A stretch of DNA of 64,000 bases from Gammaproteobacteria bacterium (lineage in GTDB: Bacteria; Pseudomonadota; Gammaproteobacteria; Pseudomonadales; Pseudohongiellaceae). This document shows positions 1-64,000 of this stretch, one piece after another (position 1 is the stretch's first letter; each line of letters opens with the position of its first letter). Location of the stretch: assembly GCA_030682575.1 (NCBI GenBank), contig JAUXNX010000031.1, positions 124,001-188,000 on the forward strand. Direction: 5' to 3'. Under the pieces are notes generated by a model. It had not been told where the DNA came from. It did no database searches and worked only from the letters and a program-made list of their open reading frames with translations. The position numbers and the translations under genes are program-made.

Positions 1-2
1 AA

Positions 3-1091
3 TGCCCCCATTGCATGACCTGCTTCAGGACCAGTATTACACAACTGCAGTCCGCAGAGGGCATGGTGCGCTGCGGTGCATGCCTGAAGATATTCGTCGC
101 CGACGACAACCTGCTGCCATCTCCCGATCTGCGCACGGTGGACGTTCCTGTGCCAGTAGAGGAAGTGAAGCATCTACTCGAGAAAGATGAACAGCAGTTG
201 CCACTGGATGATGAAGACTTCGAAAGAGAGTTTGCGGATAACATCTTCACCCTCGATCTTGCCGACTCGCTTCCCAATCGTCACGACCCCTCGATCTCCG
301 AACACCAACCAATCTGGGAATTGCTCGACGAAGACACCCCATCGGCACAGGAGTACTCAGAGACACACACTGAACATGAAGAAGAGTTGATGCAGGAGTC
401 CGACACATATCAGGAGAGCCCCCCGCAGGTATTCGAGGAGGAAGAGCAATTACCTTCTTTTGGAGCCACAGAGTTTCACGAGCATAGCCTTGATGACGAT
501 CTCGGTGTACGCACCCGCTTCACTCCCGAAAATCTTGCTGCTGCCAGAGACATCTCTGATCCACTGGAGCTACACTGGCAACCACCAGAGCGACGTGGTC
601 GTTACATTTTCTTGATGAGCGTCCTGGCACTCGTACTGACAGCGGGTCTGCTGGCCCAGTTTGTCTGGTACAACATGAACGACTTGAGCCAGAACGCCAG
701 TGTTCGCGCATCGCTGGAGAGAGTCTGCAACCTGCTGGGTTGTGAATTGCCACCAATGGTTGCCATTCGCTCAATCAGCAGCGACAACCTGGTCGTACGC
801 AGTCACACAGAAATCGCCAATGCACTGAGCGTCAATCTTGTGTTTCGTAACAACGCAACATTCGCGCAACCTTTCCCGCTACTGAACCTGCGCTTCACCG
901 ATGTAAACGATGTCGTCGTTGCCGAGCGCCGCTTTACTCCCGAAGAATACCTGCCAGCAGACATCGCCAGCATGAACATGATGCCGGCCGGAGCGCCGGT
1001 GCAGGTGACCCTTGAAGTCATGGACCCTGGCAGCACCGCCATCAACTATGAAGTCAGTTTTAGCCCGATGTCTCCCCTTACTGGATTCTGA
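3..1091 (+). CDS. Zinc-ribbon DUF3426 membrane protein, 5' end cut by window
   Basis: The frame is already open at base 3 and reads CPHC...CGAC in its first ~25 residues, an MJ0042-type zinc ribbon, so the true start lies just before the window. An acidic, Glu/Asp/Ser-rich linker of about 150 residues follows, then one transmembrane helix near residues 200-222 (YIFLMSVLALVLTAGLL region) and a C-terminal periplasmic DUF3426 domain with the typical LRFTDVND and FTPEEYLP segments. The family sits beside prmA and dusB in Pseudomonas-like genomes, which fits the dusB gene downstream. Function is not established; a zinc-binding, inner-membrane-anchored protein is what can be seen. The ATG at 15 falls inside the zinc ribbon and is unlikely to be the start. 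Confidence 0.85.
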   Translation, partial: CPHCMTCFRTSITQLQSAEGMVRCGACLKIFVADDNLLPSPDLRTVDVPVPVEEVKHLLEKDEQQLPLDDEDFEREFADNIFTLDLADSLPNRHDPSISEHQPIWELLDEDTPSAQEYSETHTEHEEELMQESDTYQESPPQVFEEEEQLPSFGATEFHEHSLDDDLGVRTRFTPENLAAARDISDPLELHWQPPERRGRYIFLMSVLALVLTAGLLAQFVWYNMNDLSQNASVRASLERVCNLLGCELPPMVAIRSISSDNLVVRSHTEIANALSVNLVFRNNATFAQPFPLLNLRFTDVNDVVVAERRFTPEEYLPADIASMNMMPAGAPVQVTLEVMDPGSTAINYEVSFSPMSPLTGF

Positions 1092-1238
1092 ATCGGCTGA
1101 CGCCCCTTATCCTTATAATCCATTCGGCATTTGTACCCTATTTTTTCCTTTCACCGGTGCATCCGCATCGCTATGATTGACCGCGTCGAAAACCCTGAGA
1201 AATTCAGCCTGTTAGCGAACTTTCATTAGCGACAACCT

Positions 1239-2297
1239 GTGCAATCAGTGATCAACATAGGCTCTCACATCCTGGCTAATCGCGTCATTCTGGCGCCAAT
1301 GGCAGGCATTACAGACCAGCCCTTTCGCGATCTGTGCGTTGAATTAGGCGCAGGTCTTGCTGTGGCCGAGATGATCACCTGCAATACGGATCTGTGGGAG
1401 AGCGACAAGAATCGCGCGCGCCTGGTGCGCTCAGCGGTCGGCAGACTCGAGTCGGTACAGATCGCTGGATCTGATCCACAGATGATGGCCGATGCAGCAC
1501 GCCTGCACGTCGATCTCGGCGCGGACATCATCGATATCAACATGGGTTGTCCGGCCAAGAAGGTGCTCAAGAAAGCAGCAGGATCCGCGCTGCTGAAAGA
1601 CACACAGCTCGTGAAGACAATACTCGACGCCGTAATCGCGGCCGTCGATGTGCCTGTGACATTGAAGATTCGCACAGGCTGGTGCCCCGAATCGCGCAAT
1701 GGCGTAGAGGTGGCACGAATAGCCGAAGATGCCGGAGTACAGATGCTTACCGTGCATGGCCGAACACGTGAGTGCCGCTTCATGGGCGAAGTCGAATACG
1801 ACACCATCGCGGCTATCAAGAAGTCCGTCCGCATTCCCGTGATTGCCAATGGCGACATCACCACGCCGGAAAAGGCTCGTCAGGTACTCGACTACACCGG
1901 CGCGGATGGTGTCATGATCGGGCGGGCAGCGCAGGGCAATCCCTGGATTTTTCGACAGATCAATCACTACCTCGACACAAGTGAACATCTGCCTGCGAGT
2001 CCACTGCAAGAGGTGCAACGGATATTGCTCAAACACATATCCCAGCTCTACGAGCTTTATGGCGAGTTCAAGGGGGTGCTGTTTGCTCGCAAACATGTGG
2101 GCTGGTACACCGGACTTATTGACGAGACATATGCATTCAAGAAGTTATTCAATCAACTGAGTTCTCCCGAGCAACAACTGGAGAGTGTCAGAAATTATTT
2201 CGACGCTCTTATCCATCAGAAACCTGACAGCAACACTGGCTACAGCACCGTTGGCAATAACAACATTGGGATCAACAGGAAGGAAGCAACAGCATGA
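1239..2297 (+). CDS. dusB: tRNA-dihydrouridine synthase B
   Basis: FMN-dependent reductase that turns uridine into dihydrouridine in the tRNA D-loop. The 352-residue length fits DusB. The N-terminal TIM barrel carries LAPMAGITDQPFR and the catalytic-cysteine motif NMGCPAKKV; HGRTRE and the phosphate-binding segment GADGVMIGRAAQGNPW follow, then a helical C-terminal domain. The start is GTG at 1239; another GTG at 1248 cannot be excluded. The stop overlaps the fis start by 4 bases (ATGA), giving the dusB-fis operon known from enterics and pseudomonads. Confidence 0.95.
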   Translation: MQSVINIGSHILANRVILAPMAGITDQPFRDLCVELGAGLAVAEMITCNTDLWESDKNRARLVRSAVGRLESVQIAGSDPQMMADAARLHVDLGADIIDINMGCPAKKVLKKAAGSALLKDTQLVKTILDAVIAAVDVPVTLKIRTGWCPESRNGVEVARIAEDAGVQMLTVHGRTRECRFMGEVEYDTIAAIKKSVRIPVIANGDITTPEKARQVLDYTGADGVMIGRAAQGNPWIFRQINHYLDTSEHLPASPLQEVQRILLKHISQLYELYGEFKGVLFARKHVGWYTGLIDETYAFKKLFNQLSSPEQQLESVRNYFDALIHQKPDSNTGYSTVGNNNIGINRKEATA

Positions 2298-2599
2298 GCA
2301 CCATGGATAACATGACGCCCCGTAACAATCACACCAGCATCGGGAATGGCGCAACGCCGATTCATCATCAGCCTGCAGGTCTGCGCAAGGACGTAGAAAG
2401 ATCCATGCAGCAATATTTCTCTCATATCGGTGATGAAACCGTGGTGGATCTCTACCAACTCGTACTCAACGAGATCGAAGGTCCTTTGCTTGAAGCGGTG
2501 TTGCGTCACACCGGCAGCAACCAGAGCAAGGCCTCTATCATGCTGGGCTTGAACCGTGGTACCCTTCGCAAGAAATTGAAACAACACGGATTGTTGTGA
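2294..2599 (+). CDS. fis: Fis family nucleoid-associated DNA-binding protein
   Basis: Small homodimeric DNA-bending protein of 101 residues. The C-terminal helix-turn-helix is clear (NQSKASIMLGLNRGTLRKKL), preceded by the dimerisation helices (VVDLYQLVLNEIEGPLLEAV). The N-terminus is variable, as usual. It is translationally coupled to dusB through an ATGA overlap. In E. coli Fis activates rRNA promoters and shapes the nucleoid during fast growth; here that role is inferred by homology. A second in-frame ATG at 2303 is possible as the start. Confidence 0.93.
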   Translation: MSTMDNMTPRNNHTSIGNGATPIHHQPAGLRKDVERSMQQYFSHIGDETVVDLYQLVLNEIEGPLLEAVLRHTGSNQSKASIMLGLNRGTLRKKLKQHGLL

Positions 2600-2676
2600 T
2601 GTACCCGGATAATCTCTGACAGGATTGCACGCAAGGGACCCCGATCCTGTTAATTGACAGACAGACCTTCCCTACT

Positions 2677-4266
2677 ATGTCCACAGCCAAAACAGCCGTA
2701 GTCCGGCGCGCCCTCATCAGCGTGTCGGACAAGACCGGCGTTGTGTCATTTGCCAAATCATTGCACAACGTCGGTGTCGAAATCCTCTCCACAGGGGGCA
2801 CCTACAAGCTCCTGCGTGCCGAGAATATTCCCGCCATCGAGATCGCCGAGTACACCGGTTTTCCTGAAATGATGGATGGCCGCGTAAAAACGCTGCACCC
2901 AAAAGTGCACGGTGGCATTCTCTCCCGCCGCGACATCGATCAGGCAGTCATGCAGGAACACAATATTCCTCCGATCGACCTGGTCGTCGTGAATCTCTAT
3001 CCGTTCGAGGCAACTGTCGCGAAGCCGGATTGCGATCTGCCCACAGCGATCGAGAACATCGACATCGGTGGGCCTACCATGCTGCGTGCTGCTGCCAAGA
3101 ACCACGCATGGGTCGGCGTCGTCGTGAATCCCTCTGACTACGACAGGATCATTGCAGAGTTGAAGGAAAACGGAGGAGCCCTGCGCGACAGCACGCGCTT
3201 CGATCTGGCCGTGCGCACCTACGAACACACGGCAGCCTATGACGGCGCCATCGCCAACTACCTCGGCAAACTCGTGACAAACACTGCCGACGCTGCACCG
3301 GACACCTTCCCTCGCACCTTCAACAGCCAGTTCATCAAGAGCCAGGACATGCGTTACGGCGAAAACCCGCATCAGAAGGCAGCGTTCTATGTGGAGAAAA
3401 ATCCACAGGAAGCCAGCATCAGCACCGCTGTGCAGCACCAGGGCAAGGAGCTTTCGTACAACAACATCGCCGACACCGATGCTGCACTGGAGTGCGTGAA
3501 ATCGTTCAGCGAACCGGCCTGTGTCATCGTGAAGCACGCCAACCCCTGTGGCGTGGCGATTGGCGACAGCATCAAGCACGCCTATGAACTCGCTTTCCAG
3601 ACCGATCCCACCTCGGCCTTCGGCGGCATCATCGCGTTCAACCGCGAGCTGGATGCTGCAACGGCGCAGGAGATCATCAACCGTCAATTCACCGAAGTCA
3701 TCATTGCACCCACCGTTTCTGCAGAGGCGCTGACCGTACTGGCGGCAAAGCAAAATGTGCGCGTACTCAGTTGCGGACAATGGCCATCCAGTCCGCTGGC
3801 AGCGTGGGACTTCAAACGTGTGAACGGCGGACTGCTGGTGCAGGATCGCGATATTCATCAGATCAGCGCTGCAGACCTGAAGGTCGTCAGCAAGCGCCAA
3901 CCCTCCGAGCAGGAAATCTCCGATCTGCTGTTCGCATGGAAGGTGGCCACATTCGTGAAGTCGAATGCAATCGTGTACTGCAGGAACAATCAGACCATCG
4001 GTATCGGTGCGGGTCAGATGAGTCGTGTCTACAGCGCGCGTATCGCGGGCATCAAGGCTGCCGACGAGAATCTGGAAGTACGTGGCTCAGTGATGGCCTC
4101 CGATGCATTCTTCCCCTTCCGTGACGGCATTGATGCAGCGGCAAAGGCCGGCATCGTCGCCGTGATTCAACCGGGCGGCTCCATGCGTGACGAAGAAGTG
4201 ATCGCGGCGGCAGACGAAGCCGGTATGGCCATGGTATTCACCGGTGTCAGACACTTCCGTCACTAA
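2677..4266 (+). CDS. purH: Bifunctional AICAR transformylase / IMP cyclohydrolase
   Basis: Catalyses the last two steps of IMP synthesis. The 529-residue length is standard. The N-terminal MGS-like IMP cyclohydrolase domain includes [24 protein letters not shown] and [16 protein letters not shown]. The C-terminal AICARFT domain includes [13 protein letters not shown], the catalytic KHANPCG motif, GGIIAFNR and [12 protein letters not shown]. The gene is followed 63 bases later by purD, the usual purHD pair. A 7-bp inverted repeat (ACAGGAT / ATCCTGT, 2619-2650) lies in the short fis-purH gap; its role is unclear. Confidence 0.97.
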
Positions 4267-4329
4267 CTCTTGCCACTAAATTCGCGACACTGGTTCGCGA
4301 TACTGCCGAATGGCGATCAGGATGATGAC

Positions 4330-5634
4330 ATGACGAATATATTGATTATTGGCAACGGTGGCCGTGAGCATGCACTGGCATGGCGCGTGCGACAGTCCCC
4401 ACAGGCAGGGAAGATTTTTGTCGCACCAGGCAACGCCGGTACTCACCTTGAGCAGGGGGTGGAGAATGTTGCCATCGACACACTCGACTTCCCCGCACTG
4501 GTCGCCTTTGCCAAGGCCAATCAGGTTGGCTTGACCATTGTCGGACCAGAAGCACCATTGGTGGCAGGCGTAGTGGATTACTTCGCCAGCCATGGTCTGC
4601 GTTGTTTCGGCCCTTCAAGAAAAGCGGCTCAACTGGAAGGCTCCAAAGCCTTTACCAAGGATTTTCTCGCGAGACACGGCATCCCCACTGCTGCCTATTG
4701 CAACTTCACCGAGATCGCTCCGGCGGTCGCTTATGTCCGTGAGCAAGGCGCACCTATCGTCATCAAGGCCGATGGTCTGGCTGCCGGCAAGGGTGTGATC
4801 ATTGCGCAGACTGTGGCGGAAGCTATCGCAACCATCGAGGACATGCTCTCCGGCAACAAATTCGGCAATGCCGGTCACCGCGTGGTGATCGAGCAGTTTC
4901 TGACAGGCGAGGAAGCCAGCTTCATCGTCATGGTGGACGGTACCAACGTACTGCCCTTCGCGACTTCCCAGGATCACAAGGCCCGTGACGATGGCGACAA
5001 GGGACCGAACACCGGTGGCATGGGTGCTTATTCTCCCGCTCCTGTCGTCACTGACGCCGTGCATGCCAAGGTCATGAAAGAAATCATCATGCCCACCGTC
5101 AACGGCATGCAAGCAGATGGCAATCCCTATGTCGGTTTCCTCTACGCTGGTCTGATGATCTCCGACAACGGTGATGTGAATGTCATCGAATTCAACTGCC
5201 GATTCGGCGACCCCGAGGCCCAGCCTGTGATGATGCGCCTGCAGTCAGACCTGATTGCTCTGTGCAATGCCGCGCTGGACGGTCGGCTCGATACCGCAAA
5301 AGCAGACTGGGACCCGCGCCCGGCAGTGGGTGTGGTGCTGGCAAGTGGCGGCTATCCCGACGCCTGCGCCAAGGGCGATGTGATAAGCGGGCTGGAAGAG
5401 AATACTCTGGCGGACCGCAAGGTGTTCCACGCAGGCACGAACATGAGCGGAGATGACGTGGTCAGCAACGGCGGTCGTGTGCTATGCGCGACCGCGCTGG
5501 GCAAAACAGTTACAGAAGCGCAGCAGGCAGCGTACGCGCTGGTTGCACAACTCCACTGGAACAAGGTTTACTACCGACGTGATATCGCCTACCGCGCCAT
5601 TGCCCGGGAGAACGCACAACATCATGACAAATGA
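4330..5634 (+). CDS. purD: Phosphoribosylamine-glycine ligase
   Basis: ATP-grasp ligase forming GAR from phosphoribosylamine and glycine in purine synthesis. I start it at ATG 4330 ([18 protein letters not shown]), which gives 434 residues, close to the family norm; the frame is open for 20 more codons upstream but those residues are not family-like. Visible motifs are [16 protein letters not shown], the ATP-grasp segment [31 protein letters not shown] and [12 protein letters not shown]. Its last 11 bases overlap the start of coq7. Confidence 0.96.
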
Positions 5635-6301
5635 TCACACGGCAGAACGCACAACGGCAGGTGGCACCGCATTGAATGGACTGGATCAGTTGATTGTCCA
5701 GTTCGATCAGGCGCTGCGCACACTTGTACCTGGCAGCAGCACAGCACGGCGTCCTTCTCCCGCTGGTACATTGCAGGAAGCGGATCTGAGCGATGCGCAG
5801 CGCCAGCAGGCTGCGTCCCTCATGCGCATCAACCACACCGGGGAAGTCTGTGCCCAGGCGCTGTATCAGGGTCAGGCTCTGACCGCTCGCCTTCCCGACA
5901 TCCGCGACGCCATGGAACATGCAGCCCAGGAAGAAGTGGATCACCTGGCCTGGTGCGAAGACCGCCTGCAGGCGCTGGACAGTCATGTCAGTTATCTGAA
6001 TCCGGCATGGTATGCCCTGTCCTTCGGACTGGGTGCAGCAGCCGGACTGGCGGGTGACAAGTGGAGCCTGGGATTCGTGGCAGAAACTGAGCAGCAAGTA
6101 TGCGATCACTTGCAGGATCATCTCGAGCAGATACCCGCTCAGGACGAACGCAGCCGCGCCGTACTGGAGCAAATGCTCATTGACGAGAAGGTCCACGGGG
6201 AAACTGCCAGGCAGGCAGGAGGAGCCGAGCTGCCCATGCCCGTAAAACTCGGCATGACACTCATGTCAGTCGTGATGAAGAAACTGGCTTACAGGATTTG
6301 A
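5624..6301 (+). CDS. coq7: 2-polyprenyl-3-methyl-6-methoxy-1,4-benzoquinone monooxygenase (ubiquinone synthesis)
   Basis: Di-iron hydroxylase (Coq7/UbiF-replacing type) in ubiquinone synthesis. The 225-residue protein shows the ferritin-like metal ligands: [17 protein letters not shown], the [12 protein letters not shown] motif, a central E-T-E segment (VAETEQQV) and DEKVHGETA near the C-terminus. I chose ATG 5624 because residues before it, in a frame that reads through purD, are not family-like. It overlaps purD by 11 bases, so the two are probably co-transcribed. In Pseudomonas coq7 also lies close to an OsmC gene and vfr, matching this locus. Confidence 0.93.
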
Positions 6302-6304
6302 AGA

Positions 6305-6727
6305 TCAGTCAGGAATGATCTCGAAGTCGTGCGTGATCTCGACGCCACCGTTCACCAACATGATGGTTCCTGAACAGTATTTCTCCGCAGACAAAGCAAT
6401 CGCCCGCTCTACTTGCTTCTCACTCAAGTCCTTGCCACTGACGCGGAAGTGCATGTGGATTTTCTCGAACACGGCTGGAATTGCATCAGCGCGCTCTGCC
6501 GTCAGATCACATACACAGGAGGAGACGTTCTGACGCGCCTTCTTCAGGATAGTCACCACGTCATAGGAAGAACATCCTCCTACACCCAGCAGCAACGTCT
6601 CCATCGGACGAATGCCGATGTTGCGACCACCGCTGGACTCAGGCCCTTCCATCACAATTGCATGACCGCTGCCGGATTCGCCCAGAAACATGACTCCGTC
6701 TACCCAGCGTACTGTCGCCTTCATCAT
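6305..6727 (-). CDS. OsmC family protein (YhfA-like)
   Basis: A 140-residue OsmC/Ohr-fold protein. The YhfA-type pattern is visible: RPMETLLLGVGGCSSYDV with the conserved cysteine, KARQNVSSCVCDLTAERAD, and a second conserved cysteine in SAEKYCSGTIML. The family is thought to reduce peroxides or handle reactive thiol compounds; the substrate of this subgroup is not known. It faces coq7 tail to tail with a 3-base gap and is divergent from crp, as in pseudomonads. Confidence 0.88.
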   Translation of the reverse strand: MMKATVRWVDGVMFLGESGSGHAIVMEGPESSGGRNIGIRPMETLLLGVGGCSSYDVVTILKKARQNVSSCVCDLTAERADAIPAVFEKIHMHFRVSGKDLSEKQVERAIALSAEKYCSGTIMLVNGGVEITHDFEIIPD

Positions 6728-6995
6728 CTACTCTCTTGTCTATATACACATGTATGTATTCAGAGGCCGCGTTACTCCGCTATCATTGCGCGGGCTTTGA
6801 CCAGCGGTGATCGACCTCCGTCTAATCGAGGCGCAAGATTACCACAGACTGGCTGTCAGCACGAAGCGCGCAGACATTCACAATAAAGCCGAAAATGTGA
6901 TATACATCTGCGACATTGCACGCCGTTCGACCTTGCCGATCACCATTGTTGATTGCTGCAAGACTTTTCGCGATGCCATTGAGGAGAATAACAAC

Positions 6996-7631
6996 ATGGC
7001 GCTAATGGCCATCACGCCGCATATCAAGGATCTGGATAATTTCCTGACCAATTGCCACCGTCGCCGCTATCCCAATCGCGCCACCATCATCTATGAAGGC
7101 GATGCCTGCAACACGCTCTATTACATCATAGAGGGCTCAGTATCCGTTGTACTGGAAGACGACGATGGCAAGGAAGTCGTCATCGCCTACCTGAATCCAG
7201 GGGACTTCTTCGGGGAGATGGGCTTGTTCGAGCAGAAGGAAGCGCGCAGTGCCTGGTGCCGTGCACGCTCGGCCTGCGAAATCGCCGAAATCAGCTACGC
7301 AAACTTCAACCACTACATTCGTCTGCATCCAGAAATCGTGTTCACCATTGGCAAACAGATGGCGCACCGCCTGCGCAACACCACCCGCAAGGTAGGTGAT
7401 CTTGCCTTCTACGATGTGACGGGTCGCATCGCCCGCACCCTCATCGAACTCAGCAAGGAACCTGATGCAATGACGCATCCGGATGGCATGCAGATCAAGA
7501 TAACCCGGCAGGAGCTGGGCCGCCTTGTCAATTGCTCAAGGGAAATGGCGGGTCGCGTACTCAAGACGCTGGAAGAGCAGGAGCTGATCTCCGTCAAGGG
7601 CAAGACCATAGTGGTCTATGGCACTCGCTGA
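6996..7631 (+). CDS. crp: Cyclic AMP receptor protein (CRP/Vfr-like regulator)
   Basis: Global transcription regulator of 211 residues. The cyclic-nucleotide-binding domain has [13 protein letters not shown] and the phosphate-binding cassette [11 protein letters not shown]...EARSAWCRA. The C-terminal winged helix carries [20 protein letters not shown]. The start at ATG 6996 follows GAGGAG at 6981-6986 with good spacing; the frame is open 63 codons further upstream without family resemblance. Closest by eye to Vfr of Pseudomonas and E. coli CRP. The 268-base region in front holds one TGTGA half-site (6896-6900) but no full CRP palindrome. Confidence 0.93.
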
Positions 7632-7686
7632 ATTGCCAATGAGATACATGAGGCCCGATGTGTCACGCCTTGTGCCTCACCGCACG

Positions 7687-8484
7687 TCACTCACCTGAAG
7701 CCAGCAGCAACAGTCCATGCTCATTCGTGCTCTGAGCCATCAACTCGTGCTTGCGGGCCTCTATCAAGCCCTGTCGTTCCATCCGTTCACGGCCCGTCAT
7801 GCCGCCGCGCTGCAGCATCAGTTCTGCCTTTCTGTAGGAGCCAAGCGCCTTGATCTTGTCTCCCTGCAGCAGAGCAGTTTCGCCCATGTACAGATAAGAG
7901 TTCACTGCCACAGTCACCCCCAGTGAACTCAAATAGCGACCCACTGACTCCATCTGCTCGGCACGTACCTGACGCTGTTGATAAAGGCGACGAACGATCA
8001 CCATCGCCTCGCTGATATAAGCTCTACTGATCTGTATTTCGCGCTCGCTGGCCAGGCTGGTACGCCGCTCCAGACGCTGTCGACGCTGGTCGGAGATATC
8101 TCCCCCACCCTTGTCATTCTTGTCTACCCGCGACTCCTCAGCCAGGGATGAAATCGCATTCTGTGTCTGCCGTATTTCGGAGTCGATATCTGCCCGACCC
8201 GGGTGGAGCCCCTGAATCCTGAGCAGATCTGACTTCAATCCCTGATAGAGAATTCGCATCAATTCGGGATTCTCATCCAGATCCTGCAGCGCTCGGATGA
8301 CGTTGCGCGTGGAGGCCCTGCGCCGATCCAGTGCTGCCAGGCGATACAGCCTGATCATGTTCTGCTCCTGCCGCTCCTGCGCCACGCGGGCGAGCAGCAG
8401 CGAACCAGCCATCAAGGACAGGAGACAGAACAACATGAAAATATTGGAGAAGATCATCAACCACCGCGTAACACTGGGAACCAT
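7687..8484 (-). CDS. Uncharacterised membrane-anchored coiled-coil protein
   Basis: I do not recognise this 265-residue protein. It has one N-terminal hydrophobic helix (residues ~10-32, IFSNIFMLFCLLSLMAGSLL), after which the chain is strongly charged and helical. Arg/Gln/Glu-rich stretches around 95-165 suggest coiled coil, and a segment near 200-235 (YLYMGETALLQGDKIKALGS) looks like a single TPR-like hairpin. That suggests an inner-membrane anchor with a periplasmic helical domain. It lies 68 bases downstream of dgkA on the same strand and may end the map-trp-dgkA transcript. The start is uncertain: ATG 8484 or ATG 8457. Confidence 0.6.
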   Translation of the reverse strand: MVPSVTRWLMIFSNIFMLFCLLSLMAGSLLLARVAQERQEQNMIRLYRLAALDRRRASTRNVIRALQDLDENPELMRILYQGLKSDLLRIQGLHPGRADIDSEIRQTQNAISSLAEESRVDKNDKGGGDISDQRRQRLERRTSLASEREIQISRAYISEAMVIVRRLYQQRQVRAEQMESVGRYLSSLGVTVAVNSYLYMGETALLQGDKIKALGSYRKAELMLQRGGMTGRERMERQGLIEARKHELMAQSTNEHGLLLLASGE

Positions 8485-8552
8485 GACGCAGACATTGCGC
8501 CCCCCACAGGTTGTTATCGGCCTTCTTCAGGGGAGGTTTACCAATTGGCGGA

Positions 8553-8936
8553 TCAGAGCAACAACATACCCCACACAACAGCGACAAGGAGCATGGCGAG
8601 AAAGACCGCAGCTGAACCAATGTCCTTTGCCTTGCGGGAGAGGTCGTGGTACTCGGGACTGATGCGATTGACCAGCGCCTCGACAGCAGTGTTGAGCAGT
8701 TCGACTATCAGCAGCAGAAGCAAGGAAGATATCAGCAACACTCTCTCAACTGCCGTCTCCCCCAGCCATAGTGCAATCGGGGTGAAGATCACGAACACCA
8801 GCACTTCAAGCCGGAAGGCTTCCTCTGACGCGAAGGCAGAGCGCAAACCGTCCAGGGAATAGCGAGCGGCAGCGATCAGGCGTGGCAAGCCTTTTCTCTT
8901 CGGAGGAATACTCGGACCTGATTGCAGATTACTCAT
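8553..8936 (-). CDS. dgkA: Diacylglycerol kinase, prokaryotic type
   Basis: Small integral membrane kinase that phosphorylates diacylglycerol to phosphatidic acid, recycling lipid from membrane-derived oligosaccharide synthesis. The 127-residue protein has an amphipathic N-terminus (RYSLDGLRSAFASEEAFRLE), three transmembrane helices, and the signature VELLNTAVEALVNRI plus KAKDIGSAAVF. ATG 8936 is used; it overlaps the trpC stop by 8 bases, so translation is probably coupled. Attachment to the trp genes is unusual compared with E. coli, where dgkA is next to lexA. Confidence 0.92.
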   Translation of the reverse strand: MSNLQSGPSIPPKRKGLPRLIAAARYSLDGLRSAFASEEAFRLEVLVFVIFTPIALWLGETAVERVLLISSLLLLLIVELLNTAVEALVNRISPEYHDLSRKAKDIGSAAVFLAMLLVAVVWGMLLL

Positions 8937-9732
8937 GAGCCGCGAACAACTCCCTGAGTTTATCGCCGGGTTGCGGGGCACGCATGAAAGTCTCACCAAT
9001 CAGAAACCCGTAGATCCCATGTGCAATCATCTGCGTCACATCCTCGGCCGTGTTGATGCCGCTCTCGGTCACGAGGAGCTTCCCGTGTGGTGTCAACTCC
9101 GCCAATCGATAGGTCGTCTCCAGACTGGTCTCGAAGGTGTGGAGGTTGCGATTGTTGATCCCTATCAGATCAAAACCTGTCGCCAACGCGATTTCCAGTT
9201 CTATCTCGTCATGCACTTCCACCAGCACATCGATATTGATGCTCTGCGCGTAGCTGGCAAGTTCGCGCAACTTTTCTGGCGTCAACGCCGCCACAATCAA
9301 CAACACACAGTCAGCACCAAGCGCCTTGGCCTCTGCAATCTGATAGCGATCCACCATGAAATCCTTGCGGATGACCGGCAGTGTGCAGGCACTGCGGGCC
9401 TGTTGCAGGTATTCATTGCCACCCTGAAAAAATTCCCGATCTGTCAGTACCGAAAGACAGGTAGCGCCTGCTGCTTCGTATTGACGTGCGATTGTCACCG
9501 GATCGAAGTCTTCCCGAATCAATCCCTTGCTCGGCGATGCTTTCTTGATCTCCGCGATCACAGCAGGTTTGTGTGCGACGATGCGGGTCCGCAATGAACC
9601 GATGAACTCTCGCTTGTCGCTGATTTTTGCAGCGGCGCGCTCCAGTTCAACAAGACTCGTGCGCTGACTGTCCTGCACAATCTCACGATATTTCTGTGCA
9701 ATGATGTCTTCGAGGATGGTTGCCTTGCTCAT
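8929..9732 (-). CDS. trpC: Indole-3-glycerol phosphate synthase
   Basis: TIM-barrel enzyme of tryptophan synthesis, closing the indole ring of CdRP. The 267 residues start at ATG 9732 (MSKATILEDIIAQK). Family motifs are AEIKKASPSKGLIREDFDP, CLSVLTDREFFQGG, VIRKDFMVDRYQI, GINNRNLHTF and LVTESGI. It is monofunctional, without the TrpF domain found in enterics. It lies 16 bases after trpD and overlaps dgkA, so it belongs to the trpG-trpD-trpC-dgkA transcription unit. Confidence 0.96.
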   Translation of the reverse strand: MSKATILEDIIAQKYREIVQDSQRTSLVELERAAAKISDKREFIGSLRTRIVAHKPAVIAEIKKASPSKGLIREDFDPVTIARQYEAAGATCLSVLTDREFFQGGNEYLQQARSACTLPVIRKDFMVDRYQIAEAKALGADCVLLIVAALTPEKLRELASYAQSINIDVLVEVHDEIELEIALATGFDLIGINNRNLHTFETSLETTYRLAELTPHGKLLVTESGINTAEDVTQMIAHGIYGFLIGETFMRAPQPGDKLRELFAAHE

Positions 9733-9748
9733 GCTGCGTTCGCTTCCT

Positions 9749-10771
9749 TCACAGACTGGAGCTGAACGCGGCCAGCTCTTCGAGTTTCTGCAGCGCTGCG
9801 CCACTGCGCAGGATTGCCTGCGCCCGACTCACACCGCTGCCAATGTCGTTGACCAGATTCGCGGCGTAAATTGCTGCACCGGCATTCAGTGCCACGATGT
9901 CGGCCGCCGCCTCGTCTTGATAGGTGAGAGCACGGCGCACCATCGCCAGACTTTCCTGCGCGCTGCCAATTTGCAACATCGCATAACCGTCGCGACGACG
10001 GATGCCAAAGTCCTCCGGCTTGATGCTGTAATGCGTCACGCTGCCATTCTTCAATTCTCCCACGCGGGTGTCAGCTGAGATGCTGATCTCGTCGAGCCCT
10101 TCGTCGGACGACACCAGCAACACGTGTTCGCTGCCCAGGGTCTTGAGCACTTCCAGCATCACGTCGATCCAGTCGGCGCTGAACACGCCTAACACTTGAT
10201 TGGGGGCGGAAGCCGGATTGGTGAGCGGGCCAAGCAGATTGAAAATAGTACGCACACCGATCTCACGACGCGGACCACCAACATGCTTCATCGCACTGTG
10301 ATGCCCGGGTGCGAACATGAATCCAACACCCACTTCTTCGATACACCGTGCAACACCTTCCGGGCCAATGCTCAGCTTGACACCTGCTGCCTCCAGCAGA
10401 TCGGCACTGCCGCTCTTGCTGGTAGCACCACGATTGCCATGCTTGGCAACGCGCGCACCTGCACACGCGGCTACCATTGCGGCCGCCGTGGAAATATTGA
10501 ACGTATCGGTACCACTGCCACCGGTGCCACAGGTATCCACCAGATTTTTCTTGTCAGGAACATTCACCCGCGTCACCAGTTCACGCATCACGGTAGCGGC
10601 GCCGAGCAGTTCAGATGCACGTATCCCTTTCATTTGTAATGCCACCAGAAACGCGGCGATCTGTGCATCAGTGGCCTGCCCCGACATGATCTCGCGCATG
10701 AGCGTGATCATCTCCGGTGTGGCAATGTCCTTGCCCTGAGCAAGATGGCGAATGGCAGCTTTGATATCCAT
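9749..10771 (-). CDS. trpD: Anthranilate phosphoribosyltransferase
   Basis: Transfers phosphoribose from PRPP to anthranilate in tryptophan synthesis. The 340-residue length is standard. The PRPP-binding motif DTCGTGGSGTDTFNIST, KHGNRGATSKSGSADLLEAAG, MFAPGHHSAMKHV, and GPLTNPA are all present. The gene lies 26 bases after trpG on the same strand. Unlike enterics, trpG and trpD are separate genes, as in Pseudomonas. Confidence 0.97.
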   Translation of the reverse strand: MDIKAAIRHLAQGKDIATPEMITLMREIMSGQATDAQIAAFLVALQMKGIRASELLGAATVMRELVTRVNVPDKKNLVDTCGTGGSGTDTFNISTAAAMVAACAGARVAKHGNRGATSKSGSADLLEAAGVKLSIGPEGVARCIEEVGVGFMFAPGHHSAMKHVGGPRREIGVRTIFNLLGPLTNPASAPNQVLGVFSADWIDVMLEVLKTLGSEHVLLVSSDEGLDEISISADTRVGELKNGSVTHYSIKPEDFGIRRRDGYAMLQIGSAQESLAMVRRALTYQDEAAADIVALNAGAAIYAANLVNDIGSGVSRAQAILRSGAALQKLEELAAFSSSL

Positions 10772-10797
10772 TGTTTATTCCTGTTCTGTTCGTTCTG

Positions 10798-11379
10798 CTA
10801 GCGAGCGTCGAGAAAATTCTGCAGCAATTGATGACCGTGCTCACTGAGAATCGACTCTGGATGAAACTGCACGCCTTGTACTGCCAGAGTCTTGTGGCGC
10901 ACGCCCATGATCTCATCGAAATTGCCGTGCTCGTCCTGGGTCCACGCTGTGATTTCGAGACAATCGGGCAGAGTCCTGCTGTCGATGACAAGCGAATGAT
11001 AACGGGTAGCGGTAAAGGGATTGCTCAGATCAGAGAACACACCCTTGTTGTTGTGGTAAATATCCGAGAGCTTGCCGTGCATCACCTTCTTCGCACGGAT
11101 CACATCACCACCGAACGCCTGGCCGATGCCCTGATGACCCAGGCAGATGCCGAGCAGAGGAATCTTCCCGGCAAAGTGTTTGATCACAGCCACGGATATG
11201 CCCGCTTCGTTGGGCGTACACGGCCCAGGGGAGATGACAATCTGATCCGGGGCCATGACCTCAATGTCGGGGATAGTCAACGCATCGTTGCGATAGACCC
11301 GCACATCCACTCCCAACTCGCCCAGATACTGGACGATGTTGTAGGTAAACGAGTCGTAGTTGTCGATCATCAACAGCAT
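10798..11379 (-). CDS. trpG: Anthranilate synthase glutaminase subunit
   Basis: Class I glutamine amidotransferase that supplies ammonia to TrpE. The 193-residue protein shows the [14 protein letters not shown]-terminus, oxyanion region [12 protein letters not shown], catalytic cysteine in [12 protein letters not shown], and the His-Glu pair in [12 protein letters not shown] 11379 is chosen because GGAGGA lies 10 bases upstream; the frame is open 48 codons further but with unrelated residues. It could also serve folate synthesis as a PabA-type subunit, as some TrpG proteins do. trpE is not in this window. The ribosome binding site lies inside a predicted hairpin (listed separately). Confidence 0.95.
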
Positions 11380-11389
11380 TGGCGGGTTA

Positions 11390-11418
11390 TCCTCCGGGTT
11401 GGCCAAACGGCCGGAGGA
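11390..11418 (-). promoter_or_regulatory. Hairpin sequestering the trpG ribosome binding site
   Basis: A perfect 8-bp inverted repeat (TCCTCCGG at 11390-11397 and CCGGAGGA at 11411-11418) encloses a 13-base loop. On the minus-strand mRNA the 3' arm contains GGAGGA, the evident Shine-Dalgarno sequence 10 bases before the trpG start. Folding would hide that site. This is read directly from the sequence; any regulatory use is inference. There is no T-run, so it is not a classic terminator. Confidence 0.55.
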
Positions 11419-11575
11419 TTCTAGCATGGAAATCCGGGTTTGCCGTGCCCGCAGGTGCGTTGGCGACCACGTGAACTCACGGTACAACCGATAACTGTGA
11501 CCGCGCCGATGACTGACGATCAATCGTGCTGAGAAAATCCCGCTCAGCTCTTCCAGTGCAACGGAGACATCTTTG

Positions 11576-12322
11576 CTATGGCACGGTCACAACGATCGGA
11601 CTTCCCCGCGTGATGATCATGGTGTGTTCGTATTGTGCTGACAAATTACCTGCCCCACCTACCAGTGTCCAACCATCATCGGCCTCTTCCACCCAACGGC
11701 TTCTCGTTGAAAGGAAGGGTTCAATGGTGATGACCATGCCTTCCTTCAGGACGCGTTTATCGGCAGGGTCGTAATAGCCGGGAATGCTCTCCGGCTCTTC
11801 GTGCAGCGCTCGCCCGACACCGTGGCTGCCAAGATTCTCGATGATGCGGAACTTGTGTCTGCGTGCCACACGTTCGATCGCAGCTCCAATCCCGTTGAGT
11901 GGGCGTCCTGCCCGCGCCTGCTTCATGGCTTCTTCCAGCGCGGTGTGTGCCGCATGACAGAGGCGGGTTTTCAACGACGTTTCCGGAGGCACGATGCGCG
12001 TGCCACCCGTGTCGGCAAAATAACCGTTCAGCTCGGCCGAGACATCCACATTGACGATGTCCCCGCCAAGAATGATCCTGTCGCCAGGAATGCCGTGCGC
12101 GGCCTCCTCGTTGATACTGATACAGGTCGCTCCCGGAAAGCCATACGTCAACTGCGGCGCCGAACGCGCACCCGACTCCACCAACAGTTGCGCACCAATC
12201 GCATCCAGTTCCCTCGTTGTCATGCCGGGCTCGATCAACTCCAGCATCCGCTGCAGTGTTCGGGCCACAACCCGTCCTGTTTTTTGCAGCCCTTCTACAT
12301 CAGCCTGCGATTCAATGGTCAT
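11576..12322 (-). CDS. map: Methionine aminopeptidase, type I
   Basis: Dinuclear metalloprotease removing N-terminal methionine from new proteins. The 248-residue protein has the pita-bread fold ligands in order: [21 protein letters not shown] (two Asp), [12 protein letters not shown] (His), VITIEPFLS (Glu) and QYEHTMII (Glu). It lacks a SH3 or zinc-finger extension. It stands here away from rpsB-tsf, so it may be a second copy in the genome. It lies 196 bases upstream of trpG on the same strand. Confidence 0.94.
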
Positions 12323-12377
12323 ACTTCATCCTTATTCTCATACAAGAAAACATTTGCATTTCACTATCGTACATCGC

Positions 12378-13034
12378 TCAAGCAGCATATCCATACACAG
12401 CAACATAGTGACACGCAGTGCCCAGCATGACGAACAGATGCCAGGTGAAATGTGCATAACGCACACGTGAACTGGCCGCGTAGAAAGCAACACCGACCGT
12501 GTAGGCAATGCCACCGGCGAGGAGCCATAACAATCCAGCAACCGGCACGTTGTCGAGCATCGGTTTGATTGCCACCAGAATCAGCCAGCCCATGAGCAGA
12601 AACAGCGCGTTGGACAGGCGTGGGTGGAACAACCGATTGGAGGACTTCAGCACTACTCCCACCAATGCCAGAGTCCACACCATCGCGCACAGTGTCCAAC
12701 CCCAGGGGCCGCGCAGCACTCCCAGTGTGAACGGTGTATAGGTCCCTGCTATCAGCACAAAGATCGCGGAATGCTCAATCACGCGCAGCACTTGCTTGAG
12801 TTTGCCGACGGGCAAGGCGTGGTAAAGAGAAGACGTCAGGTATTGAAAGACGATGGCAATCGCGAAAATGACAACGCCCACCATGAAGGCTGCATCGTCG
12901 AGTTCCGCCGCCCGCGTCAGAAGAAACGGCGACGCCACGAGCGCAGCTACCAGTCCCACACCGTGACTGATGCTGTTGGCCAGTTCCTCGCCACGCGTTT
13001 GTTCGCGTCGGTAGCGTGCTGTTGTAGCGTTCAT
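12378..13034 (-). CDS. Hemolysin III / PAQR family membrane protein
   Basis: A 218-residue polytopic protein with about seven transmembrane helices. Family signatures are RGEELANSISHGVG at the N-terminus, FQYLTSSLYHAL, VIEHSAIFVLIAGTYTPF with the conserved His, and HFTWHLFVMLGTACHYVAV near the C-terminus, which supplies the metal-site histidines of the progestin/adiponectin-receptor fold. The physiological role of bacterial members is not settled; the 'hemolysin' name comes from Bacillus cereus. The start overlaps the stop of the upstream GST-like gene (ATGA). Confidence 0.9.
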   Translation of the reverse strand: MNATTARYRREQTRGEELANSISHGVGLVAALVASPFLLTRAAELDDAAFMVGVVIFAIAIVFQYLTSSLYHALPVGKLKQVLRVIEHSAIFVLIAGTYTPFTLGVLRGPWGWTLCAMVWTLALVGVVLKSSNRLFHPRLSNALFLLMGWLILVAIKPMLDNVPVAGLLWLLAGGIAYTVGVAFYAASSRVRYAHFTWHLFVMLGTACHYVAVYGYAA

Positions 13035-13363
13035 TTCTTCATCAGCGCTGCATCAATCTGTTGCGCTCTCTGGGCGGCTGGACGTGTCTGCAGGCGCGCC
13101 GCACAGGCCTCGAATCCTGGCCGCTTCTCGACAGTGCCGAACATCATGCCCCAGGTGATGGCGGCGGCCTCGGTGACCACTGTGTTGCCATGCCTGATCG
13201 CCGGCACCTTGCCCATCGGATTGATTGCGAGGTACTCGGGAGCTTTCATCGTGGTGCCATAGTCCAGCACCACAGTGTCATAGGGAACACCGGTTTCTTC
13301 GAGTATCCAGCGCACAATTTGTCCGCGGGACTGAGGGTTGGTGTAGAAAGTCAAAGCTGTCAC
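13031..13363 (-). CDS. Glutathione S-transferase-like protein with internal deletion
   Basis: The first ~75 residues form a complete GST thioredoxin-fold domain (LTFYTNPQSRGQIVRWILEE, INPMGKVPAIRHG, TVVTEAAAI). The chain then jumps straight into what looks like the last ~40 residues of a GST (TWGMMFGTVEKRPGFEACAARLQTR). Family members are about 200 residues; here 110, so roughly 90 residues of the helical C-terminal domain seem missing without loss of frame. GTG 13363 follows AGGAG at good spacing; the longer frame upstream is not GST-like. It overlaps the hemolysin III gene by 4 bases. It may be a decaying gene or a reduced thiol-binding protein; activity is doubtful. Confidence 0.8.
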   Translation of the reverse strand: MTALTFYTNPQSRGQIVRWILEETGVPYDTVVLDYGTTMKAPEYLAINPMGKVPAIRHGNTVVTEAAAITWGMMFGTVEKRPGFEACAARLQTRPAAQRAQQIDAALMKK

Positions 13364-13526
13364 GGCAGTCTCCTGGATTGGCGAATTGGCTGAAACATAT
13401 CGGTTGCCATGAATTGTCGACCTGGTCGATTCCAGAGGCAAGGGTTCGATGCCATCCCATTGAGAATTTCCGCCTGCCTGTTGAGAACTTGCACAGCGTT
13501 CAATGTCACAGCATCGCTCACTTTCA

Positions 13527-13540
13527 TTGATGTATGTCAT
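13527..13540 (+). promoter_or_regulatory. Possible FNR/ANR box upstream of hemN
   Basis: TTGAT-GTAT-GTCAT matches the FNR/ANR consensus TTGAT-N4-ATCAA at 8 of 10 defined positions, with a perfect left half. It lies 60-73 bases before the hemN start and the anr/fnr gene is immediately downstream of hemN. hemN is ANR-controlled in Pseudomonas (known); the site here is a by-eye match only. Confidence 0.35.
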
Positions 13541-13599
13541 GGCACTCAGTAGTGGCTGCACTAAACTGCCGCCCTATGCACCTACCACAGCCTGCCATC

Positions 13600-15033
13600 A
13601 TGAACCACCAAATTGACAGCTATCAGCTCAACACCATGCTCTCCTCTGCACGCATCGGCGAGTTGCTGAAGAAATATGACAGGTCTGGACCGCGTTACAC
13701 ATCTTACCCACCCGCTACCGAATTCAAGACATTAACAGCGCAGGTCTACCTTGATGCCCTGCTGCAGCGGGGCTATGCAGCACTGCCCAGCGATCCGATC
13801 TCCGTCTATATCCATATTCCGTTCTGCAGTACACCCTGCTTTTATTGTGGCTGCAACAAAGTCATCACCCGCAACCCCTCTGCAGTACGCAAGTATCTCG
13901 ATCATCTTCGCAAGGAGATGGCACTGTTGCGGCTGCAAACCAATCTGCATCAGCGGCCCGTCACCCAACTTCATCTGGGAGGGGGAACACCGACTTTTCT
14001 GGACGATGCAGAGATGACAGAGTTGATTCATCACACGTCTCACTATTTCAATCTGGTCAATCATGCCGACCGGGATTATTCCGTCGAAGTCGATCCGCGC
14101 ACTGTCAATCTTGCGCGCATACAACTGCTGCGCGGACTGGGCTTCAATCGCATAAGTCTGGGTGTTCAGGACTTTGATGATGACGTGCAATGTGCCATCA
14201 ATCGGCAGCAATCAGTTGCATCAATCAGCGCGCTGGTCAGCGCCATTCGCATTTGCGGCTTTCGATCGCTGAATTTCGATCTGATCTATGGCCTGCCTCT
14301 GCAAACACTGGAGTCCATCGACGAAACCCTGCGCCACGTCATCGCACTGTCCCCTGATCGCATCAGCTACTACAACTATGCGCACCTGCCTGAGCGCTTT
14401 CCCGCGCAAAGAGCCATCCGCGCCGAAGATATCCCCTCTGCCAGTGTGAAACTGCAGATGCTGACTACCATTATCGGTACACTGACAGCAGCGGGGTACG
14501 AATACATTGGTATCGATCACTTTGTGAAGAAGGATGATCCGCTTGCTCGGGCGCAGGCAGAAGGCAAGTTATGTCGCAACTTCCAGGGTTACTCCGTTGA
14601 GAAGTCGCAGGAATTGGTTGGCCTGGGCGTATCCTCCATCAGCAGCACGGGGTTTGTGTTTGCTCAGAATGCCGTGCAGTTGGAACGCTATTATCAGGCA
14701 CTTGACGCAAACCAATTGCCCATTGAACGAGGCTTGGTGTCAAAACTGGAAGATGTTCTGCGCCGCGAGATCATTCAACAATTGACCTGCTACAGATCCC
14801 TGAATATCGACGCCATCGAAAAAGAGTTCAACATCGACTTCGCACAGCATTTCAGCGCGACGCTGCACGAGTTGGAGCAGTTCGAGCGTGACGGTCTGAT
14901 CAGGTGGGTTGATCCGAAGCATATGACAGTCACTACCGAAGGCACCCTACTGCTACGTAATCTCTGTATGGCGTTTGATGAGTATCTACAGAGAAGCACC
15001 CCCCTCAGGCCATTGTTTTCCCGCGCCATATAG
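13600..15033 (+). CDS. hemN: Oxygen-independent coproporphyrinogen III oxidase
   Basis: Radical-SAM enzyme decarboxylating coproporphyrinogen III to protoporphyrinogen IX without oxygen. The cluster motif is CSTPCFYCGC; other family motifs are KYDRSGPRYTSYP, QLHLGGGTPTFL, SVEVDPRT, RISLGVQDFD, FDLIYGLPLQT and YSYNYAHLPE-like text (YYNYAHLPERFPAQR). The start is uncertain: ATG 13600 gives 477 residues and ATG 13636 (MLSSARIGELL) gives 465, nearer the E. coli 457; ATG 13576 is also open. None has a clear ribosome binding site. It is followed 91 bases later by anr, the common hemN-anr pair. Confidence 0.95.
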   Translation: MNHQIDSYQLNTMLSSARIGELLKKYDRSGPRYTSYPPATEFKTLTAQVYLDALLQRGYAALPSDPISVYIHIPFCSTPCFYCGCNKVITRNPSAVRKYLDHLRKEMALLRLQTNLHQRPVTQLHLGGGTPTFLDDAEMTELIHHTSHYFNLVNHADRDYSVEVDPRTVNLARIQLLRGLGFNRISLGVQDFDDDVQCAINRQQSVASISALVSAIRICGFRSLNFDLIYGLPLQTLESIDETLRHVIALSPDRISYYNYAHLPERFPAQRAIRAEDIPSASVKLQMLTTIIGTLTAAGYEYIGIDHFVKKDDPLARAQAEGKLCRNFQGYSVEKSQELVGLGVSSISSTGFVFAQNAVQLERYYQALDANQLPIERGLVSKLEDVLRREIIQQLTCYRSLNIDAIEKEFNIDFAQHFSATLHELEQFERDGLIRWVDPKHMTVTTEGTLLLRNLCMAFDEYLQRSTPLRPLFSRAI

Positions 15034-15124
15034 CCTCTTTTGTGAATGGAAATAGTCGTTGCCCGGGGAGGGCAATTAGCGTGACAATAGGCGCCACAAC
15101 CTCTATCCATCCCGGGGCAGCAAT

Positions 15125-15904
15125 GTGAAAGCAATCAACGAGGCTATTACAACCGATTCAGGTATGCAGTCGCGCGCACGGGTATGCCATACGAATCCTG
15201 GCATTTCATGTGGCGACTGCCGACTGGGCGAGCTGTGCCTGCCCATTGCGCTGGACGCTCAGGAGATCACCCGCCTGGACGAAATCGTCAAGCGCGGTCG
15301 TGCTCTGAGCAAAGGAGATTATCTCTATCGCGAAGGTGATGTGTTCAATGCCATCTACGCCATTCGCGCAGGCAGCTTCAAGACCTTCAAGAGCACTTGG
15401 GAAGGTGACGAGCAGGTCACAGGCCTGTTCCTGCCCGGAGAGATCGTCGGCATGGATGGAATAAGCAGCAATCGACATGGAAATTCTGCCATCGCGCTGG
15501 AGACCGGCTCTTTCTGCGAAATCCCTTTCCACCAGTTGGAAGAGCTGAGTGCCAGGATTCCCTCTCTGCAAGGGCGTTTCTTCCGGTTGATGGGACAGGA
15601 GATTGTGAAGGACCAACAGATGCTCACGATGTTGAGCAGTAACGATGCAGAAGAGCGCGTTGCCGCGCTGCTGCTGAGCATCTCCAGTCGTAACCACCGC
15701 CGCAAACTCTCAGCAACGCAGTTCCGCCTGCCCATGACCCGTGCAGAGATCGGCAGCTATCTGGGTATTACTCTGGAAACAGTCAGCCGTGTCTTCAGTC
15801 GTCTGCAGAAGCAGAATATTCTGACCGTGGACAACAAGGAAATTCATGTGTTGGATATGGCCGCCCTGAAAGGGGTGGCCCGCGTCAAACCTGCCGACTG
15901 CTGA
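15125..15904 (+). CDS. anr: FNR/ANR-type oxygen-sensing transcription regulator
   Basis: A CRP-family regulator with the Fe-S ligands of FNR: C29, C32 and C38 in CGDCRLGELC, and C131 in SFCEIPF, matching the four E. coli ligands in order and spacing. The cNMP-binding-type beta barrel follows, then a dimerisation helix, and the winged helix TRAEIGSYLGITLETVSRVF carries the E..SR contacts of FNR. Length is 259 with GTG 15125; ATG 15164 is an alternative. Probable targets include hemN just upstream. A 6-bp inverted repeat (TTGCCC / GGGCAA, 15060-15076) lies between the genes. Confidence 0.95.
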   Translation: MKAINEAITTDSGMQSRARVCHTNPGISCGDCRLGELCLPIALDAQEITRLDEIVKRGRALSKGDYLYREGDVFNAIYAIRAGSFKTFKSTWEGDEQVTGLFLPGEIVGMDGISSNRHGNSAIALETGSFCEIPFHQLEELSARIPSLQGRFFRLMGQEIVKDQQMLTMLSSNDAEERVAALLLSISSRNHRRKLSATQFRLPMTRAEIGSYLGITLETVSRVFSRLQKQNILTVDNKEIHVLDMAALKGVARVKPADC

Positions 15905-16022
15905 TCCTCCCCAGACTTTGTACCAACGCTGCCATTTGATGATCTATGTCAATGGCAGCACCAGTGCACTGGGTTAACCTTCTCCCCGACATGAAGACCA
16001 ACCTCGTTCGTTTGGTTTGCTT

Positions 16023-16054
16023 GGCCGGGCAGTCTCTGCCCGGCCGCTTTTTTT
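16023..16054 (+). terminator. Rho-independent terminator after anr
   Basis: A perfect 10-bp stem (GGCCGGGCAG / CTGCCCGGCC) with a 3-base loop is followed by GC and seven T residues. It lies 118 bases after the anr stop and ends just before the 3' end of the convergent NHL gene. A second imperfect hairpin (GCTGCCATT / AATGGCAGC, 15928-15959) sits between the stop and this terminator. Confidence 0.92.
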
Positions 16055-16075
16055 GAGGGCAGATAGTCCGCTGAA

Positions 16076-17233
16076 TCAATCGATCAGACGCGGAATGAAC
16101 TTGGTAAGCCCCTGTACCGGACCCACCTCGCCACCATAAACAGTCCCATCCGCCGCCACTGCAACCCCCTCACCCATCGCCCCAATACCGCCCATGCCCG
16201 TAGGTCTTTCAGAGTTGTGTTCCGGGATGAAATACAGAACCTCACCGGTACGGGCATTGCCCACACGCAGCCCCTTGCGCCAACCGGGGTTGTAGTTCTG
16301 GTCCGATTCGGAATCGATGGCATAGAGCATGTCGTTCGCGTCAATGTAGAGTCCGCTGATGCGGCTGAACTGATACCAGGTATCGATGTGCCCCCCTTGC
16401 TGATCGAAAATCTGGATGCGGCGATTGCCACGGTCTGCCACGAACAGCCGACCCTGGGAGTCCATGGCCAGCGAGTGAGGTGAGCGCAATTGGCCATCCT
16501 CGAAGCCCCATTCGCCAAAACTCATGATGAATGTGCCATCCGGCGCGAACTTGGAAATACGGCTCTTGGAGTTCGGTCCAGGCTCGTCCTGAAACTGTGC
16601 TCCATGAGTCTCTGCCACAAAGATACTGCCATCGGGAGCGATCAACACATCGTTGGGCTCAGTGAAATGCGTGGGCGGATCGCCGGCTTCGCCCGCAGTA
16701 CCCAGCGTCAGCAGCAGTTGGCCAGTAGGGCTGAATTTCAGAACAGTATGGCCTTTGCCAGCAGCAGCAGGATTTGCAGCCAATTCCGCAGCATTGGCAG
16801 AGCGCGCATCCACCACCCAAACATTGCCTTCACGATCCACGTCCATCCCGTGCGGCCAAAGAATGAGACCCGCACCGAAGCTCAGAACAGGATTGCCATC
16901 CTTGTCCAGTTTCACAATCGGGTCCACGGTAGAATTGGCGCAAGAGTTGGCTCCGCAGCGATCGCCCACCCACAGACTCTCACCGTCGATATCGATATTG
17001 ATGGCGCTCACTGAACCCCAGGTTCTGCCTGCCGGCGGCGTGCCCCAATTACGCACTGTCTCGTAAGGGTTAGGCAGATTGTTCACCGGAGTGACATTCG
17101 CATGCTCGGCAGGGCCTCGTGCGCCAGCCTGGGCAAACACGATGCCTGGCAGGGCAGCAAGCAATGCGCCCGCCAGCGCCTTACGCAGCAGGCCATTTGA
17201 TTCAGCGTGGATCTTGTTCTTGTGCATGATCAA
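16076..17233 (-). CDS. Exported NHL-repeat beta-propeller protein
   Basis: A 385-residue protein with a Sec signal peptide (KALAGALLAALPGIVFAQA, cleavage near residue 35). The rest is built of NHL-type repeats: WPHGMDVDREGNVWVVDAR, FTEPNDVLIAPDGSIFVAETHG, RSPHSLAMDSQGRLFVADRGNRRIQIF. The pattern resembles peptidyl-alpha-hydroxyglycine alpha-amidating lyase-like proteins, but substrate and activity cannot be judged from sequence alone. It is probably periplasmic. It is convergent with anr and shares the 16023-16054 terminator region. Confidence 0.8.
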   Translation of the reverse strand: MIMHKNKIHAESNGLLRKALAGALLAALPGIVFAQAGARGPAEHANVTPVNNLPNPYETVRNWGTPPAGRTWGSVSAINIDIDGESLWVGDRCGANSCANSTVDPIVKLDKDGNPVLSFGAGLILWPHGMDVDREGNVWVVDARSANAAELAANPAAAGKGHTVLKFSPTGQLLLTLGTAGEAGDPPTHFTEPNDVLIAPDGSIFVAETHGAQFQDEPGPNSKSRISKFAPDGTFIMSFGEWGFEDGQLRSPHSLAMDSQGRLFVADRGNRRIQIFDQQGGHIDTWYQFSRISGLYIDANDMLYAIDSESDQNYNPGWRKGLRVGNARTGEVLYFIPEHNSERPTGMGGIGAMGEGVAVAADGTVYGGEVGPVQGLTKFIPRLID

Positions 17234-17368
17234 CCTCGACTCTCAATACATGTGATGGGCTTGACGACTGCGCCCCTGAACGCTTCAACTGAACGCGAAA
17301 AGTGGGCGCGTGAAGTGTGCAGAACATGAACTTTTGAAGGAGGAAAGTCAACTCGGGAGACGAACGGA

Positions 17369-17578
17369 CTACGTTCTCTTGCGCTTGTTGTGTTCGTTCA
17401 GTTCCAGAAATACAGCAAGCTCTTTCTCCGCCCAGGCCTTGGCATCCGCTTCTGTCACAAACCCATCCTGAGTCTTGGATACCACAGATTTTTTCGCGGA
17501 AGCGCGGCGCACAATCTCGGCCTTCCAGGTGCCGTCGGCTTCAATCACTCGCATGTCGTACTTTCTGCTCTTGGGCAT
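17369..17578 (-). CDS. DUF3622 family small protein
   Basis: A basic 69-residue protein: YDMRVIEADGTWKAEIVRR followed by SKTQDGFVTEADAKAWAEKEL. This matches the DUF3622 pattern as I remember it, found in marine and pseudomonad gammaproteobacteria. No function is known. It stands alone on the minus strand between the NHL gene and the RNA methyltransferase, 31 bases after the latter's stop. Confidence 0.75.
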   Translation of the reverse strand: MPKSRKYDMRVIEADGTWKAEIVRRASAKKSVVSKTQDGFVTEADAKAWAEKELAVFLELNEHNKRKRT

Positions 17579-17609
17579 TGTTCTGTTGTCCTTCGGGTAA
17601 AGTGATAAA

Positions 17610-18347
17610 TCAGGAATTGCGATTCAATTCGTACACACACATGTTCACCACAGAGGCGAGGTTAAGCGACTCGATCACGCCACTGCCAGCAATCGCGAAT
17701 GGCTGTGCACCGAGGTTCTCCAGTGCCGTGCGCGGAATACCGCGCGCTTCGTTGCCAAACACGTAACAATCAAACTTTCGGAACGCTGCAGCGCTCACAC
17801 TGCTGCCTTCCATATCAAGACAGGCAATGCGGCTGAAGCGCTCTGTCAGCAGTTCCAACGCAACATCCACTTCAACAGGTACGTGAAAAATTGCGCCCAT
17901 GCTGGCGCGCACGACTTTCGGATTGAACGGATCAACACTGTCCGGGCTGAGCAGACAGCGAATGTTGCCAAACCAGGCAAGTGTACGCAGCACAGTGCCG
18001 AGATTGCCGGGATCCTGGATTTCGTGCAGATAAATCGTGCGCTCACGCGCTGTAGGGGGCGTCGCCAATAGCGCACTCATCGGCACCAGCGCGATGATTC
18101 CCTGGGGCGTTGTCGTGTCGGATATTTGCGCCATCTGCTTTGCGCTGATCAGATGCGTCTTCAAATCCGTGCGCCAGTGCTCATAGCGCTCCGTGATGTA
18201 CAGCTCGCTGGATTGCAGCGCTTCGTTGTGCTGCGCGGCCTTCTCCAACTCCTGCACGAGATGTTCGCCCTCGGCGAGAAAAAAACCGAACTCGCTGCGG
18301 TATTTCTTTTGCTGGAGTTTCTTGATGTCATCAAGATTCAGACGCAT
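17610..18347 (-). CDS. TrmH/SpoU family RNA 2'-O-methyltransferase
   Basis: SPOUT-class enzyme of 245 residues. The N-terminal substrate-binding domain (LQQKKYRSEFGFFLAEGEHLV) precedes the knotted catalytic domain with motif 1 HEIQDPGNLGTVLRT (catalytic Asn/Arg region), motif 2 YVFGNEARGIPR and motif 3 IESLNLASVVNMCVYEL. ATG 18347 follows GGAG at 18357-18360 and lies one base after the stop of the upstream gene, so the two are probably co-translated. The exact rRNA or tRNA target is not evident; RlmB-like or YsgA-like are both possible. Confidence 0.88.
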   Translation of the reverse strand: MRLNLDDIKKLQQKKYRSEFGFFLAEGEHLVQELEKAAQHNEALQSSELYITERYEHWRTDLKTHLISAKQMAQISDTTTPQGIIALVPMSALLATPPTARERTIYLHEIQDPGNLGTVLRTLAWFGNIRCLLSPDSVDPFNPKVVRASMGAIFHVPVEVDVALELLTERFSRIACLDMEGSSVSAAAFRKFDCYVFGNEARGIPRTALENLGAQPFAIAGSGVIESLNLASVVNMCVYELNRNS

Positions 18348-18348
18348 A

Positions 18349-20004
18349 TCATTGGACTCCTTCAGGTTTGCCGGGTGCAAGCTCACTGGCTAGCAGATCC
18401 GTCAGCAGCGCCTTCGCCAGTGCTTCAGCCACTTTGATTCCATCCACGCCAGCCGACAGAATTCCACCAGCATAGCCTGCTCCCTCACCTGCCGGATACA
18501 GACCGCGCAGATTGAGACTCTGCAGTGTCTCATGATCGCGAGTGATACGGACTGGCGACGACGTGCGAGTCTCCACTCCTGTAAGAATGGCATCGTCGCG
18601 ATCGAAGCCACGTATCTGTTTACCAAATTCCGGCAACGCTTCGCGAATAGCGTCGATGGCGTATTTCGGCAATGAAGGCGCCAGATCGCCCAGACGAACT
18701 CCAGGTTTGTAAGAAGGCTCGACTTCACCAAATTCTTTCGATGCTTTGCCACGCACGAAATCACCAACGAGTTGACCAGGCGCACAGTAGTCGTTGCCGC
18801 CGAGCTCATATGCGCGCGACTCCAGCGCTTCCTGCAATTCGATTCCTGCCAGTGGTCCACCTGGAAAATCTTCCACCGGATTGATGCCAACGACAATGCC
18901 GGAATTGGCATTACGCTCGTTGCGCGAATACTGGCTCATGCCGTTGGTGACCACGCGGCCTTCTTCGGAAGTCGCTGCCACGACGGTACCGCCGGGACAC
19001 ATGCAGAAGCTGTATACGGCACGACCGTTCTTCGCGTGATGCACGAGTTTGTAATCGGCGGCACCAAGGTCCGGGTGTCCCGCATACTTGCCAAGCCGGG
19101 CCTTGTCGATCAGCGACTGCGGATGTTCGATGCGGAAACCAATGGCGAATGGTTTGGCCTCGACGAACACCCCACGTCGGTGCAACATGCGAAACGTATC
19201 GCGGGAGCTGTGTCCCAGAGCAAGCACCACGTAACGACTGCGGATCACTTCGCCGTCGGCCAGCACCACGCCTTCAATGCGACCGTCATTCATCAGCAGA
19301 TCCGACACGCGACTCTCGAAGCGCACTTCGCCACCCAGCGTTCTGATCTCCTCACGCATGGTGGAGACAACGCCAGTCAGTCGAAACGTGCCGATATGCG
19401 GCTTGCTCACGAACATGATTTCTTCCGGTGCACCAGCTCGCACAAATTCATGCATCACCTTGCGGCCGTAGAACTTCGGGTCCTTGATCTGACTGTAGAG
19501 CTTGCCGTCAGAGAACAAGCCAGCTCCGCCTTCGCCAAACTGCACGTTCGATTCTGGCGTCAGTGTGTTCTTGCGCCACAGGGCCCAGGTGTCCCTGGTG
19601 CGGGTGCGAACATCACGACCTCGCTCCAGCACGATCGGTTTGAAGCCCATCTGCGCGAGTGTCAGTGCCGCAAACAGACCGCAGGGGCCAAAACCGATAA
19701 TGATTGGCCGCTCAGTCAACCCTTCAGGCGCGTGCCCCACGGGATAGTAGTTGGTGTCGGGAGCTGGTCGCACATTCCTGTCGTGGGCAAGCCGATCGAG
19801 GAGCTTCGCCTCATCGCGGACATCCACATCGACAATGTAGACGAAGGTGATTTCACTGTTTTTCTTGCGGGCATCGTAGCTGCGCTTGAACACAGTGAAG
19901 TCGAGCAGGTCGTCGGCGCTGATCCGGAGGCGGGCAACGATGGCCGGGCGCAGGGCGTCGGCGGGATGCCCCAATGGCAGGGCAAGTTCGGTAATGCGAA
20001 TCAC
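18349..20004 (-). CDS. FAD-dependent dehydrogenase (COG2509-like)
   Basis: A 551-residue flavoprotein. After an N-terminal ~100-residue domain with a ferredoxin-like pattern ([23 protein letters not shown]), the FAD-binding Rossmann motif appears as [19 protein letters not shown]. Other signatures are [41 protein letters not shown] and the C-terminal [15 protein letters not shown]. The family is widespread and uncharacterised; substrate unknown. It is co-oriented with the RNA methyltransferase, one base apart. Confidence 0.88.
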
Positions 20005-20177
20005 GGCGTGGTCCTGGCCGGTGGCTCCGGCAGAGGTTTGAATTGGCAGGCATTGTACTCATCCGGGCGCTCATTGTCGCTTCTCCACACAACCATCACG
20101 GGCCAAGGCCGCTCCCACATGGACCTGCGAGCTGCTATGCTTCGCGTCCCGAACAAGTGCACCGAGCATCCCAACCC

Positions 20178-20798
20178 ATGGCCCGATCCAAGAGCAGCAA
20201 CCGCTGGCTGGAAGAACACGTCAACGACCCTTATGTGAAGAGGGCACAGGTGGACGGCTATCGCTCACGGGCCAGTTACAAGCTCATCGAGCTACTCGAC
20301 AAGGACAAGCTGCTGCGCCCCGGCATGACAGTGCTCGATCTGGGCTCCGCTCCTGGTGGCTGGTCACAGATCATCGCGCCGCTGCTTGGCAGCAAGGGCA
20401 AGCTGATTGCATCTGACATACTGCCCATGGACCCGATTCCTCACACAGAATTCATTCAGGGCGATTTCACCGAAGAGGAAGTCTTCAATCAGATCATGGC
20501 CGCGCTGAACGGCGAGAAAGCCGATCTGGTGATATCAGACATGGCACCCAACATCAGCGGCGTGGACGCGGCTGATCAGGCTTCCTCAATGTATCTGGTT
20601 GAACTGGCACTGGACATGGCGCGTCAAACCCTCAAGCCCAACGGCAGTTTTCTCACCAAGATATTTCACGGCGAAGGCTATGAACAATTCCTGAAGGATC
20701 TGCGTACCTGTTTCGACAAGGTGGTCGTGCGCAAGCCTGATGCTTCCCGCGCACGGTCTCGCGAAGTATATGTGGTCGGCAAGGGCTTCAAAGACTGA
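20178..20798 (+). CDS. rlmE: 23S rRNA (uridine-2552-2'-O) methyltransferase
   Basis: FtsJ/RrmJ heat-shock methyltransferase, 206 residues from ATG 20178 ([17 protein letters not shown]). The SAM motif is [13 protein letters not shown] and the K-D-K-E catalytic tetrad is complete: K35 (RASYKLIE), D121 ([10 protein letters not shown]), K161 ([10 protein letters not shown]) and E196 (SREVYVV). It methylates U2552 in the A loop during 50S maturation. It is divergent from the FAD dehydrogenase. The common ftsH neighbour is not present here. Confidence 0.96.
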
Positions 20799-20813
20799 CA
20801 TTCTGTCGCAAGC

Positions 20814-23414
20814 TTAGCTGCAAACTGCTTCTGTCTTGCCAGCGCTGTACAGCAGTTTTTCACACTCGGCAGCCGGCAGGGCGGGACTCATGAACCATCC
20901 CTGGATGGCGTCACACTGGCAAAGACGCAGAATGGCCAGCTGTTCGGCTGTCTCTACCCCTTCGGCAAGCACTTTCAGCCCGAGGCTGCGGGCCAGGCTG
21001 GCAAGCCCGCAGACAATGGCGGCATTCTTGGCATTGCTGTGCAAGTCGCGCATGAAGCTGCGATCGATCTTGAGGGTATGCAAAGGATACATCTGCAGGG
21101 AGGCGAGAGAGGAATACCCGGTGCCGAAGTCATCGATGGACACGTGCAGGCCCAATGCCACCAACTCGGACAGCACCTGCGCGACTACCTCCGGCTTGTC
21201 CATCAATGCTGATTCGGTCAACTCCAGCCCCAGACTGTGCGGATCTGCCCCGGTCTGCGTCAGTACTTGGTTGACCAATGACAGCAGTCTCTCTTCCTGA
21301 CGGAAATGCAGCGCTGAAATATTCACGGATATGCGATAAGAAAAACCCAGCTCTGCCCAGTCACGAATCTGCTGGCAGGCCTTGCGCAGCACCCATTCCG
21401 TCAACGGAATGATCAACCCGCTGCTCTCCGCCAGGGGAATGAAGACCTCGGGCGAAATCCACTCGCCATCCGGCCCCTGCCAGCGCAGCAAGGCCTCGAA
21501 ACTGCATATCTGTCCATCAGCCACACTGTACTGTGGCTGGTAGTAGAGCTCGAAGGTTTCCATCTTCAGCGCCTTGGCCAGTTGTTCCTTCAAGCGCAAT
21601 GCCTTCTGCATCGTCATACCAATGTCTTCATCGTAATAGCAGACAGCGTGGCGACCCATGGATTTGGCGCGATACATGGCGATGTCCGCATGGGACATCA
21701 AAGTCTCGGCATCCCGGGCATCCTGCGGGAAGCTGGCGACACCGATACTGGCCGTCACATGAAACTGGTGTCCACCAATTGAGAAGACCGGTTGCAGAGC
21801 GCTGATCACCTTGTCGGCAATGGCTGCTGTGGCCTCTTGAGAGCCAACCTCGACCGCCAGGATCACGAACTCATCTCCCCCGAAGCGAGCGACAGTGTCG
21901 CCCTGGCGCAATGTGCCGCCGATGCGCCCTGCCACCGCCACCAGCAGTTCATCACCGGTGCTGTGACCCCATCCGTCGTTGATGTCCTTGAAGTTGTCCA
22001 GATCGAGCATCATCAGTGCACAGCCGGACTTCTGCCGGGTAGCCTGAACCAGACAGCGATCCAGACGGTCCTGCAGCAGCGCCCGATTGGGGAGGCCCGT
22101 AAGCGCATCATGGGTGGCGCGATGCTGCATCGCCAACTCCATCTCGCGCCGCTCGGACACATCGCGAATGAAGGCAGTTATCTCAGTACCAGCGGTACCG
22201 CCATGTTTGCCCAGAGAAATATCCAACGGAATTTCGCTGCCATCCTTGCGCCTGCCGACCAAACCTCGAGACAAGGCCATCGGCCGTCCCGTCGGTGCAC
22301 GCATGTATGCAGAACGCAATTCAGCATGGCGCTCACGCATGGTGGCTGGCAGCAGCCTCTCCAGCGACTGCCCGAGCAACTCCGATCTTGAATAACCGAA
22401 CATGTGCTCAATCTGAGTATTCAATCTGACGACGCAGCCCGTGCCATCAACAGTCAGGATTCCGTCCGGAGCGTTCTCGAACAGATCTTCCTGACGACGC
22501 ACAAACAGATTCATGGCACTGTAGATGCGGCGCAGGCGCGCCAGCGGAAGAAGTTGTGCGCTGTCGAGGAAGATGGCTCGATAAAGATAGACGTAAGCGA
22601 TTGCGCTATAAAGGTGACCAACAATATTGCTGGGATGCTGCACGCTGGTGAAACTCATGGCGAACAGCCCCCCGATAGCCAGCAGAGCAATGGCAATCAT
22701 CAGCACGGCGATATTGTTCACCTGAATCCGCTCGCGTCGCCGCACGATGACCAGTAACGAGAGTCCATGCATGCCGATAATGAGGCCTTCCACTGCCAGC
22801 TTGAAACCGCTTCCTCCCGCTTCGGCCGTAAAGCTCGTGGGAAACCAGTTTGGGCGGTACTCAATCAGCAGGATGACTGAGAGCAGGAACAGGACTGTAG
22901 CCAGGAGAAACCAGAACCGCGAGTATTCGGAGGAAGAACGCAGCTCGTCCTGCTCCTGCGGCATCAGCACAAACCCCAGCAGCGCCACAGCCACGATGAA
23001 GTTCGCCATCAACGCGAACAACATTTCCTTGTGTGGATTATTCAGAGCGATGAACGCGGGCATTTCAGGGCTCGACAACAGGTGTCCGGCATTGAGAACA
23101 GCAACGGCAAGAGCCGCACAGGCGAGCAGCTCTGCGATATGGCTGCGCTGTGTGTCGAGTACCTGCCAGCCCACCACAAAGATGGTTGCGGCAACCAAAA
23201 CGCCAACCATCTCCAACAGCGAATGCACCCAGAGTAAATGGAAATATTGCGCGGGCAGCTGATTGGTGGCATTGAACCACGAGATTAGCAGCCAGACGGG
23301 CAGGGCTATCGCAATCAATACCAGTCCCATCCGATCAAACGGGGAGCGACCACCAAAACCGCGGCTGCTTAAAAGTATATAATCCGATCTGAGTTTTTTA
23401 TTGTTGTTGCCCAT
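20814..23414 (-). CDS. Membrane GGDEF/EAL protein with MASE3-like and PAS domains
   Basis: Cyclic-di-GMP turnover protein of 866 residues. The N-terminal ~300 residues hold about eight transmembrane helices with a HSLLEMVGVLVAATIFVVGW segment resembling a MASE3 sensor. A PAS domain follows (~315-430, LFENAPDGILTVD), then GGDEF (~435-600) with intact RFGGDEF and an RQGD inhibitory site five residues before it, then EAL (~615-855) with FEALLRW, DDFGTGYSSL and EGVET. Both catalytic signatures are complete, so it could act as cyclase, phosphodiesterase or both. The stop faces rlmE tail to tail. Confidence 0.92.
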   Translation of the reverse strand: MGNNNKKLRSDYILLSSRGFGGRSPFDRMGLVLIAIALPVWLLISWFNATNQLPAQYFHLLWVHSLLEMVGVLVAATIFVVGWQVLDTQRSHIAELLACAALAVAVLNAGHLLSSPEMPAFIALNNPHKEMLFALMANFIVAVALLGFVLMPQEQDELRSSSEYSRFWFLLATVLFLLSVILLIEYRPNWFPTSFTAEAGGSGFKLAVEGLIIGMHGLSLLVIVRRRERIQVNNIAVLMIAIALLAIGGLFAMSFTSVQHPSNIVGHLYSAIAYVYLYRAIFLDSAQLLPLARLRRIYSAMNLFVRRQEDLFENAPDGILTVDGTGCVVRLNTQIEHMFGYSRSELLGQSLERLLPATMRERHAELRSAYMRAPTGRPMALSRGLVGRRKDGSEIPLDISLGKHGGTAGTEITAFIRDVSERREMELAMQHRATHDALTGLPNRALLQDRLDRCLVQATRQKSGCALMMLDLDNFKDINDGWGHSTGDELLVAVAGRIGGTLRQGDTVARFGGDEFVILAVEVGSQEATAAIADKVISALQPVFSIGGHQFHVTASIGVASFPQDARDAETLMSHADIAMYRAKSMGRHAVCYYDEDIGMTMQKALRLKEQLAKALKMETFELYYQPQYSVADGQICSFEALLRWQGPDGEWISPEVFIPLAESSGLIIPLTEWVLRKACQQIRDWAELGFSYRISVNISALHFRQEERLLSLVNQVLTQTGADPHSLGLELTESALMDKPEVVAQVLSELVALGLHVSIDDFGTGYSSLASLQMYPLHTLKIDRSFMRDLHSNAKNAAIVCGLASLARSLGLKVLAEGVETAEQLAILRLCQCDAIQGWFMSPALPAAECEKLLYSAGKTEAVCS

Positions 23415-23637
23415 ACGTTTCTGACCTACATGACGCGAGAGTATCTGCTCTTACTTTGCGTTAATGCTTTTTGAAAACTCTCGCCACCCCTGGCAAGCAT
23501 CTAAAACAGCCAACGATCATCTGGCACCCTCAATCCCAAGGAAATCGGCAAACTTCGGCAATTACTGTAGGAAAAGACTGATTCGGCCTATGGGTAATAA
23601 CCCTCGATGGACCTTAAGGGGATGCCAACCTGCGGCA

Positions 23638-24273
23638 TCATGGCTCAACCAGATGATTGCGCAGAGCGTAGCGCACCAGCTCACTCACGGAGTCCAGCCC
23701 CATCTTCTGCATGATGCGGAATTTGTGCGTGCTGACGGTTTTGCCGGAAATGTACAGTTTTTCGCTGATCTGGTTGATACACAATCCTTTGGCCAGCAGC
23801 AGGAACACCTGCATTTCCCGCTTCGAAAGTCGTTCATGGGGTTCCTGACCCTGGGACTGCTGCTCACCGAACAGCATCCGCGCCCCCAGCTCCGGATGGA
23901 TGTAGTGCAGTCCCCTGGCACAGTGGCGAATGGCGGCGAGGATCATGTCGGGGTCGCTGTCCTTGGTCAGGTAACCGCTGGCTCCGGCGGTGATGGCACG
24001 ATTCACCATATAAGGCTCATTATGCATCGACAACACCAGTATTGGCATTTGTGGACGCAGCGCTCTCACCCTTCCTATCAGCTCCACACCTGTCGTACCG
24101 GGCATATTCAAGTCGGTCAACAGCAGGTCAAATCGACCAGACTCGACCTGGCGAAGCACTTCCCGGGCGTTCTCCGCCTCTGCGGCCATTTCCATGTCCT
24201 CCGCCAGGGCCAGAATACGATGCAAGCCCTGCCTCACAATCGCATGATCATCTGCTACCAGAATTCGAATCAT
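23638..24273 (-). CDS. NarL/FixJ-type response regulator
   Basis: A 211-residue regulator: receiver domain with acidic pocket DDH and phospho-acceptor D54 (LLLTDLNMPG), conserved S/T and K (VLSMHNE, YLTKDS), then a LuxR-type helix-turn-helix (LSKREMQVFLLLAKGL...ISEKLYISGKTVSTHKFRIMQKM). Layout resembles UhpA/GacA. It overlaps the upstream histidine kinase by 4 bases, so they are a cognate pair by position. Its targets are unknown; the divergent genes nearby are candidates only by proximity. Confidence 0.92.
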   Translation of the reverse strand: MIRILVADDHAIVRQGLHRILALAEDMEMAAEAENAREVLRQVESGRFDLLLTDLNMPGTTGVELIGRVRALRPQMPILVLSMHNEPYMVNRAITAGASGYLTKDSDPDMILAAIRHCARGLHYIHPELGARMLFGEQQSQGQEPHERLSKREMQVFLLLAKGLCINQISEKLYISGKTVSTHKFRIMQKMGLDSVSELVRYALRNHLVEP

Positions 24274-25970
24274 ACCCGTGTTTCCTGGTCTGATCTTGCC
24301 ACCACCAGTGGAATGCGCACACGGACACTGGTGCCGCCCCCTGGCTCAGCTTGAATGCAACTCGCCCCACCAAAAATCAGAACGCGTTCGCGCATGCCCA
24401 TCAGTCCGAAACCCGGATTCTCTCTGACTGCCTGCACATCAAACCCAACGCCATCGTCACGAATAATCATCGTGAACTCGCGACTGTCGCGCGCCATGGT
24501 GACTGTTACCTGCGTGGCAAAGGCGTGACGGGCCACATTGGTCAAAGACTCCTGCAGAATGCGAAACGCACTGATCGTTCGGGCCTGGTCCAGATGAAAG
24601 TCATCAACTTCAGTCTCCAGCATGCAGCGGACACCGGTACGCTCCTCGAAGCTCGACAGCAGCCACCGCGCTGCGGGGATCAGTCCCGCGTCCAACTCCT
24701 CCGGGCGGACGTTGGAGGCGATTTCACGGACAACCTTGATCGCTTTGTCGATATTGCTCTTCATCTTGCACAGTGCCAGGTTCAGCTCCGAATCAGTGGA
24801 CTCAACTCGCCTTCGCAACAGCGCTGCATCGAGACTCAACGCCATCAGCCAGTGGCCCATCTCATCGTGCAGTTCGCGGGCAATTCTGCCGCGCTCTTCC
24901 TCGCGGATTCGCTCGTTGTGGGCGGCCAGTTCCCGCACCATCTGCCGGGAGCGGACAAGCTCCAGTTCCTTCATCTTCATGTCCGTGATGTCCTGCACGG
25001 TGCCCAAACCGTTGCACATCTGACCGTCTGCGGAGAAGATCAGTTTCGCTCTCTCTCTCACCCAGCGTATCTCGCCTGCTACCACAATGCGGTGCTGAAT
25101 GTCATAGGGCCGACCACGCAGCGCGTCCTGCCAGCTGTTGTCAACCATCTGCCGGTCTTCCGGATGAACCGCGTTCAGAAAGAATTCGTAGGTCAGCGGA
25201 TCCGGCGTCGTGACGCCGAAAATCCTCCTGCACTCCTCCGACCACACCAGATCATTAGTGGTGACATCCAGGCGCCAGCTGCCCAAACAAGCCTGAGCCT
25301 GGGCCTGGGCCAGGTCCGACTCGCTCTCGCGCAGTTTCCGCTCGGCCAGCCGGCGTTCACTGATGTCCAGAACGTTCAGCACCAGATAACCCGTGGCCCC
25401 ACTTTCAGTGCGGACGCCACTGGCATCGATCAGCACCGGCAGAGTGCTGCCGTCACTGCACAGATAGTCGGTTTCAAAATGACAGTGTCCATGCTCCAGA
25501 ATAGTTTCAAACCTGAGCATCACCTCCTTCATCTTCCTGGGAGCAATGAAGTCTTTCAGGGAAAGTCCAAACAGCGTTACATATTCTCCACCATGCAGTG
25601 CGGCAAAGGCAGAGTTGAAGACAATGAGCTTATGGTCATAGGCACTGACCAGTGCGATCCCCCAGTGGGCCGAGAAAAACGCCTGGCGCCACTGCGAGAG
25701 CATGGCATCGGTTCTGCGTAACTGTTTCATCACCGCTGTGATGCGATACCAGGCAAGCGCAAGCGCAATCGTCACGGCACACAGCAGGAAAGCCACTGCA
25801 AATACAACATACCCCTGTTGCAACAGGGTAGCCGCGACCAGCAAGCCGATCACCAGCAGGGACGCCAAAGTGCTTACGAATGCCGACAGGGAATTTCGTC
25901 CGGGGTGAAGCATCCTCCAGATCAACTGTGAATCGTGGGCCGCCATCGGAGGAGGATTTTGGGGTTTCAT
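24270..25970 (-). CDS. Membrane PAS-PAS histidine kinase (HisKA_3, NarX/UhpB type)
   Basis: A 566-residue kinase. Two hydrophobic helices (~25-75) anchor it with almost no periplasmic loop. Two PAS/PAC units follow (~95-220, ending LVLNVLDISERRLAE; ~225-340, ending GLGTVQDITDMKMKE), then HisKA_3 with the phospho-histidine in ARELHDEMGHWLMAL, and a HATPase (FRILQESLTNVARHA, IIRDDGVGFDV, GFGLMGMRERV). The cue is probably cytoplasmic or membrane-linked since no extracellular domain is visible. It is coupled to the response regulator by a 4-base overlap. Confidence 0.92.
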   Translation of the reverse strand: MKPQNPPPMAAHDSQLIWRMLHPGRNSLSAFVSTLASLLVIGLLVAATLLQQGYVVFAVAFLLCAVTIALALAWYRITAVMKQLRRTDAMLSQWRQAFFSAHWGIALVSAYDHKLIVFNSAFAALHGGEYVTLFGLSLKDFIAPRKMKEVMLRFETILEHGHCHFETDYLCSDGSTLPVLIDASGVRTESGATGYLVLNVLDISERRLAERKLRESESDLAQAQAQACLGSWRLDVTTNDLVWSEECRRIFGVTTPDPLTYEFFLNAVHPEDRQMVDNSWQDALRGRPYDIQHRIVVAGEIRWVRERAKLIFSADGQMCNGLGTVQDITDMKMKELELVRSRQMVRELAAHNERIREEERGRIARELHDEMGHWLMALSLDAALLRRRVESTDSELNLALCKMKSNIDKAIKVVREIASNVRPEELDAGLIPAARWLLSSFEERTGVRCMLETEVDDFHLDQARTISAFRILQESLTNVARHAFATQVTVTMARDSREFTMIIRDDGVGFDVQAVRENPGFGLMGMRERVLIFGGASCIQAEPGGGTSVRVRIPLVVARSDQETRV

Positions 25971-26180
25971 ATTTGACTCTTATAACGGTCTATACAGGCA
26001 GCTGAAGAAATTAAAGGTTAATGACAGTAATACGATCTGGAAAGACGGTTAGATCTTTCCGCGTCACCAGTCAGCAACTTTCGAATTGGGTTGTCGGCAG
26101 AGATATGAGAATCCAACGCATCGGTAACTGACCAATGCAATCTTGAGGCTTGAGGAAGAATTTCACCGCGCATTTTGGTT

Positions 26181-26210
26181 TATTTATATTTATATTTATA
26201 TTTATATTTA
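26181..26210. repeat. Hexamer tandem repeat (TATTTA)x5
   Basis: Five perfect contiguous copies of TATTTA, followed by a partial sixth. It lies in the AT-rich island about 210 bases upstream of the histidine kinase start and 395 bases upstream of the STAS gene. Such arrays can change length by slippage. Confidence 0.9.
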
Positions 26211-26322
26211 TAGAAACTTGACGGCAGAACTTTCTCACAAATCTGGTTTCTGAACAGTCTGTTAATTGAAATAATTCTTACAAACCATGATTGAAATCAA
26301 TAAGAATCATCTTATTTATCTT

Positions 26323-26457
26323 TTATTCGTCTCTCATCAATTTCGATTCGTCGATGCCGTGCAATCCTTCCCCTACAATAAATAATCTTTTATTTATTAA
26401 ATAAGAGTAAATGCCTGCACCGTGTAGGAATATGACTACAGGAATGAAAAATATCAT
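26323..26457 (-). CDS. Possible 44-residue membrane miniprotein
   Basis: ATG 26457 is preceded by AAAGGA with a 7-base spacer, a good ribosome binding site. The product starts with a hydrophobic stretch (MIFFIPVVIFLHGAGIYSYL) and ends in a charged tail (GIDESKLMRDE), the shape of a single-span small membrane protein. The frame is open to a TTG at 26523. No family is recognised, and short open frames are common by chance in AT-rich DNA, so this is tentative. Confidence 0.3.
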   Translation of the reverse strand: MIFFIPVVIFLHGAGIYSYLINKRLFIVGEGLHGIDESKLMRDE

Positions 26458-26515
26458 GCGCGCATCCTTTAATTGGAGGTATTTGTTAAAGCTTGAAATG
26501 CCCGAGTCGATGTCC

Positions 26516-26539
26516 AGTGACAAGTGACAAGTGACAAGT
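26516..26539. repeat. Heptamer tandem repeat (AGTGACA)x3
   Basis: Three perfect copies of AGTGACA plus AGT, about 65-90 bases upstream of the STAS gene start. Position suggests it lies in or near the promoter of the chemosensory operon; a role as regulator half-sites or as a slippage tract is inference. Confidence 0.85.
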
Positions 26540-26557
26540 ATTTTTCCAGGATCAGCA

Positions 26558-26608
26558 ATGAGCTCAAAAAATAGTCACCTGCAACATTTCGAGGTCAGAA
26601 AACCATGA
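26558..26608 (+). CDS. Possible 16-codon leader ORF coupled to the STAS gene
   Basis: ATG 26558 follows AGGA with a 6-base spacer and opens a 16-codon frame (MSSKNSHLQHFEVRKP) whose TGA overlaps the STAS start as ATGA. The arrangement is typical of translational coupling. The peptide has no recognisable features, and the STAS gene also has its own GAGGT site, so this may be fortuitous. Confidence 0.25.
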   Translation: MSSKNSHLQHFEVRKP

Positions 26609-26886
26609 AGAATATTGTTCTACAGGACGCTGTTGATATCGGCACTTGCGATAATCTGCACGAACACATGCTGCAAGCTTTGCTGGAAGGCGACGAAATT
26701 TCTCTGCAGGCTGACCAAGTCAAGAAAGTTGATACCGCTGGCTTGCAACTGCTGCTGGTGTTCGCACAAGCGGCAAAGCTTCGCGGACTAAACGTAGAGT
26801 TTCACTCCGCTTCCTCAGCCCTGCGCAGCGCCACAGAGCGCATCGGATTGAGCGACACCCTGAACTCACTTATTACCTATAAATGA
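26605..26886 (+). CDS. STAS-domain protein, first gene of chemosensory cluster
   Basis: A 93-residue single STAS domain (anti-sigma-factor-antagonist fold). The phospho-site loop reads KKVDTAGLQLLLVFAQAA, with Thr in place of the usual Ser. STAS proteins can be phosphorylated partners of kinases or bind receptors. GAGGT lies 11 bases before the ATG. It heads the cluster on the plus strand, 32 bases before cheY, and a second STAS gene closes the cluster at 37161. Confidence 0.88.
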   Translation: MKNIVLQDAVDIGTCDNLHEHMLQALLEGDEISLQADQVKKVDTAGLQLLLVFAQAAKLRGLNVEFHSASSALRSATERIGLSDTLNSLITYK

Positions 26887-26918
26887 ACAACCCAACCCAT
26901 GCCTGAACGGACTATATC

Positions 26919-27281
26919 GTGACTAAAATTCTCGCAGTTGATGATTCCAATTCCTTGCGACAGATGGTGGTTTTCACATTGAAGCAATCCGGGTACGACG
27001 TTGTGGAAGCACGCAATGGCACAGAAGGTTTGCAAAAAGCCAAGGCAGGCCAAGTGGACCTTGTCCTCACGGATGTGAATATGCCAGAGATGGACGGCAT
27101 TACACTGGTGCGCGAGTTGCGTGCGCTGCCCAGCTATAAATTTACCCCTATTCTCGTTCTGACTACGGAAGCGGGGACCGACAAGAAACAAGAAGGTCGT
27201 GCTGCCGGGGCTACGGGCTGGCTCGTCAAGCCCTTCAGTCCTGATCAACTGATTGCCACAGTCAAACGCGTTCTCGGGTGA
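26919..27281 (+). CDS. cheY: CheY-like single-domain response regulator
   Basis: A 120-residue receiver without output domain. Acidic pocket DD (residues 8-9), phospho-acceptor D52 (LVLTDVNMPEMDG), conserved Thr in VLTTEAG and Lys in WLVKPF are all present. The start is GTG 26919. It probably accepts phosphate from the CheA next door; in the comparable P. aeruginosa cluster 2 the CheY is not thought to drive the flagellar motor directly. The stop overlaps the region of the cheA start. Confidence 0.92.
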   Translation: MTKILAVDDSNSLRQMVVFTLKQSGYDVVEARNGTEGLQKAKAGQVDLVLTDVNMPEMDGITLVRELRALPSYKFTPILVLTTEAGTDKKQEGRAAGATGWLVKPFSPDQLIATVKRVLG

Positions 27282-27286
27282 GTCGG

Positions 27287-29383
27287 ATGAGCATCGATAT
27301 CAGTCAATTTATTCAGACTTTCCTCGAAGAGAGCTTCGAGGGACTGGACACCATGGAGAGTTTGCTGTTAACGCTGAGTGCGGATGATAGCGAGTCTATC
27401 GATGCAATTTTCCGAGCGGCGCACTCGATCAAGGGAGGCGCTGGCACTTTTGGATTCGGCGAGGTTGCTCACTTCACGCATGGCGTCGAGACCCTTCTGG
27501 ACGAAGCTCGTGCTGGCCGTAGACTTGTCTCGCCTGAGATGGTGACCCTGTTGCTGGCGTCAGTGGATTGTGTGCGGTCGATGCTCGTAGCGGCGCGGGA
27601 TGGAACAACTCTGGACCGAGCACGCGTTGCTGCAATAGGACGCGACATCGAGACCTCACTAAAGAGCGGCGTCGGCGACCAGGCAACTTCCGATCAATTC
27701 GCAAAAAGTTCAGCAGAAAACACATCACGCCAACCTTCCGCCGAGCGCAATGGTTGGCGCATCGTTTTCATTCCGGAAGTTAACGTCATGCGCTCCGGCA
27801 ATGATCCGCTGCGCCTGTTGCAGGCGCTGGAAGAGTTCGGTGAGATTAAGGTTACCTGCCACACGGCAGGCCTGCCGTCGTTCGATGACTTGAATCCAGA
27901 GGAGTGCTACCTGGCGTGGGAAATCCTGCTTGAGGCAGATACTACGAGAGATTCAATTGCCGAAGTCTTCGAGTGGGTGGACGGGCAGTGCGAACTGACT
28001 ATAGAACCTTTGTCTGAGTTCACAGAAACGATGCCTCAGGAGAACTCAAAGTTGCATGCACATCTTGATGTGCCAGAAGAAGGGCCAGGTAGCACCATAC
28101 AGGATTCAGCGATTGTTGAGAAAGTCGCGCCAACGGCCAATCGCAATCGTGGAGATAGCGGTTCCATTCGCGTCAACACAGACAAGATCGATGCACTGAT
28201 CAACATGGTAGGGGAGCTGGTCATTACTCAATCGATGCTTGGTCAGCTGGGTTTGAAACTGCAGTCTGGAACCAACGAGCAATGCATAGAGGGCTTGCTC
28301 GAAGGTCTGGCACAACTCGAACGCAACACTCGTGAGCTGCAGGAGAATGTGATGAGCATTCGCATGCTGCCAATCAGCTTCGCCTTCAATCGCTTCCCGC
28401 GCATGATTCACGATCTGAGTGAATCCCTGGGCAAACAGCTCAAGCTGAAACTCACGGGCGAACAGACCGAGTTGGACAAGAATGTGCTGGAAAAGATCAC
28501 CGACCCGTTGGTGCATCTGGTGCGTAACGCAGTAGATCACGGCATCGAAACTCCTGATGTGCGAGTGACTGCTGGTAAACCGGCTGTTGGTACCGTGCAC
28601 CTGAATGCCTATCACAAGGGCGGCAACATCGTGATCGAAATCAGCGACGATGGCGCCGGTCTCAACAAGGCACGGATTCTGGCCAAGGCGGTTGAGCGTG
28701 GTCTGGTTCCTGCTGGCCAGGCCTTGACCGACGAGCAGATCAATGACCTCATCTTCGCCGCAGGTTTTTCCACCGCCGACGCCGTCAGTGATCTATCCGG
28801 TCGTGGCGTTGGCATGGACGTGGTGCGCCGCAACATCAAGGCGCTGGGTGGATCGGTGGAGATACTCTCCCGCGAGGGCCATGGCAGCAGCTTCATAATC
28901 CGTCTGCCATTGACACTATCGATCATGGATGGACAGCTGATCGAAGTAGCTAACCAGAGTTATGTCATTCCGCTGATCTCCATCGTCGAGTCCTTGCAAG
29001 TGCAGCAGGACTCTGTGAAGTCTGTCGCCGGTCGCGGAATGGTCTACAGATTGCGCGATGAATATATTCCAGTCCTGTTCATGCAGGAACTGCTGGGAAC
29101 TTATATAGGCAATTCGAAGCAATTGACTGACTCTCTACTGGTGGTCGTGGAGACTGAAGGCCAACGCGCGGCACTTGTGGTAGACGACCTGCTGGGCCAG
29201 CAACAGGTTGTGATCAAGGCTTTGGAAACCAATTTCAAAAAAGTGGCTGGATTGTCAGGCGCAACAATACTCGGTGATGGCACGGTCGCTCTGATTCTGG
29301 ATGTCTCCGGAATCATCAGTCTATCGCGACACAACTTGGGATTGACGCGATCAATTCGTACTGAAGAGATCAAGGCGGCATGA
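27287..29383 (+). CDS. cheA: Chemosensory histidine kinase CheA
   Basis: A 698-residue kinase with the full domain series: P1 HPt with H46 (FRAAHSIKGGAGTFGF), a long linker with a P2-like domain (~165-255, WRIVFIPEVNVM...), P3 dimerisation helices, P4 ATPase (LVRNAVDHGIE, ISDDGAGLN, DLSGRGVGMDVV) and P5 CheW-like domain at the C-terminus. ATG 27287 is preferred; GTG 27278, overlapping the cheY stop, is also in frame. It is the central kinase of this cluster and should form the array with cheW and the two receptors downstream. Confidence 0.96.
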   Translation: MSIDISQFIQTFLEESFEGLDTMESLLLTLSADDSESIDAIFRAAHSIKGGAGTFGFGEVAHFTHGVETLLDEARAGRRLVSPEMVTLLLASVDCVRSMLVAARDGTTLDRARVAAIGRDIETSLKSGVGDQATSDQFAKSSAENTSRQPSAERNGWRIVFIPEVNVMRSGNDPLRLLQALEEFGEIKVTCHTAGLPSFDDLNPEECYLAWEILLEADTTRDSIAEVFEWVDGQCELTIEPLSEFTETMPQENSKLHAHLDVPEEGPGSTIQDSAIVEKVAPTANRNRGDSGSIRVNTDKIDALINMVGELVITQSMLGQLGLKLQSGTNEQCIEGLLEGLAQLERNTRELQENVMSIRMLPISFAFNRFPRMIHDLSESLGKQLKLKLTGEQTELDKNVLEKITDPLVHLVRNAVDHGIETPDVRVTAGKPAVGTVHLNAYHKGGNIVIEISDDGAGLNKARILAKAVERGLVPAGQALTDEQINDLIFAAGFSTADAVSDLSGRGVGMDVVRRNIKALGGSVEILSREGHGSSFIIRLPLTLSIMDGQLIEVANQSYVIPLISIVESLQVQQDSVKSVAGRGMVYRLRDEYIPVLFMQELLGTYIGNSKQLTDSLLVVVETEGQRAALVVDDLLGQQQVVIKALETNFKKVAGLSGATILGDGTVALILDVSGIISLSRHNLGLTRSIRTEEIKAA

Positions 29384-29393
29384 GGATATCGAC

Positions 29394-29927
29394 ATGAATA
29401 TGGGCATGAATATAGGCACCACCCCGGCGCACCCACAGGCCAATGATTTCACCGGCACTGGCGGAGAAGGAGATCAATTTCTGACTTTCATTCTCGCTGG
29501 CGAGGAGTACGGCGTCGACATCCTGAGAGTACAGGAGATCAGAGGCTGGACGCGCACGACCGCGATTCCGAATGCACCGCATTACCTGCGCGGGGTCATC
29601 AATTTGAGAGGAACGATCGTGCCAATAATCGATCTTCGCGAGCGATTTTCAATGCAACCGTTGGAATACGGCCCCACCACAGTGGTGATCGTGGTGCGCG
29701 CCCAGGGAGAGCGCCGGGATCGCATCATGGGCATCGTGGTGGACGCCGTCTCCGAGGTCTATAGCCTCAAGACCTCGGATCTGCAGCCGCCACCGGATCT
29801 CGGCTCCGTGGTGGATGAGCAATTCCTGCAGGGGTTGGCAACCGTCGAAGGCAAAATGATCATCCTGTTGGATATCGATCGACTACTCAATACTGGCGCA
29901 CTGGAAGCCGAACAGGTAATGGAATAG
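29394..29927 (+). CDS. cheW: Chemotaxis coupling protein CheW
   Basis: A 177-residue CheW domain protein that links receptors to CheA-P5. Signature residues are FILAGEEYGVDILRVQEI, LRGVINLRGTIVPIIDLRERF and VVDAVSEVYSL. The first ~30 residues form a Gly/Asn-rich extension. GAGGA lies 7 bases upstream of ATG 29394. It is 10 bases after cheA and 7 bases before the ParA-like gene. Confidence 0.95.
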   Translation: MNMGMNIGTTPAHPQANDFTGTGGEGDQFLTFILAGEEYGVDILRVQEIRGWTRTTAIPNAPHYLRGVINLRGTIVPIIDLRERFSMQPLEYGPTTVVIVVRAQGERRDRIMGIVVDAVSEVYSLKTSDLQPPPDLGSVVDEQFLQGLATVEGKMIILLDIDRLLNTGALEAEQVME

Positions 29928-29934
29928 AGGAGTC

Positions 29935-30699
29935 ATGCGCACCATTGCTGTAATGAATCAGAAAGGTGGTGTCGGCAAGACGACTACAGCGGTCAATCTC
30001 AGCCACGGCCTGGCATTGAAGGGCTGGCGAGTACTGGCGGTGGATCTGGATCCACAGGGACACATGAGTACCTCTTTGGGAGCAGCGCCGACCGCGATCA
30101 ATCTGGATACGGTGTTGCGCGGGGAAGCCGGAATCCATAGCGCAGCTGTTGAAGTACGCAAGGGACTTGACCTGGTATCTCCGGGAGCGCGACTGAACGA
30201 GGTTGATGGGTTAAGCAGCGGGGGAGCGGCGCGGGGCTGGTTACTGCGTGACGCGCTGCGCGAGGTGTCAGGTTATGACTATCTGATCATCGACTGCCCG
30301 CCATCTTCTGGACTGCTGGGTATGAACGCCATTTTGGCAACAAAGGAGTTACTGATTCCAGTTTCCGGTGACTACCTGGCACTGGCCGGATTGTCCCGGT
30401 TGATGGGGATAATCAAAACGCTGGAGACCAGAACGGCCAGAACGACACACAACTGGATTCTGTTGACGCGCTTCCAGAAGCGTCGACGTCACGCCCGGGA
30501 AGTGGAGCGCAAGATTCACAGTTATTTTCCGCAGCAGTTGCTGCGAACACGCATCAGTGAAGCAGTAGCACTGACAGAGAGTCCGAGTTTCGGCAAAACG
30601 ATATTCGAATACAAACCCAACTCCGCGAGTGCGGCGGAATACAGGGACTTGACGATGGACATCATCAACCGGCAGGAATCTGCCAAGGCAAAAAGGTGA
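29935..30699 (+). CDS. ParA/Soj-like ATPase in chemosensory cluster
   Basis: A 254-residue deviant-Walker ATPase: [19 protein letters not shown] (Walker A), [10 protein letters not shown] (Walker A'), and [16 protein letters not shown] (Walker B). There is no partner parB nearby. ParA homologues inside che operons (ParC in Vibrio, PpfA in Rhodobacter) position chemoreceptor arrays, so that role is the likely one. Its last bases overlap the receptor gene region (GTGA), suggesting tight co-expression. Confidence 0.92.
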
Positions 30700-30704
30700 G
30701 CAAA

Positions 30705-33302
30705 ATGTCAGAAAAACCAGACTCCAAGATGGGCGATGATCCTCTGGCATGGCTGCACGATGATGGCCGGGCGAATGGCAGCTACGAGGAGCCACCCGCA
30801 ACAGTCAAGACAGTCAATGCGTCGAAGAGAGCGAAAAAAGGTACTCCTTTGTCCGGACAAGACCGCGACATCGAGTTGCTGGAGAAAAGCTTCAATCTGC
30901 TGGCACCTCGAGCAGAGGAACTCGTAGCTCGCTTTTATGATCGTTTATTCTTTCGCTTCCCTGCGGTACGTCCTCTGTTTGCAAACACCGAGCCTGCGTC
31001 ACAGCAGAAGAAACTGTTGGCGTCACTGAAGCTGGTAGTCAACAACCTGCGCAAACCGGAGGTGTTGAGCAAGACCCTGAAGGAGCTTGGTGCCCGTCAT
31101 GAGGTATATGGAGCATTGGAGGCACACTACGAGCCAGTTGCTTCCACGTTGTTGGAGGTAATGGCCGAGATGGCTGGTGCGCACTGGAATGCTGAAATGG
31201 AAAATGCCTGGCGCATAGCGTTGACCACGGTGGGAAACATAATGCTGAGTGCGTACACGAATACAAACACAATTGCGGAGATCACCAACATGGGTATGAC
31301 CAACAAGTTAGAGACAGCAGAGCTGGCATTTGATCACGAAAAGGCTGAAGAACTGAACCGCTTGCGCTCGGCAGTGGATGGCGCGATGACTGCCATCATG
31401 ATGGTGGATCGTGATCTCGTGATCAACTATGCAAACCGTGCAACTCTGGAGCTGCTGGGCCGGAATCAGGTTGAGATGCGCAACATCTATCCGGGATTCG
31501 ACGTCAGCAAACTGGTGGGCAGCTGTATTGACCAGTTTCACGCCAACCCCATTCATCAGCGTCGTCTGCTTGCGAATCCGAACAACCTGCCGTTCAAGAC
31601 CGACATAAAGGTGGGTACTCTGCGTTTTTCCTTGAACGTCACGGCCATCATGGATGGCAAGGGCAGCTATATCGGTAATACTCTGGAGTGGTCCGATGTC
31701 ACGCAGGAACGCCAGAAAGAGCTGGAGGTGGCACGGTTGCAATCAGCCATTGATGGTGCAACGTCCAACCTGATGCTGTGCGACGACGATCTGAATATTG
31801 TATATGCCAATCCGTCCGTGATGGCCATGTTCCGCAACCGCGCAAAGGAGCTTCGTCAGGCATTTTCGGGTTTCGACCCAGAGAATCTGCTGGGGCAGAA
31901 TATTGACAAGTTCCATCGCAATCCGGCGCATCAGCGCGCCCTCCTGAAAGACCGAAGCCGCCTGCCTGCCAAAGCCGAGATCAAGGTTCTGGATCTGGAG
32001 TTCGAGGTAAATGCCACGATGATCTGCGGTCCTTCAGGTGAGTACATGGGCAACATGGTGGAGTGGAAGGATATTACCGAGCAGAAGGATGCGGAGAAGC
32101 AGATTCGCACTCTGGTGGCCGATGCCGGACTCGGTGAGTTCTCCAAACGTATCGACACATCGCGTTTTGCCGGCTTCTTCCAACAGTTGGCAATACTACT
32201 TAACGGACTGATGGATGTCAGCGAGAAGGGCATGACGGATGTGGCCGATGTGGTCCAGCAACTGGCCCAGGGTGATCTGACGGGCAATATCGAGGTTGAG
32301 TATCACGGACTATTTGGGCGTCTCAAGGAGGATGTGAACAATACCGTGGAAAATCTGAACAACATGGTTAGCCAGATTCGTGAAGGAGCGGTGAACATCA
32401 ACACCTCCGCCAGCGAGATATCCCAGGGCAATACTGATCTGTCCCAGCGTACCGAGGAGCAGGCATCCTCCCTGGAGGAGACGGCCTCCGCGATGGAACA
32501 GATGACTTCCGCCGTAAAGTCGAGTGCCGACAACGCCCGCCAGGCCAACCAGTTGGCATCTGGAGCAAGGGATCAGGCCGAACGTGGCGGCAAGGTTGTG
32601 CACAAGGCTGTGGCAGCCATGAGCGAGATCAATACCGCCTCCAAGAAAATCGCCGACATCATTGGCGTGATTGATGAGATAGCGTTCCAAACCAATCTGC
32701 TTGCGCTCAATGCGGCCGTGGAAGCGGCACGCGCCGGAGAGCAGGGCAGAGGCTTTGCTGTAGTGGCAGCTGAGGTGCGCAATCTGGCAGGTCGCAGTGC
32801 ACAGGCCGCCAAGGAGATCAAATCTCTGATCAAGGACAGCGTCGAGAAGGTTGAAGAAGGTTCACGCCTGGTGGGCGATTCTGGAAAGACACTTGATGAG
32901 ATTGTCATGGCTGTAAAGAAAGTGAGCGACATTATTGAAGAAATTGCGGCGGCTTCGCAGGAGCAGTCTTCTGGAATAGAGCAGGTCAACAAGGCCATCG
33001 CACAGCTGGACGAAGTGACGCAGCAAAACGCGGCTCTCGTTGAACAGGCTGCGGCATCCAGCGAGTCGATGGACGAGCAAGCCAGCGCACTGACTGAGCT
33101 GATGGGTTTCTTCAACACCGGCGAACAGGCTCCAGCGAAGGCTGCGGCGCGGCCGTCCTACCGCAAACCAGTGCAGGCAGCTGCCACTCCGCAGCGAGGC
33201 AAGCCGACCGAGCAACGAGTGCAAAAATTTGCAGCTCCCAAACCCGGTCGGGTTCGCCCGACCGCTGCACGCAGCAATGACGACGAGTGGTCTGACTTCT
33301 AA
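30705..33302 (+). CDS. Soluble globin-PAS-PAS-HAMP chemoreceptor with C-terminal xWxxF tail
   Basis: An 865-residue methyl-accepting protein without transmembrane segment. Residues ~54-185 form a globin domain of the flavohaemoglobin/Vgb type: Y78 (B10), F92 (CD1), Q101 (E7) and proximal H132 in [10 protein letters not shown] align with E. coli Hmp Tyr29, Phe43, Gln53 and His85. Two similar PAS domains follow (~220-335, ~340-455), each with an FHxNPxHQR motif, then HAMP (~500-550) and an MCP signalling domain with the hairpin tip around [20 protein letters not shown]. The last five residues, EWSDF, match the xWxxF tether for CheR/CheB. ATG 30705 follows AAGGTGAG; GTG 30696 is the alternative. 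Confidence 0.93.
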
Positions 33303-33337
33303 GATCCTGTCAGTCCACCGGTCAGCCGAGAGTCACC

Positions 33338-34210
33338 ATGAGTAGATCAGGACAGGAAAACGCCGTGACAACCAACGCAGGCGGGCGGGCCAGCGAGTTC
33401 ATCATGACAGATCAGGATTTCCGCTTCTTTGCGGACCTGATCGGCAAACGGGCAGGCATCGTGATTACCGAGGTGAAGAAGCCTCTGGTTTATGGCCGGT
33501 TGGTACGGCGAGTCCGTGCCCTCAAGCTGTCCGGTTTCCGCGAGTACTGTGAACTGCTGGCGAGAGGAGATGATACGGAGTGCGAGCAATTTACCAACGC
33601 GCTGACAACCAATCTGACTTCGTTCTTCCGCGAACCGCGCCACTTTGAGTTTCTGCGCGAGACTCTGCTGCCGAAACTGATGAAGCAGAGTCCCAACAGG
33701 AAAAGGTTACGCATCTGGTCGGCTGGTTGTTCTACAGGCGAGGAGCCTTACTCTCTGGCGATGACAGTGGCTGAAGTGGTGCCGTCGGATTGGGATGTCA
33801 AGATTCTTGCGACCGACCTGGACTCCCAGGTAATAGCCCGGGCAAGTGCAGGTGTTTATGCCAGCGAGCGAACAGAGAACATCAGCCAGGGATTGCTGAA
33901 GCGCTGGTTTCAGCGTGGCGGCGGCGAGCGGGCAGACATGATGCGTGTGCGTCAGGAACTGCGAGACATGATTACTTTTCTGCCTCTCAATTTACTGGAG
34001 CCGTGGCCGCTGCGAGGGCAGTTCGATATCATTTTTTGTCGTAATGTAGTGATCTATTTCGACAAACCGACACAGCGCGTGCTCTTCAATCGCTTTGCTG
34101 AGCAACTGCGCTCTGATGGGCATCTGTTTGTGGGGCATTCGGAAACTCTCTACAAGGTGTCAGATCGCTTCACACTATTGGGAAATACCATTTACGGTCG
34201 AGCAACATGA
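33338..34210 (+). CDS. cheR: Chemoreceptor glutamate methyltransferase CheR
   Basis: SAM-dependent methyltransferase acting on receptor glutamates. The 290-residue protein has the N-terminal helical domain (MTDQDFRFFADLIGKRAGI), LTTNLTSFFREPRHFEFL, SAM motif IWSAGCSTGEEPYSLAM, TDLDSQVIARASAGVY and DIIFCRNVVIYFD. The beta-subdomain that binds receptor pentapeptides should lie around residues 185-225. The upstream receptor ends in a matching xWxxF tail. It overlaps cheD by 4 bases (ATGA). Confidence 0.95.
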   Translation: MSRSGQENAVTTNAGGRASEFIMTDQDFRFFADLIGKRAGIVITEVKKPLVYGRLVRRVRALKLSGFREYCELLARGDDTECEQFTNALTTNLTSFFREPRHFEFLRETLLPKLMKQSPNRKRLRIWSAGCSTGEEPYSLAMTVAEVVPSDWDVKILATDLDSQVIARASAGVYASERTENISQGLLKRWFQRGGGERADMMRVRQELRDMITFLPLNLLEPWPLRGQFDIIFCRNVVIYFDKPTQRVLFNRFAEQLRSDGHLFVGHSETLYKVSDRFTLLGNTIYGRAT

Positions 34211-34860
34211 TGAGTGCGAGTCTTTACAAGGCATCAACAGATGCCCAGGATTCTCCGCCACGGGCACTACCTGGGTACGAACATATCAATCGTTACTGGG
34301 ATCGGACGAATGATTGCCACGCCGCCAAGATTCTTCCTGGCGAATACTATGTCACGTTGCGTGGAGAAATGATCACAACGGTTCTGGGGTCTTGTGTTTC
34401 TGCGTGCATCCGCGACCGGAAACTGGGCATTGGAGGCATGAATCACTTCATGCTCCCGCATAGCGACAAATATGGCAGTTGGAACTCCGGATCTTCGGCA
34501 GCACGCTATGGGGGGTATGCCATGGAAATGCTTATCAACGATGTGCTGAAGAATGGCGGACGCCGAGAGAATCTGGAGGTGAAAGTATTCGGCGGTGGAC
34601 AAGTGCTGGCGCAGATGACTGATATTGGTGCCAGGAATATCACTTTCGTCAAAGACTATCTCAAGCTGGAAAATCTGCATGTTACCGCTGATGATTTGGG
34701 CGGCCCCTATCCGCGCAAGATCATTTATTTTCCCGACAGTGGTCGTGTGAGGGTGAAACATCTTCGCTCTCTTCACAACGACACGATCATACGCCGAGAG
34801 TCATCTTATATCGCCAGCCTTACCGAACTGCCCCCACAGGGCGAAGTAGAATTATTCTAG
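34207..34860 (+). CDS. cheD: Chemoreceptor glutamine deamidase CheD, long form
   Basis: Deamidates receptor glutamines to glutamates. The catalytic Cys63 (TTVLGSCVSACIRD) and His80 (GIGGMNHFMLP) are present, with SSAARYGGYAME and KVFGGGQV. At 217 residues it is longer than the ~160 of Thermotoga CheD, with an N-terminal extension of ~40 residues and a C-terminal tail ending EVELF. The VELF ending recurs in the membrane MCP-like protein two genes downstream. It is 9 bases before cheB. Confidence 0.94.
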   Translation: MMSASLYKASTDAQDSPPRALPGYEHINRYWDRTNDCHAAKILPGEYYVTLRGEMITTVLGSCVSACIRDRKLGIGGMNHFMLPHSDKYGSWNSGSSAARYGGYAMEMLINDVLKNGGRRENLEVKVFGGGQVLAQMTDIGARNITFVKDYLKLENLHVTADDLGGPYPRKIIYFPDSGRVRVKHLRSLHNDTIIRRESSYIASLTELPPQGEVELF

Positions 34861-34869
34861 GAAGTTACA

Positions 34870-35934
34870 GTGCCAAAGAAAGTGCGTGTACTTGTTGTCG
34901 ACGACTCAGCACTGATTCGTCGTTTGTTGACCGAGATTCTCAACGGGTCTAATGATATAGAAGTCGTCGGTGTCGCGGCTGATCCGTATATCGCCCGCGA
35001 GAAGATCAAGGAACTGAATCCTGACGTCCTGACATTGGACGTTGAGATGCCGCGCATGGATGGCATCTCTTTTTTGCGTAACGTGATGCGACTTCGACCA
35101 ATGCCAGTGGTTATGGTTTCATCACTGACAGAACATGGTGCAGAAATAACGATGCAGGCGCTGGAATTAGGTGCCGTGGATTTTGTAACCAAACCAAAAA
35201 TCGATATCTCTCATACTTTGACGCTATATGCCGATGAACTCATTGAGAAGGTGATAGCTGCTGCCGGGGCAAAGTTACATCCCCGCGTGAGCTTACCGGA
35301 TGCCCCGCCGCCGGGCCACGTGGATGACATCATTTCGCGAGCCTCGCCAAGGCCATTCCGCACCACTGACCGGATTATTGCTATCGGAGCTTCAACCGGG
35401 GGCACCGAGGCCATCAAAGAGGTTCTGCTGCGCCTGCCTCCGGACGCACCTGGCATCGTGATCACGCAGCATATTCCTGCAGGCTTCAGCGCAGCATTTG
35501 CCGACCGGATGAATAGACAGACCAGATTGGTAGTGAAGGAGGCAGAGGACGGTGACCATGTACTCCCAGGCCATGTGTTCATAGCTCCGGGGGATCGCCA
35601 CCTGCTGCTGATTCGCAACGGAGCACGATACGAGTGCCGATTGAATGACGGCGGACCCGTCAATCGTCATCGCCCAAGCGTGGATGTTCTGTTTCGATCG
35701 GTGTTGCAGGCCGCCGGCACCAACGTCAGTGCAGCGTTGCTGACAGGTATGGGAGCTGATGGTGCTGAGGGTCTGCTGGAACTGCGCCATGCAGGAGTGC
35801 ATACCATCGCCCAGGACGAAACCACCAGCGTGGTGTGGGGAATGCCGGGAGAGGCTGTCAAGCGTGGTGCCGCCACGGAAGTTCTGGCACTGGAGAAAGT
35901 TGCTGCCGCCCTGCTCCGTGCGACCGAATATTAA
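34870..35934 (+). CDS. cheB: Chemoreceptor methylesterase / glutaminase CheB
   Basis: A 354-residue response-regulator methylesterase. Receiver: DD pocket at residues 11-12, phospho-acceptor D57 ([12 protein letters not shown]). Effector: catalytic triad S175 ([11 protein letters not shown]), H201 ([10 protein letters not shown]), D297 ([11 protein letters not shown]). It reverses CheR methylation and is activated by CheA. GTG 34870 is the start, with GGAAGTT upstream as a weak site. Its stop is 29 bases before the membrane MCP-like gene. Confidence 0.96.
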
Positions 35935-35963
35935 CTGCAATGCTCAGCATAAAAGAGAGAACC

Positions 35964-37133
35964 ATGATGGGGAATCAACCCACTACCGTTTCGAATATTC
36001 TGGCGCTGACCGGTATCGTCCTTAGTGTGATGGTCACCTTATCTGCCATGCAGTCTGGTGCAATTTACGACGCGGGTATGGCGATCGCCCTGGGATTGAT
36101 CATTGCTTACCTATGGCTCTTTGTCGTGCGGCCTGCTTCGACTGAGCATACTGAAAATGCACACATGGTAGCACCGCAGACACCTCATCCGTCATTAGGC
36201 GTTGCGGAAGCTTTTCTACATGGTGAAATTGCCGTGGTCAGTACCGAAATCGAACGTGTCAAACTGATCATCGGCAGTGCAGTGCATGAACTGTCCGATA
36301 ACTTTCAGGCGTTAAACCAGATCACGTCCAGGCAGGCTGAATTGATCCACAAGAATCTGGAGGTCAGTTTCAGTGGGAACACCAAAGTGAATCTCGGAGC
36401 ATTCATGAAGAAGTTTGCATCTGAATCCGATGAGGGTCTGGAGCAGTTTGTTGAGACGCTCATTGATGTCAGTAAACTTAGTGTCAAGACTGCCCATCAC
36501 ATGGACGATATGCTGACCCATCTGGATGGCATATTCAAACTCCTGCAGGAGTCGCGCTCCCTGGCGGATCAGACCAACCTGCTGGCCCTGAATGCGAGTA
36601 TTGAGGCGGCCCGCGCCGGGGAGTATGGCCGGGGCTTCGCCGTGGTGGCGAGCGAGGTACGTACTCTTTCGATACGCTCCGCACAGTTCAACGAGCAAAT
36701 CAGGGAAAAGGTCAATCAGACCCGGATTGCTATCGGCAATGTGCAGAGCACAGTAAACATGATGGGTTCCAGGGACATGAATAATTCGCTTGTACGCAAG
36801 CAGCGCATCCATGACTTGTTCGGCCAGGCAGAACACATCAGCTCCAGATTCCAGTCCACGCTTGATGAAATTTCCGGCCTTGCGCCAGGCCTGGAGCGTG
36901 CAGTGGGTAATGCAGTACGCTCTCTGCAGTTTGAGGATATGTCGAGTCAATCTTTGGAAGTGGCACTGAGGAAACTCGAGCAGACCAAACTGATCTGCGC
37001 GCAGTTCAGTCTGGCCACGGATCCTGATGATCTGTTGAATCGCCTCAACGACGTGGGCGCCGGGTCGTTGTCAGCTGGAGGTCACCCGGTCTCTCAGATC
37101 TCAGTGAATTCAGGCTCAGTGGAATTATTTTGA
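35964..37133 (+). CDS. Small membrane MCP-like protein without sensory domain
   Basis: A 389-residue protein. Two transmembrane helices near the N-terminus are separated by only about ten residues ([10 protein letters not shown]), so there is no periplasmic sensor domain. A helical cytoplasmic part contains one clear MCP signalling tip ([20 protein letters not shown]) but on a short arm without obvious HAMP or methylation helices of normal length. The C-terminus ends SGSVELF, sharing VELF with CheD. It could be an array scaffold or a receptor reading another protein. ATG 35964 follows AGAGAGA; the longer frame runs back into cheB. Confidence 0.82.
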
Positions 37134-37160
37134 ACAGCGACTGAGGTCGAATAGTGAGTC

Positions 37161-37466
37161 ATGGATATTCAGCGGACTTTTGAAGCGTCAAACAAGAGGG
37201 TCACTATTTCAGTGAGAGGGCGCTTTGACTTTGCCTTGTACAAGGCTTTTCGCGAAAGTTACAGGGATGTCGACACGACTGTGAGGGAGTACGTAGTGGA
37301 CCTGCGCCATGCAACCTCTCTGGACAGTGCCGCATTGGGAATGCTGCTGCTGCTGCGTGAACACGCCACCTCTCTCTCGGCCACGGTTGCCATTCGCGGC
37401 GCGATCCCCGAGGTGAGTCGTGTTCTGGATATTGCGAAATTCCGTTCGCTGTTCCACATATCCTGA
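37161..37466 (+). CDS. STAS-domain protein, last gene of chemosensory cluster
   Basis: A 101-residue STAS domain. The phospho-site loop is ATSLDSAALGMLLLL with the canonical Ser, in contrast to the first STAS protein of the cluster (Thr). It lies 27 bases after the MCP-like gene on the same strand. Together the two STAS genes bracket the che genes; they may be kinase- or phosphatase-regulated switches. No RsbW-type kinase or PP2C phosphatase is present in the window. Confidence 0.88.
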   Translation: MDIQRTFEASNKRVTISVRGRFDFALYKAFRESYRDVDTTVREYVVDLRHATSLDSAALGMLLLLREHATSLSATVAIRGAIPEVSRVLDIAKFRSLFHIS

Positions 37467-37491
37467 CCCACTGGTTCAGCGGATCGCAATT

Positions 37492-37962
37492 TCAACCCAT
37501 GCCCTGCGAAACACCTGCGGTGTGACTTGATGATTCCTTGCGCTTCACCATCCTGACATGCGGAATCCCCTGCTCGATGTAGCCGGAGCCCGCAGTTTGG
37601 TAGCCGAGCTTCTCATAGAAGCCGATGGCACTCTGCCGTGCTGACATTTCGATACCATGGCAACCCCGCTCACTGAGTTCCGCTTCCACGGCGCTGATCA
37701 AGCGCCGTCCGATGCTGCGACCCTGATGAGCGGGAGACACCGCCATCTGCCTCAGTTTGACGGCGCCATCGCTGAGCGGCTTGACCAACACACATGCAAT
37801 CAATAGGCCTTCTTCAAGCATGGCGAAATGCATCTGTTGATCCTCACCGGCCACATCCTCAACGGAAAGCGAAAGTCCAATCGGCGTGCGCAACACCGAC
37901 TCTCGCAGCGCGAGCATCTGGCGATACTCGTCGGAACCGAACTCGACTTCACGGAATATCAT
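37492..37962 (-). CDS. GNAT family N-acetyltransferase
   Basis: A 156-residue acyltransferase. The acetyl-CoA loop is MAVSPAHQGRSIGRRLI (motif A, Q/RxxGxG/A type), followed by GIEMSARQSAIGFYEKLGYQT (motif B). Substrate is not predictable. It overlaps the preceding small gene by 14 bases and is convergent with the last STAS gene, whose stop is 25 bases away. Confidence 0.85.
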   Translation of the reverse strand: MIFREVEFGSDEYRQMLALRESVLRTPIGLSLSVEDVAGEDQQMHFAMLEEGLLIACVLVKPLSDGAVKLRQMAVSPAHQGRSIGRRLISAVEAELSERGCHGIEMSARQSAIGFYEKLGYQTAGSGYIEQGIPHVRMVKRKESSSHTAGVSQGMG

Positions 37963-38188
37963 CGGTAACCATGACTCCGTTCTCGCGCAGGATTGGCGTC
38001 TCTACCTCTCCCGGTTCAATCACCTGAGTGGTGCCCATCACCTTTCCAAAACCATTACCCTGCGAAAAGTGTGACACCATTCGTGCTGACTCACCGGCAC
38101 GAATGCGTTCCAATCGTTTCATCTTGACCGTGGTTTCCTCTGGCTGCCAAATCGTGTCAATCTGCACTGCTAACCGCCTGCTTCGCAC
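37949..38188 (-). CDS. Small uncharacterised protein between NYN and GNAT genes
   Basis: A 79-codon frame overlapping its upstream neighbour by 32 bases and its downstream neighbour by 14. An internal start at ATG 38122 (MKRLERIRAGESARMVSHFS) would give 57 residues and remove the upstream overlap. The chain has an RxxxESARMVSHF region and a C-terminus rich in Val, Glu and Asp; I recognise no family. Its support is mainly the overlapping-operon arrangement. Confidence 0.5.
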   Translation of the reverse strand: MRSRRLAVQIDTIWQPEETTVKMKRLERIRAGESARMVSHFSQGNGFGKVMGTTQVIEPGEVETPILRENGVMVTDDIP

Positions 38189-38882
38189 GCTTCCTGTCCC
38201 TCACCAAATGACCGAAGTTGTTGTCCTTCTTGATTTCAAACAGATCAATCGCCGCAAACAAATCGCTAAGCTTCTTGAATCCATAGTTTCTGGAATCAAA
38301 GGAAGTCTGATTGGAGATGTGAGCACCGACCGGCCCCAGTTTTGCCCACCCGTCTTCGTCAGCAACAGCATCGACGGCCTGGCGCAGCAGACTGATCAGT
38401 CGCGTGTCACTCTTCAGATTCTTGAGTTGCTTTTGTTCGGGCAAGGCTGCTGTCTCTGGCTGATCCAGATACAGGAAGCGAGAGCAGCTGTTCACGAACG
38501 CACCAGGTGTCTTGCGTTCACCAAATCCCATGACCTCCTTGCCGTCCGCCAATGCGCGAGTGACAAGCGGTGTGAAATCACAATCCGACGAAACGAGCGC
38601 AATGATGTCGACATTGCGTGTATAAAGCACATCCATCGCGTCAATGACGAGTGCCATGTCAGTCGCATTCTTGCCCTTGGTCAGATCAAACTGCTGGATT
38701 GGCTGAATGGCATATTCATGCAGCACATCTTCCCACGATTTGAGATTCGGACTTTTCCAGTTGCCATAAGCCTTGCGAATGTTGACTACGCCGTATTTCG
38801 CCAACTCCTGCAGCACCAGATCAAACCTGGCAGCAGGGGCATTGTCCGCGTCTATGAAAAGCGCGATGCGGTGTTTATCCAT
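38157..38882 (-). CDS. NYN-domain (LabA/MARF1-like) protein with C-terminal OST-HTH/LOTUS domain
   Basis: A 241-residue protein. The PIN-like NYN nuclease fold is evident: IALFIDADNAP at the N-terminus, KNATDMALVIDAMD and ALVSSDCDFTPLVTRAL, giving the acidic residues of the active site. Residues ~165-230 form an OST-HTH/LOTUS RNA-binding domain (LLRQAVDAVADEDGWAKLG...SDLFAAIDLFEI). Known relatives act on RNA; the target here is unknown. ATG 38882 follows AAGGAG. It heads a minus-strand operon with the small protein and GNAT gene. Confidence 0.88.
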   Translation of the reverse strand: MDKHRIALFIDADNAPAARFDLVLQELAKYGVVNIRKAYGNWKSPNLKSWEDVLHEYAIQPIQQFDLTKGKNATDMALVIDAMDVLYTRNVDIIALVSSDCDFTPLVTRALADGKEVMGFGERKTPGAFVNSCSRFLYLDQPETAALPEQKQLKNLKSDTRLISLLRQAVDAVADEDGWAKLGPVGAHISNQTSFDSRNYGFKKLSDLFAAIDLFEIKKDNNFGHLVRDRKRAKQAVSSAD

Positions 38883-38988
38883 TAACTGATCTCCTTCATG
38901 CATTGTCAGATTGATCGCGGGCACCTCTGTCCCGCTCGACGGGAGGGCCTTCAGTCCCGCATTGGTACGCTACGACAGGGTGAAACGG

Positions 38989-39321
38989 TCATACACTCCT
39001 CGGCGCAAACATGATGATAGCCATTCCCGCCATCGCTACCAGTGAACCGACGATGTCCCAGGTAGTGGGTTTGATGCCTTCAATCGACCACAACCAAAGA
39101 ATTGCAGCAAAGATATAGACACCGCCATACGCCGCATAGGTACGACCGGCGGCAGTAGGATGCAGGGACAACAGCCACGCGAACAAAGCCAGGAAGAATG
39201 CTGCGGGGACAAGCAACCAGATGCTCTTGCCTTCGCGCAGCCACAGGTAGGGCAGGTAGCAGCCCGCGATCTCGGCCAGCGCAGTGGCCACGAAGAGCAA
39301 CAGGGTCTTTAGTTCGAACAT
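38989..39321 (-). CDS. YnfA/UPF0060 family membrane protein
   Basis: A 110-residue integral membrane protein with four predicted helices. Family signatures are [16 protein letters not shown] and the central [19 protein letters not shown], then [21 protein letters not shown]. It is related to small multidrug resistance transporters, but transport by this family is not well proven. AGAGGTGAT precedes the ATG. Stands alone. Confidence 0.93.
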
Positions 39322-39461
39322 ATCACCTCTGAATCGGGAGTTTTCCTATGCGAGAGTGAACATATCACAAGGCTGGGGTTCGTTGACCAACTTGTGTCGA
39401 ATCTCACCACTTCTGCACATCAGAAAGCATGTTTTATCCAATAAATACAGTGAATTATAGA

Positions 39462-39478
39462 TTGGCACGACGACTGCA
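39462..39478 (+). promoter_or_regulatory. Sigma54-type promoter before the DUF454 gene
   Basis: TTGGCACG-ACGA-CTGCA matches the sigma54 consensus TGGCACG-N4-TTGCW: the -24 GG (39464-39465) and -12 GC (39476-39477) are separated by 10 bases as required. It points to the GTG-started DUF454 gene 40 bases downstream. No enhancer-binding protein gene or obvious activator site was identified nearby. Confidence 0.55.
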
Positions 39479-39516
39479 TACTCCTTCCTGCGTTCACAGT
39501 TTCGAGGAGTCACACC

Positions 39517-39870
39517 GTGCACCTGCCATCCCCCCGCTTCCGTCCCCTGCCATTGGGCTACAAAGTCATCGGCATTGTGCTGATCGCCTGCTTCCTGCTG
39601 ATCGGCCTCGTTGGCCTGATCCTGCCGATCATCCCAGGTTTGCTCTTCCTGTTCCTCGCGTTCTACTTGCTGACGAGAGTCTCACAGCGGGCGTCGGCAT
39701 ATGCTCACAGCCAACCTTGGATCAGTCGCCACATGCGACAAATGGATGCCGCAGACAAACTGACCATCGGAGAAAGAGTGAGACTCGGACTGTTGGTAGT
39801 TGCGCGTAGCGCAGTGAATGGCATCGAGTGGTGCATCGCTGCGCTCAAGGGTGATGGCAAACGTTCCTGA
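39517..39870 (+). CDS. DUF454/YbaN-like small membrane protein
   Basis: A 117-residue protein with a hydrophobic hairpin (VIGIVLIACFLLIGLVGLILP...GLLFLFLAFYLLT) and a basic, amphipathic C-terminal half. The LVGLILPIIPGLLFLFLAFYL pattern fits the DUF454 type (YbaN in E. coli), though the C-terminus is divergent. Start GTG 39517 follows GAGGAG with a 7-base spacer. A sigma54-like promoter lies just upstream. Function unknown. Confidence 0.75.
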   Translation: MHLPSPRFRPLPLGYKVIGIVLIACFLLIGLVGLILPIIPGLLFLFLAFYLLTRVSQRASAYAHSQPWISRHMRQMDAADKLTIGERVRLGLLVVARSAVNGIEWCIAALKGDGKRS

Positions 39871-39882
39871 AGCAACGGCAGG

Positions 39883-40551
39883 TCAGCGAGCAGCCCTGAA
39901 CCTGGCGAGAAACTCGCGCAAATCCATGCACTGCTCGTCGCACTCTTCCTTGCTGCCATAGCGGTTGAGCCACACAGATTTGAACCCACTCGCCAGCGCG
40001 CCCTGGTAGTCAGCATGATAGTTGTCACCGACGTACCAGCACTCACTGGCTCGACGTGAGGCGCGCTGTGCAGCGAGGTGAAAAATCACCGGAGAAGGTT
40101 TTGCAACACCGGCATCGCCGGGCGATAACACATGAGTGAATCGCGAAAGGATGCCGAGCTTTTCCAGTTTGTAGCGCTGATGTTCGCCATCCCCATTGGT
40201 GATGATGCCCAGTGGTTCAGACAACAACTCATCAAGGACATCTGGCACTTCTGGAAACAACTGCCAGCATTCCTCGTACACAACATAATACTCACCGAAC
40301 AACGCATCCGCTTCCTTGTCTGACAATGTCAAACCCAGCGCACTTCTGATCCGATTGCGGCGTTGCTGCTGAAACGCAATTTCGCCACGCACATAACGCA
40401 TCATTTCACGCTCGGTGATCACGTCCCATTCGGTCACAAAGTTTTCTGCATTCTCGATGTACTGCGGATAGCGCAACGCAAACGCGCGAGCCGCGACATC
40501 CTGGGAGGTCTTGTAGTCGAGAAGGGTGTCGTCGAGATCGAAGAAAATCAT
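39883..40551 (-). CDS. HAD-family hydrolase, YjjG-like nucleotidase
   Basis: A 222-residue HAD phosphatase: motif I FFDLDDTLLDY with nucleophile Asp, motif II GIITNGDG, motif III AKPSPVIF, motif IV YVGDNYHADYQGAL. The helical cap lies between motifs I and II. Closest by pattern to YjjG (pyrimidine 5'-nucleotidase, house-cleaning of non-canonical nucleotides). It lies 21 bases after the AraC-type regulator on the same strand and could be co-transcribed. Confidence 0.88.
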   Translation of the reverse strand: MIFFDLDDTLLDYKTSQDVAARAFALRYPQYIENAENFVTEWDVITEREMMRYVRGEIAFQQQRRNRIRSALGLTLSDKEADALFGEYYVVYEECWQLFPEVPDVLDELLSEPLGIITNGDGEHQRYKLEKLGILSRFTHVLSPGDAGVAKPSPVIFHLAAQRASRRASECWYVGDNYHADYQGALASGFKSVWLNRYGSKEECDEQCMDLREFLARFRAAR

Positions 40552-40572
40552 TTCAGAACTTTACCATACAAC

Positions 40573-41493
40573 CTACGGCACAATTGGAAAAAACACTTCC
40601 GTCTTCCAGTTGTTCGGATCGGGATCCTGACCAGGATCAGTCACGTAGGATTCCCACGCCGGACCGTTCACGGCAAATCCGTTCTCGCTGATCCACTTTT
40701 CAATTGCCACGTAGGTTTCCACCAATTGCTCATACGGACCGCTGTGAGTGGCCATCGCCACCGGACCGGACGCGAGAAAACCCGCCTGCATATCACCAAC
40801 GCCAGGCGCGGGCTGCAATAGCGGCATGATGCAGTCGATGGTCCAAAGTCCCTGCCCAACCTTCACGTAGCGCGTCATCGGATGACCCGCAATCGCCAAC
40901 CCCGCAGGCACACCATGACTGTAAAGCCTGCCGAAACACTCAGCCAGCACCGGCTGCATTTCCGTATGCACCACCTGCTTCTGAATGAAGAGAATTGGTT
41001 GCGCTTCCATCACTCTGCGTTCGATATTGGATGTTGCCATGTACATGTTCCTCGGTTTGTTTTTGATTTTCTGGTTGGTGACGACCGGTGTGTGGTAGAG
41101 ACGGATGCAAGGCGAAGCCTTGCGCACGAAAACCGCATGATGTTCGCGCTGCTGCGACGTGACCCCTTTGAGTGCTCGCTTGCGATACAACGTGGGCGCG
41201 CAACCAAAGCGACGGCGAAAGGCCCGCACAAACACTTCATGGCTCGCATAGCCTGCATCCAGTGCAATCTGCAACACCGATTCATTACCAGAAACCAGGG
41301 AAGCAGCCGCACCGTCCAGACGAATACGCTGCATGAATTGCTTGGGGCTCTCTCCAACATATCGGACAAACTCGCGCTGCAAATGAAATTTCGACCATCC
41401 TGATTCCACTGATAATCGACGCAGGTCCAACGCCAACGATTGGTCACGGGTGATGCGGTTGATCAGTTGCAGGATGGAGTTGGGGGTTGGCAT
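40573..41493 (-). CDS. AraC-type regulator with GyrI-like effector domain
   Basis: A 306-residue regulator. Two helix-turn-helix units come first (LDLRRLSVESGWSKFHLQREF and VLQIALDAGYASHEVFVRAFRRRFG), then a linker and a GyrI-like/SOUL small-molecule-binding domain (~165-306, AGHPMTRYVKVGQGLWTID, VAMATHSGPYEQLVETYVAIEKW). This is the Rob/SbmC-type layout, suggesting response to hydrophobic or drug-like ligands. Target genes may include the HAD hydrolase downstream. Confidence 0.92.
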   Translation of the reverse strand: MPTPNSILQLINRITRDQSLALDLRRLSVESGWSKFHLQREFVRYVGESPKQFMQRIRLDGAAASLVSGNESVLQIALDAGYASHEVFVRAFRRRFGCAPTLYRKRALKGVTSQQREHHAVFVRKASPCIRLYHTPVVTNQKIKNKPRNMYMATSNIERRVMEAQPILFIQKQVVHTEMQPVLAECFGRLYSHGVPAGLAIAGHPMTRYVKVGQGLWTIDCIMPLLQPAPGVGDMQAGFLASGPVAMATHSGPYEQLVETYVAIEKWISENGFAVNGPAWESYVTDPGQDPDPNNWKTEVFFPIVP

Positions 41494-41549
41494 GCAGAGA
41501 ATGTCCCATGTATTGCGTAGCTATCTGGCCGGTCAAAGAGGCAGTTTTT

Positions 41550-41972
41550 TCATATCGCTTGTGTCCTTGCCGTGGTGCCCAGTCGAGCCCCACCCAAGGC
41601 TCCGAACAGTTTAGTCAACAGCGACAGAATCGTCGTCAACGTCAGCGCAGAGAGAATATCAATCCCCATCAGTGGAAGCGTCGAGAAATCGACCAGAAGG
41701 TAGAAAACGAAGGTCATCACAGCAAACGCCATCGCATTGCGCCGCGGTGATCGCTTCGCAAGCCGGTAATTGAATGCAAGAAATGCCAGCGGACCCAGAA
41801 CGTGTGACGACCAGGGCGCAATCCACATCGCAGCATCGTTGTAGAACTGCTGTGGATGGCCAGGCTCGATGAAGGTGGCGTAGAAGGCCACCATGGGGAA
41901 GCTGGCAGCCAGAGTGAAGACCATGACCAGAACGGCCACGCCCAAGGCTTTCAGGTAGTCTATTGCGGTCAT
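41550..41972 (-). CDS. Four-helix small membrane protein, unknown
   Basis: A 140-residue protein from ATG 41972, which follows AAGGAG. Four hydrophobic segments are visible (VAVLVMVFTLAASFPMVAFY; SHVLGPLAFLAFNY; AMAFAVMTFVFYLLVDF; DILSALTLTTILSLLTKLFG) with a basic tail. I recognise no family. It lies 56 bases upstream of the AraC gene on the same strand. Confidence 0.7.
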   Translation of the reverse strand: MTAIDYLKALGVAVLVMVFTLAASFPMVAFYATFIEPGHPQQFYNDAAMWIAPWSSHVLGPLAFLAFNYRLAKRSPRRNAMAFAVMTFVFYLLVDFSTLPLMGIDILSALTLTTILSLLTKLFGALGGARLGTTARTQAI

Positions 41973-42118
41973 TGATTGGCACTCCTTGAAACAAGGCGAA
42001 ACTCTAGCAGTGGAGACCAGAGCTGGCTTGATGAATCTTGCGGTTTGAGTCCCGTAATTGACAAACCCCCGTATCATGCCGCAACTTGTCCACAACAAAA
42101 ACAACAGGAAACCTGCCC

Positions 42119-43135
42119 ATGCTCAATTCCCTACCCCTGCAATTCGTCTCCCGCCCACTGTTGATTCTGACCCTGTGGCTCAGCAGTCACCTTGCACTCG
42201 CGCAAGGTCCACGCACCATCACCACCGAAGCTGAATTCGAAGCGGCCATGGAGGAGCTTTCCAACTGGAATCGTTGGGGGCCGGAAGACGGGATGGGCGC
42301 TTCCAATCTCATCACGCCGGAGAAGCGCGTACAGGCAGCGGCACTCGTCACGGAGGGCATCACGGTGTCGCTGGCGCATGACGTCAATGAAGTGGATGCG
42401 GTAGATGCCTCAGCCAAACTCCTGCGCCAGGTGTTGCGCGTGAGCCCCACCGGCGCATCGGATCAGATCCAGTACGACGGCAGCTATCATGGCACCATCC
42501 ACAGCCATCTGGACTCGGTGAACTGCCACATCATGCACGAGGGTTTTGGTTACAACGGCATGAGCTATCAGGAAGTGGAAGCGGCGAATGGTTGCCCGCG
42601 TGGTGACATCAATGCTCAGAAGGATGGCGTGATCACCCGTGGCATTCTCTTCGACGCGACACTGCTGCCGGGCAAGGCAACGCCCGAGGGCTGGCTTGAA
42701 CCTGGCACCGCAATTCATTACGAAGATTTGCTGGAACTGGAGCGAATCCAAGGCATCACTGTCGAGCCTGGCGATGTCATTCTACTCTACACCGGCCGTT
42801 GGAAGCGTCGCGAAGCACTGGGCGCCTGGCCCACCTCGGAAGGCGTGGCAGGTTATCACGCGGATGTTGCGTTCTTCCTGAAGGAGCGCGGTGTCTCTTT
42901 CATTGGACATGACTTATGGAACGATGTGTCGCCCAGCGGCATTCCTAACGTGCGTTTACCACTGCACAGCTTGGCGCTGGTGTCGCTGGGCGTGGGCATC
43001 TTCGACAATCTGGATTTCGAGAGAGTTGCGCAGACTGCGAAGGAGCTGGGCCGTTACGAGTTCCTGTTCATGGCCTCGCCACTGCGAATCGACAAGGGCA
43101 TGGGATCACCGTTGAATCCGATCGCGATGTTCTGA
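42119..43135 (+). CDS. Exported cyclase-family (kynurenine formamidase-like) hydrolase
   Basis: A 338-residue protein with a signal peptide (LLILTLWLSSHLALAQ). The PF04199 cyclase fold is shown by NRWGPEDGMGASNLITPE, the metal-ligand cluster YHGTIHSHLDSVNCH, FGYNGMSY, GVITRGILFDATLLPG and VEPGDVILLYTGRW. The histidine spacing resembles the subgroup with HG..HSHLD...CH rather than bacterial KynB. Metal-dependent amide or ester hydrolysis in the periplasm is the inferred activity; substrate unknown. ATG 42119 follows CAGGAAA. Confidence 0.88.
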   Translation: MLNSLPLQFVSRPLLILTLWLSSHLALAQGPRTITTEAEFEAAMEELSNWNRWGPEDGMGASNLITPEKRVQAAALVTEGITVSLAHDVNEVDAVDASAKLLRQVLRVSPTGASDQIQYDGSYHGTIHSHLDSVNCHIMHEGFGYNGMSYQEVEAANGCPRGDINAQKDGVITRGILFDATLLPGKATPEGWLEPGTAIHYEDLLELERIQGITVEPGDVILLYTGRWKRREALGAWPTSEGVAGYHADVAFFLKERGVSFIGHDLWNDVSPSGIPNVRLPLHSLALVSLGVGIFDNLDFERVAQTAKELGRYEFLFMASPLRIDKGMGSPLNPIAMF

Positions 43136-43266
43136 GCAGGCGGAGAGTGATCAGCGGTCGCTGACCGAAACGACGATGCGAGTGACAGGCTCAATGTCAC
43201 CAGCAGAATCACGACCATGGTGAGCACGATACCGAGTTTGATGAAGTTGCTTTTCAGCGAAGTCAT
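43054..43266 (-). CDS. Possible single-span small membrane protein
   Basis: ATG 43266 is preceded by GAGGTG at good spacing. The 70-residue product has one strong transmembrane helix (FIKLGIVLTMVVILLVTLSL) and a polar tail. Its last 82 bases lie antisense to the 3' end of the cyclase gene, which weakens the case, but the hydrophobic part and ribosome binding site lie outside that overlap. No family recognised. Confidence 0.4.
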   Translation of the reverse strand: MTSLKSNFIKLGIVLTMVVILLVTLSLSLASSFRSATADHSPPAQNIAIGFNGDPMPLSIRSGEAMNRNS

Positions 43267-43429
43267 GGGGCACCTCAAAGGCAAAGTTGAAGAATTTGAC
43301 TCGCCTTCAGTATGCAACTTTTCCACGATTGAACATTTGAGATAGATCAAGGTTCAAATACTGCTGGATGACGTTCGCACCGCCCGAGATGCGAATGTCG
43401 CGACCACCTTGGTCTCTCAGGAACGCTTG

Positions 43430-43930
43430 TTATGAAGACGGCTCACCGCAATCGCGCTTCAACTTGGAAGAAGTAAGCCTTCTTTCTTCAAAAAAGTTAC
43501 AGAGGTACATTTCGATGTCCCGAGGCAGCCTGTTCCACGGAATGCCGTTTATTCCTCTGGAGGCCAATGCGCCATCCTTCTCAATGGGAATTATGAGAGG
43601 AACACCGCCATAGTTCGGAGTATTTTCCACTCCCTTCAATTTGTCGTAGTTAAGCAGAACGATTTGAGTTTCGACAAAGAGCTTATCGAATTCAGGATTT
43701 GTTTGGGATTCGCGCCTTAGTCTTACGCACGGCGGGCACCAGTTTGCATAAATGTAAATGTAGGGAACTCTTTCCTGTACAACTGCTTCGTCAAATTTAG
43801 CTTTCAAGTATCCGTTGAAGTCTTGTTCATAGTCGTAGTCCTCCACCCAGCGGTCAGGGGAAATCATCGGTTTGGTCGCACATCCGCTGCAAAGCAACAT
43901 CACAAGCAGTATTCGAAGATTTCGCTTCAC
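43430..43930 (-). CDS. Thioredoxin-like lipoprotein
   Basis: A 166-residue protein. The N-terminus has a lipobox (ILLVMLLCSGC) with the acylated Cys, and the fold carries a thioredoxin CxxC in YIYIYANWCPPCVRLR and a cis-Pro-like GGVPLIIPI. It is likely a periplasmic membrane-anchored thiol reductase or redox chaperone. GTG 43930 follows GAGG; the longer upstream frame has no signal. The gene is visibly richer in A+T than its neighbours, which could mean recent transfer. Confidence 0.78.
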   Translation of the reverse strand: MKRNLRILLVMLLCSGCATKPMISPDRWVEDYDYEQDFNGYLKAKFDEAVVQERVPYIYIYANWCPPCVRLRRESQTNPEFDKLFVETQIVLLNYDKLKGVENTPNYGGVPLIIPIEKDGALASRGINGIPWNRLPRDIEMYLCNFFEERRLTSSKLKRDCGEPSS

Positions 43931-44073
43931 CCAATTGTCCTCATAACATTGTACTAGTGTGCACACGCCTTCTGACCACGTGCATTTCATTGCTACCCTT
44001 CATGCATTAATTCACCAGGCGTATCTCATTTCAACGCCCGATGCGTACTCTCACTTTTGTTTACCTGCACTCA

Positions 44074-44358
44074 TCAGCCAACCATGTCCCCGCGCTCCAA
44101 ATCCTCCAACCTCAACAAAATCTCCGTTCGCCTCGCACGTTTCACATCCCGCCAATCGCAACCATCCAGCGCAGCGAAGATGGCGTACAGAAAATTGAGA
44201 CTGGTGCCCGGCACGTTGGCCTTGAGTCGAGCATAGAGCACGTAGGGATCGATGGTATGTAGTTGTTCGAGAGTGGTGACACCAACCTTCTGCAGAGCGA
44301 GAGTACTCTTCGGACCGAAGCCTGGAAGCAGCGGGATTCTCTTGGCGGTGCCTTTGGT
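44074..44358 (-). CDS. Stand-alone TfoX C-terminal domain protein
   Basis: A 94-residue protein matching the TfoX C-terminal (helix-hairpin-helix-like) domain: LLPGFGPKSTLALQKVGVTTLEQL, then ALDGCDWRDV. The N-terminal TfoX domain is absent. TfoX regulates competence in Haemophilus and Vibrio; many bacteria have the C-domain alone, with unknown role. ATG 44358 or ATG 44409 may be the start; the frame runs further but without family resemblance. Confidence 0.75.
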   Translation of the reverse strand, partial: TKGTAKRIPLLPGFGPKSTLALQKVGVTTLEQLHTIDPYVLYARLKANVPGTSLNFLYAIFAALDGCDWRDVKRARRTEILLRLEDLERGDMVG

Positions 44359-44549
44359 CATCGGGTAATACTCTGAATTCTGTAAACGGAATGTAACAGC
44401 ATCCGTCATGTACGGGAATAGCGAAGCCAAAGGCAGATGAGAATCCTTGAGGGGTTGGTCAAATCGAGGAAATCGGGGGTTGAAGGATGGAAAAGCCACG
44501 CAGTAGTCCATAGGGCACAACATGCGTGGCTGTTTTTTCAAGCGGATTA

Positions 44550-44888
44550 TCAGCTCTTGCGCAGCAACCAGTTCAACACATAGCCAGTTGCTACTGCGAT
44601 GCTGAGTGCGGTCATGGGTTTTTCCTGCACATAGTCGCGGCAGCTTTCAAACAGGCGCGCCTGCGCGTCCATCAGTTGATCGCTTTTCTTGTCGATTGCT
44701 GCAGCGGCACTGGTGGCGGCGCCAGCAATGGTGTCGGTAGCGCTGTGAGCACCGCTTGCCACTGAATCCACTGCCGGGTGAGTCTTGTCAGACGCAGTGT
44801 CGATGACACGGTGCACTGTATTGGTCGCGCTATCGACCGAGCGGGACACTGCTCCGGAAATACCGACGTTGTCGTGAGAGTTTTGCAT
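44550..44888 (-). CDS. DUF883/ElaB-like membrane-anchored protein
   Basis: A 112-residue protein with an Ala/Ser/Asp/Thr-rich amphipathic helical body and a C-terminal anchor (KPMTALSIAVATGYVLNWLL), the usual ElaB/YqjD/DUF883 layout. Relatives bind ribosomes at the inner membrane in stationary phase (YqjD, ElaB in E. coli); here that is inference. The neighbours (PRC-barrel, hemerythrin) also look stress-related. Confidence 0.82.
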   Translation of the reverse strand: MQNSHDNVGISGAVSRSVDSATNTVHRVIDTASDKTHPAVDSVASGAHSATDTIAGAATSAAAAIDKKSDQLMDAQARLFESCRDYVQEKPMTALSIAVATGYVLNWLLRKS

Positions 44889-45022
44889 GGTGAATCCTCG
44901 TGAAAACCTGTCCTCGTCGAATTACGTGGATATGGTAGGGGCACATTGCCAGCGATGAATTCTTCTGTCCGTGCGCAAGCATACGAACGGCATGTCGAAT
45001 CCAGGGCTGGCAACGCTATTGA

Positions 45023-45436
45023 CTAGCGAAGAGTCTCTGAATAGTGCTTGGTACCGTAGTACGAATGGATCTTGTCGCCCCAGGTTCTATCGGCCATGTC
45101 CGGCCAGTTTGCCTTGTCGAAACCAGGTGCATTCTTCAGCTTCTCTTTATCTGCGTTCAAAATGAAACGCTTTTCCTTGGTGTCCAGTGTCAACGCATTC
45201 CAGGGCACCGCGAAAAGTTTTTCGCCCATGCCAAAGATGCCACCAAACGACAGCACGACATATGCAACATGCCCGGTGTGAACATCCAGCATCATGTCCT
45301 TGATGCCACCAAGATCATCACCCTCAAGATTGTGTACTTCATTGCCAACGAGCGAATCAACACTCAGTAGCCGTGGGCTTGCTCCATTGGTGCGAGTATT
45401 GAACATTCCGCCACCACCGCGAGTTTCATTGATCAT
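45023..45436 (-). CDS. PRC-barrel domain protein
   Basis: A 137-residue protein with the PRC-barrel pattern SVDSLVGNEVHNLEGDDLGGIKDMMLDVHTGHVAYVVLSFGG followed by KLFAVPWNALTLD and a hydrophilic tail. Such proteins bind other proteins or RNA; stand-alone copies beside stress genes are common in proteobacteria. GGAG lies close upstream of the start. Function unknown. Confidence 0.85.
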   Translation of the reverse strand: MINETRGGGGMFNTRTNGASPRLLSVDSLVGNEVHNLEGDDLGGIKDMMLDVHTGHVAYVVLSFGGIFGMGEKLFAVPWNALTLDTKEKRFILNADKEKLKNAPGFDKANWPDMADRTWGDKIHSYYGTKHYSETLR

Positions 45437-45586
45437 GATTTTCTCCTGAATATTTCTGAATGAATCAAATAGCGCCGGCTCAATCTGTGATTGCCAACGC
45501 GGAGAAGCAGTGTATGGGAACGATTCGAGAATCTATGTGCGCGGGCCAACGTACTTGAGGTTGTTACACGATTGTTGCGACGTTAG

Positions 45587-45663
45587 GAATCAAGGAAATC
45601 AAGGGGTCAGGATCTTTGATTCTTCGAGAATCAAAGATCCTGACCCCTTGATTTCCTTGATTC
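45587..45663. repeat. 77-bp perfect palindrome (37-bp arms, 3-bp loop)
   Basis: The arms 45587-45623 and 45627-45663 are exact reverse complements and the loop is TCG. The arm contains GGGGTCAGGATC and repeated ATCAAGG units. It lies in the 323-base gap between the PRC-barrel and hemerythrin genes, which holds nothing else I can identify. As RNA it would form a very stable hairpin on either strand, so it may terminate transcription. A related element lies at 50372-50439. Confidence 0.92.
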
Positions 45664-45759
45664 TTATGGGCGATACCGCACTGTGAGTGTTTCACTCCTA
45701 TGACAGCATGGCGTCGAACGCATTGGTTACACAACTATCATCTTATGGAACACATCATT

Positions 45760-46248
45760 ATGAGAACCTATACCGCAGAGAACAGAAACTCACCTTCACT
45801 GACTCCCGAGTCAGGAGACGTGATTACGTTGTTGGAACGGGACCATCGTTCTGTGGAGGATGCGTTCAGAAAATTCGAGAACATGGCGAAAGGGGAACAT
45901 GAACGCAAAAAGAAACTGGCTGATGGAATCTGCGATGAGCTGTTGATCCACATGACTTTGGAGGAAGAGATACTTTACCCTGCCATCAAGCAAGGAATGA
46001 ACGACGCGAAGGATATCGTCAACGAGGGCATAGTGGAGCACTCGAGTGTAAAGGCTCTGATGAAGAAGATCAAAGCCATGAAGGGCAACGAGGAATTGTT
46101 CGATACCACGGTAATGGTGCTGGCGGAACAGATCGAACACCATGTGAAAGAAGAAGAGAAAGAGATGTTCCCAAAAGTGCAGAGATCAAAGCTGGATATC
46201 GTGGCGTTGGGCGAGCAGATTGCGCAGCGCAAGCTTCAGTTGAGTTAG
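45760..46248 (+). CDS. Hemerythrin HHE-domain protein
   Basis: A 162-residue four-helix protein with the di-iron ligand pattern: ERDHRSVEDAF, ELLIHMTLEEEILYP, VEHSSVKALM, IEHHVKEEEKEMFP. Likely binds oxygen, NO or iron, or senses redox stress. ATG 45760 is preferred; ATG 45745 and 45700 are in frame but add unrelated residues. Its end overlaps the 3' end of the convergent GGDEF/EAL gene by 4 bases. Confidence 0.88.
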   Translation: MRTYTAENRNSPSLTPESGDVITLLERDHRSVEDAFRKFENMAKGEHERKKKLADGICDELLIHMTLEEEILYPAIKQGMNDAKDIVNEGIVEHSSVKALMKKIKAMKGNEELFDTTVMVLAEQIEHHVKEEEKEMFPKVQRSKLDIVALGEQIAQRKLQLS

Positions 46249-48593
46249 GGCGTGCCTTGCTCCGTCGTGGTGCTCCACTCCTTGCTCCCCAGCATGGCTT
46301 CAAACTCTTCCGAAGGCATGGGGACGTTGAGATAGAAGCCCTGGAATTCATTGCAGACGCCGCTCTTGAGATAGTCCATCTGCGCTTTAGATTCCACACC
46401 CTCGGCGACGACATTGAGTCCCAGCGTTCGTCCCATCGCGATGATGGCGGTGGCCAGACCCTGGCTTTCCTTGTTGGCAACAATGTCGATGATGAAGGAG
46501 CCATCAATCTTGATCGTGTCGATCGAGAAGTCCTTGAGTGCTGCGAGGGATGAGTAGCCTGTTCCAAAGTCGTCAATGGCGATGCGAATGCCCATGCACT
46601 TCATCCCTTGCATCACACTCACAGCCCGGGGCATGTCGCTCATGATCATGCTTTCGGTAATTTCCAGCTCCAGCATGTCGGGATTCATGCCGGTGTCGAG
46701 GAGCATGCGCTCCAGATCGCTCAGCAGTTTTTCGTCGCGGAACTGCACAGGAGAGAGATTGACAGCCATGCCGAGATTGATCCCTTTCTCACGCCATGCC
46801 ACGCTTTGTCGGCAGGCGTGCTCCAGAACCCAGCGACCAATGGGGACAATCAGTCCTGTCTCCTCGGCAATAGGGATGAATTGTTTGGGCAGTATCAGTC
46901 CCAGATCCGGATGTTGCCAGCGCAGCAGCGCTTCCATGCCGGTGATTCTGTCAGTGCTCAGATCACGCTTGGCCTGATAGTACAGGTGCAACTCCTTGCG
47001 CTGAATTGCATGGCGCAGACTTGCTTCGAGTGTAAGGCGCTCAAGCGAGTGCGTGTTGATCTCGTCGGTGTAGAACTTGAAGTTGTTTCTGCCCTCCTCC
47101 TTCGCGTGATACATGGCGATATCGGCGCGCTTCATCAGCGATTCTTCGTCTTCGCCATCACGCGGATACACACTCACGCCGATGCTGACGGTGATGCGCA
47201 GTTCCTGTCCTGACAGAATGTAGTTCTTGCGCACCAACGCAAGAATCTTGCGTGATGCTTCAATCAGCTGCTCTTCATCGCTGGTGTCTGGCAGGATGAT
47301 GGTGAATTCATCGCCGCCCATGCGCGCCACCACATCGCTTTCGCGCAGCGCGGCTCTGATGCGTTGCGCGACTTCCTTGAGCAACTGATCACCAGCATCA
47401 TGCCCCAGCGTGTCATTGATTGCCTTGAACTTGTCGATGTCGAGGAACATCACGGCAAATTTCTTGTGATTACGCCGCGCATCGAGAATGCGCTGGTGCA
47501 GAAGCTTGACAAAGAAACTGCGGTTAGGCAGATCGGTGAGGCTGTCGTGAAAGGCGAGATATTCCACCTGCTGTGCGTGGGCGATCTGCTCTTCAAGTGC
47601 AATCGCGCGGGCACGATACAACTGGGCACTCAAGCGACCAAGCAATCCCGTGACTATAAGCACGACGAGACTGGCGATCACCGCGCGCCACACATAAGTG
47701 TTGGCTTGCTCATTGGCCAACGCATGTCGTTCTTCTACTGAAAGCCCAATCATCAAAGTCAGCGGAAAACCGAATATGGTGCGGGCATTGGTATAGCGCT
47801 GCTCGCCATCCCAGGGATGTTCGAGAACAGGCACATCCCGCAGTCTGAACTCACTCTCGGCCAGCCATGCATCGAGATTCGCCGCGCCACCGAACTGCAC
47901 GTCTTCCCCACTACGGCGCACGCGGAACTGGCCGTCCGCGCCCAGCACTGCGAGCAACCCTCGTCCGCCAAGCTGGGCCGACTCGTATCCGCTCACAAAA
48001 TATTCGGCATCAGCGGCCACTGTGACAGCACCAATGGCAACGCCATTGGTGTTCACCAACACTCTGCTGAAATCCAGCCACCATCGTTGGTTGGTTTCGT
48101 CAAATCTGGGCTGGCTCACATGCAGTGTGTCGCCGTCCGGAATCGCCGTCAGTGCGGCCATGTCCAGAGCCTGCAGAGAGTCGAGCGCCCCTGTCGACGC
48201 TAACGGTTCGCCATTGATGTCGGTCAGTGTGATGGTAAACAACACATTGGGGGGCAACAGTCCGCGACCGTTGAGCTCATCCAGAATTGCACCTTGCTCC
48301 AGTCGCTGACCTTGCAAATCGCCCTGCAAGTCGACCTGCAGTCCGGCCATGTACGCGACCAGTGTCAGTGTCTGATCAATCTCGCGCAGCGCACGAATCA
48401 TTTGTGCTTCGTAGGTTTCAGCGATTTCCACCGTGGAGAGTCGAGCCACTTGTTCCGCATTGGAATGCTCCAGGCTGATCATGCTCAGCGTGGTTATCCA
48501 CAGCACGCAGAGCAGCACCGCCGCAATCATGGAAAACTGCACGCGAGGATCGGCCAGGTTGTAGACCATCCGTTTGGGAGCGTTGACGACCAT
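46245..48593 (-). CDS. Membrane GGDEF/EAL protein with periplasmic sensor domain
   Basis: A 782-residue c-di-GMP enzyme. Two transmembrane helices (~20-41 and ~304-327) enclose a ~260-residue periplasmic domain of dCache type (LFTITLTDINGEPLAS...GVAIGAVTVAADAEYF). The GGDEF domain (~350-510) has MGGDEF and the RESD inhibitory site; the EAL domain (~525-775) has MEALLRW, DDFGTGYSSL and EGVES. Both active-site signatures are complete. The start overlaps the stop of the periplasmic binding-protein gene by one base (TAATG), linking signal capture and c-di-GMP output in one operon. Confidence 0.92.
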   Translation of the reverse strand: MVVNAPKRMVYNLADPRVQFSMIAAVLLCVLWITTLSMISLEHSNAEQVARLSTVEIAETYEAQMIRALREIDQTLTLVAYMAGLQVDLQGDLQGQRLEQGAILDELNGRGLLPPNVLFTITLTDINGEPLASTGALDSLQALDMAALTAIPDGDTLHVSQPRFDETNQRWWLDFSRVLVNTNGVAIGAVTVAADAEYFVSGYESAQLGGRGLLAVLGADGQFRVRRSGEDVQFGGAANLDAWLAESEFRLRDVPVLEHPWDGEQRYTNARTIFGFPLTLMIGLSVEERHALANEQANTYVWRAVIASLVVLIVTGLLGRLSAQLYRARAIALEEQIAHAQQVEYLAFHDSLTDLPNRSFFVKLLHQRILDARRNHKKFAVMFLDIDKFKAINDTLGHDAGDQLLKEVAQRIRAALRESDVVARMGGDEFTIILPDTSDEEQLIEASRKILALVRKNYILSGQELRITVSIGVSVYPRDGEDEESLMKRADIAMYHAKEEGRNNFKFYTDEINTHSLERLTLEASLRHAIQRKELHLYYQAKRDLSTDRITGMEALLRWQHPDLGLILPKQFIPIAEETGLIVPIGRWVLEHACRQSVAWREKGINLGMAVNLSPVQFRDEKLLSDLERMLLDTGMNPDMLELEITESMIMSDMPRAVSVMQGMKCMGIRIAIDDFGTGYSSLAALKDFSIDTIKIDGSFIIDIVANKESQGLATAIIAMGRTLGLNVVAEGVESKAQMDYLKSGVCNEFQGFYLNVPMPSEEFEAMLGSKEWSTTTEQGTP

Positions 48594-49057
48594 TACTCGA
48601 ATACCACCACGACACTGTCGTCAACAAGGCGGCGTTCTATATAACCGATGCCCTGTACCTGCGTCGCCAGCACGCGTAACACTTCTTCGCTTGATGTCAC
48701 GCTGCGCGGAGGTTGCCCTCGTCCCGTGAACAGAATGCGCGACCAGTGGGATCGCACCTGGGCCGACGTACGAGCCAGCACCTCTTCATTGAAGCGTTCG
48801 CGAATCGTCGAACGCTCAGCCTGATCGATCGGAACAGCGCGTTGCCCGTTGGGAAACTGCTGGGTTCTGCCGAGGAAGATGTCCTCGACCTGTGTGCGGG
48901 TGAGATCTCTCACGGGATTCAGACGTGACACGACAACCACGATGTCATCGCCTATGGACTCATTGTCGTTCTCTGCCGCATATGCAGCCTGAAGAAACAT
49001 CGCGACGACAACTAAGTGTATGAACAGTGTGACGATGCCTGTCCGTTTTGTTGTCAT
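48593..49057 (-). CDS. Periplasmic phosphate-binding-like protein (single PBP-like domain)
   Basis: A 154-residue protein with a signal peptide (FIHLVVVAMFLQAAYA). The mature part has LTRTQVEDIFLGRTQQFPNG and RERFNEEVLARTSAQVRSHWSRILFTGRGQPPR, a pattern of PstS-like small solute-binding proteins. No ABC permease or ATPase lies nearby. Its position between a porin gene and a GGDEF/EAL gene suggests a ligand-presenting sensor subunit rather than a transporter part; this is inference. Confidence 0.82.
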   Translation of the reverse strand: MTTKRTGIVTLFIHLVVVAMFLQAAYAAENDNESIGDDIVVVVSRLNPVRDLTRTQVEDIFLGRTQQFPNGQRAVPIDQAERSTIRERFNEEVLARTSAQVRSHWSRILFTGRGQPPRSVTSSEEVLRVLATQVQGIGYIERRLVDDSVVVVFE

Positions 49058-49068
49058 GATTCAGATAC

Positions 49069-50298
49069 TCAGAAAACAAAGTCCATTGTGATACTTATGA
49101 TATTCGCCTCGCGAGGCCGGTAACCGGGCGCTACATTGATGAACGTGCCAAGGGATTGCTTGCGCGTGTGCAAGTGATCAACCTGGCCCTTGAACGCAAC
49201 ATTGGGTAACACATCCCAGCGCGCTCCCAGACTCACCGTTTGTTGCCGCACTCCATAGCCTTCCTGCATGACCTGGAGGGACTCGTTGAGCGTGTTGATT
49301 GCGGGTGTCAATGAAGGCGGAAATGCAGTTGCATCCAAGCCGTTCACGGAGCGATGCCCACCGCTGCCCCGGGCAAAAGTGACATAGGGAGCAATAGCCC
49401 CCAGCCTATAGCCACCGCTGACATACCACGCAGCGCGGTTACCGAAATCGGAACCTACATCACCCTCGCTCCACTCCGTCATGACAAACCAGTCGCCGGG
49501 ATCGTACTGAAATCCAACAGCGATGAACGGCGACCACCGCCCTGTAGCATCGTAACGCGCCGACACCACCTCACCGGCCGGACCGAACGCTTCGAATCCG
49601 TCCCACAGCAAGTGAAACTGCCGCCCATAGTCCACCTTTGCTGAACTGTAGCTGGCGTGCAGTGTCAATGGCCCGCGCTCCACCCGGTGGACCATTGTCC
49701 AGATATTGCTTGCCTCCAGCAGACCAACAAACTCCTTGGCTTTGCTGCTGCCATAACTGACGGTCGCTGTATAACTGCCACCAGTGAAATTGTGTTGGTA
49801 GGAGAGATCGACGCCATCGCTGGAGGTAATGGCAATCAGTCGATACAACTCAACAGGTGGACGCAGCCAGGGCAGTGAGTGACCAACCTTGCGATGGTCC
49901 GAAACCATGTATGTGCCTAATGCAATGCGCCCGGCGCGCACATGTAGCGAAGGGGTCAGTGCATAATGCAGATTGGCCCATTCGACCCTGGGTTTGAATT
50001 TGCCGTCGAATCGCTTTTCGGCGACCACCTGCAGCACCCCCGACAGCTTGTCGTTTGGCTGAACCCCCAGTTGCACTCCAGCGCGAGTGTCAATCATTGC
50101 GTCCCAGTTGTAGCTCGAGCCTGGTCCTTTGGGGAAGACAGGACTGGGGATGTAGTCAGCCTTGTTCTCGCTGGAGTGAGCGGCGCCCAGTGTGCCGTAG
50201 CCGTTCAAAGACCAGATGCTGTTTGTGGATTGGGCGAATATCGGAGCGTTCAGGATCACTGAAAGGAGAATCAGCACTGTGGCCTGACATTTATTCAT
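49069..50298 (-). CDS. Outer-membrane porin-like beta-barrel
   Basis: A 409-residue protein with signal peptide (ATVLILLSVILNAPIFAQ) and then alternating beta-strand pattern ending in a C-terminal phenylalanine (SITMDFVF), typical of BAM-inserted barrels. Segments such as VEWANLHYALTPSLHVRAGRI and FIAVGFQYDPGDWFVMTEW resemble porins found beside periplasmic phosphate-binding-like genes. ATG 50298 follows AAGGA at 8 bases. First gene of the three-gene operon ending in the GGDEF/EAL gene; spacing to the next gene is 11 bases. Confidence 0.82.
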   Translation of the reverse strand: MNKCQATVLILLSVILNAPIFAQSTNSIWSLNGYGTLGAAHSSENKADYIPSPVFPKGPGSSYNWDAMIDTRAGVQLGVQPNDKLSGVLQVVAEKRFDGKFKPRVEWANLHYALTPSLHVRAGRIALGTYMVSDHRKVGHSLPWLRPPVELYRLIAITSSDGVDLSYQHNFTGGSYTATVSYGSSKAKEFVGLLEASNIWTMVHRVERGPLTLHASYSSAKVDYGRQFHLLWDGFEAFGPAGEVVSARYDATGRWSPFIAVGFQYDPGDWFVMTEWSEGDVGSDFGNRAAWYVSGGYRLGAIAPYVTFARGSGGHRSVNGLDATAFPPSLTPAINTLNESLQVMQEGYGVRQQTVSLGARWDVLPNVAFKGQVDHLHTRKQSLGTFINVAPGYRPREANIISITMDFVF

Positions 50299-50371
50299 TA
50301 GAGGCATCCTTTGCGTGTCAAAGGCCTGCGGCGGGTGCGGCGGGTGGTATCGATGCACCTGCCACACGCTC

Positions 50372-50439
50372 CGGAATCAAGGGCGAATCAAGTAAATCAA
50401 AAATCAAGGAACCTGACCCCTTGATTTCGCTTGATTCCG
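50372..50439. repeat. Second copy of the GGGGTCAGG-type palindromic element, imperfect
   Basis: Outer arms of 10 bp (50372-50381 and 50430-50439) and inner arms of 9 bp (AAATCAAGG at 50401-50409 and its complement at 50419-50427) are perfect; the middle differs. It shares ACCCCTTGATTTC / CTTGATTC text with the 45587-45663 palindrome. It lies in the 315-base gap between the porin and O-methyltransferase genes; the rest of that gap is AT-rich with further short inverted repeats (50523-50555). Confidence 0.75.
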
Positions 50440-50613
50440 AATGTAGCAGTATCTCGCTGGATGTGGAATATCCAACTTTGGAAAGTGAAGATAAGGTCTT
50501 CTTCAGACGTGAAATTCATGAAGAAGTTAAGATATTGACTTCATATGTTAACTTCGCAGGTCGAAGTAACATGTGAATCCCCATAAGTTACTTTCGCCGC
50601 AACTGGAGAACCC

Positions 50614-51273
50614 ATGTCCCGCTGGATCAAGGTCGATGGCCCCATCAACCGCTACATCGTCGAACATCTGGAACCGGAGTCACCCGTGCTGCAGGCCCTG
50701 TGCCGTGAGACCGCAGGCATGGAAGGTGCCCAGATGCAGATATCCCATGAGCAGGCGCGCTTCATGACCGTGCTGCTCAAGTCCCTGCAGGCAAAACGTA
50801 CGCTGGAAGTAGGTGTTTACACTGGCTACAGCACTCTGATTACCGCCACAGCGCTGCCTGCCGATGGCAAGGTAATCGCCTGCGACATCAGCGCGGAGTG
50901 GACTGCAATGGCAAAGCGTTACTGGCAAGAGGCGGGCGTGGCAGACAGGATCGATCTGCGCCTTGCCCCGGCACAGGACACGATGCGTGAATTGCTCGCC
51001 ACTGGCGAAGCCGGCACCTTCGACTTTGTGTTCATTGATGCGGACAAGACAGGTTATGACTCCTACTACGAACTGGCGCTGCAACTGCTGCGACCAGGTG
51101 GGATGATCGCGCTGGACAACTGTTTGTGGAATGGTTCCGTGGTTGATCTTAACGATCATGATGAGGACACCGTGGCGATCCGCGCGCTCAATGACAAGAT
51201 TGCGCTGGATCGCCGGGTGAATTCCTATCTGGCACCGGTTGGCGATGGCGTTTATCTGTGCTGCAAGATGTGA
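50614..51273 (+). CDS. SAM-dependent O-methyltransferase (caffeoyl-CoA OMT-like)
   Basis: A 219-residue class I methyltransferase. SAM motif I is LEVGVYTGYSTLITATAL; DFVFIDADKTGYDSYYEL and GGMIALDNCLWNGSVVD supply the metal and active-site residues of the Methyltransf_3 (catechol/caffeoyl-CoA) family. Substrate unknown; bacterial members methylate small catechols. GGAGAA lies 6 bases before ATG 50614. Confidence 0.93.
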   Translation: MSRWIKVDGPINRYIVEHLEPESPVLQALCRETAGMEGAQMQISHEQARFMTVLLKSLQAKRTLEVGVYTGYSTLITATALPADGKVIACDISAEWTAMAKRYWQEAGVADRIDLRLAPAQDTMRELLATGEAGTFDFVFIDADKTGYDSYYELALQLLRPGGMIALDNCLWNGSVVDLNDHDEDTVAIRALNDKIALDRRVNSYLAPVGDGVYLCCKM

Positions 51274-51315
51274 ACATCTGATCACTTGCAAGTGTATGCA
51301 CAGCAACTGCAATCG

Positions 51316-52974
51316 CTATTGTCCAGTCATTGCAGCCTGCTGTGCCCTCTGGTTGTTGCATACTCTGCCATCGTTCAGTTTCCACACTACCGGATTCCAG
51401 AACTCCAGATCACCAAACTCGCCATGCGATCTTGGCTCCGCTTCCTCACAGCGATCAAACGCCTTGAAGACCAGATCACCTGTCGAGCCCCGCAAGCGCC
51501 GATCGATAACATCAATCGAGGAGAGGACATTGATCTCGGACCCCAATGTACGTTGCAGAGGATGTTCTGGAAGCTCATGGTGATGATCGATTGACACCAG
51601 CAGTGATCCCAACGGAACTACTCCAGAGAAATGCATCTCCGATACTTCTGCCACGCGATTCAATGTCAGATTGTAAAAATTGATTGGATTCTCTGCGGCA
51701 CTTGCGCTTGAAAGAACAGGGCCAAGGGCATTGAGTGAGTCTGCGATATTCGCGGCAGCCGCCATATACACGATGTTCTTGAGCGCACCGGAAGTTGCCC
51801 ATCGTGCCTGTTGACTGTCCAACACACTGTTGATCGCGATGGTACCCATGCTGTGACCGACAAGCGTGATTTCGTACTTCACTTCTGGATGGGTTGATTT
51901 GCGCTTGTCTACCCAGTCAAGCAGCGCCTGAAAAAATTCAGCCCCGCGAATACCCGGTGGACGGCGTCCGTCGAAATACCAGGGAGGGTTGAAGATATTC
52001 TGTGTACGCCGCTTCATGTTGTCCCAGGCAGTTGCGGAAATGCCACTGTGCCAGAGTGAACCCACTGTATAGCGAAGCGGAAAAGTCACTGCGGATTGAG
52101 TGCCGCGCCAAACCATTCCCGACGAATCACTGTAAAAGTTACTCAGGTTGGCATTGACCTTGTAATCCAATCCGCTCTTGTCCTTGAGATTCGATGTGGT
52201 ACAGCCGCTGAGATTCTGGTCAATAGCACGCTCGGTCACCAGATCGTCACAGAATCGCAGAATACTTGAGACCCATGCCTGTGAAAGCCAGCCGGGGATC
52301 TGCGCGGAAGCCAACCGGTCTTTCTCATTGGTGATCTGGAAATAAGCTGTGGCAGGATAGCGACCAACCGAGCGCAACATGTCAGAAGCAATCATGAACG
52401 GTGCCGTCGGCCAGCCTATGGCCTTGCCAACCTTGCGTCCTTCCCGCACATGAAATGTGTGTTCGAACCAGGTAGGCGCCGCAGAGGAATCCCAGGACAC
52501 GAAGATCGGATAGTGCCAGTTCTCCGAGTCGTTCATGATCTTGTATGGAATCTTCTTGTCGATGACGCGTCTGTCGCTGTCATTGAAGGAATTGAGTCCT
52601 CCGTGCACATATACCAGCAATTTGACGACCGTCTCAGCTGAATCTGAAGACTTGTGTGCAACGGCAAGACGTTCGGCATCACAGAACAGGCGATGATACA
52701 TCTCATCCACTTCTTCACGACTCAACAATGCCGGATCAAGTTTCTCCAGCATGCTCAACTGGGAGATATCCTGCGCGATAAGGTGACCGTCATTGTTCAT
52801 CCTGACGATATGATCTTTAGGGGACAAGGGTTGGTTGAAGTTGAAATCTGCGCTACCAAAACAGGCGGAGTCGGCGACTGGAAACTCACGGAACGAGTCA
52901 TGGACAATCGGCGCTGCACTGTTGCAGGCCACAAGAACAAGCATAATCACGAGCAGGTTGCATCTCTGAAACAT
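51316..52974 (-). CDS. Lipoprotein with alpha/beta-hydrolase fold
   Basis: A 552-residue protein with a lipoprotein signal (LVIMLVLVAC). A hydrolase core is indicated by KLLVYVHGGLNSF (oxyanion region) and ITLVGHSMGTIAINSVL with the nucleophile Ser in GHSMG; SIDHHHELP near the C-terminus may supply the His. The central 200 residues are insert-like, without a recognised domain. Probably an esterase or lipase-like enzyme on the outer membrane; substrate unknown. It is convergent with the methyltransferase. Confidence 0.75.
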   Translation of the reverse strand: MFQRCNLLVIMLVLVACNSAAPIVHDSFREFPVADSACFGSADFNFNQPLSPKDHIVRMNNDGHLIAQDISQLSMLEKLDPALLSREEVDEMYHRLFCDAERLAVAHKSSDSAETVVKLLVYVHGGLNSFNDSDRRVIDKKIPYKIMNDSENWHYPIFVSWDSSAAPTWFEHTFHVREGRKVGKAIGWPTAPFMIASDMLRSVGRYPATAYFQITNEKDRLASAQIPGWLSQAWVSSILRFCDDLVTERAIDQNLSGCTTSNLKDKSGLDYKVNANLSNFYSDSSGMVWRGTQSAVTFPLRYTVGSLWHSGISATAWDNMKRRTQNIFNPPWYFDGRRPPGIRGAEFFQALLDWVDKRKSTHPEVKYEITLVGHSMGTIAINSVLDSQQARWATSGALKNIVYMAAAANIADSLNALGPVLSSASAAENPINFYNLTLNRVAEVSEMHFSGVVPLGSLLVSIDHHHELPEHPLQRTLGSEINVLSSIDVIDRRLRGSTGDLVFKAFDRCEEAEPRSHGEFGDLEFWNPVVWKLNDGRVCNNQRAQQAAMTGQ

Positions 52975-53157
52975 GGCATTACTCCTTTAATGAATCCGTT
53001 CCAATATTATTTTTTTTGCTGCAGCGTTCTTATACCAGCGATTCAACATCCTATGCAATTGCCGGGTTTATCAGAGTTTCTGCTGAGCGAGGAGAATGCA
53101 ATGTGTATCGAAATAATCGGCGCAGGAGCCATCTGTAGTGCGGATTGGATAGTTCGG

Positions 53158-53186
53158 CCTGTGGGAGCGGGCCTCGCTCCCACAGG
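53158..53186. repeat. REP-like hairpin element
   Basis: Perfect 12-bp arms (CCTGTGGGAGCG / CGCTCCCACAGG) with a 5-base loop. The GTGGGAGC head resembles REP sequences known from Pseudomonas. It lies 4 bases after the stop of the TPR/barrel gene and may end that transcript. A second, imperfect copy is at 57808-57836. Confidence 0.8.
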
Positions 53187-53190
53187 GGAC

Positions 53191-54576
53191 TCAGAACTGG
53201 AATTCGACCGTGCCCAGCACGCGGTGCTTGTCGTAGGCGTAGATGTCGAAGTTGTCACGCTGATCGGTGTATTGGTACTCCGCCTTCGCGCGCCAGTGGC
53301 GATTGAAGCGATAGGCAACATCGGCTGTCAATTTGCTCTGCTTGTTGATGCGCTGTTCATGGCGGATCTGTCCGTCCGTGTCACGCAAGCGGTTTTCTCC
53401 GTCGTAACGACTGTGGATATGCTCCGCGATCACGCCGGTGCTCAGCGCCTGAGTTGCCTGCCAGCGTGCCTCCAGACGAATGCCGTGACGATTCGGTGAA
53501 TAGCTGGCGAAGGCACCATCACGCTGCAGATCGTCGCGCGCATTGGTTTCGTAGCGATAGCGACTGCGCAGATTGAACTCACCAAACTGTTTGCGCCATC
53601 CCAGTTCCACTACGTGCTGGTCGCCATCAATCTGTGCGAAATCCTTTCCCGCATTGAACCGACTGTAGGCGTAACTGGTATTCACAGTGCCGAAGTCGAA
53701 GCGACGCGAGAGTCCTGCATTGATCTGCCACTGGTCGGCAACATCGCGCGAATCGAGCGATGTTGTCGTCGCTCGCAGTCCCCCTTCGAACAGATAATTG
53801 CCCACAGGCTTTTCGTAAACACCGCCGATGCCCAGCACCAGACTGTCGAGATGATCGAACTCGTTGAAGGCTCGATGGAAGCCAAGGCCATAGATGCGAA
53901 ACCCATTTCCCTGACGACCGGCTAGTTGCACGTGACCATAGACCAACAGCTCGTGAAAGTAGTCTTCCGCGCTGCTTGCACTTTCCAACAGGTCATCAGC
54001 AAGGCTCGATGCGTTGGAGTCCTGACCCGCGGTGGCGCTGATCAATCCCGCCCATCGGTTCGGTGCTGAGGCTGAGGCGGTGGTGTTCGCTGCAGTAATT
54101 GCAGAGCCTTGCTGCTCCAGCGCAACGAGCTTCTGCTGTGCCAGTGCATTGACGCGATCGTTCTCCTGCTGCTGCGCGGACAGGCGGTAATACTGCATCG
54201 CCACTGCTCGCTCCTGCTGCGCTTCGGCGACCAGACCAAGGTTGTAGCGCACCAGTACCTGCCACTCGGGTTTGTCGACGAGTACATTGAAGCGTTCCTT
54301 CGCTTCCTCGTAACGACCCAGACGATAGAGGCTGACTGCAATGTTGTACTCCAGGGAGTTGCTCTGATCTCCTGCGCGTTCCGCTTGCTCGAAAAATTCT
54401 AGCGCCTGCTGATAGTTGCCCTGGTTGAAGGCCGCGATACCTTCGTTTGAAACGGCTACCGCTGATGCTGCATTCTGCGTGGTCTGCGCCAGAACCGGCA
54501 GCGTGGCCAGCAGAACGGAAACACTCAGTATCTTGCGAAAGTGATTCTGCAAATGAAACTGCAAATGCTGTGACAT
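53191..54576 (-). CDS. Outer-membrane protein with TPR domain and beta-barrel (Slam-like layout)
   Basis: A 461-residue protein from ATG 54576, which follows AGAGGA. A signal peptide (ILSVSVLLATLPVLAQ) precedes TPR-type repeats (~35-140, NEGIAAFNQGNYQQALEFFEQA, YNIAVSLYRLGRYEEAKERF, YNLGLVAEAQQERAVAMQYY). The rest has beta-strand alternation with a GQDSNAS segment and ends VLGTVEFQF, a barrel-type C-terminus. N-terminal TPR plus C-terminal barrel is the layout of surface lipoprotein assembly modifiers and type XI secretion proteins; family membership is not proven here. Last gene of the ECF operon. Confidence 0.75.
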   Translation of the reverse strand: MSQHLQFHLQNHFRKILSVSVLLATLPVLAQTTQNAASAVAVSNEGIAAFNQGNYQQALEFFEQAERAGDQSNSLEYNIAVSLYRLGRYEEAKERFNVLVDKPEWQVLVRYNLGLVAEAQQERAVAMQYYRLSAQQQENDRVNALAQQKLVALEQQGSAITAANTTASASAPNRWAGLISATAGQDSNASSLADDLLESASSAEDYFHELLVYGHVQLAGRQGNGFRIYGLGFHRAFNEFDHLDSLVLGIGGVYEKPVGNYLFEGGLRATTTSLDSRDVADQWQINAGLSRRFDFGTVNTSYAYSRFNAGKDFAQIDGDQHVVELGWRKQFGEFNLRSRYRYETNARDDLQRDGAFASYSPNRHGIRLEARWQATQALSTGVIAEHIHSRYDGENRLRDTDGQIRHEQRINKQSKLTADVAYRFNRHWRAKAEYQYTDQRDNFDIYAYDKHRVLGTVEFQF

Positions 54577-54621
54577 ATTCTTTGTCCTCTTGTTTGCCAT
54601 GACTTTTTCAAATGGTGTCGC

Positions 54622-55455
54622 TTACAGTCCGGGGATCTCGGGAATCTCCGGAACACCATCCGTCAGCGGCGACAGCGAGTCAGTCGCAGGGATGCCGCTG
54701 ATCGGCAAGTCCTGCAGATCTTCAAGGGGAACATTGTTGGCATCGTTGACGATGTCGTTGACGACACTGTCCACAGAGTCATTAATTGGAACGTCCAGAT
54801 TGTCGACGATGGCATCGGCATTCGCATTGATGGCACTGTCTACGGCGCTGTCAATCGTGAGGTTATTCAACACACCTCCAGCAGACACACCACCGCCGAC
54901 GATGCTGCCAACGTCAGGTGCGTTACCGGGAAGATTGTCCACCACGCCGTCGAGCCTGTCAGATGTCTGTGTCAACGTGTCACCCAGCGGAAGATTCGGA
55001 TTGAGAATATCGACAACTGCGGGCGGTATTCCGCCAACGCCGATGCCAACACCTGTGCCGCCTCCAATACCTCCCCCAACTCCGCCACCGACTCCGCCTC
55101 CTGCCCCCCCGCCAACGCCACCACCAACACCAACTCCGTCCACGCTGATGATTTCGCGAATCCTGTCGGTTGCCACTTGCGAGGCGTTATCGGAAATGCG
55201 GACTGTCTCTGTGACTGCCTCTGCAATCACTTCTGCCTGCGTCTGCGTCACTGCATCCGCATCGACCAGAGCGTCCAGCGTCGGCAGTGCCAGACGATTG
55301 ATGAATCCGTTCGGTGTTTCTCCTGCCTGAATCACACTGATGGTGAGATCCAATTCGTTGGCCGCTTGCGCCAACACCGTGTTGCTGGAACAAAGAGAAG
55401 CAAGTGCGATTGCCGAAACCGCTGCATGAAGAGTTGAGTACTTGCCATTTATCAT
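54622..55455 (-). CDS. Exported Gly/Val/Asp-rich low-complexity protein
   Basis: A 277-residue protein from ATG 55455 (GGGAG upstream). Signal peptide ends near VLAQA. The mature part has a ~40-residue Gly-Val array (VGVGGGVGGGAGGGVGGG and on) at ~112-145, flanked by Asp/Asn-rich segments with repeated DSAVDSAINANADAIVDNL-like units, and ends PEIPEIPGL. There is no cysteine in the predicted mature part. No family recognised. Composition suggests a structural surface or matrix protein. It lies 21 bases before the TPR/barrel gene. Confidence 0.75.
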   Translation of the reverse strand: MINGKYSTLHAAVSAIALASLCSSNTVLAQAANELDLTISVIQAGETPNGFINRLALPTLDALVDADAVTQTQAEVIAEAVTETVRISDNASQVATDRIREIISVDGVGVGGGVGGGAGGGVGGGVGGGIGGGTGVGIGVGGIPPAVVDILNPNLPLGDTLTQTSDRLDGVVDNLPGNAPDVGSIVGGGVSAGGVLNNLTIDSAVDSAINANADAIVDNLDVPINDSVDSVVNDIVNDANNVPLEDLQDLPISGIPATDSLSPLTDGVPEIPEIPGL

Positions 55456-55516
55456 GATGATCTCCCGATGTTCTTTGTCGATCCGTAATGAATTCTGTTT
55501 TCTGTATCCATTTTTC

Positions 55517-55555
55517 AAAAAGTGAGGTGGCTGGCGTCCTTGTCTTGCCACCTCT
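55517..55555 (-). terminator. Terminator-like hairpin between the two low-complexity genes
   Basis: On the minus strand an 8-bp stem (GAGGTGGC / GCCACCTC, 55525-55532 and 55548-55555) with a 15-base loop is followed by ACTTTTTG. It sits in the 127-base gap after the Ala-rich gene and could partly stop transcription there, giving more of the first product than of the downstream ones. Confidence 0.5.
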
Positions 55556-55582
55556 ACTACCCAGGAGGGGTTCGTTCCACCC

Positions 55583-56329
55583 TTACAGGCCCAGACCACC
55601 AGTCACGTTACCTGTGACATCTGTCACGCTGCTCAGGCTTGCGCTCAATTCGCTGCTCTGCTCGCCCAGGCTTCTGGATGACTCGATCGCCACTTCGTTG
55701 GCCACGCTTGCAGCAACTTCGAGACCGGCATTCACGTCTATCGCACCGTCGATGTCTTCCACCATGTTGCGACCGCTGCCGACAGTAACGTCCACCACTG
55801 ACTGAGCCGTGGCTGATGCATTGGCACCGAGAGTCAATGACTCGCCCACGATTGCTTCCGCTGCAGCCTCTGCACTGCGTTCGGCCTGCTCGGCACGGAT
55901 GCCGGCACTCAGAATCGCATTGGCAACGGCACCTGCATCGGCAGAGACTTCGTCATCACTCGCAGCAACCACAACGGCGTTGAGTGCGGCATTGGCGGCA
56001 CCATTCACGTTCGCAGACTGGCTGGTGCTGTTGCCCGCTTCGGTAATGGCAGTCACGGAGCGACGTGTGGAAGTTTCGGTGCTCGCCGCCACATTGGCCG
56101 CCGCATTGACACTGGCATTCGCCGTTGCAGAAGCGTTGTCGGAAAGCGCATCGACGATCTGGCGATGACTCACTCTGGCTGATGCATTGGTAGACGCAGA
56201 AGCCTGTGCATTCGCGGCAGCTTCCAGTGCTGATTGGGCAGTGGCGGCCACGCCGTACAGGCAGCCCGAAGCGATCAGCAGAGACAGTGTGGTTTTTCTG
56301 AAAAGTTTTGCTGTGTTGATGTTACGCAT
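55583..56329 (-). CDS. Exported Ala/Ser/Asn-rich low-complexity protein
   Basis: A 248-residue protein with a signal peptide (TTLSLLIASGCLYGVAATAQS). The mature chain is dominated by Ala, Ser, Asn, Val and Glu in irregular repeats (ANAQASASTNASARVS, NASATANASVNAAANVAAS, ERSAEAAAEAIVGES) and ends VTGNVTGGLGL. No aromatic residues appear in the mature part. Composition resembles fibrous or amyloid-like secreted proteins, but no FapC or curlin repeat is seen. It lies 40 bases after the anti-sigma gene in the same operon. Confidence 0.75.
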   Translation of the reverse strand: MRNINTAKLFRKTTLSLLIASGCLYGVAATAQSALEAAANAQASASTNASARVSHRQIVDALSDNASATANASVNAAANVAASTETSTRRSVTAITEAGNSTSQSANVNGAANAALNAVVVAASDDEVSADAGAVANAILSAGIRAEQAERSAEAAAEAIVGESLTLGANASATAQSVVDVTVGSGRNMVEDIDGAIDVNAGLEVAASVANEVAIESSRSLGEQSSELSASLSSVTDVTGNVTGGLGL

Positions 56330-56369
56330 TGTTAAGTCCTCTTTAAGTTGATTGCTCGTTTGAAGCGAC

Positions 56370-57050
56370 TCAGATGATCAGACTGATCGGCAACATGCCG
56401 GCCTGTTGCATCTGTGACGCGGCCTCCACAGTGAGCTGCATCTGTTTGCGAGCGCCGCCGGATTCCACCTGAACGACGATGCTGCCACTGCTGTTTCCCC
56501 GGAGCTGTACTGGCAGAGTCAACTGGTTGTTGCCCTGCGCAATCGATGTCGACCAGCGGATTCTGTCGAGGCCCGGATATCCTTCCAGACTCACGTTCTC
56601 GTCCATTTGCACGGTGATCCAGGCATCCGCAAGGGCCTGCCCGCTCACCATCAACAGATCCACCGGTCGCACCGACTGCGGCGCCACTTCCACTACCTGC
56701 AGTGGTGAACCACCGCCAGTTGTGACGCCCGGTCCGGGAACCATGAAGGCTGCGCCGACGGCCAACACCAGCGTTGCCGCTGTTGCCAGCAACCAGCCGG
56801 CATTCACCGACGGGGCAGTCCTCTGGCCATCCCTGGCCGCCCATGCACGCTGCAGAGCCCTATCTGCGAATCCTTCGCCTGGCCCTGCCACCGGGATTGC
56901 ACTCAGCAGTTGTCTGAACTGCAGATCCTCGGTGTACTCACGACAGCTTGTGCAAGACTCCAGATGAGTGTGCAACACGCCGGGAACCATCTCGCGAAGG
57001 CCCTTCACCCCGATTCGTTGCAGTTGCTGTCTGAAGTTTTCACAGTGCAT
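56370..57050 (-). CDS. Membrane anti-sigma factor with zinc-finger domain
   Basis: A 226-residue protein from ATG 57050 (AAGGAG upstream). The N-terminal anti-sigma domain has the zinc motif HTHLESCTSCREY (HxxxCxxC). One transmembrane helix (~92-112, WLLATAATLVLAVGAAFMV) is followed by a ~110-residue periplasmic domain that is beta-rich (WITVQMDENVSLEGYPG, LTLPVQLRGNSSGSIVVQV). It lies 37 bases after the sigma gene, the usual cognate arrangement, and should hold the sigma factor at the membrane until a periplasmic cue. Confidence 0.85.
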   Translation of the reverse strand: MHCENFRQQLQRIGVKGLREMVPGVLHTHLESCTSCREYTEDLQFRQLLSAIPVAGPGEGFADRALQRAWAARDGQRTAPSVNAGWLLATAATLVLAVGAAFMVPGPGVTTGGGSPLQVVEVAPQSVRPVDLLMVSGQALADAWITVQMDENVSLEGYPGLDRIRWSTSIAQGNNQLTLPVQLRGNSSGSIVVQVESGGARKQMQLTVEAASQMQQAGMLPISLII

Positions 57051-57087
57051 GGTGTCTCTCCTTTGCTGACTGACACGGAGCAAATCT

Positions 57088-57606
57088 CTAAAAGGTTCCA
57101 GCTTCCAAAAATATTTTCAGCTTTGCGCGCGCCCGGTGCAGACGGGACTTGATGGTTCCGATATTTTCTTCAAGAATTTCAGCTGCTTCCGAAGCGGAAT
57201 AGCCTTCGACATCATGCAGCAGAATGACGTCACGCTGGTCGTCATCGAGGGTTTCCAGGGCCTTCAGAAGGGCTTCGCGATCATCCAGTTGGGTGTAGTC
57301 GTCGCGGGGATCAGCGTGCGGAATTGCAAGAGGAGAAATGTCATCGTCCCCCTCGGCAAGCAGTTTCAGCAATGCAGACTCGGCACTGACGGGATTGCTT
57401 GTCTGGCTTCTATGCAGATCCACGAAGCGCCGGTACACACACTTGATGAGCCAGGGGCGCAGCTGCTCGATCTGCAGCATTTCATCCACGCAATCCGCCA
57501 GACGAATGAGGACGTCCTGCACGATATCCTCGGCATCCGCCTCGGAGCGCGTCCAGCGATACGCCATGCGATACATCAGCTCGATATGCGGGCGCAACAG
57601 TCCCAT
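57088..57606 (-). CDS. ECF-subfamily RNA polymerase sigma factor
   Basis: A 172-residue sigma factor with region 2 (YRMAYRWTRSEADAEDIVQDVLIRL) and region 4 (LDDDQRDVILLHDVEGYSASEAAEIL...GTIKSRLHRARAKLK). ATG 57606 is chosen because AGGAG lies 9 bases upstream; TTG 57624 is also in frame. First gene of the minus-strand operon. ECF operons are often self-activated; I could not identify a confident -35/-10 pair. A 13-bp palindrome lies upstream. Confidence 0.92.
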   Translation of the reverse strand: MGLLRPHIELMYRMAYRWTRSEADAEDIVQDVLIRLADCVDEMLQIEQLRPWLIKCVYRRFVDLHRSQTSNPVSAESALLKLLAEGDDDISPLAIPHADPRDDYTQLDDREALLKALETLDDDQRDVILLHDVEGYSASEAAEILEENIGTIKSRLHRARAKLKIFLEAGTF

Positions 57607-57637
57607 GAACTGCCGCTCCTGCAATCTCTCCTGCGAT

Positions 57638-57650
57638 TTCGCATTGCGAA
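57638..57650. promoter_or_regulatory. Short palindrome upstream of the ECF sigma gene
   Basis: TTCGCA-T-TGCGAA is a perfect 6-bp inverted repeat around one base, 32 bases before the sigma start, next to a run of A on the plus strand. It could be an operator or chance; no regulator is known to me for it. Confidence 0.3.
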
Positions 57651-57807
57651 AAAAACTGATCAGTGTGCCCAGGATTAGACTCCTTCTTGTTGTCTTCTCT
57701 AAAGAAGCAAGGGTGTGGTCTGACGCTGAGACGGTTTTGTGAAGGGCTGCTCAATGAAGTGCATGTTATGAAATCTGCGAACGCAGAGTTGTGAACTGGT
57801 TTGGAAT

Positions 57808-57836
57808 TGTGGGAGCGAGCCCTGCCCGCTTCCACA
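57808..57836. repeat. REP-like element, second copy, imperfect
   Basis: TGTGGGAGCG (57808-57817) pairs with CGCTTCCACA (57827-57836) with one mismatch across a 9-base loop. Same GTGGGAGCG head as the copy at 53158-53186. It lies between the ECF sigma gene and the divergent His-rich gene, so the two copies bracket the ECF operon. Confidence 0.7.
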
Positions 57837-57910
57837 TGGTTTCGCGTTGTTTGACCTCGTCGTGACCGCAGTGCTACAGTCCGCGAACCCCCACACGACC
57901 GAGACCCATC

Positions 57911-58270
57911 GTGTACAAGAAGTTCCTTTTCGCCTTTTTACTGATGCTCAATCACTCCCTGATGTTCGGGGTGATTGAGGCTGCGTCCATGCCTGACGAG
58001 GAACATCCTTTCGGCCAGGCCATTCCGCACGATCACCTGCACGATCACCTGCATCCTCACGATCATCATGAGGTGTCTGAACACTCCTCAGATGATGACG
58101 ATCACCATGAGCACCATCACAACTACAACTTGCACCTGCAGCTGAATTTCGATTTGCCTTGTTTGGTCAATCTCGATCTCGAGAAACTCAGCAACGATGC
58201 TCTGACCAGATATCAGGTCAGACATCAAAGCCTCACCTACGCCCCTCCCGTACCACCTCCCAACTACTGA
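57911..58270 (+). CDS. Exported His/Asp-rich metal-binding protein ahead of efflux genes
   Basis: A 119-residue protein with a signal peptide (FLFAFLLMLNHSLMFGVIEAA). The mature part is dense in His and Asp (HDHLHDHLHPHDHHEVSEH, DDDDHHEHHHNYN), able to bind several divalent metal ions, and ends in a Pro-rich tail. It resembles CzcI/CzcE-type periplasmic proteins linked to metal efflux operons by position and composition, not by a recognised domain. GTG start, no strong ribosome binding site. Confidence 0.75.
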   Translation: MYKKFLFAFLLMLNHSLMFGVIEAASMPDEEHPFGQAIPHDHLHDHLHPHDHHEVSEHSSDDDDHHEHHHNYNLHLQLNFDLPCLVNLDLEKLSNDALTRYQVRHQSLTYAPPVPPPNY

Positions 58271-58416
58271 GCCCGCATCTGGTTTCCTGATTTTCACAGC
58301 AGGGCCGTGCGTCGCTCTGATGCAAGTCAATTATTTTCGTTTGCCCAACGCCTGCTCCGAATTCTGGTAGCGAGGCGCGTGCGCAGACATCAACCATTTT
58401 GAATAGGAAATAGATC

Positions 58417-59697
58417 ATGCCCTGGGCCCATTCAGCGCGAGGACGTCTGGTTGCCAGCGTTCTGTACTCGACGATGCTGCTCCTGAATTGCAACCTGCAT
58501 GCTGCGGAAAGCATTACGCTCGAGGACGCCATCACCGCGACAGTGACACGCAACCCCGATCTTCTGGCCTTCGGCTATGAAATGCGCGCGCAGGATGGCC
58601 GCATCCGGCAGGCTGGGCTGTCTCCCAAACCTGAACTGACCATAGCTGTGGAAGATGTGTTCGGCACCGGCGTCGCGCAGGCCTTGTCGGGAGCGCAGAC
58701 CACAGCATCCATTGCCTGGGTGATTGAGGGCGACCTGCGTCAACGCCGCATCGACGCCGCACGTACCGGCTCGCTGGTGCTTGCCGCCGAAGCGGAAGTC
58801 ATGCGACTGGATGCAGCCGCTGAGACAGCACGCCACTTCACGCGGGCGCTGGGACATCAGTTGCATATCGTGGCAGCCGATCAGGCTGTGGCGCTGGCGC
58901 AGGAGAGCGTGGAGGTTGTGGGTCAGCGGGTCCGGGCGGCCACAACGCTTGCTTCAGAGATGGCGCGTGCTCAGGCGGAATTGGCCAAGCGGGAGCTGCA
59001 CCGGGAAGATCTGAACCACGAACTTTCTGGCACCTATCATGAGCTCGCAGCACAGTGGGGAGAACTGGTACCTCAGTTCTCACATGTCGATGGCGATCCT
59101 CTGCTGCTGCCAGCCCTCGCCCCCTTTGCAGACCTGCTCGTACGTATCGAACAGAATCCCGACATCAGTCGCTATCTCTCAGAGCAGCGAATGCACGAGG
59201 CAGTCGTGCAACTGGAAGAGGCACAACGCAATTCGCTCTGGCGATTCAATGCAGGGGTTCGCAGGATCGAGAGTAGCAGTGACTTGGGATTCGTTGCCGG
59301 GGTGACTATCCCCCTGCAACGTGGCAACCAGAATCAGGGGCGCATCGCGGAGGCTCGGGCACGGCTCGAGCAATCCACCGCAGAGCAGCAGGCCACACGC
59401 ATTCGAATTCAGACGTCATTACGCCTGATGTATCAAGCCCTGGAGCACAGCCTGCACCGCGCACAGACATTACGCAGCGACGTCATTCCCCGCTACGAGG
59501 ATGCATTGCTCGAAGTCCGCCGCGCTTATGAGCTGGGCAGCACTCCGTACATGGAGTGGCTGCAGGTGCAGGATGAATTGCTCGACGCTCGCAAGCAGCT
59601 GATTGATGCGAGCATTCAGGCTCAACTGCACGTGATCGAAATCGAAAGACTGACTGGCGTGCGCGTCAATCAGGTCACACCCACACTATCCCCCTGA
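58417..59697 (+). CDS. czcC: Outer-membrane efflux protein, CzcC-like (TolC family)
   Basis: A 426-residue outer-membrane factor with signal peptide, then LEDAITATVTRNPDLLAFGYEMRAQDGRIRQAGLSPKPEL, the typical start of CzcC/CusC-type OEPs, two coiled-coil hairpin repeats, and VRRAYELGSTPYMEWLQVQDELLDARKQLIDA near the C-terminus. It should form the exit duct of the RND complex encoded downstream. AGGAAA lies upstream of ATG 58417. The next gene is 36 bases away. Confidence 0.88.
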   Translation: MPWAHSARGRLVASVLYSTMLLLNCNLHAAESITLEDAITATVTRNPDLLAFGYEMRAQDGRIRQAGLSPKPELTIAVEDVFGTGVAQALSGAQTTASIAWVIEGDLRQRRIDAARTGSLVLAAEAEVMRLDAAAETARHFTRALGHQLHIVAADQAVALAQESVEVVGQRVRAATTLASEMARAQAELAKRELHREDLNHELSGTYHELAAQWGELVPQFSHVDGDPLLLPALAPFADLLVRIEQNPDISRYLSEQRMHEAVVQLEEAQRNSLWRFNAGVRRIESSSDLGFVAGVTIPLQRGNQNQGRIAEARARLEQSTAEQQATRIRIQTSLRLMYQALEHSLHRAQTLRSDVIPRYEDALLEVRRAYELGSTPYMEWLQVQDELLDARKQLIDASIQAQLHVIEIERLTGVRVNQVTPTLSP

Positions 59698-59733
59698 CAC
59701 TGAAAACCAGACTTTGAAACCAAGAGGCAAATC

Positions 59734-60972
59734 ATGTATCCAACAAAGTTTTCGATCGGTGCGCTGCTGCTGAGTCTTTTCCTGACAGGGTGTGGCGGTG
59801 CGGAAGAGCCGACTGCTGTCGACGCCGCACAGGAAGCCGCTCTGGCGGACGAGCGCGGCCCCAACAATGGACGCCTGCTGCGTGATGGTGACTTCATGCT
59901 GGAGCTGACCATCTTCGAAACCGGTGTGCCCCCCGAGTATCGCGCCTGGGCCACCGTGAATGGCAATCCTGTGGCACCCACTGACGTGAACCTCAACGTG
60001 CAATTGACACGACTTGGAGGCATCGTCGATGACATCGGTTTTGCGCCGCAGGGTGATGTGTTGCGTGGCGACATGGTGATCTACGAGCCGCACTCCTTCA
60101 GCGTCAACATTACCGCCACGCACGCAGGAACCACTCACCGCTGGGCGTATGACAGCTTCGAGGGCCGCACCATGATCGAGCCAGGCGTGCGTGAGGCGCT
60201 TGGTATTGCGACAGAAATTGCCGGACCGGCCATCATCAAGGAAAGCATTCCTGTGTATGGCCGCATCACTGCCAATTCGGAAGCCATCAGCCATGTCAGT
60301 GCGCGCTTCGACGGACGCATAGATTCAGTGTCCGCCTCCATTGGCGATCACGTGACCGCCGGCGATAGACTGGCACAAGTGGAGAGTAACCTGAGTCTCA
60401 CGGCCTTCAACGTTACCGCACCTATCAGTGGAGTCATTACCGAACGCCACGCGGGTTCCGGTGAGCAAACCGCAGGCCGCGAACTCTTCACCATCACCGA
60501 CTTGTCGACGGTGTGGGCCGACCTCGCAGTATTCCCTTCTGACCTGGCCCGCGTTGGCGTGGGCTCCACAGTTCGCATCAGCACCGCACTTACTGAACAA
60601 CCTTTGGAAGGCACCATAGCCATGTTGCTACCCACCGTGGCCAGCAATCAGGCCGCTACAGCTCGTGTGGTTCTGGACAATCCCGATGGCCGACTACTGC
60701 CGGGCACGTGGGTGAGCGCGCAGATCAAGGTGGCCGAGTACGAGGTGCCTCTCGCTGTGCGTCGTGAGGGACTGCAATCATTCCGCGATTTCACTGTGGT
60801 GTACGCGCAGATCGGTGACGAGTTTGAAGTGCGGATGTTGGAGATGGGCCGTCAATCGGATGAATGGGTGGAGATACTGGGCGGTCTGGCCCCCGGTACC
60901 CGATATGTCACGCAGAACAGCTACATTCTCAAGGCCGATGTCGAGAAAGACGGCGCTTCCCACGACCATTAA
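59734..60972 (+). CDS. czcB: RND periplasmic adaptor lipoprotein, CzcB-like
   Basis: A 412-residue membrane-fusion protein. The lipobox is LFLTGC. An N-terminal extra domain (~45-145, NNGRLLRDGDFMLELTIFETG, RLGGIVDDIGF, YEPHSFSVNITATHAG) precedes the adaptor core with barrel-sandwich (VSARFDGRIDSVSASIGDHV, APISGVITERHAGSGEQ) and beta-barrel (WADLAVFPSDLARV) segments; it ends in SHDH. The extra domain is common in heavy-metal adaptors and may bind metal. Nine bases before czcA. Confidence 0.9.
   Translation: MYPTKFSIGALLLSLFLTGCGGAEEPTAVDAAQEAALADERGPNNGRLLRDGDFMLELTIFETGVPPEYRAWATVNGNPVAPTDVNLNVQLTRLGGIVDDIGFAPQGDVLRGDMVIYEPHSFSVNITATHAGTTHRWAYDSFEGRTMIEPGVREALGIATEIAGPAIIKESIPVYGRITANSEAISHVSARFDGRIDSVSASIGDHVTAGDRLAQVESNLSLTAFNVTAPISGVITERHAGSGEQTAGRELFTITDLSTVWADLAVFPSDLARVGVGSTVRISTALTEQPLEGTIAMLLPTVASNQAATARVVLDNPDGRLLPGTWVSAQIKVAEYEVPLAVRREGLQSFRDFTVVYAQIGDEFEVRMLEMGRQSDEWVEILGGLAPGTRYVTQNSYILKADVEKDGASHDH

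Positions 60973-64000
<3,028 letters not shown>

Follow-up and report, generated by a model that had tools for sequence, protein, structure and literature searches.

In the Fap system of Pseudomonas and in curli, a gene for an outer-membrane pore has genes for small exported low-complexity proteins next to it, the combination of TPRs with an outer-membrane barrel occurs in PgaA, PelB and BcsC, and in cell-surface signalling of the FecI/FecR/FecA type an ECF sigma factor and an anti-sigma factor are encoded beside an outer-membrane protein. The cargo of type XI secretion cluster 1 has a C-terminal 8-stranded barrel, which is rare in cluster 3 (PMC12282271), and Slam1 translocates unfolded TbpB (PMC9090332).

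The cassette described here was found in a 64,000-nucleotide stretch of gammaproteobacterial DNA, in the following called the window. Like the Slam/DUF560/SlipAM proteins (PF04575), its last protein has N-terminal TPRs and a C-terminal barrel of about 280 residues with full-length profile homology, there is a partner gene next door, and this partner (X), presumably without a fold, would fit the transport of unfolded chains. It differs from Slam in that single sequences of the window group are below the Pfam cut-off, with the exception of locus L098, in that the partner has a low-complexity tail behind a short N-terminal motif whereas the cluster 1 cargo ends in a barrel, and in that the operon includes a dedicated ECF sigma/anti-sigma pair. 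The small exported low-complexity proteins beside an outer-membrane protein gene recall Fap and curli, but the cassette has a TPR barrel and ECF control, and no Fap or curlin domain was detected in the two exported proteins of the window (P0003 and P0004) in a Pfam scan at E≤1. The TPR and barrel plan is shared with PgaA, PelB and BcsC, and PgaA and EpsL are also matched weakly in NCBIfam, but the cassette is built round a tagged exported protein and a synthase was not recognised inside it. As in FecI/FecR/FecA, the genes for the ECF sigma and anti-sigma factors adjoin that of an outer-membrane protein, but the anti-sigma factor is of zinc-finger type, and the Pfam scan found no TonB-dependent receptor with a signalling domain among the five genes of the window. 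Judged by sequence, the cassette appears to be a hitherto undescribed offshoot of an established machinery for surface export, with export as a putative function.

Gene content and conservation of the cassette

Reading of the ORFs confirmed the five co-directional genes that the first-pass annotation had claimed at 53191–57606 and placed them on the minus strand, and its description of the five products was borne out as well. The first gene (57088–57672) encodes an ECF sigma factor with Sigma70_r2 and r4_2 over the Pfam cut-offs. Its canonical ORF covers 57088–57606, and the frame extends upstream to a CTG located 6–9 nt behind an AGGAG in all four genus members carrying the cassette, so that the CTG at 57670–57672 is probably the true start. 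In L018 no ATG, GTG or TTG occurs in frame from the CTG to the conserved RPHI. L019 has a stop in this frame four codons upstream of the CTG, which closes it, and L020 has an in-frame TTG two codons upstream of the CTG. The anti-sigma factor (56370–57050) has one membrane span, judged by eye, and a conserved C-terminal domain; the Pfam scan gave no match, the NCBIfam scan a weak anti-sigma match, and relatives match zf-HC2, in line with the zinc-finger type. Gene 3 (P0003, 55583–56329) and gene 4 (P0004, 54622–55455), the latter being X, encode exported proteins with signal peptides judged by eye, and gene 5 (53191–54600) encodes the TPR and outer-membrane barrel protein, the proposed translocon, which has TPR matches in the Pfam scan and ends in Phe.

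Many environmental Gammaproteobacteria carry this compact cassette, consisting of a dedicated gene switch, a distantly Slam-related outer-membrane protein and a small exported tagged protein. A one-strand core in the order ECF sigma, anti-sigma, small exported protein(s) and TPR/barrel was found in 69 of the 74 barrel loci read, which include close relatives and are therefore not independent, and all 69 have an X, picked visually with the help of signature strings, some of them weak. The five-gene order is present in four of 14 genomes of the same genus (window counted), and in the other three the proteins are 31–89% identical to those of the window. Both recurrences exceed what chance would give. 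The expectation that the genes stay together is supported, and the conserved unit is four genes (sigma, anti-sigma, X and TPR/barrel) rather than five. Contexts were read at 40 of 43 places from one barrel listing (window included) and at 40 of 77 non-own places from another, the places left unread being mostly weak, partial or on short contigs. A search of the phylum (398 genomes) gave four genomes at E≤1e-40, all belonging to the same taxonomic order, which is fewer than the class search implied.

Some loci deviate from this arrangement. In L166 the barrel is encoded on one strand and X, sigma and anti-sigma on the other, and in L084 and L158 X is beside the barrel with no sigma or anti-sigma gene within the stretch read. 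The anti-sigma profile has no matches at E≤0.001 in the L084 genome, which is 99% complete, and only weak ones in that of L158 (best 1e-9). Nine weaker barrel relatives, counted apart from the 74, show no sigma and anti-sigma; one of these is L098, where X and an anti-sigma-like end adjoin the barrel and the cassette is interrupted by the end of the contig.

Relation of the barrel to Slam

The barrel domain of gene 5 (283 residues, 53194–54042, minus strand) is, by profile comparison, remotely homologous to the Slam/type XI barrel over its full length. A profile of 40 cassette barrels scored 99.9% against four SlipAM barrels found by a PF04575 search (reversed 0.7%), and 99.2% over 270 columns against the two of these that were absent from the class-search list (reversed 0.4%). 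Against a wider set of eight Slam sequences the score was 99.8%, although this set includes L098, itself a cassette barrel; with L098 removed it was 99.9% (reversed 4.8%). The eight sequences also held three members first found with the cassette barrel profile, and the comparison was repeated without L098 and these three. The alignments to SlipAM span 269–274 of 280 columns, and three column shuffles gave at most 0.2%. Of other barrels, a TonB receptor scored 0.1%, another outer-membrane protein 1.1% and a TolC-like protein 0.1% against the cassette profile. One BBP2_2 protein alone reached 96.2%, but two others gave 0.0 and 0.1% and a three-member BBP2_2 set 5.9%, suggesting a weaker tie to this porin family. 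The Slam/DUF560 relation that had been proposed for the last gene is in this way supported as a remote homology, with profile scores of 99.2–99.9% and all reversed controls below 5%.

The window barrel protein alone fails to match SlipAM at either E≤1 or E≤10, SlipAM is matched at E≤1 by 8 of 37 members, and none of ten barrel-only members is over the SlipAM cut-off of 22 (best 21.4), while two of the ten pass that of BBP2_2; L098 scores 26.7 against the SlipAM gathering score of 22. TPR models match all 37 members, with TPR_Slam at E≤1 in 21, and weak NCBIfam matches at E≤0.001 to PgaA and EpsL are found in two and seven of the 37, respectively.

The exported proteins

After its signal peptide X has a conserved motif, roughly (D/E)LD(V/I)T(M/I)xV...(I/L)xLP, which corresponds in the window to NELDLTISVIQAGETPNGFINRLALP (residues 33–58, 55282–55359, minus strand). 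A model of the motif, for which only order-level X served as training set, was applied to the 5118 ORFs of 37 class-level loci, and at E<0.1 it found matches in 12 loci, all 12 being X (those in L135 and L136 assigned by separate reading), and none in the other 25, for which reason the motif must be called degenerate. The tail C-terminal of the motif changes fast between lineages, from Gly-rich to Asp/Arg repeats, and is hydrophilic (median 13% FILMVWYC) and cysteine-free, Cys being absent from the motif onward in 72 of 73 chains. A helix-like period is seen in 25 of 71 tails, and not all tails need therefore be disordered. P0004, with its Gly/Val/Asp-rich tail, had been described as low-complexity, which is true of the tail, but the protein has the conserved N-terminal motif besides.

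Neither P0003 nor P0004 shows any family over the cut-offs in the Pfam and NCBIfam scans, and the earlier view had likewise been that neither matches Fap, curli or any recognised family. Matches of P0004 to JHBP and DUF5577 are far below the cut-offs and were taken as chance. P0004 has matches in 13 of 57 genomes overall, and those in genomes lacking the cassette were left unused, being weak and mostly reaching into the Gly run. The C-terminal 8-stranded barrel of verified type XI cargo, the lack of which in X speaks against the export reading, had no Pfam match at E≤1 in P0003, P0004 or five exported relatives scanned, namely three X proteins, one of gene-3 type and the X of L020.

Export of one or both of these proteins had been proposed; X is the general partner, but the Ala/Ser/Asn-rich gene 3 product is confirmed in only five of the genomes examined, four of the genus and one other of the family, and is lineage-specific, confirmed only within the window's family. 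The relative in L070 is supported by 23.6 bits, with none of 200 shuffles as high; a candidate in L075 was not supported (−1.5 bits, one of 200 shuffles as high). The mature chain of the window shows a two-residue hydrophobic alternation with a period of 178 degrees, as strong in 2 of 300 shuffles, and for the same period in L018, L019, L020 and L070 the numbers are 1, 0, 16 and 0, respectively. This would be compatible with beta strands or fibres. In L075 the period peaks instead at 97 degrees (5 of 300). A Cys within the hydrophobic stretch, shared by all four genus members, might suggest a lipoprotein, as an idea only, and a site resembling that of signal peptidase I, seen by eye, is located downstream of it.

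Proposed function and regulation

With modest confidence we favour the reading that the cassette regulates itself and, in Slam-like fashion, exports X as a disordered protein with an N-terminal tag. The ECF sigma factor would be held by the anti-sigma factor until an envelope signal, presumably sensed by the latter, releases it to transcribe its own operon, which would yield the Slam-like outer-membrane protein with periplasmic TPRs and a barrel, together with one or two disordered proteins that lack cysteine and are exported by Sec. In the periplasm the short N-terminal motif of X may then serve as a recognition signal bound by the TPR/barrel protein, and the unfolded chain, as the presumptive cargo, would be threaded outward by way of the barrel, its low-complexity tail coming to lie at the cell surface or in the cell's surroundings. 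The translocation of unfolded TbpB by Slam1 (PMC9090332) suits a disordered substrate.

The tails could equally be periplasmic, and X might be a regulator there, its motif binding the periplasmic domain of the anti-sigma factor, the barrel acting as an effector (channel or stabiliser) and the tail sensing ions, pH or cell-wall damage. The X gene immediately follows that of the anti-sigma factor, with an overlap of a few bases in many loci, X stays with sigma and anti-sigma in L166 where the barrel is on the opposite strand, and the helix-periodic tails also speak for such a role. We nevertheless regard it as rather unlikely, X persisting beside the barrel in L084 and L158 with no sigma/anti-sigma pair nearby, and the tails varying wildly among lineages, unlike a sensor.

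The self-regulation in the favoured export reading had been proposed before, and a sigma-type promoter upstream of sigma in other lineages fits it, but none was detected ahead of the operon in the window's genus. Of 36 regions ahead of sigma, 10, belonging to three families, contain GGAAC-N17-CGTG, while the best dyad in five rounds of shuffles reached five regions; the promoter of several lineages resembles the RpoE-type GGAACC/CGTGT. In all four f9 genomes a second site of this type is located just behind the barrel gene, and in three of them it precedes another exported acidic low-complexity ORF. Genome-wide, GGAAC-N17-CGTGT has 64 sites in the four f9 genomes against 27 in the backward control, and 49 against 65 in eight f16 genomes, which is not above control. 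None of these sites was accepted as a regulon member, and L219–L223 gave no clear further member. An envelope-stress module, in which the anti-sigma factor senses barrel misassembly or a pile-up of X and the cassette serves mainly to protect or remodel the outer membrane and secretes nothing in particular, could draw on the RpoE-like promoter and on the f9 excess, which could mean a wider regulon, but it is improbable, as a conserved partner motif paired with a barrel of Slam type indicates a specific client.

No more probable is a TPR/barrel protein that exports a polysaccharide like PgaA, PelB or BcsC, with X as an accessory protein: the plan is common to those porins and the PgaA and EpsL matches agree with it, but visual inspection of the interval from anti-sigma to barrel revealed no synthase gene in the loci read, and SlipAM is the best barrel match among the profiles tried, the PgaA and BcsC barrels not being among them. 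The parallel in plan with those porins is noted in PMC8406197.

If the cassette is an exporter, type XI secretion would extend from folded adhesins and haemophores with C-terminal barrels to disordered, N-terminally tagged chains, and its machinery would gain a dedicated transcriptional switch. More tentatively, it may constitute a gammaproteobacterial type XI branch with its own sigma/anti-sigma switch, in which cargo is read by an N-terminal motif and not by a C-terminal barrel and rapidly diversifying disordered polymers are sent to the surface, while unexported cargo in the periplasm could signal to the anti-sigma factor via the same motif. The export reading supplies a working hypothesis for exported low-complexity proteins whose tails, taken alone, would not have brought them together as a family. 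Its translocon would be minimal, a single protein with a short tag on the substrate, in which substrate recognition by Slam-like proteins would be directly testable.

The five genes of the window and their relatives in the genus

All five co-directional genes described by the first-pass annotation are present on the minus strand of the window. The ECF sigma factor (57088–57606) is clear in family scans, and it is followed by an anti-sigma factor (56370–57050) with a weak match on its own, relatives of which match zf-HC2 above the cut-off (L021), at the cut-off (L022) or slightly below it (L023). Gene 3 (55583–56329) and gene 4 (54622–55455), the latter encoding the proposed cargo X, show no family above the cut-off, and gene 5 (53191–54600) has clear TPRs. 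The sigma gene probably starts at a CTG codon (57670–57672) that is preceded by AGGAG, and the frame is kept in four genomes; in L018, the locus of G010, no in-frame ATG, GTG or TTG is found from the CTG to the conserved RPHI.

In a search of 57 genomes, the window's own included, strong matches to gene 5 came from four genomes of a single genus, G000, G010, G001 and G006. Gene 3 is matched solely in these four, gene 4 is present at the same loci as gene 5, and strong matches to the anti-sigma factor occur in the same four only of 14 genus genomes. Gene order and direction are identical in all four. Outside the genus, L070 is the one family genome with statistical support for gene 3 (23.6 bits, with 0 of 200 shuffles as high); a protein of similar look in L075 was rejected for want of such support. 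The two-residue hydrophobic period of gene 3 is compatible with beta strands. Between the barrel gene and an O-methyltransferase-like gene, named by eye, lies an alpha/beta-hydrolase-like gene (51316–52974, matches under the cut-off), which is missing at that place in L018–L020, the loci of the three other genomes, though the methyltransferase is near the barrel there too.

The wider cassette and the partner protein X

A profile of seven barrels (A1) searched against 390 genomes at the order level gave barrel matches in 40 at E<=1e-10, and a 37-sequence profile (A5) searched against 369 genomes at the class level gave matches in 64 at E<=1e-12. The 82 contexts read, together with the window, divide into 74 loci of cassette type and a group of nine weak relatives. 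Sigma, anti-sigma and barrel genes lie in this order on one strand in 69 of the 74. L084 and L158 hold X and barrel only, L168 has X and stops at the contig edge, the barrel of L166 is on one strand and its sigma, anti-sigma and X are on the other, and at L169 no sigma, anti-sigma or X was found at the barrel locus. No sigma or anti-sigma was detected in the stretch read for any of the nine weak relatives (0/9), one of which, L098, is a cassette truncated where its contig stops, still carrying X and the terminal portion of an anti-sigma-like frame. In L142 a PAP2-like gene and a second outer-membrane-like gene, both named by eye, separate X from the barrel.

For 73 of 74 loci, inspection by eye with the help of signature strings singled out, within the cassette, a small exported protein sharing a motif after the signal; the picks are weak in L152, L164 and others. 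The motif consensus from 17 chosen sequences is (D/E)LD(V/I)T(M/I)xV, a variable linker and (I/L)xLP; the window has NELDLTISVIQAGETPNGFINRLALP (55282–55359). A model whose training set was limited to order-level X was applied blindly to 5118 ORFs from 37 class-level loci, and at E<0.1 it had matches in 12 loci, all 12 being X (ten flagged by script, L135 and L136 recognised separately). When no cut-off is applied, the best-ranking ORF is flagged as situated between anti-sigma and barrel at 18 of the 37 loci, in some of them with E greater than 1, and in L145 it is likewise X. The model gives no convincing match in the remaining class-level loci, and since it convinces in only part of them the motif is degenerate. 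The tails after the motif are hydrophobic-poor and range from Gly-rich in the window to DREDSMSD, NDSRDDA and KDEAHDE repeats; long near-perfect charged repeats (DREDSMSD, NDSRDDA, DDKEEREQ and KDEAHDE types) are seen in L141, L148, L153, L164 and L165. Cys is absent from the motif onward in 72 of 73 chains, the sole exception being L018, where the gene 4 tail is read across a scaffold gap (a run of N) and is unreadable.

Relationship of the barrel to Slam proteins

Single-sequence assignment of the barrel to Slam is borderline: at E<=1, 8 of 37 members match SlipAM (PF04575) and 18 match BBP2_2, and among ten barrel-only members none exceeds the cut-off for SlipAM and two do for BBP2_2. In profile comparison the barrel matched four barrels from the PF04575 search at 99.9% (0.7% with the set reversed), and two of these four that are absent from the class-search listing at 99.2% (0.4% reversed). 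Eight SlipAM-type barrels, a set that includes the L098 cassette barrel and three members originally detected with the cassette barrel profile, were matched at 99.8% over 274 of 280 columns, and without L098 at 99.9% (4.8% reversed). Controls gave at most 0.2% for column shuffles, 0.1% for a TonB receptor, 1.1% for another outer-membrane protein and 0.1% for a TolC-like protein. The BBP2_2 set gave 5.9%, but a single BBP2_2 member alone reached 96.2%, which makes a deeper tie of the barrel to this family likely. Given the profile matches against the controls, and that the L098 barrel by itself exceeds the SlipAM cut-off, the cassette barrel is by profile clearly predicted to belong to the Slam barrel superfamily as a remote member, short of a T11SS assignment. 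The Slam/DUF560 claim for the last gene holds in this remote sense (99.2–99.9%), qualified by the borderline single sequences and the BBP2_2 tie.

Regulation and possible transport of X

Of 36 regions, 10, from families f9, f16 and f47, carry the dyad GGAAC-N17-CGTG upstream of sigma, the best dyad in five rounds of shuffling reaching 5 regions, and three further regions carry TGCAACC-N16-CGTC; neither was detected in the window's genus. A second such site lies about 27 bases behind the barrel gene in 4 of 4 f9 genomes. In three of them this GGAACC/CGTGT site is followed by a second exported acidic low-complexity protein (L023, 12978–13394, with TAGTDD-type repeats; L068, 7382–7756; L071, 7366–7977), and L069 shows the same initial residues, with no ORF of 60 aa listed. 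Genome-wide, sites of the pattern are above the backward control in f9 (64 versus 27) and not in f16 (49 versus 65).

No paper joining DUF560, Slam or T11SS with an ECF operon was found by title or start of abstract, most subscription papers lying outside the coverage, and none was found with 'DUF560' together with 'sigma factor'. Several papers with 'slam' and 'ECF sigma' in the text exist, some evidently in other senses, one contains each of the terms 'T11SS', 'sigma factor' and 'ECF' a single time, and the word sigma is absent from the main text of PMC8406197 and PMC12282271. An ECF-controlled Slam-like cassette is therefore only possibly new.

For DUF560 proteins secretion has been shown, with function after rebuilding in E. 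coli (PMC8406197). According to PMC12282271, verified T11SS cargo are all of cluster 1, where a C-terminal barrel domain is common to the predicted cargo, and in marine cluster 3 this domain is rare and DUF1194 co-occurs instead. The putatively disordered X chain with a conserved tag suits transport of an unfolded protein, but the tag is N-terminal whereas the shared domain of cluster 1 cargo is C-terminal. X might instead be a regulator only; against this, X stays beside the barrel where sigma and anti-sigma are not near (the anti-sigma was searched for genome-wide in G296 and G414, and sigma was judged from the stretch read). We infer that X would be transported by the barrel.
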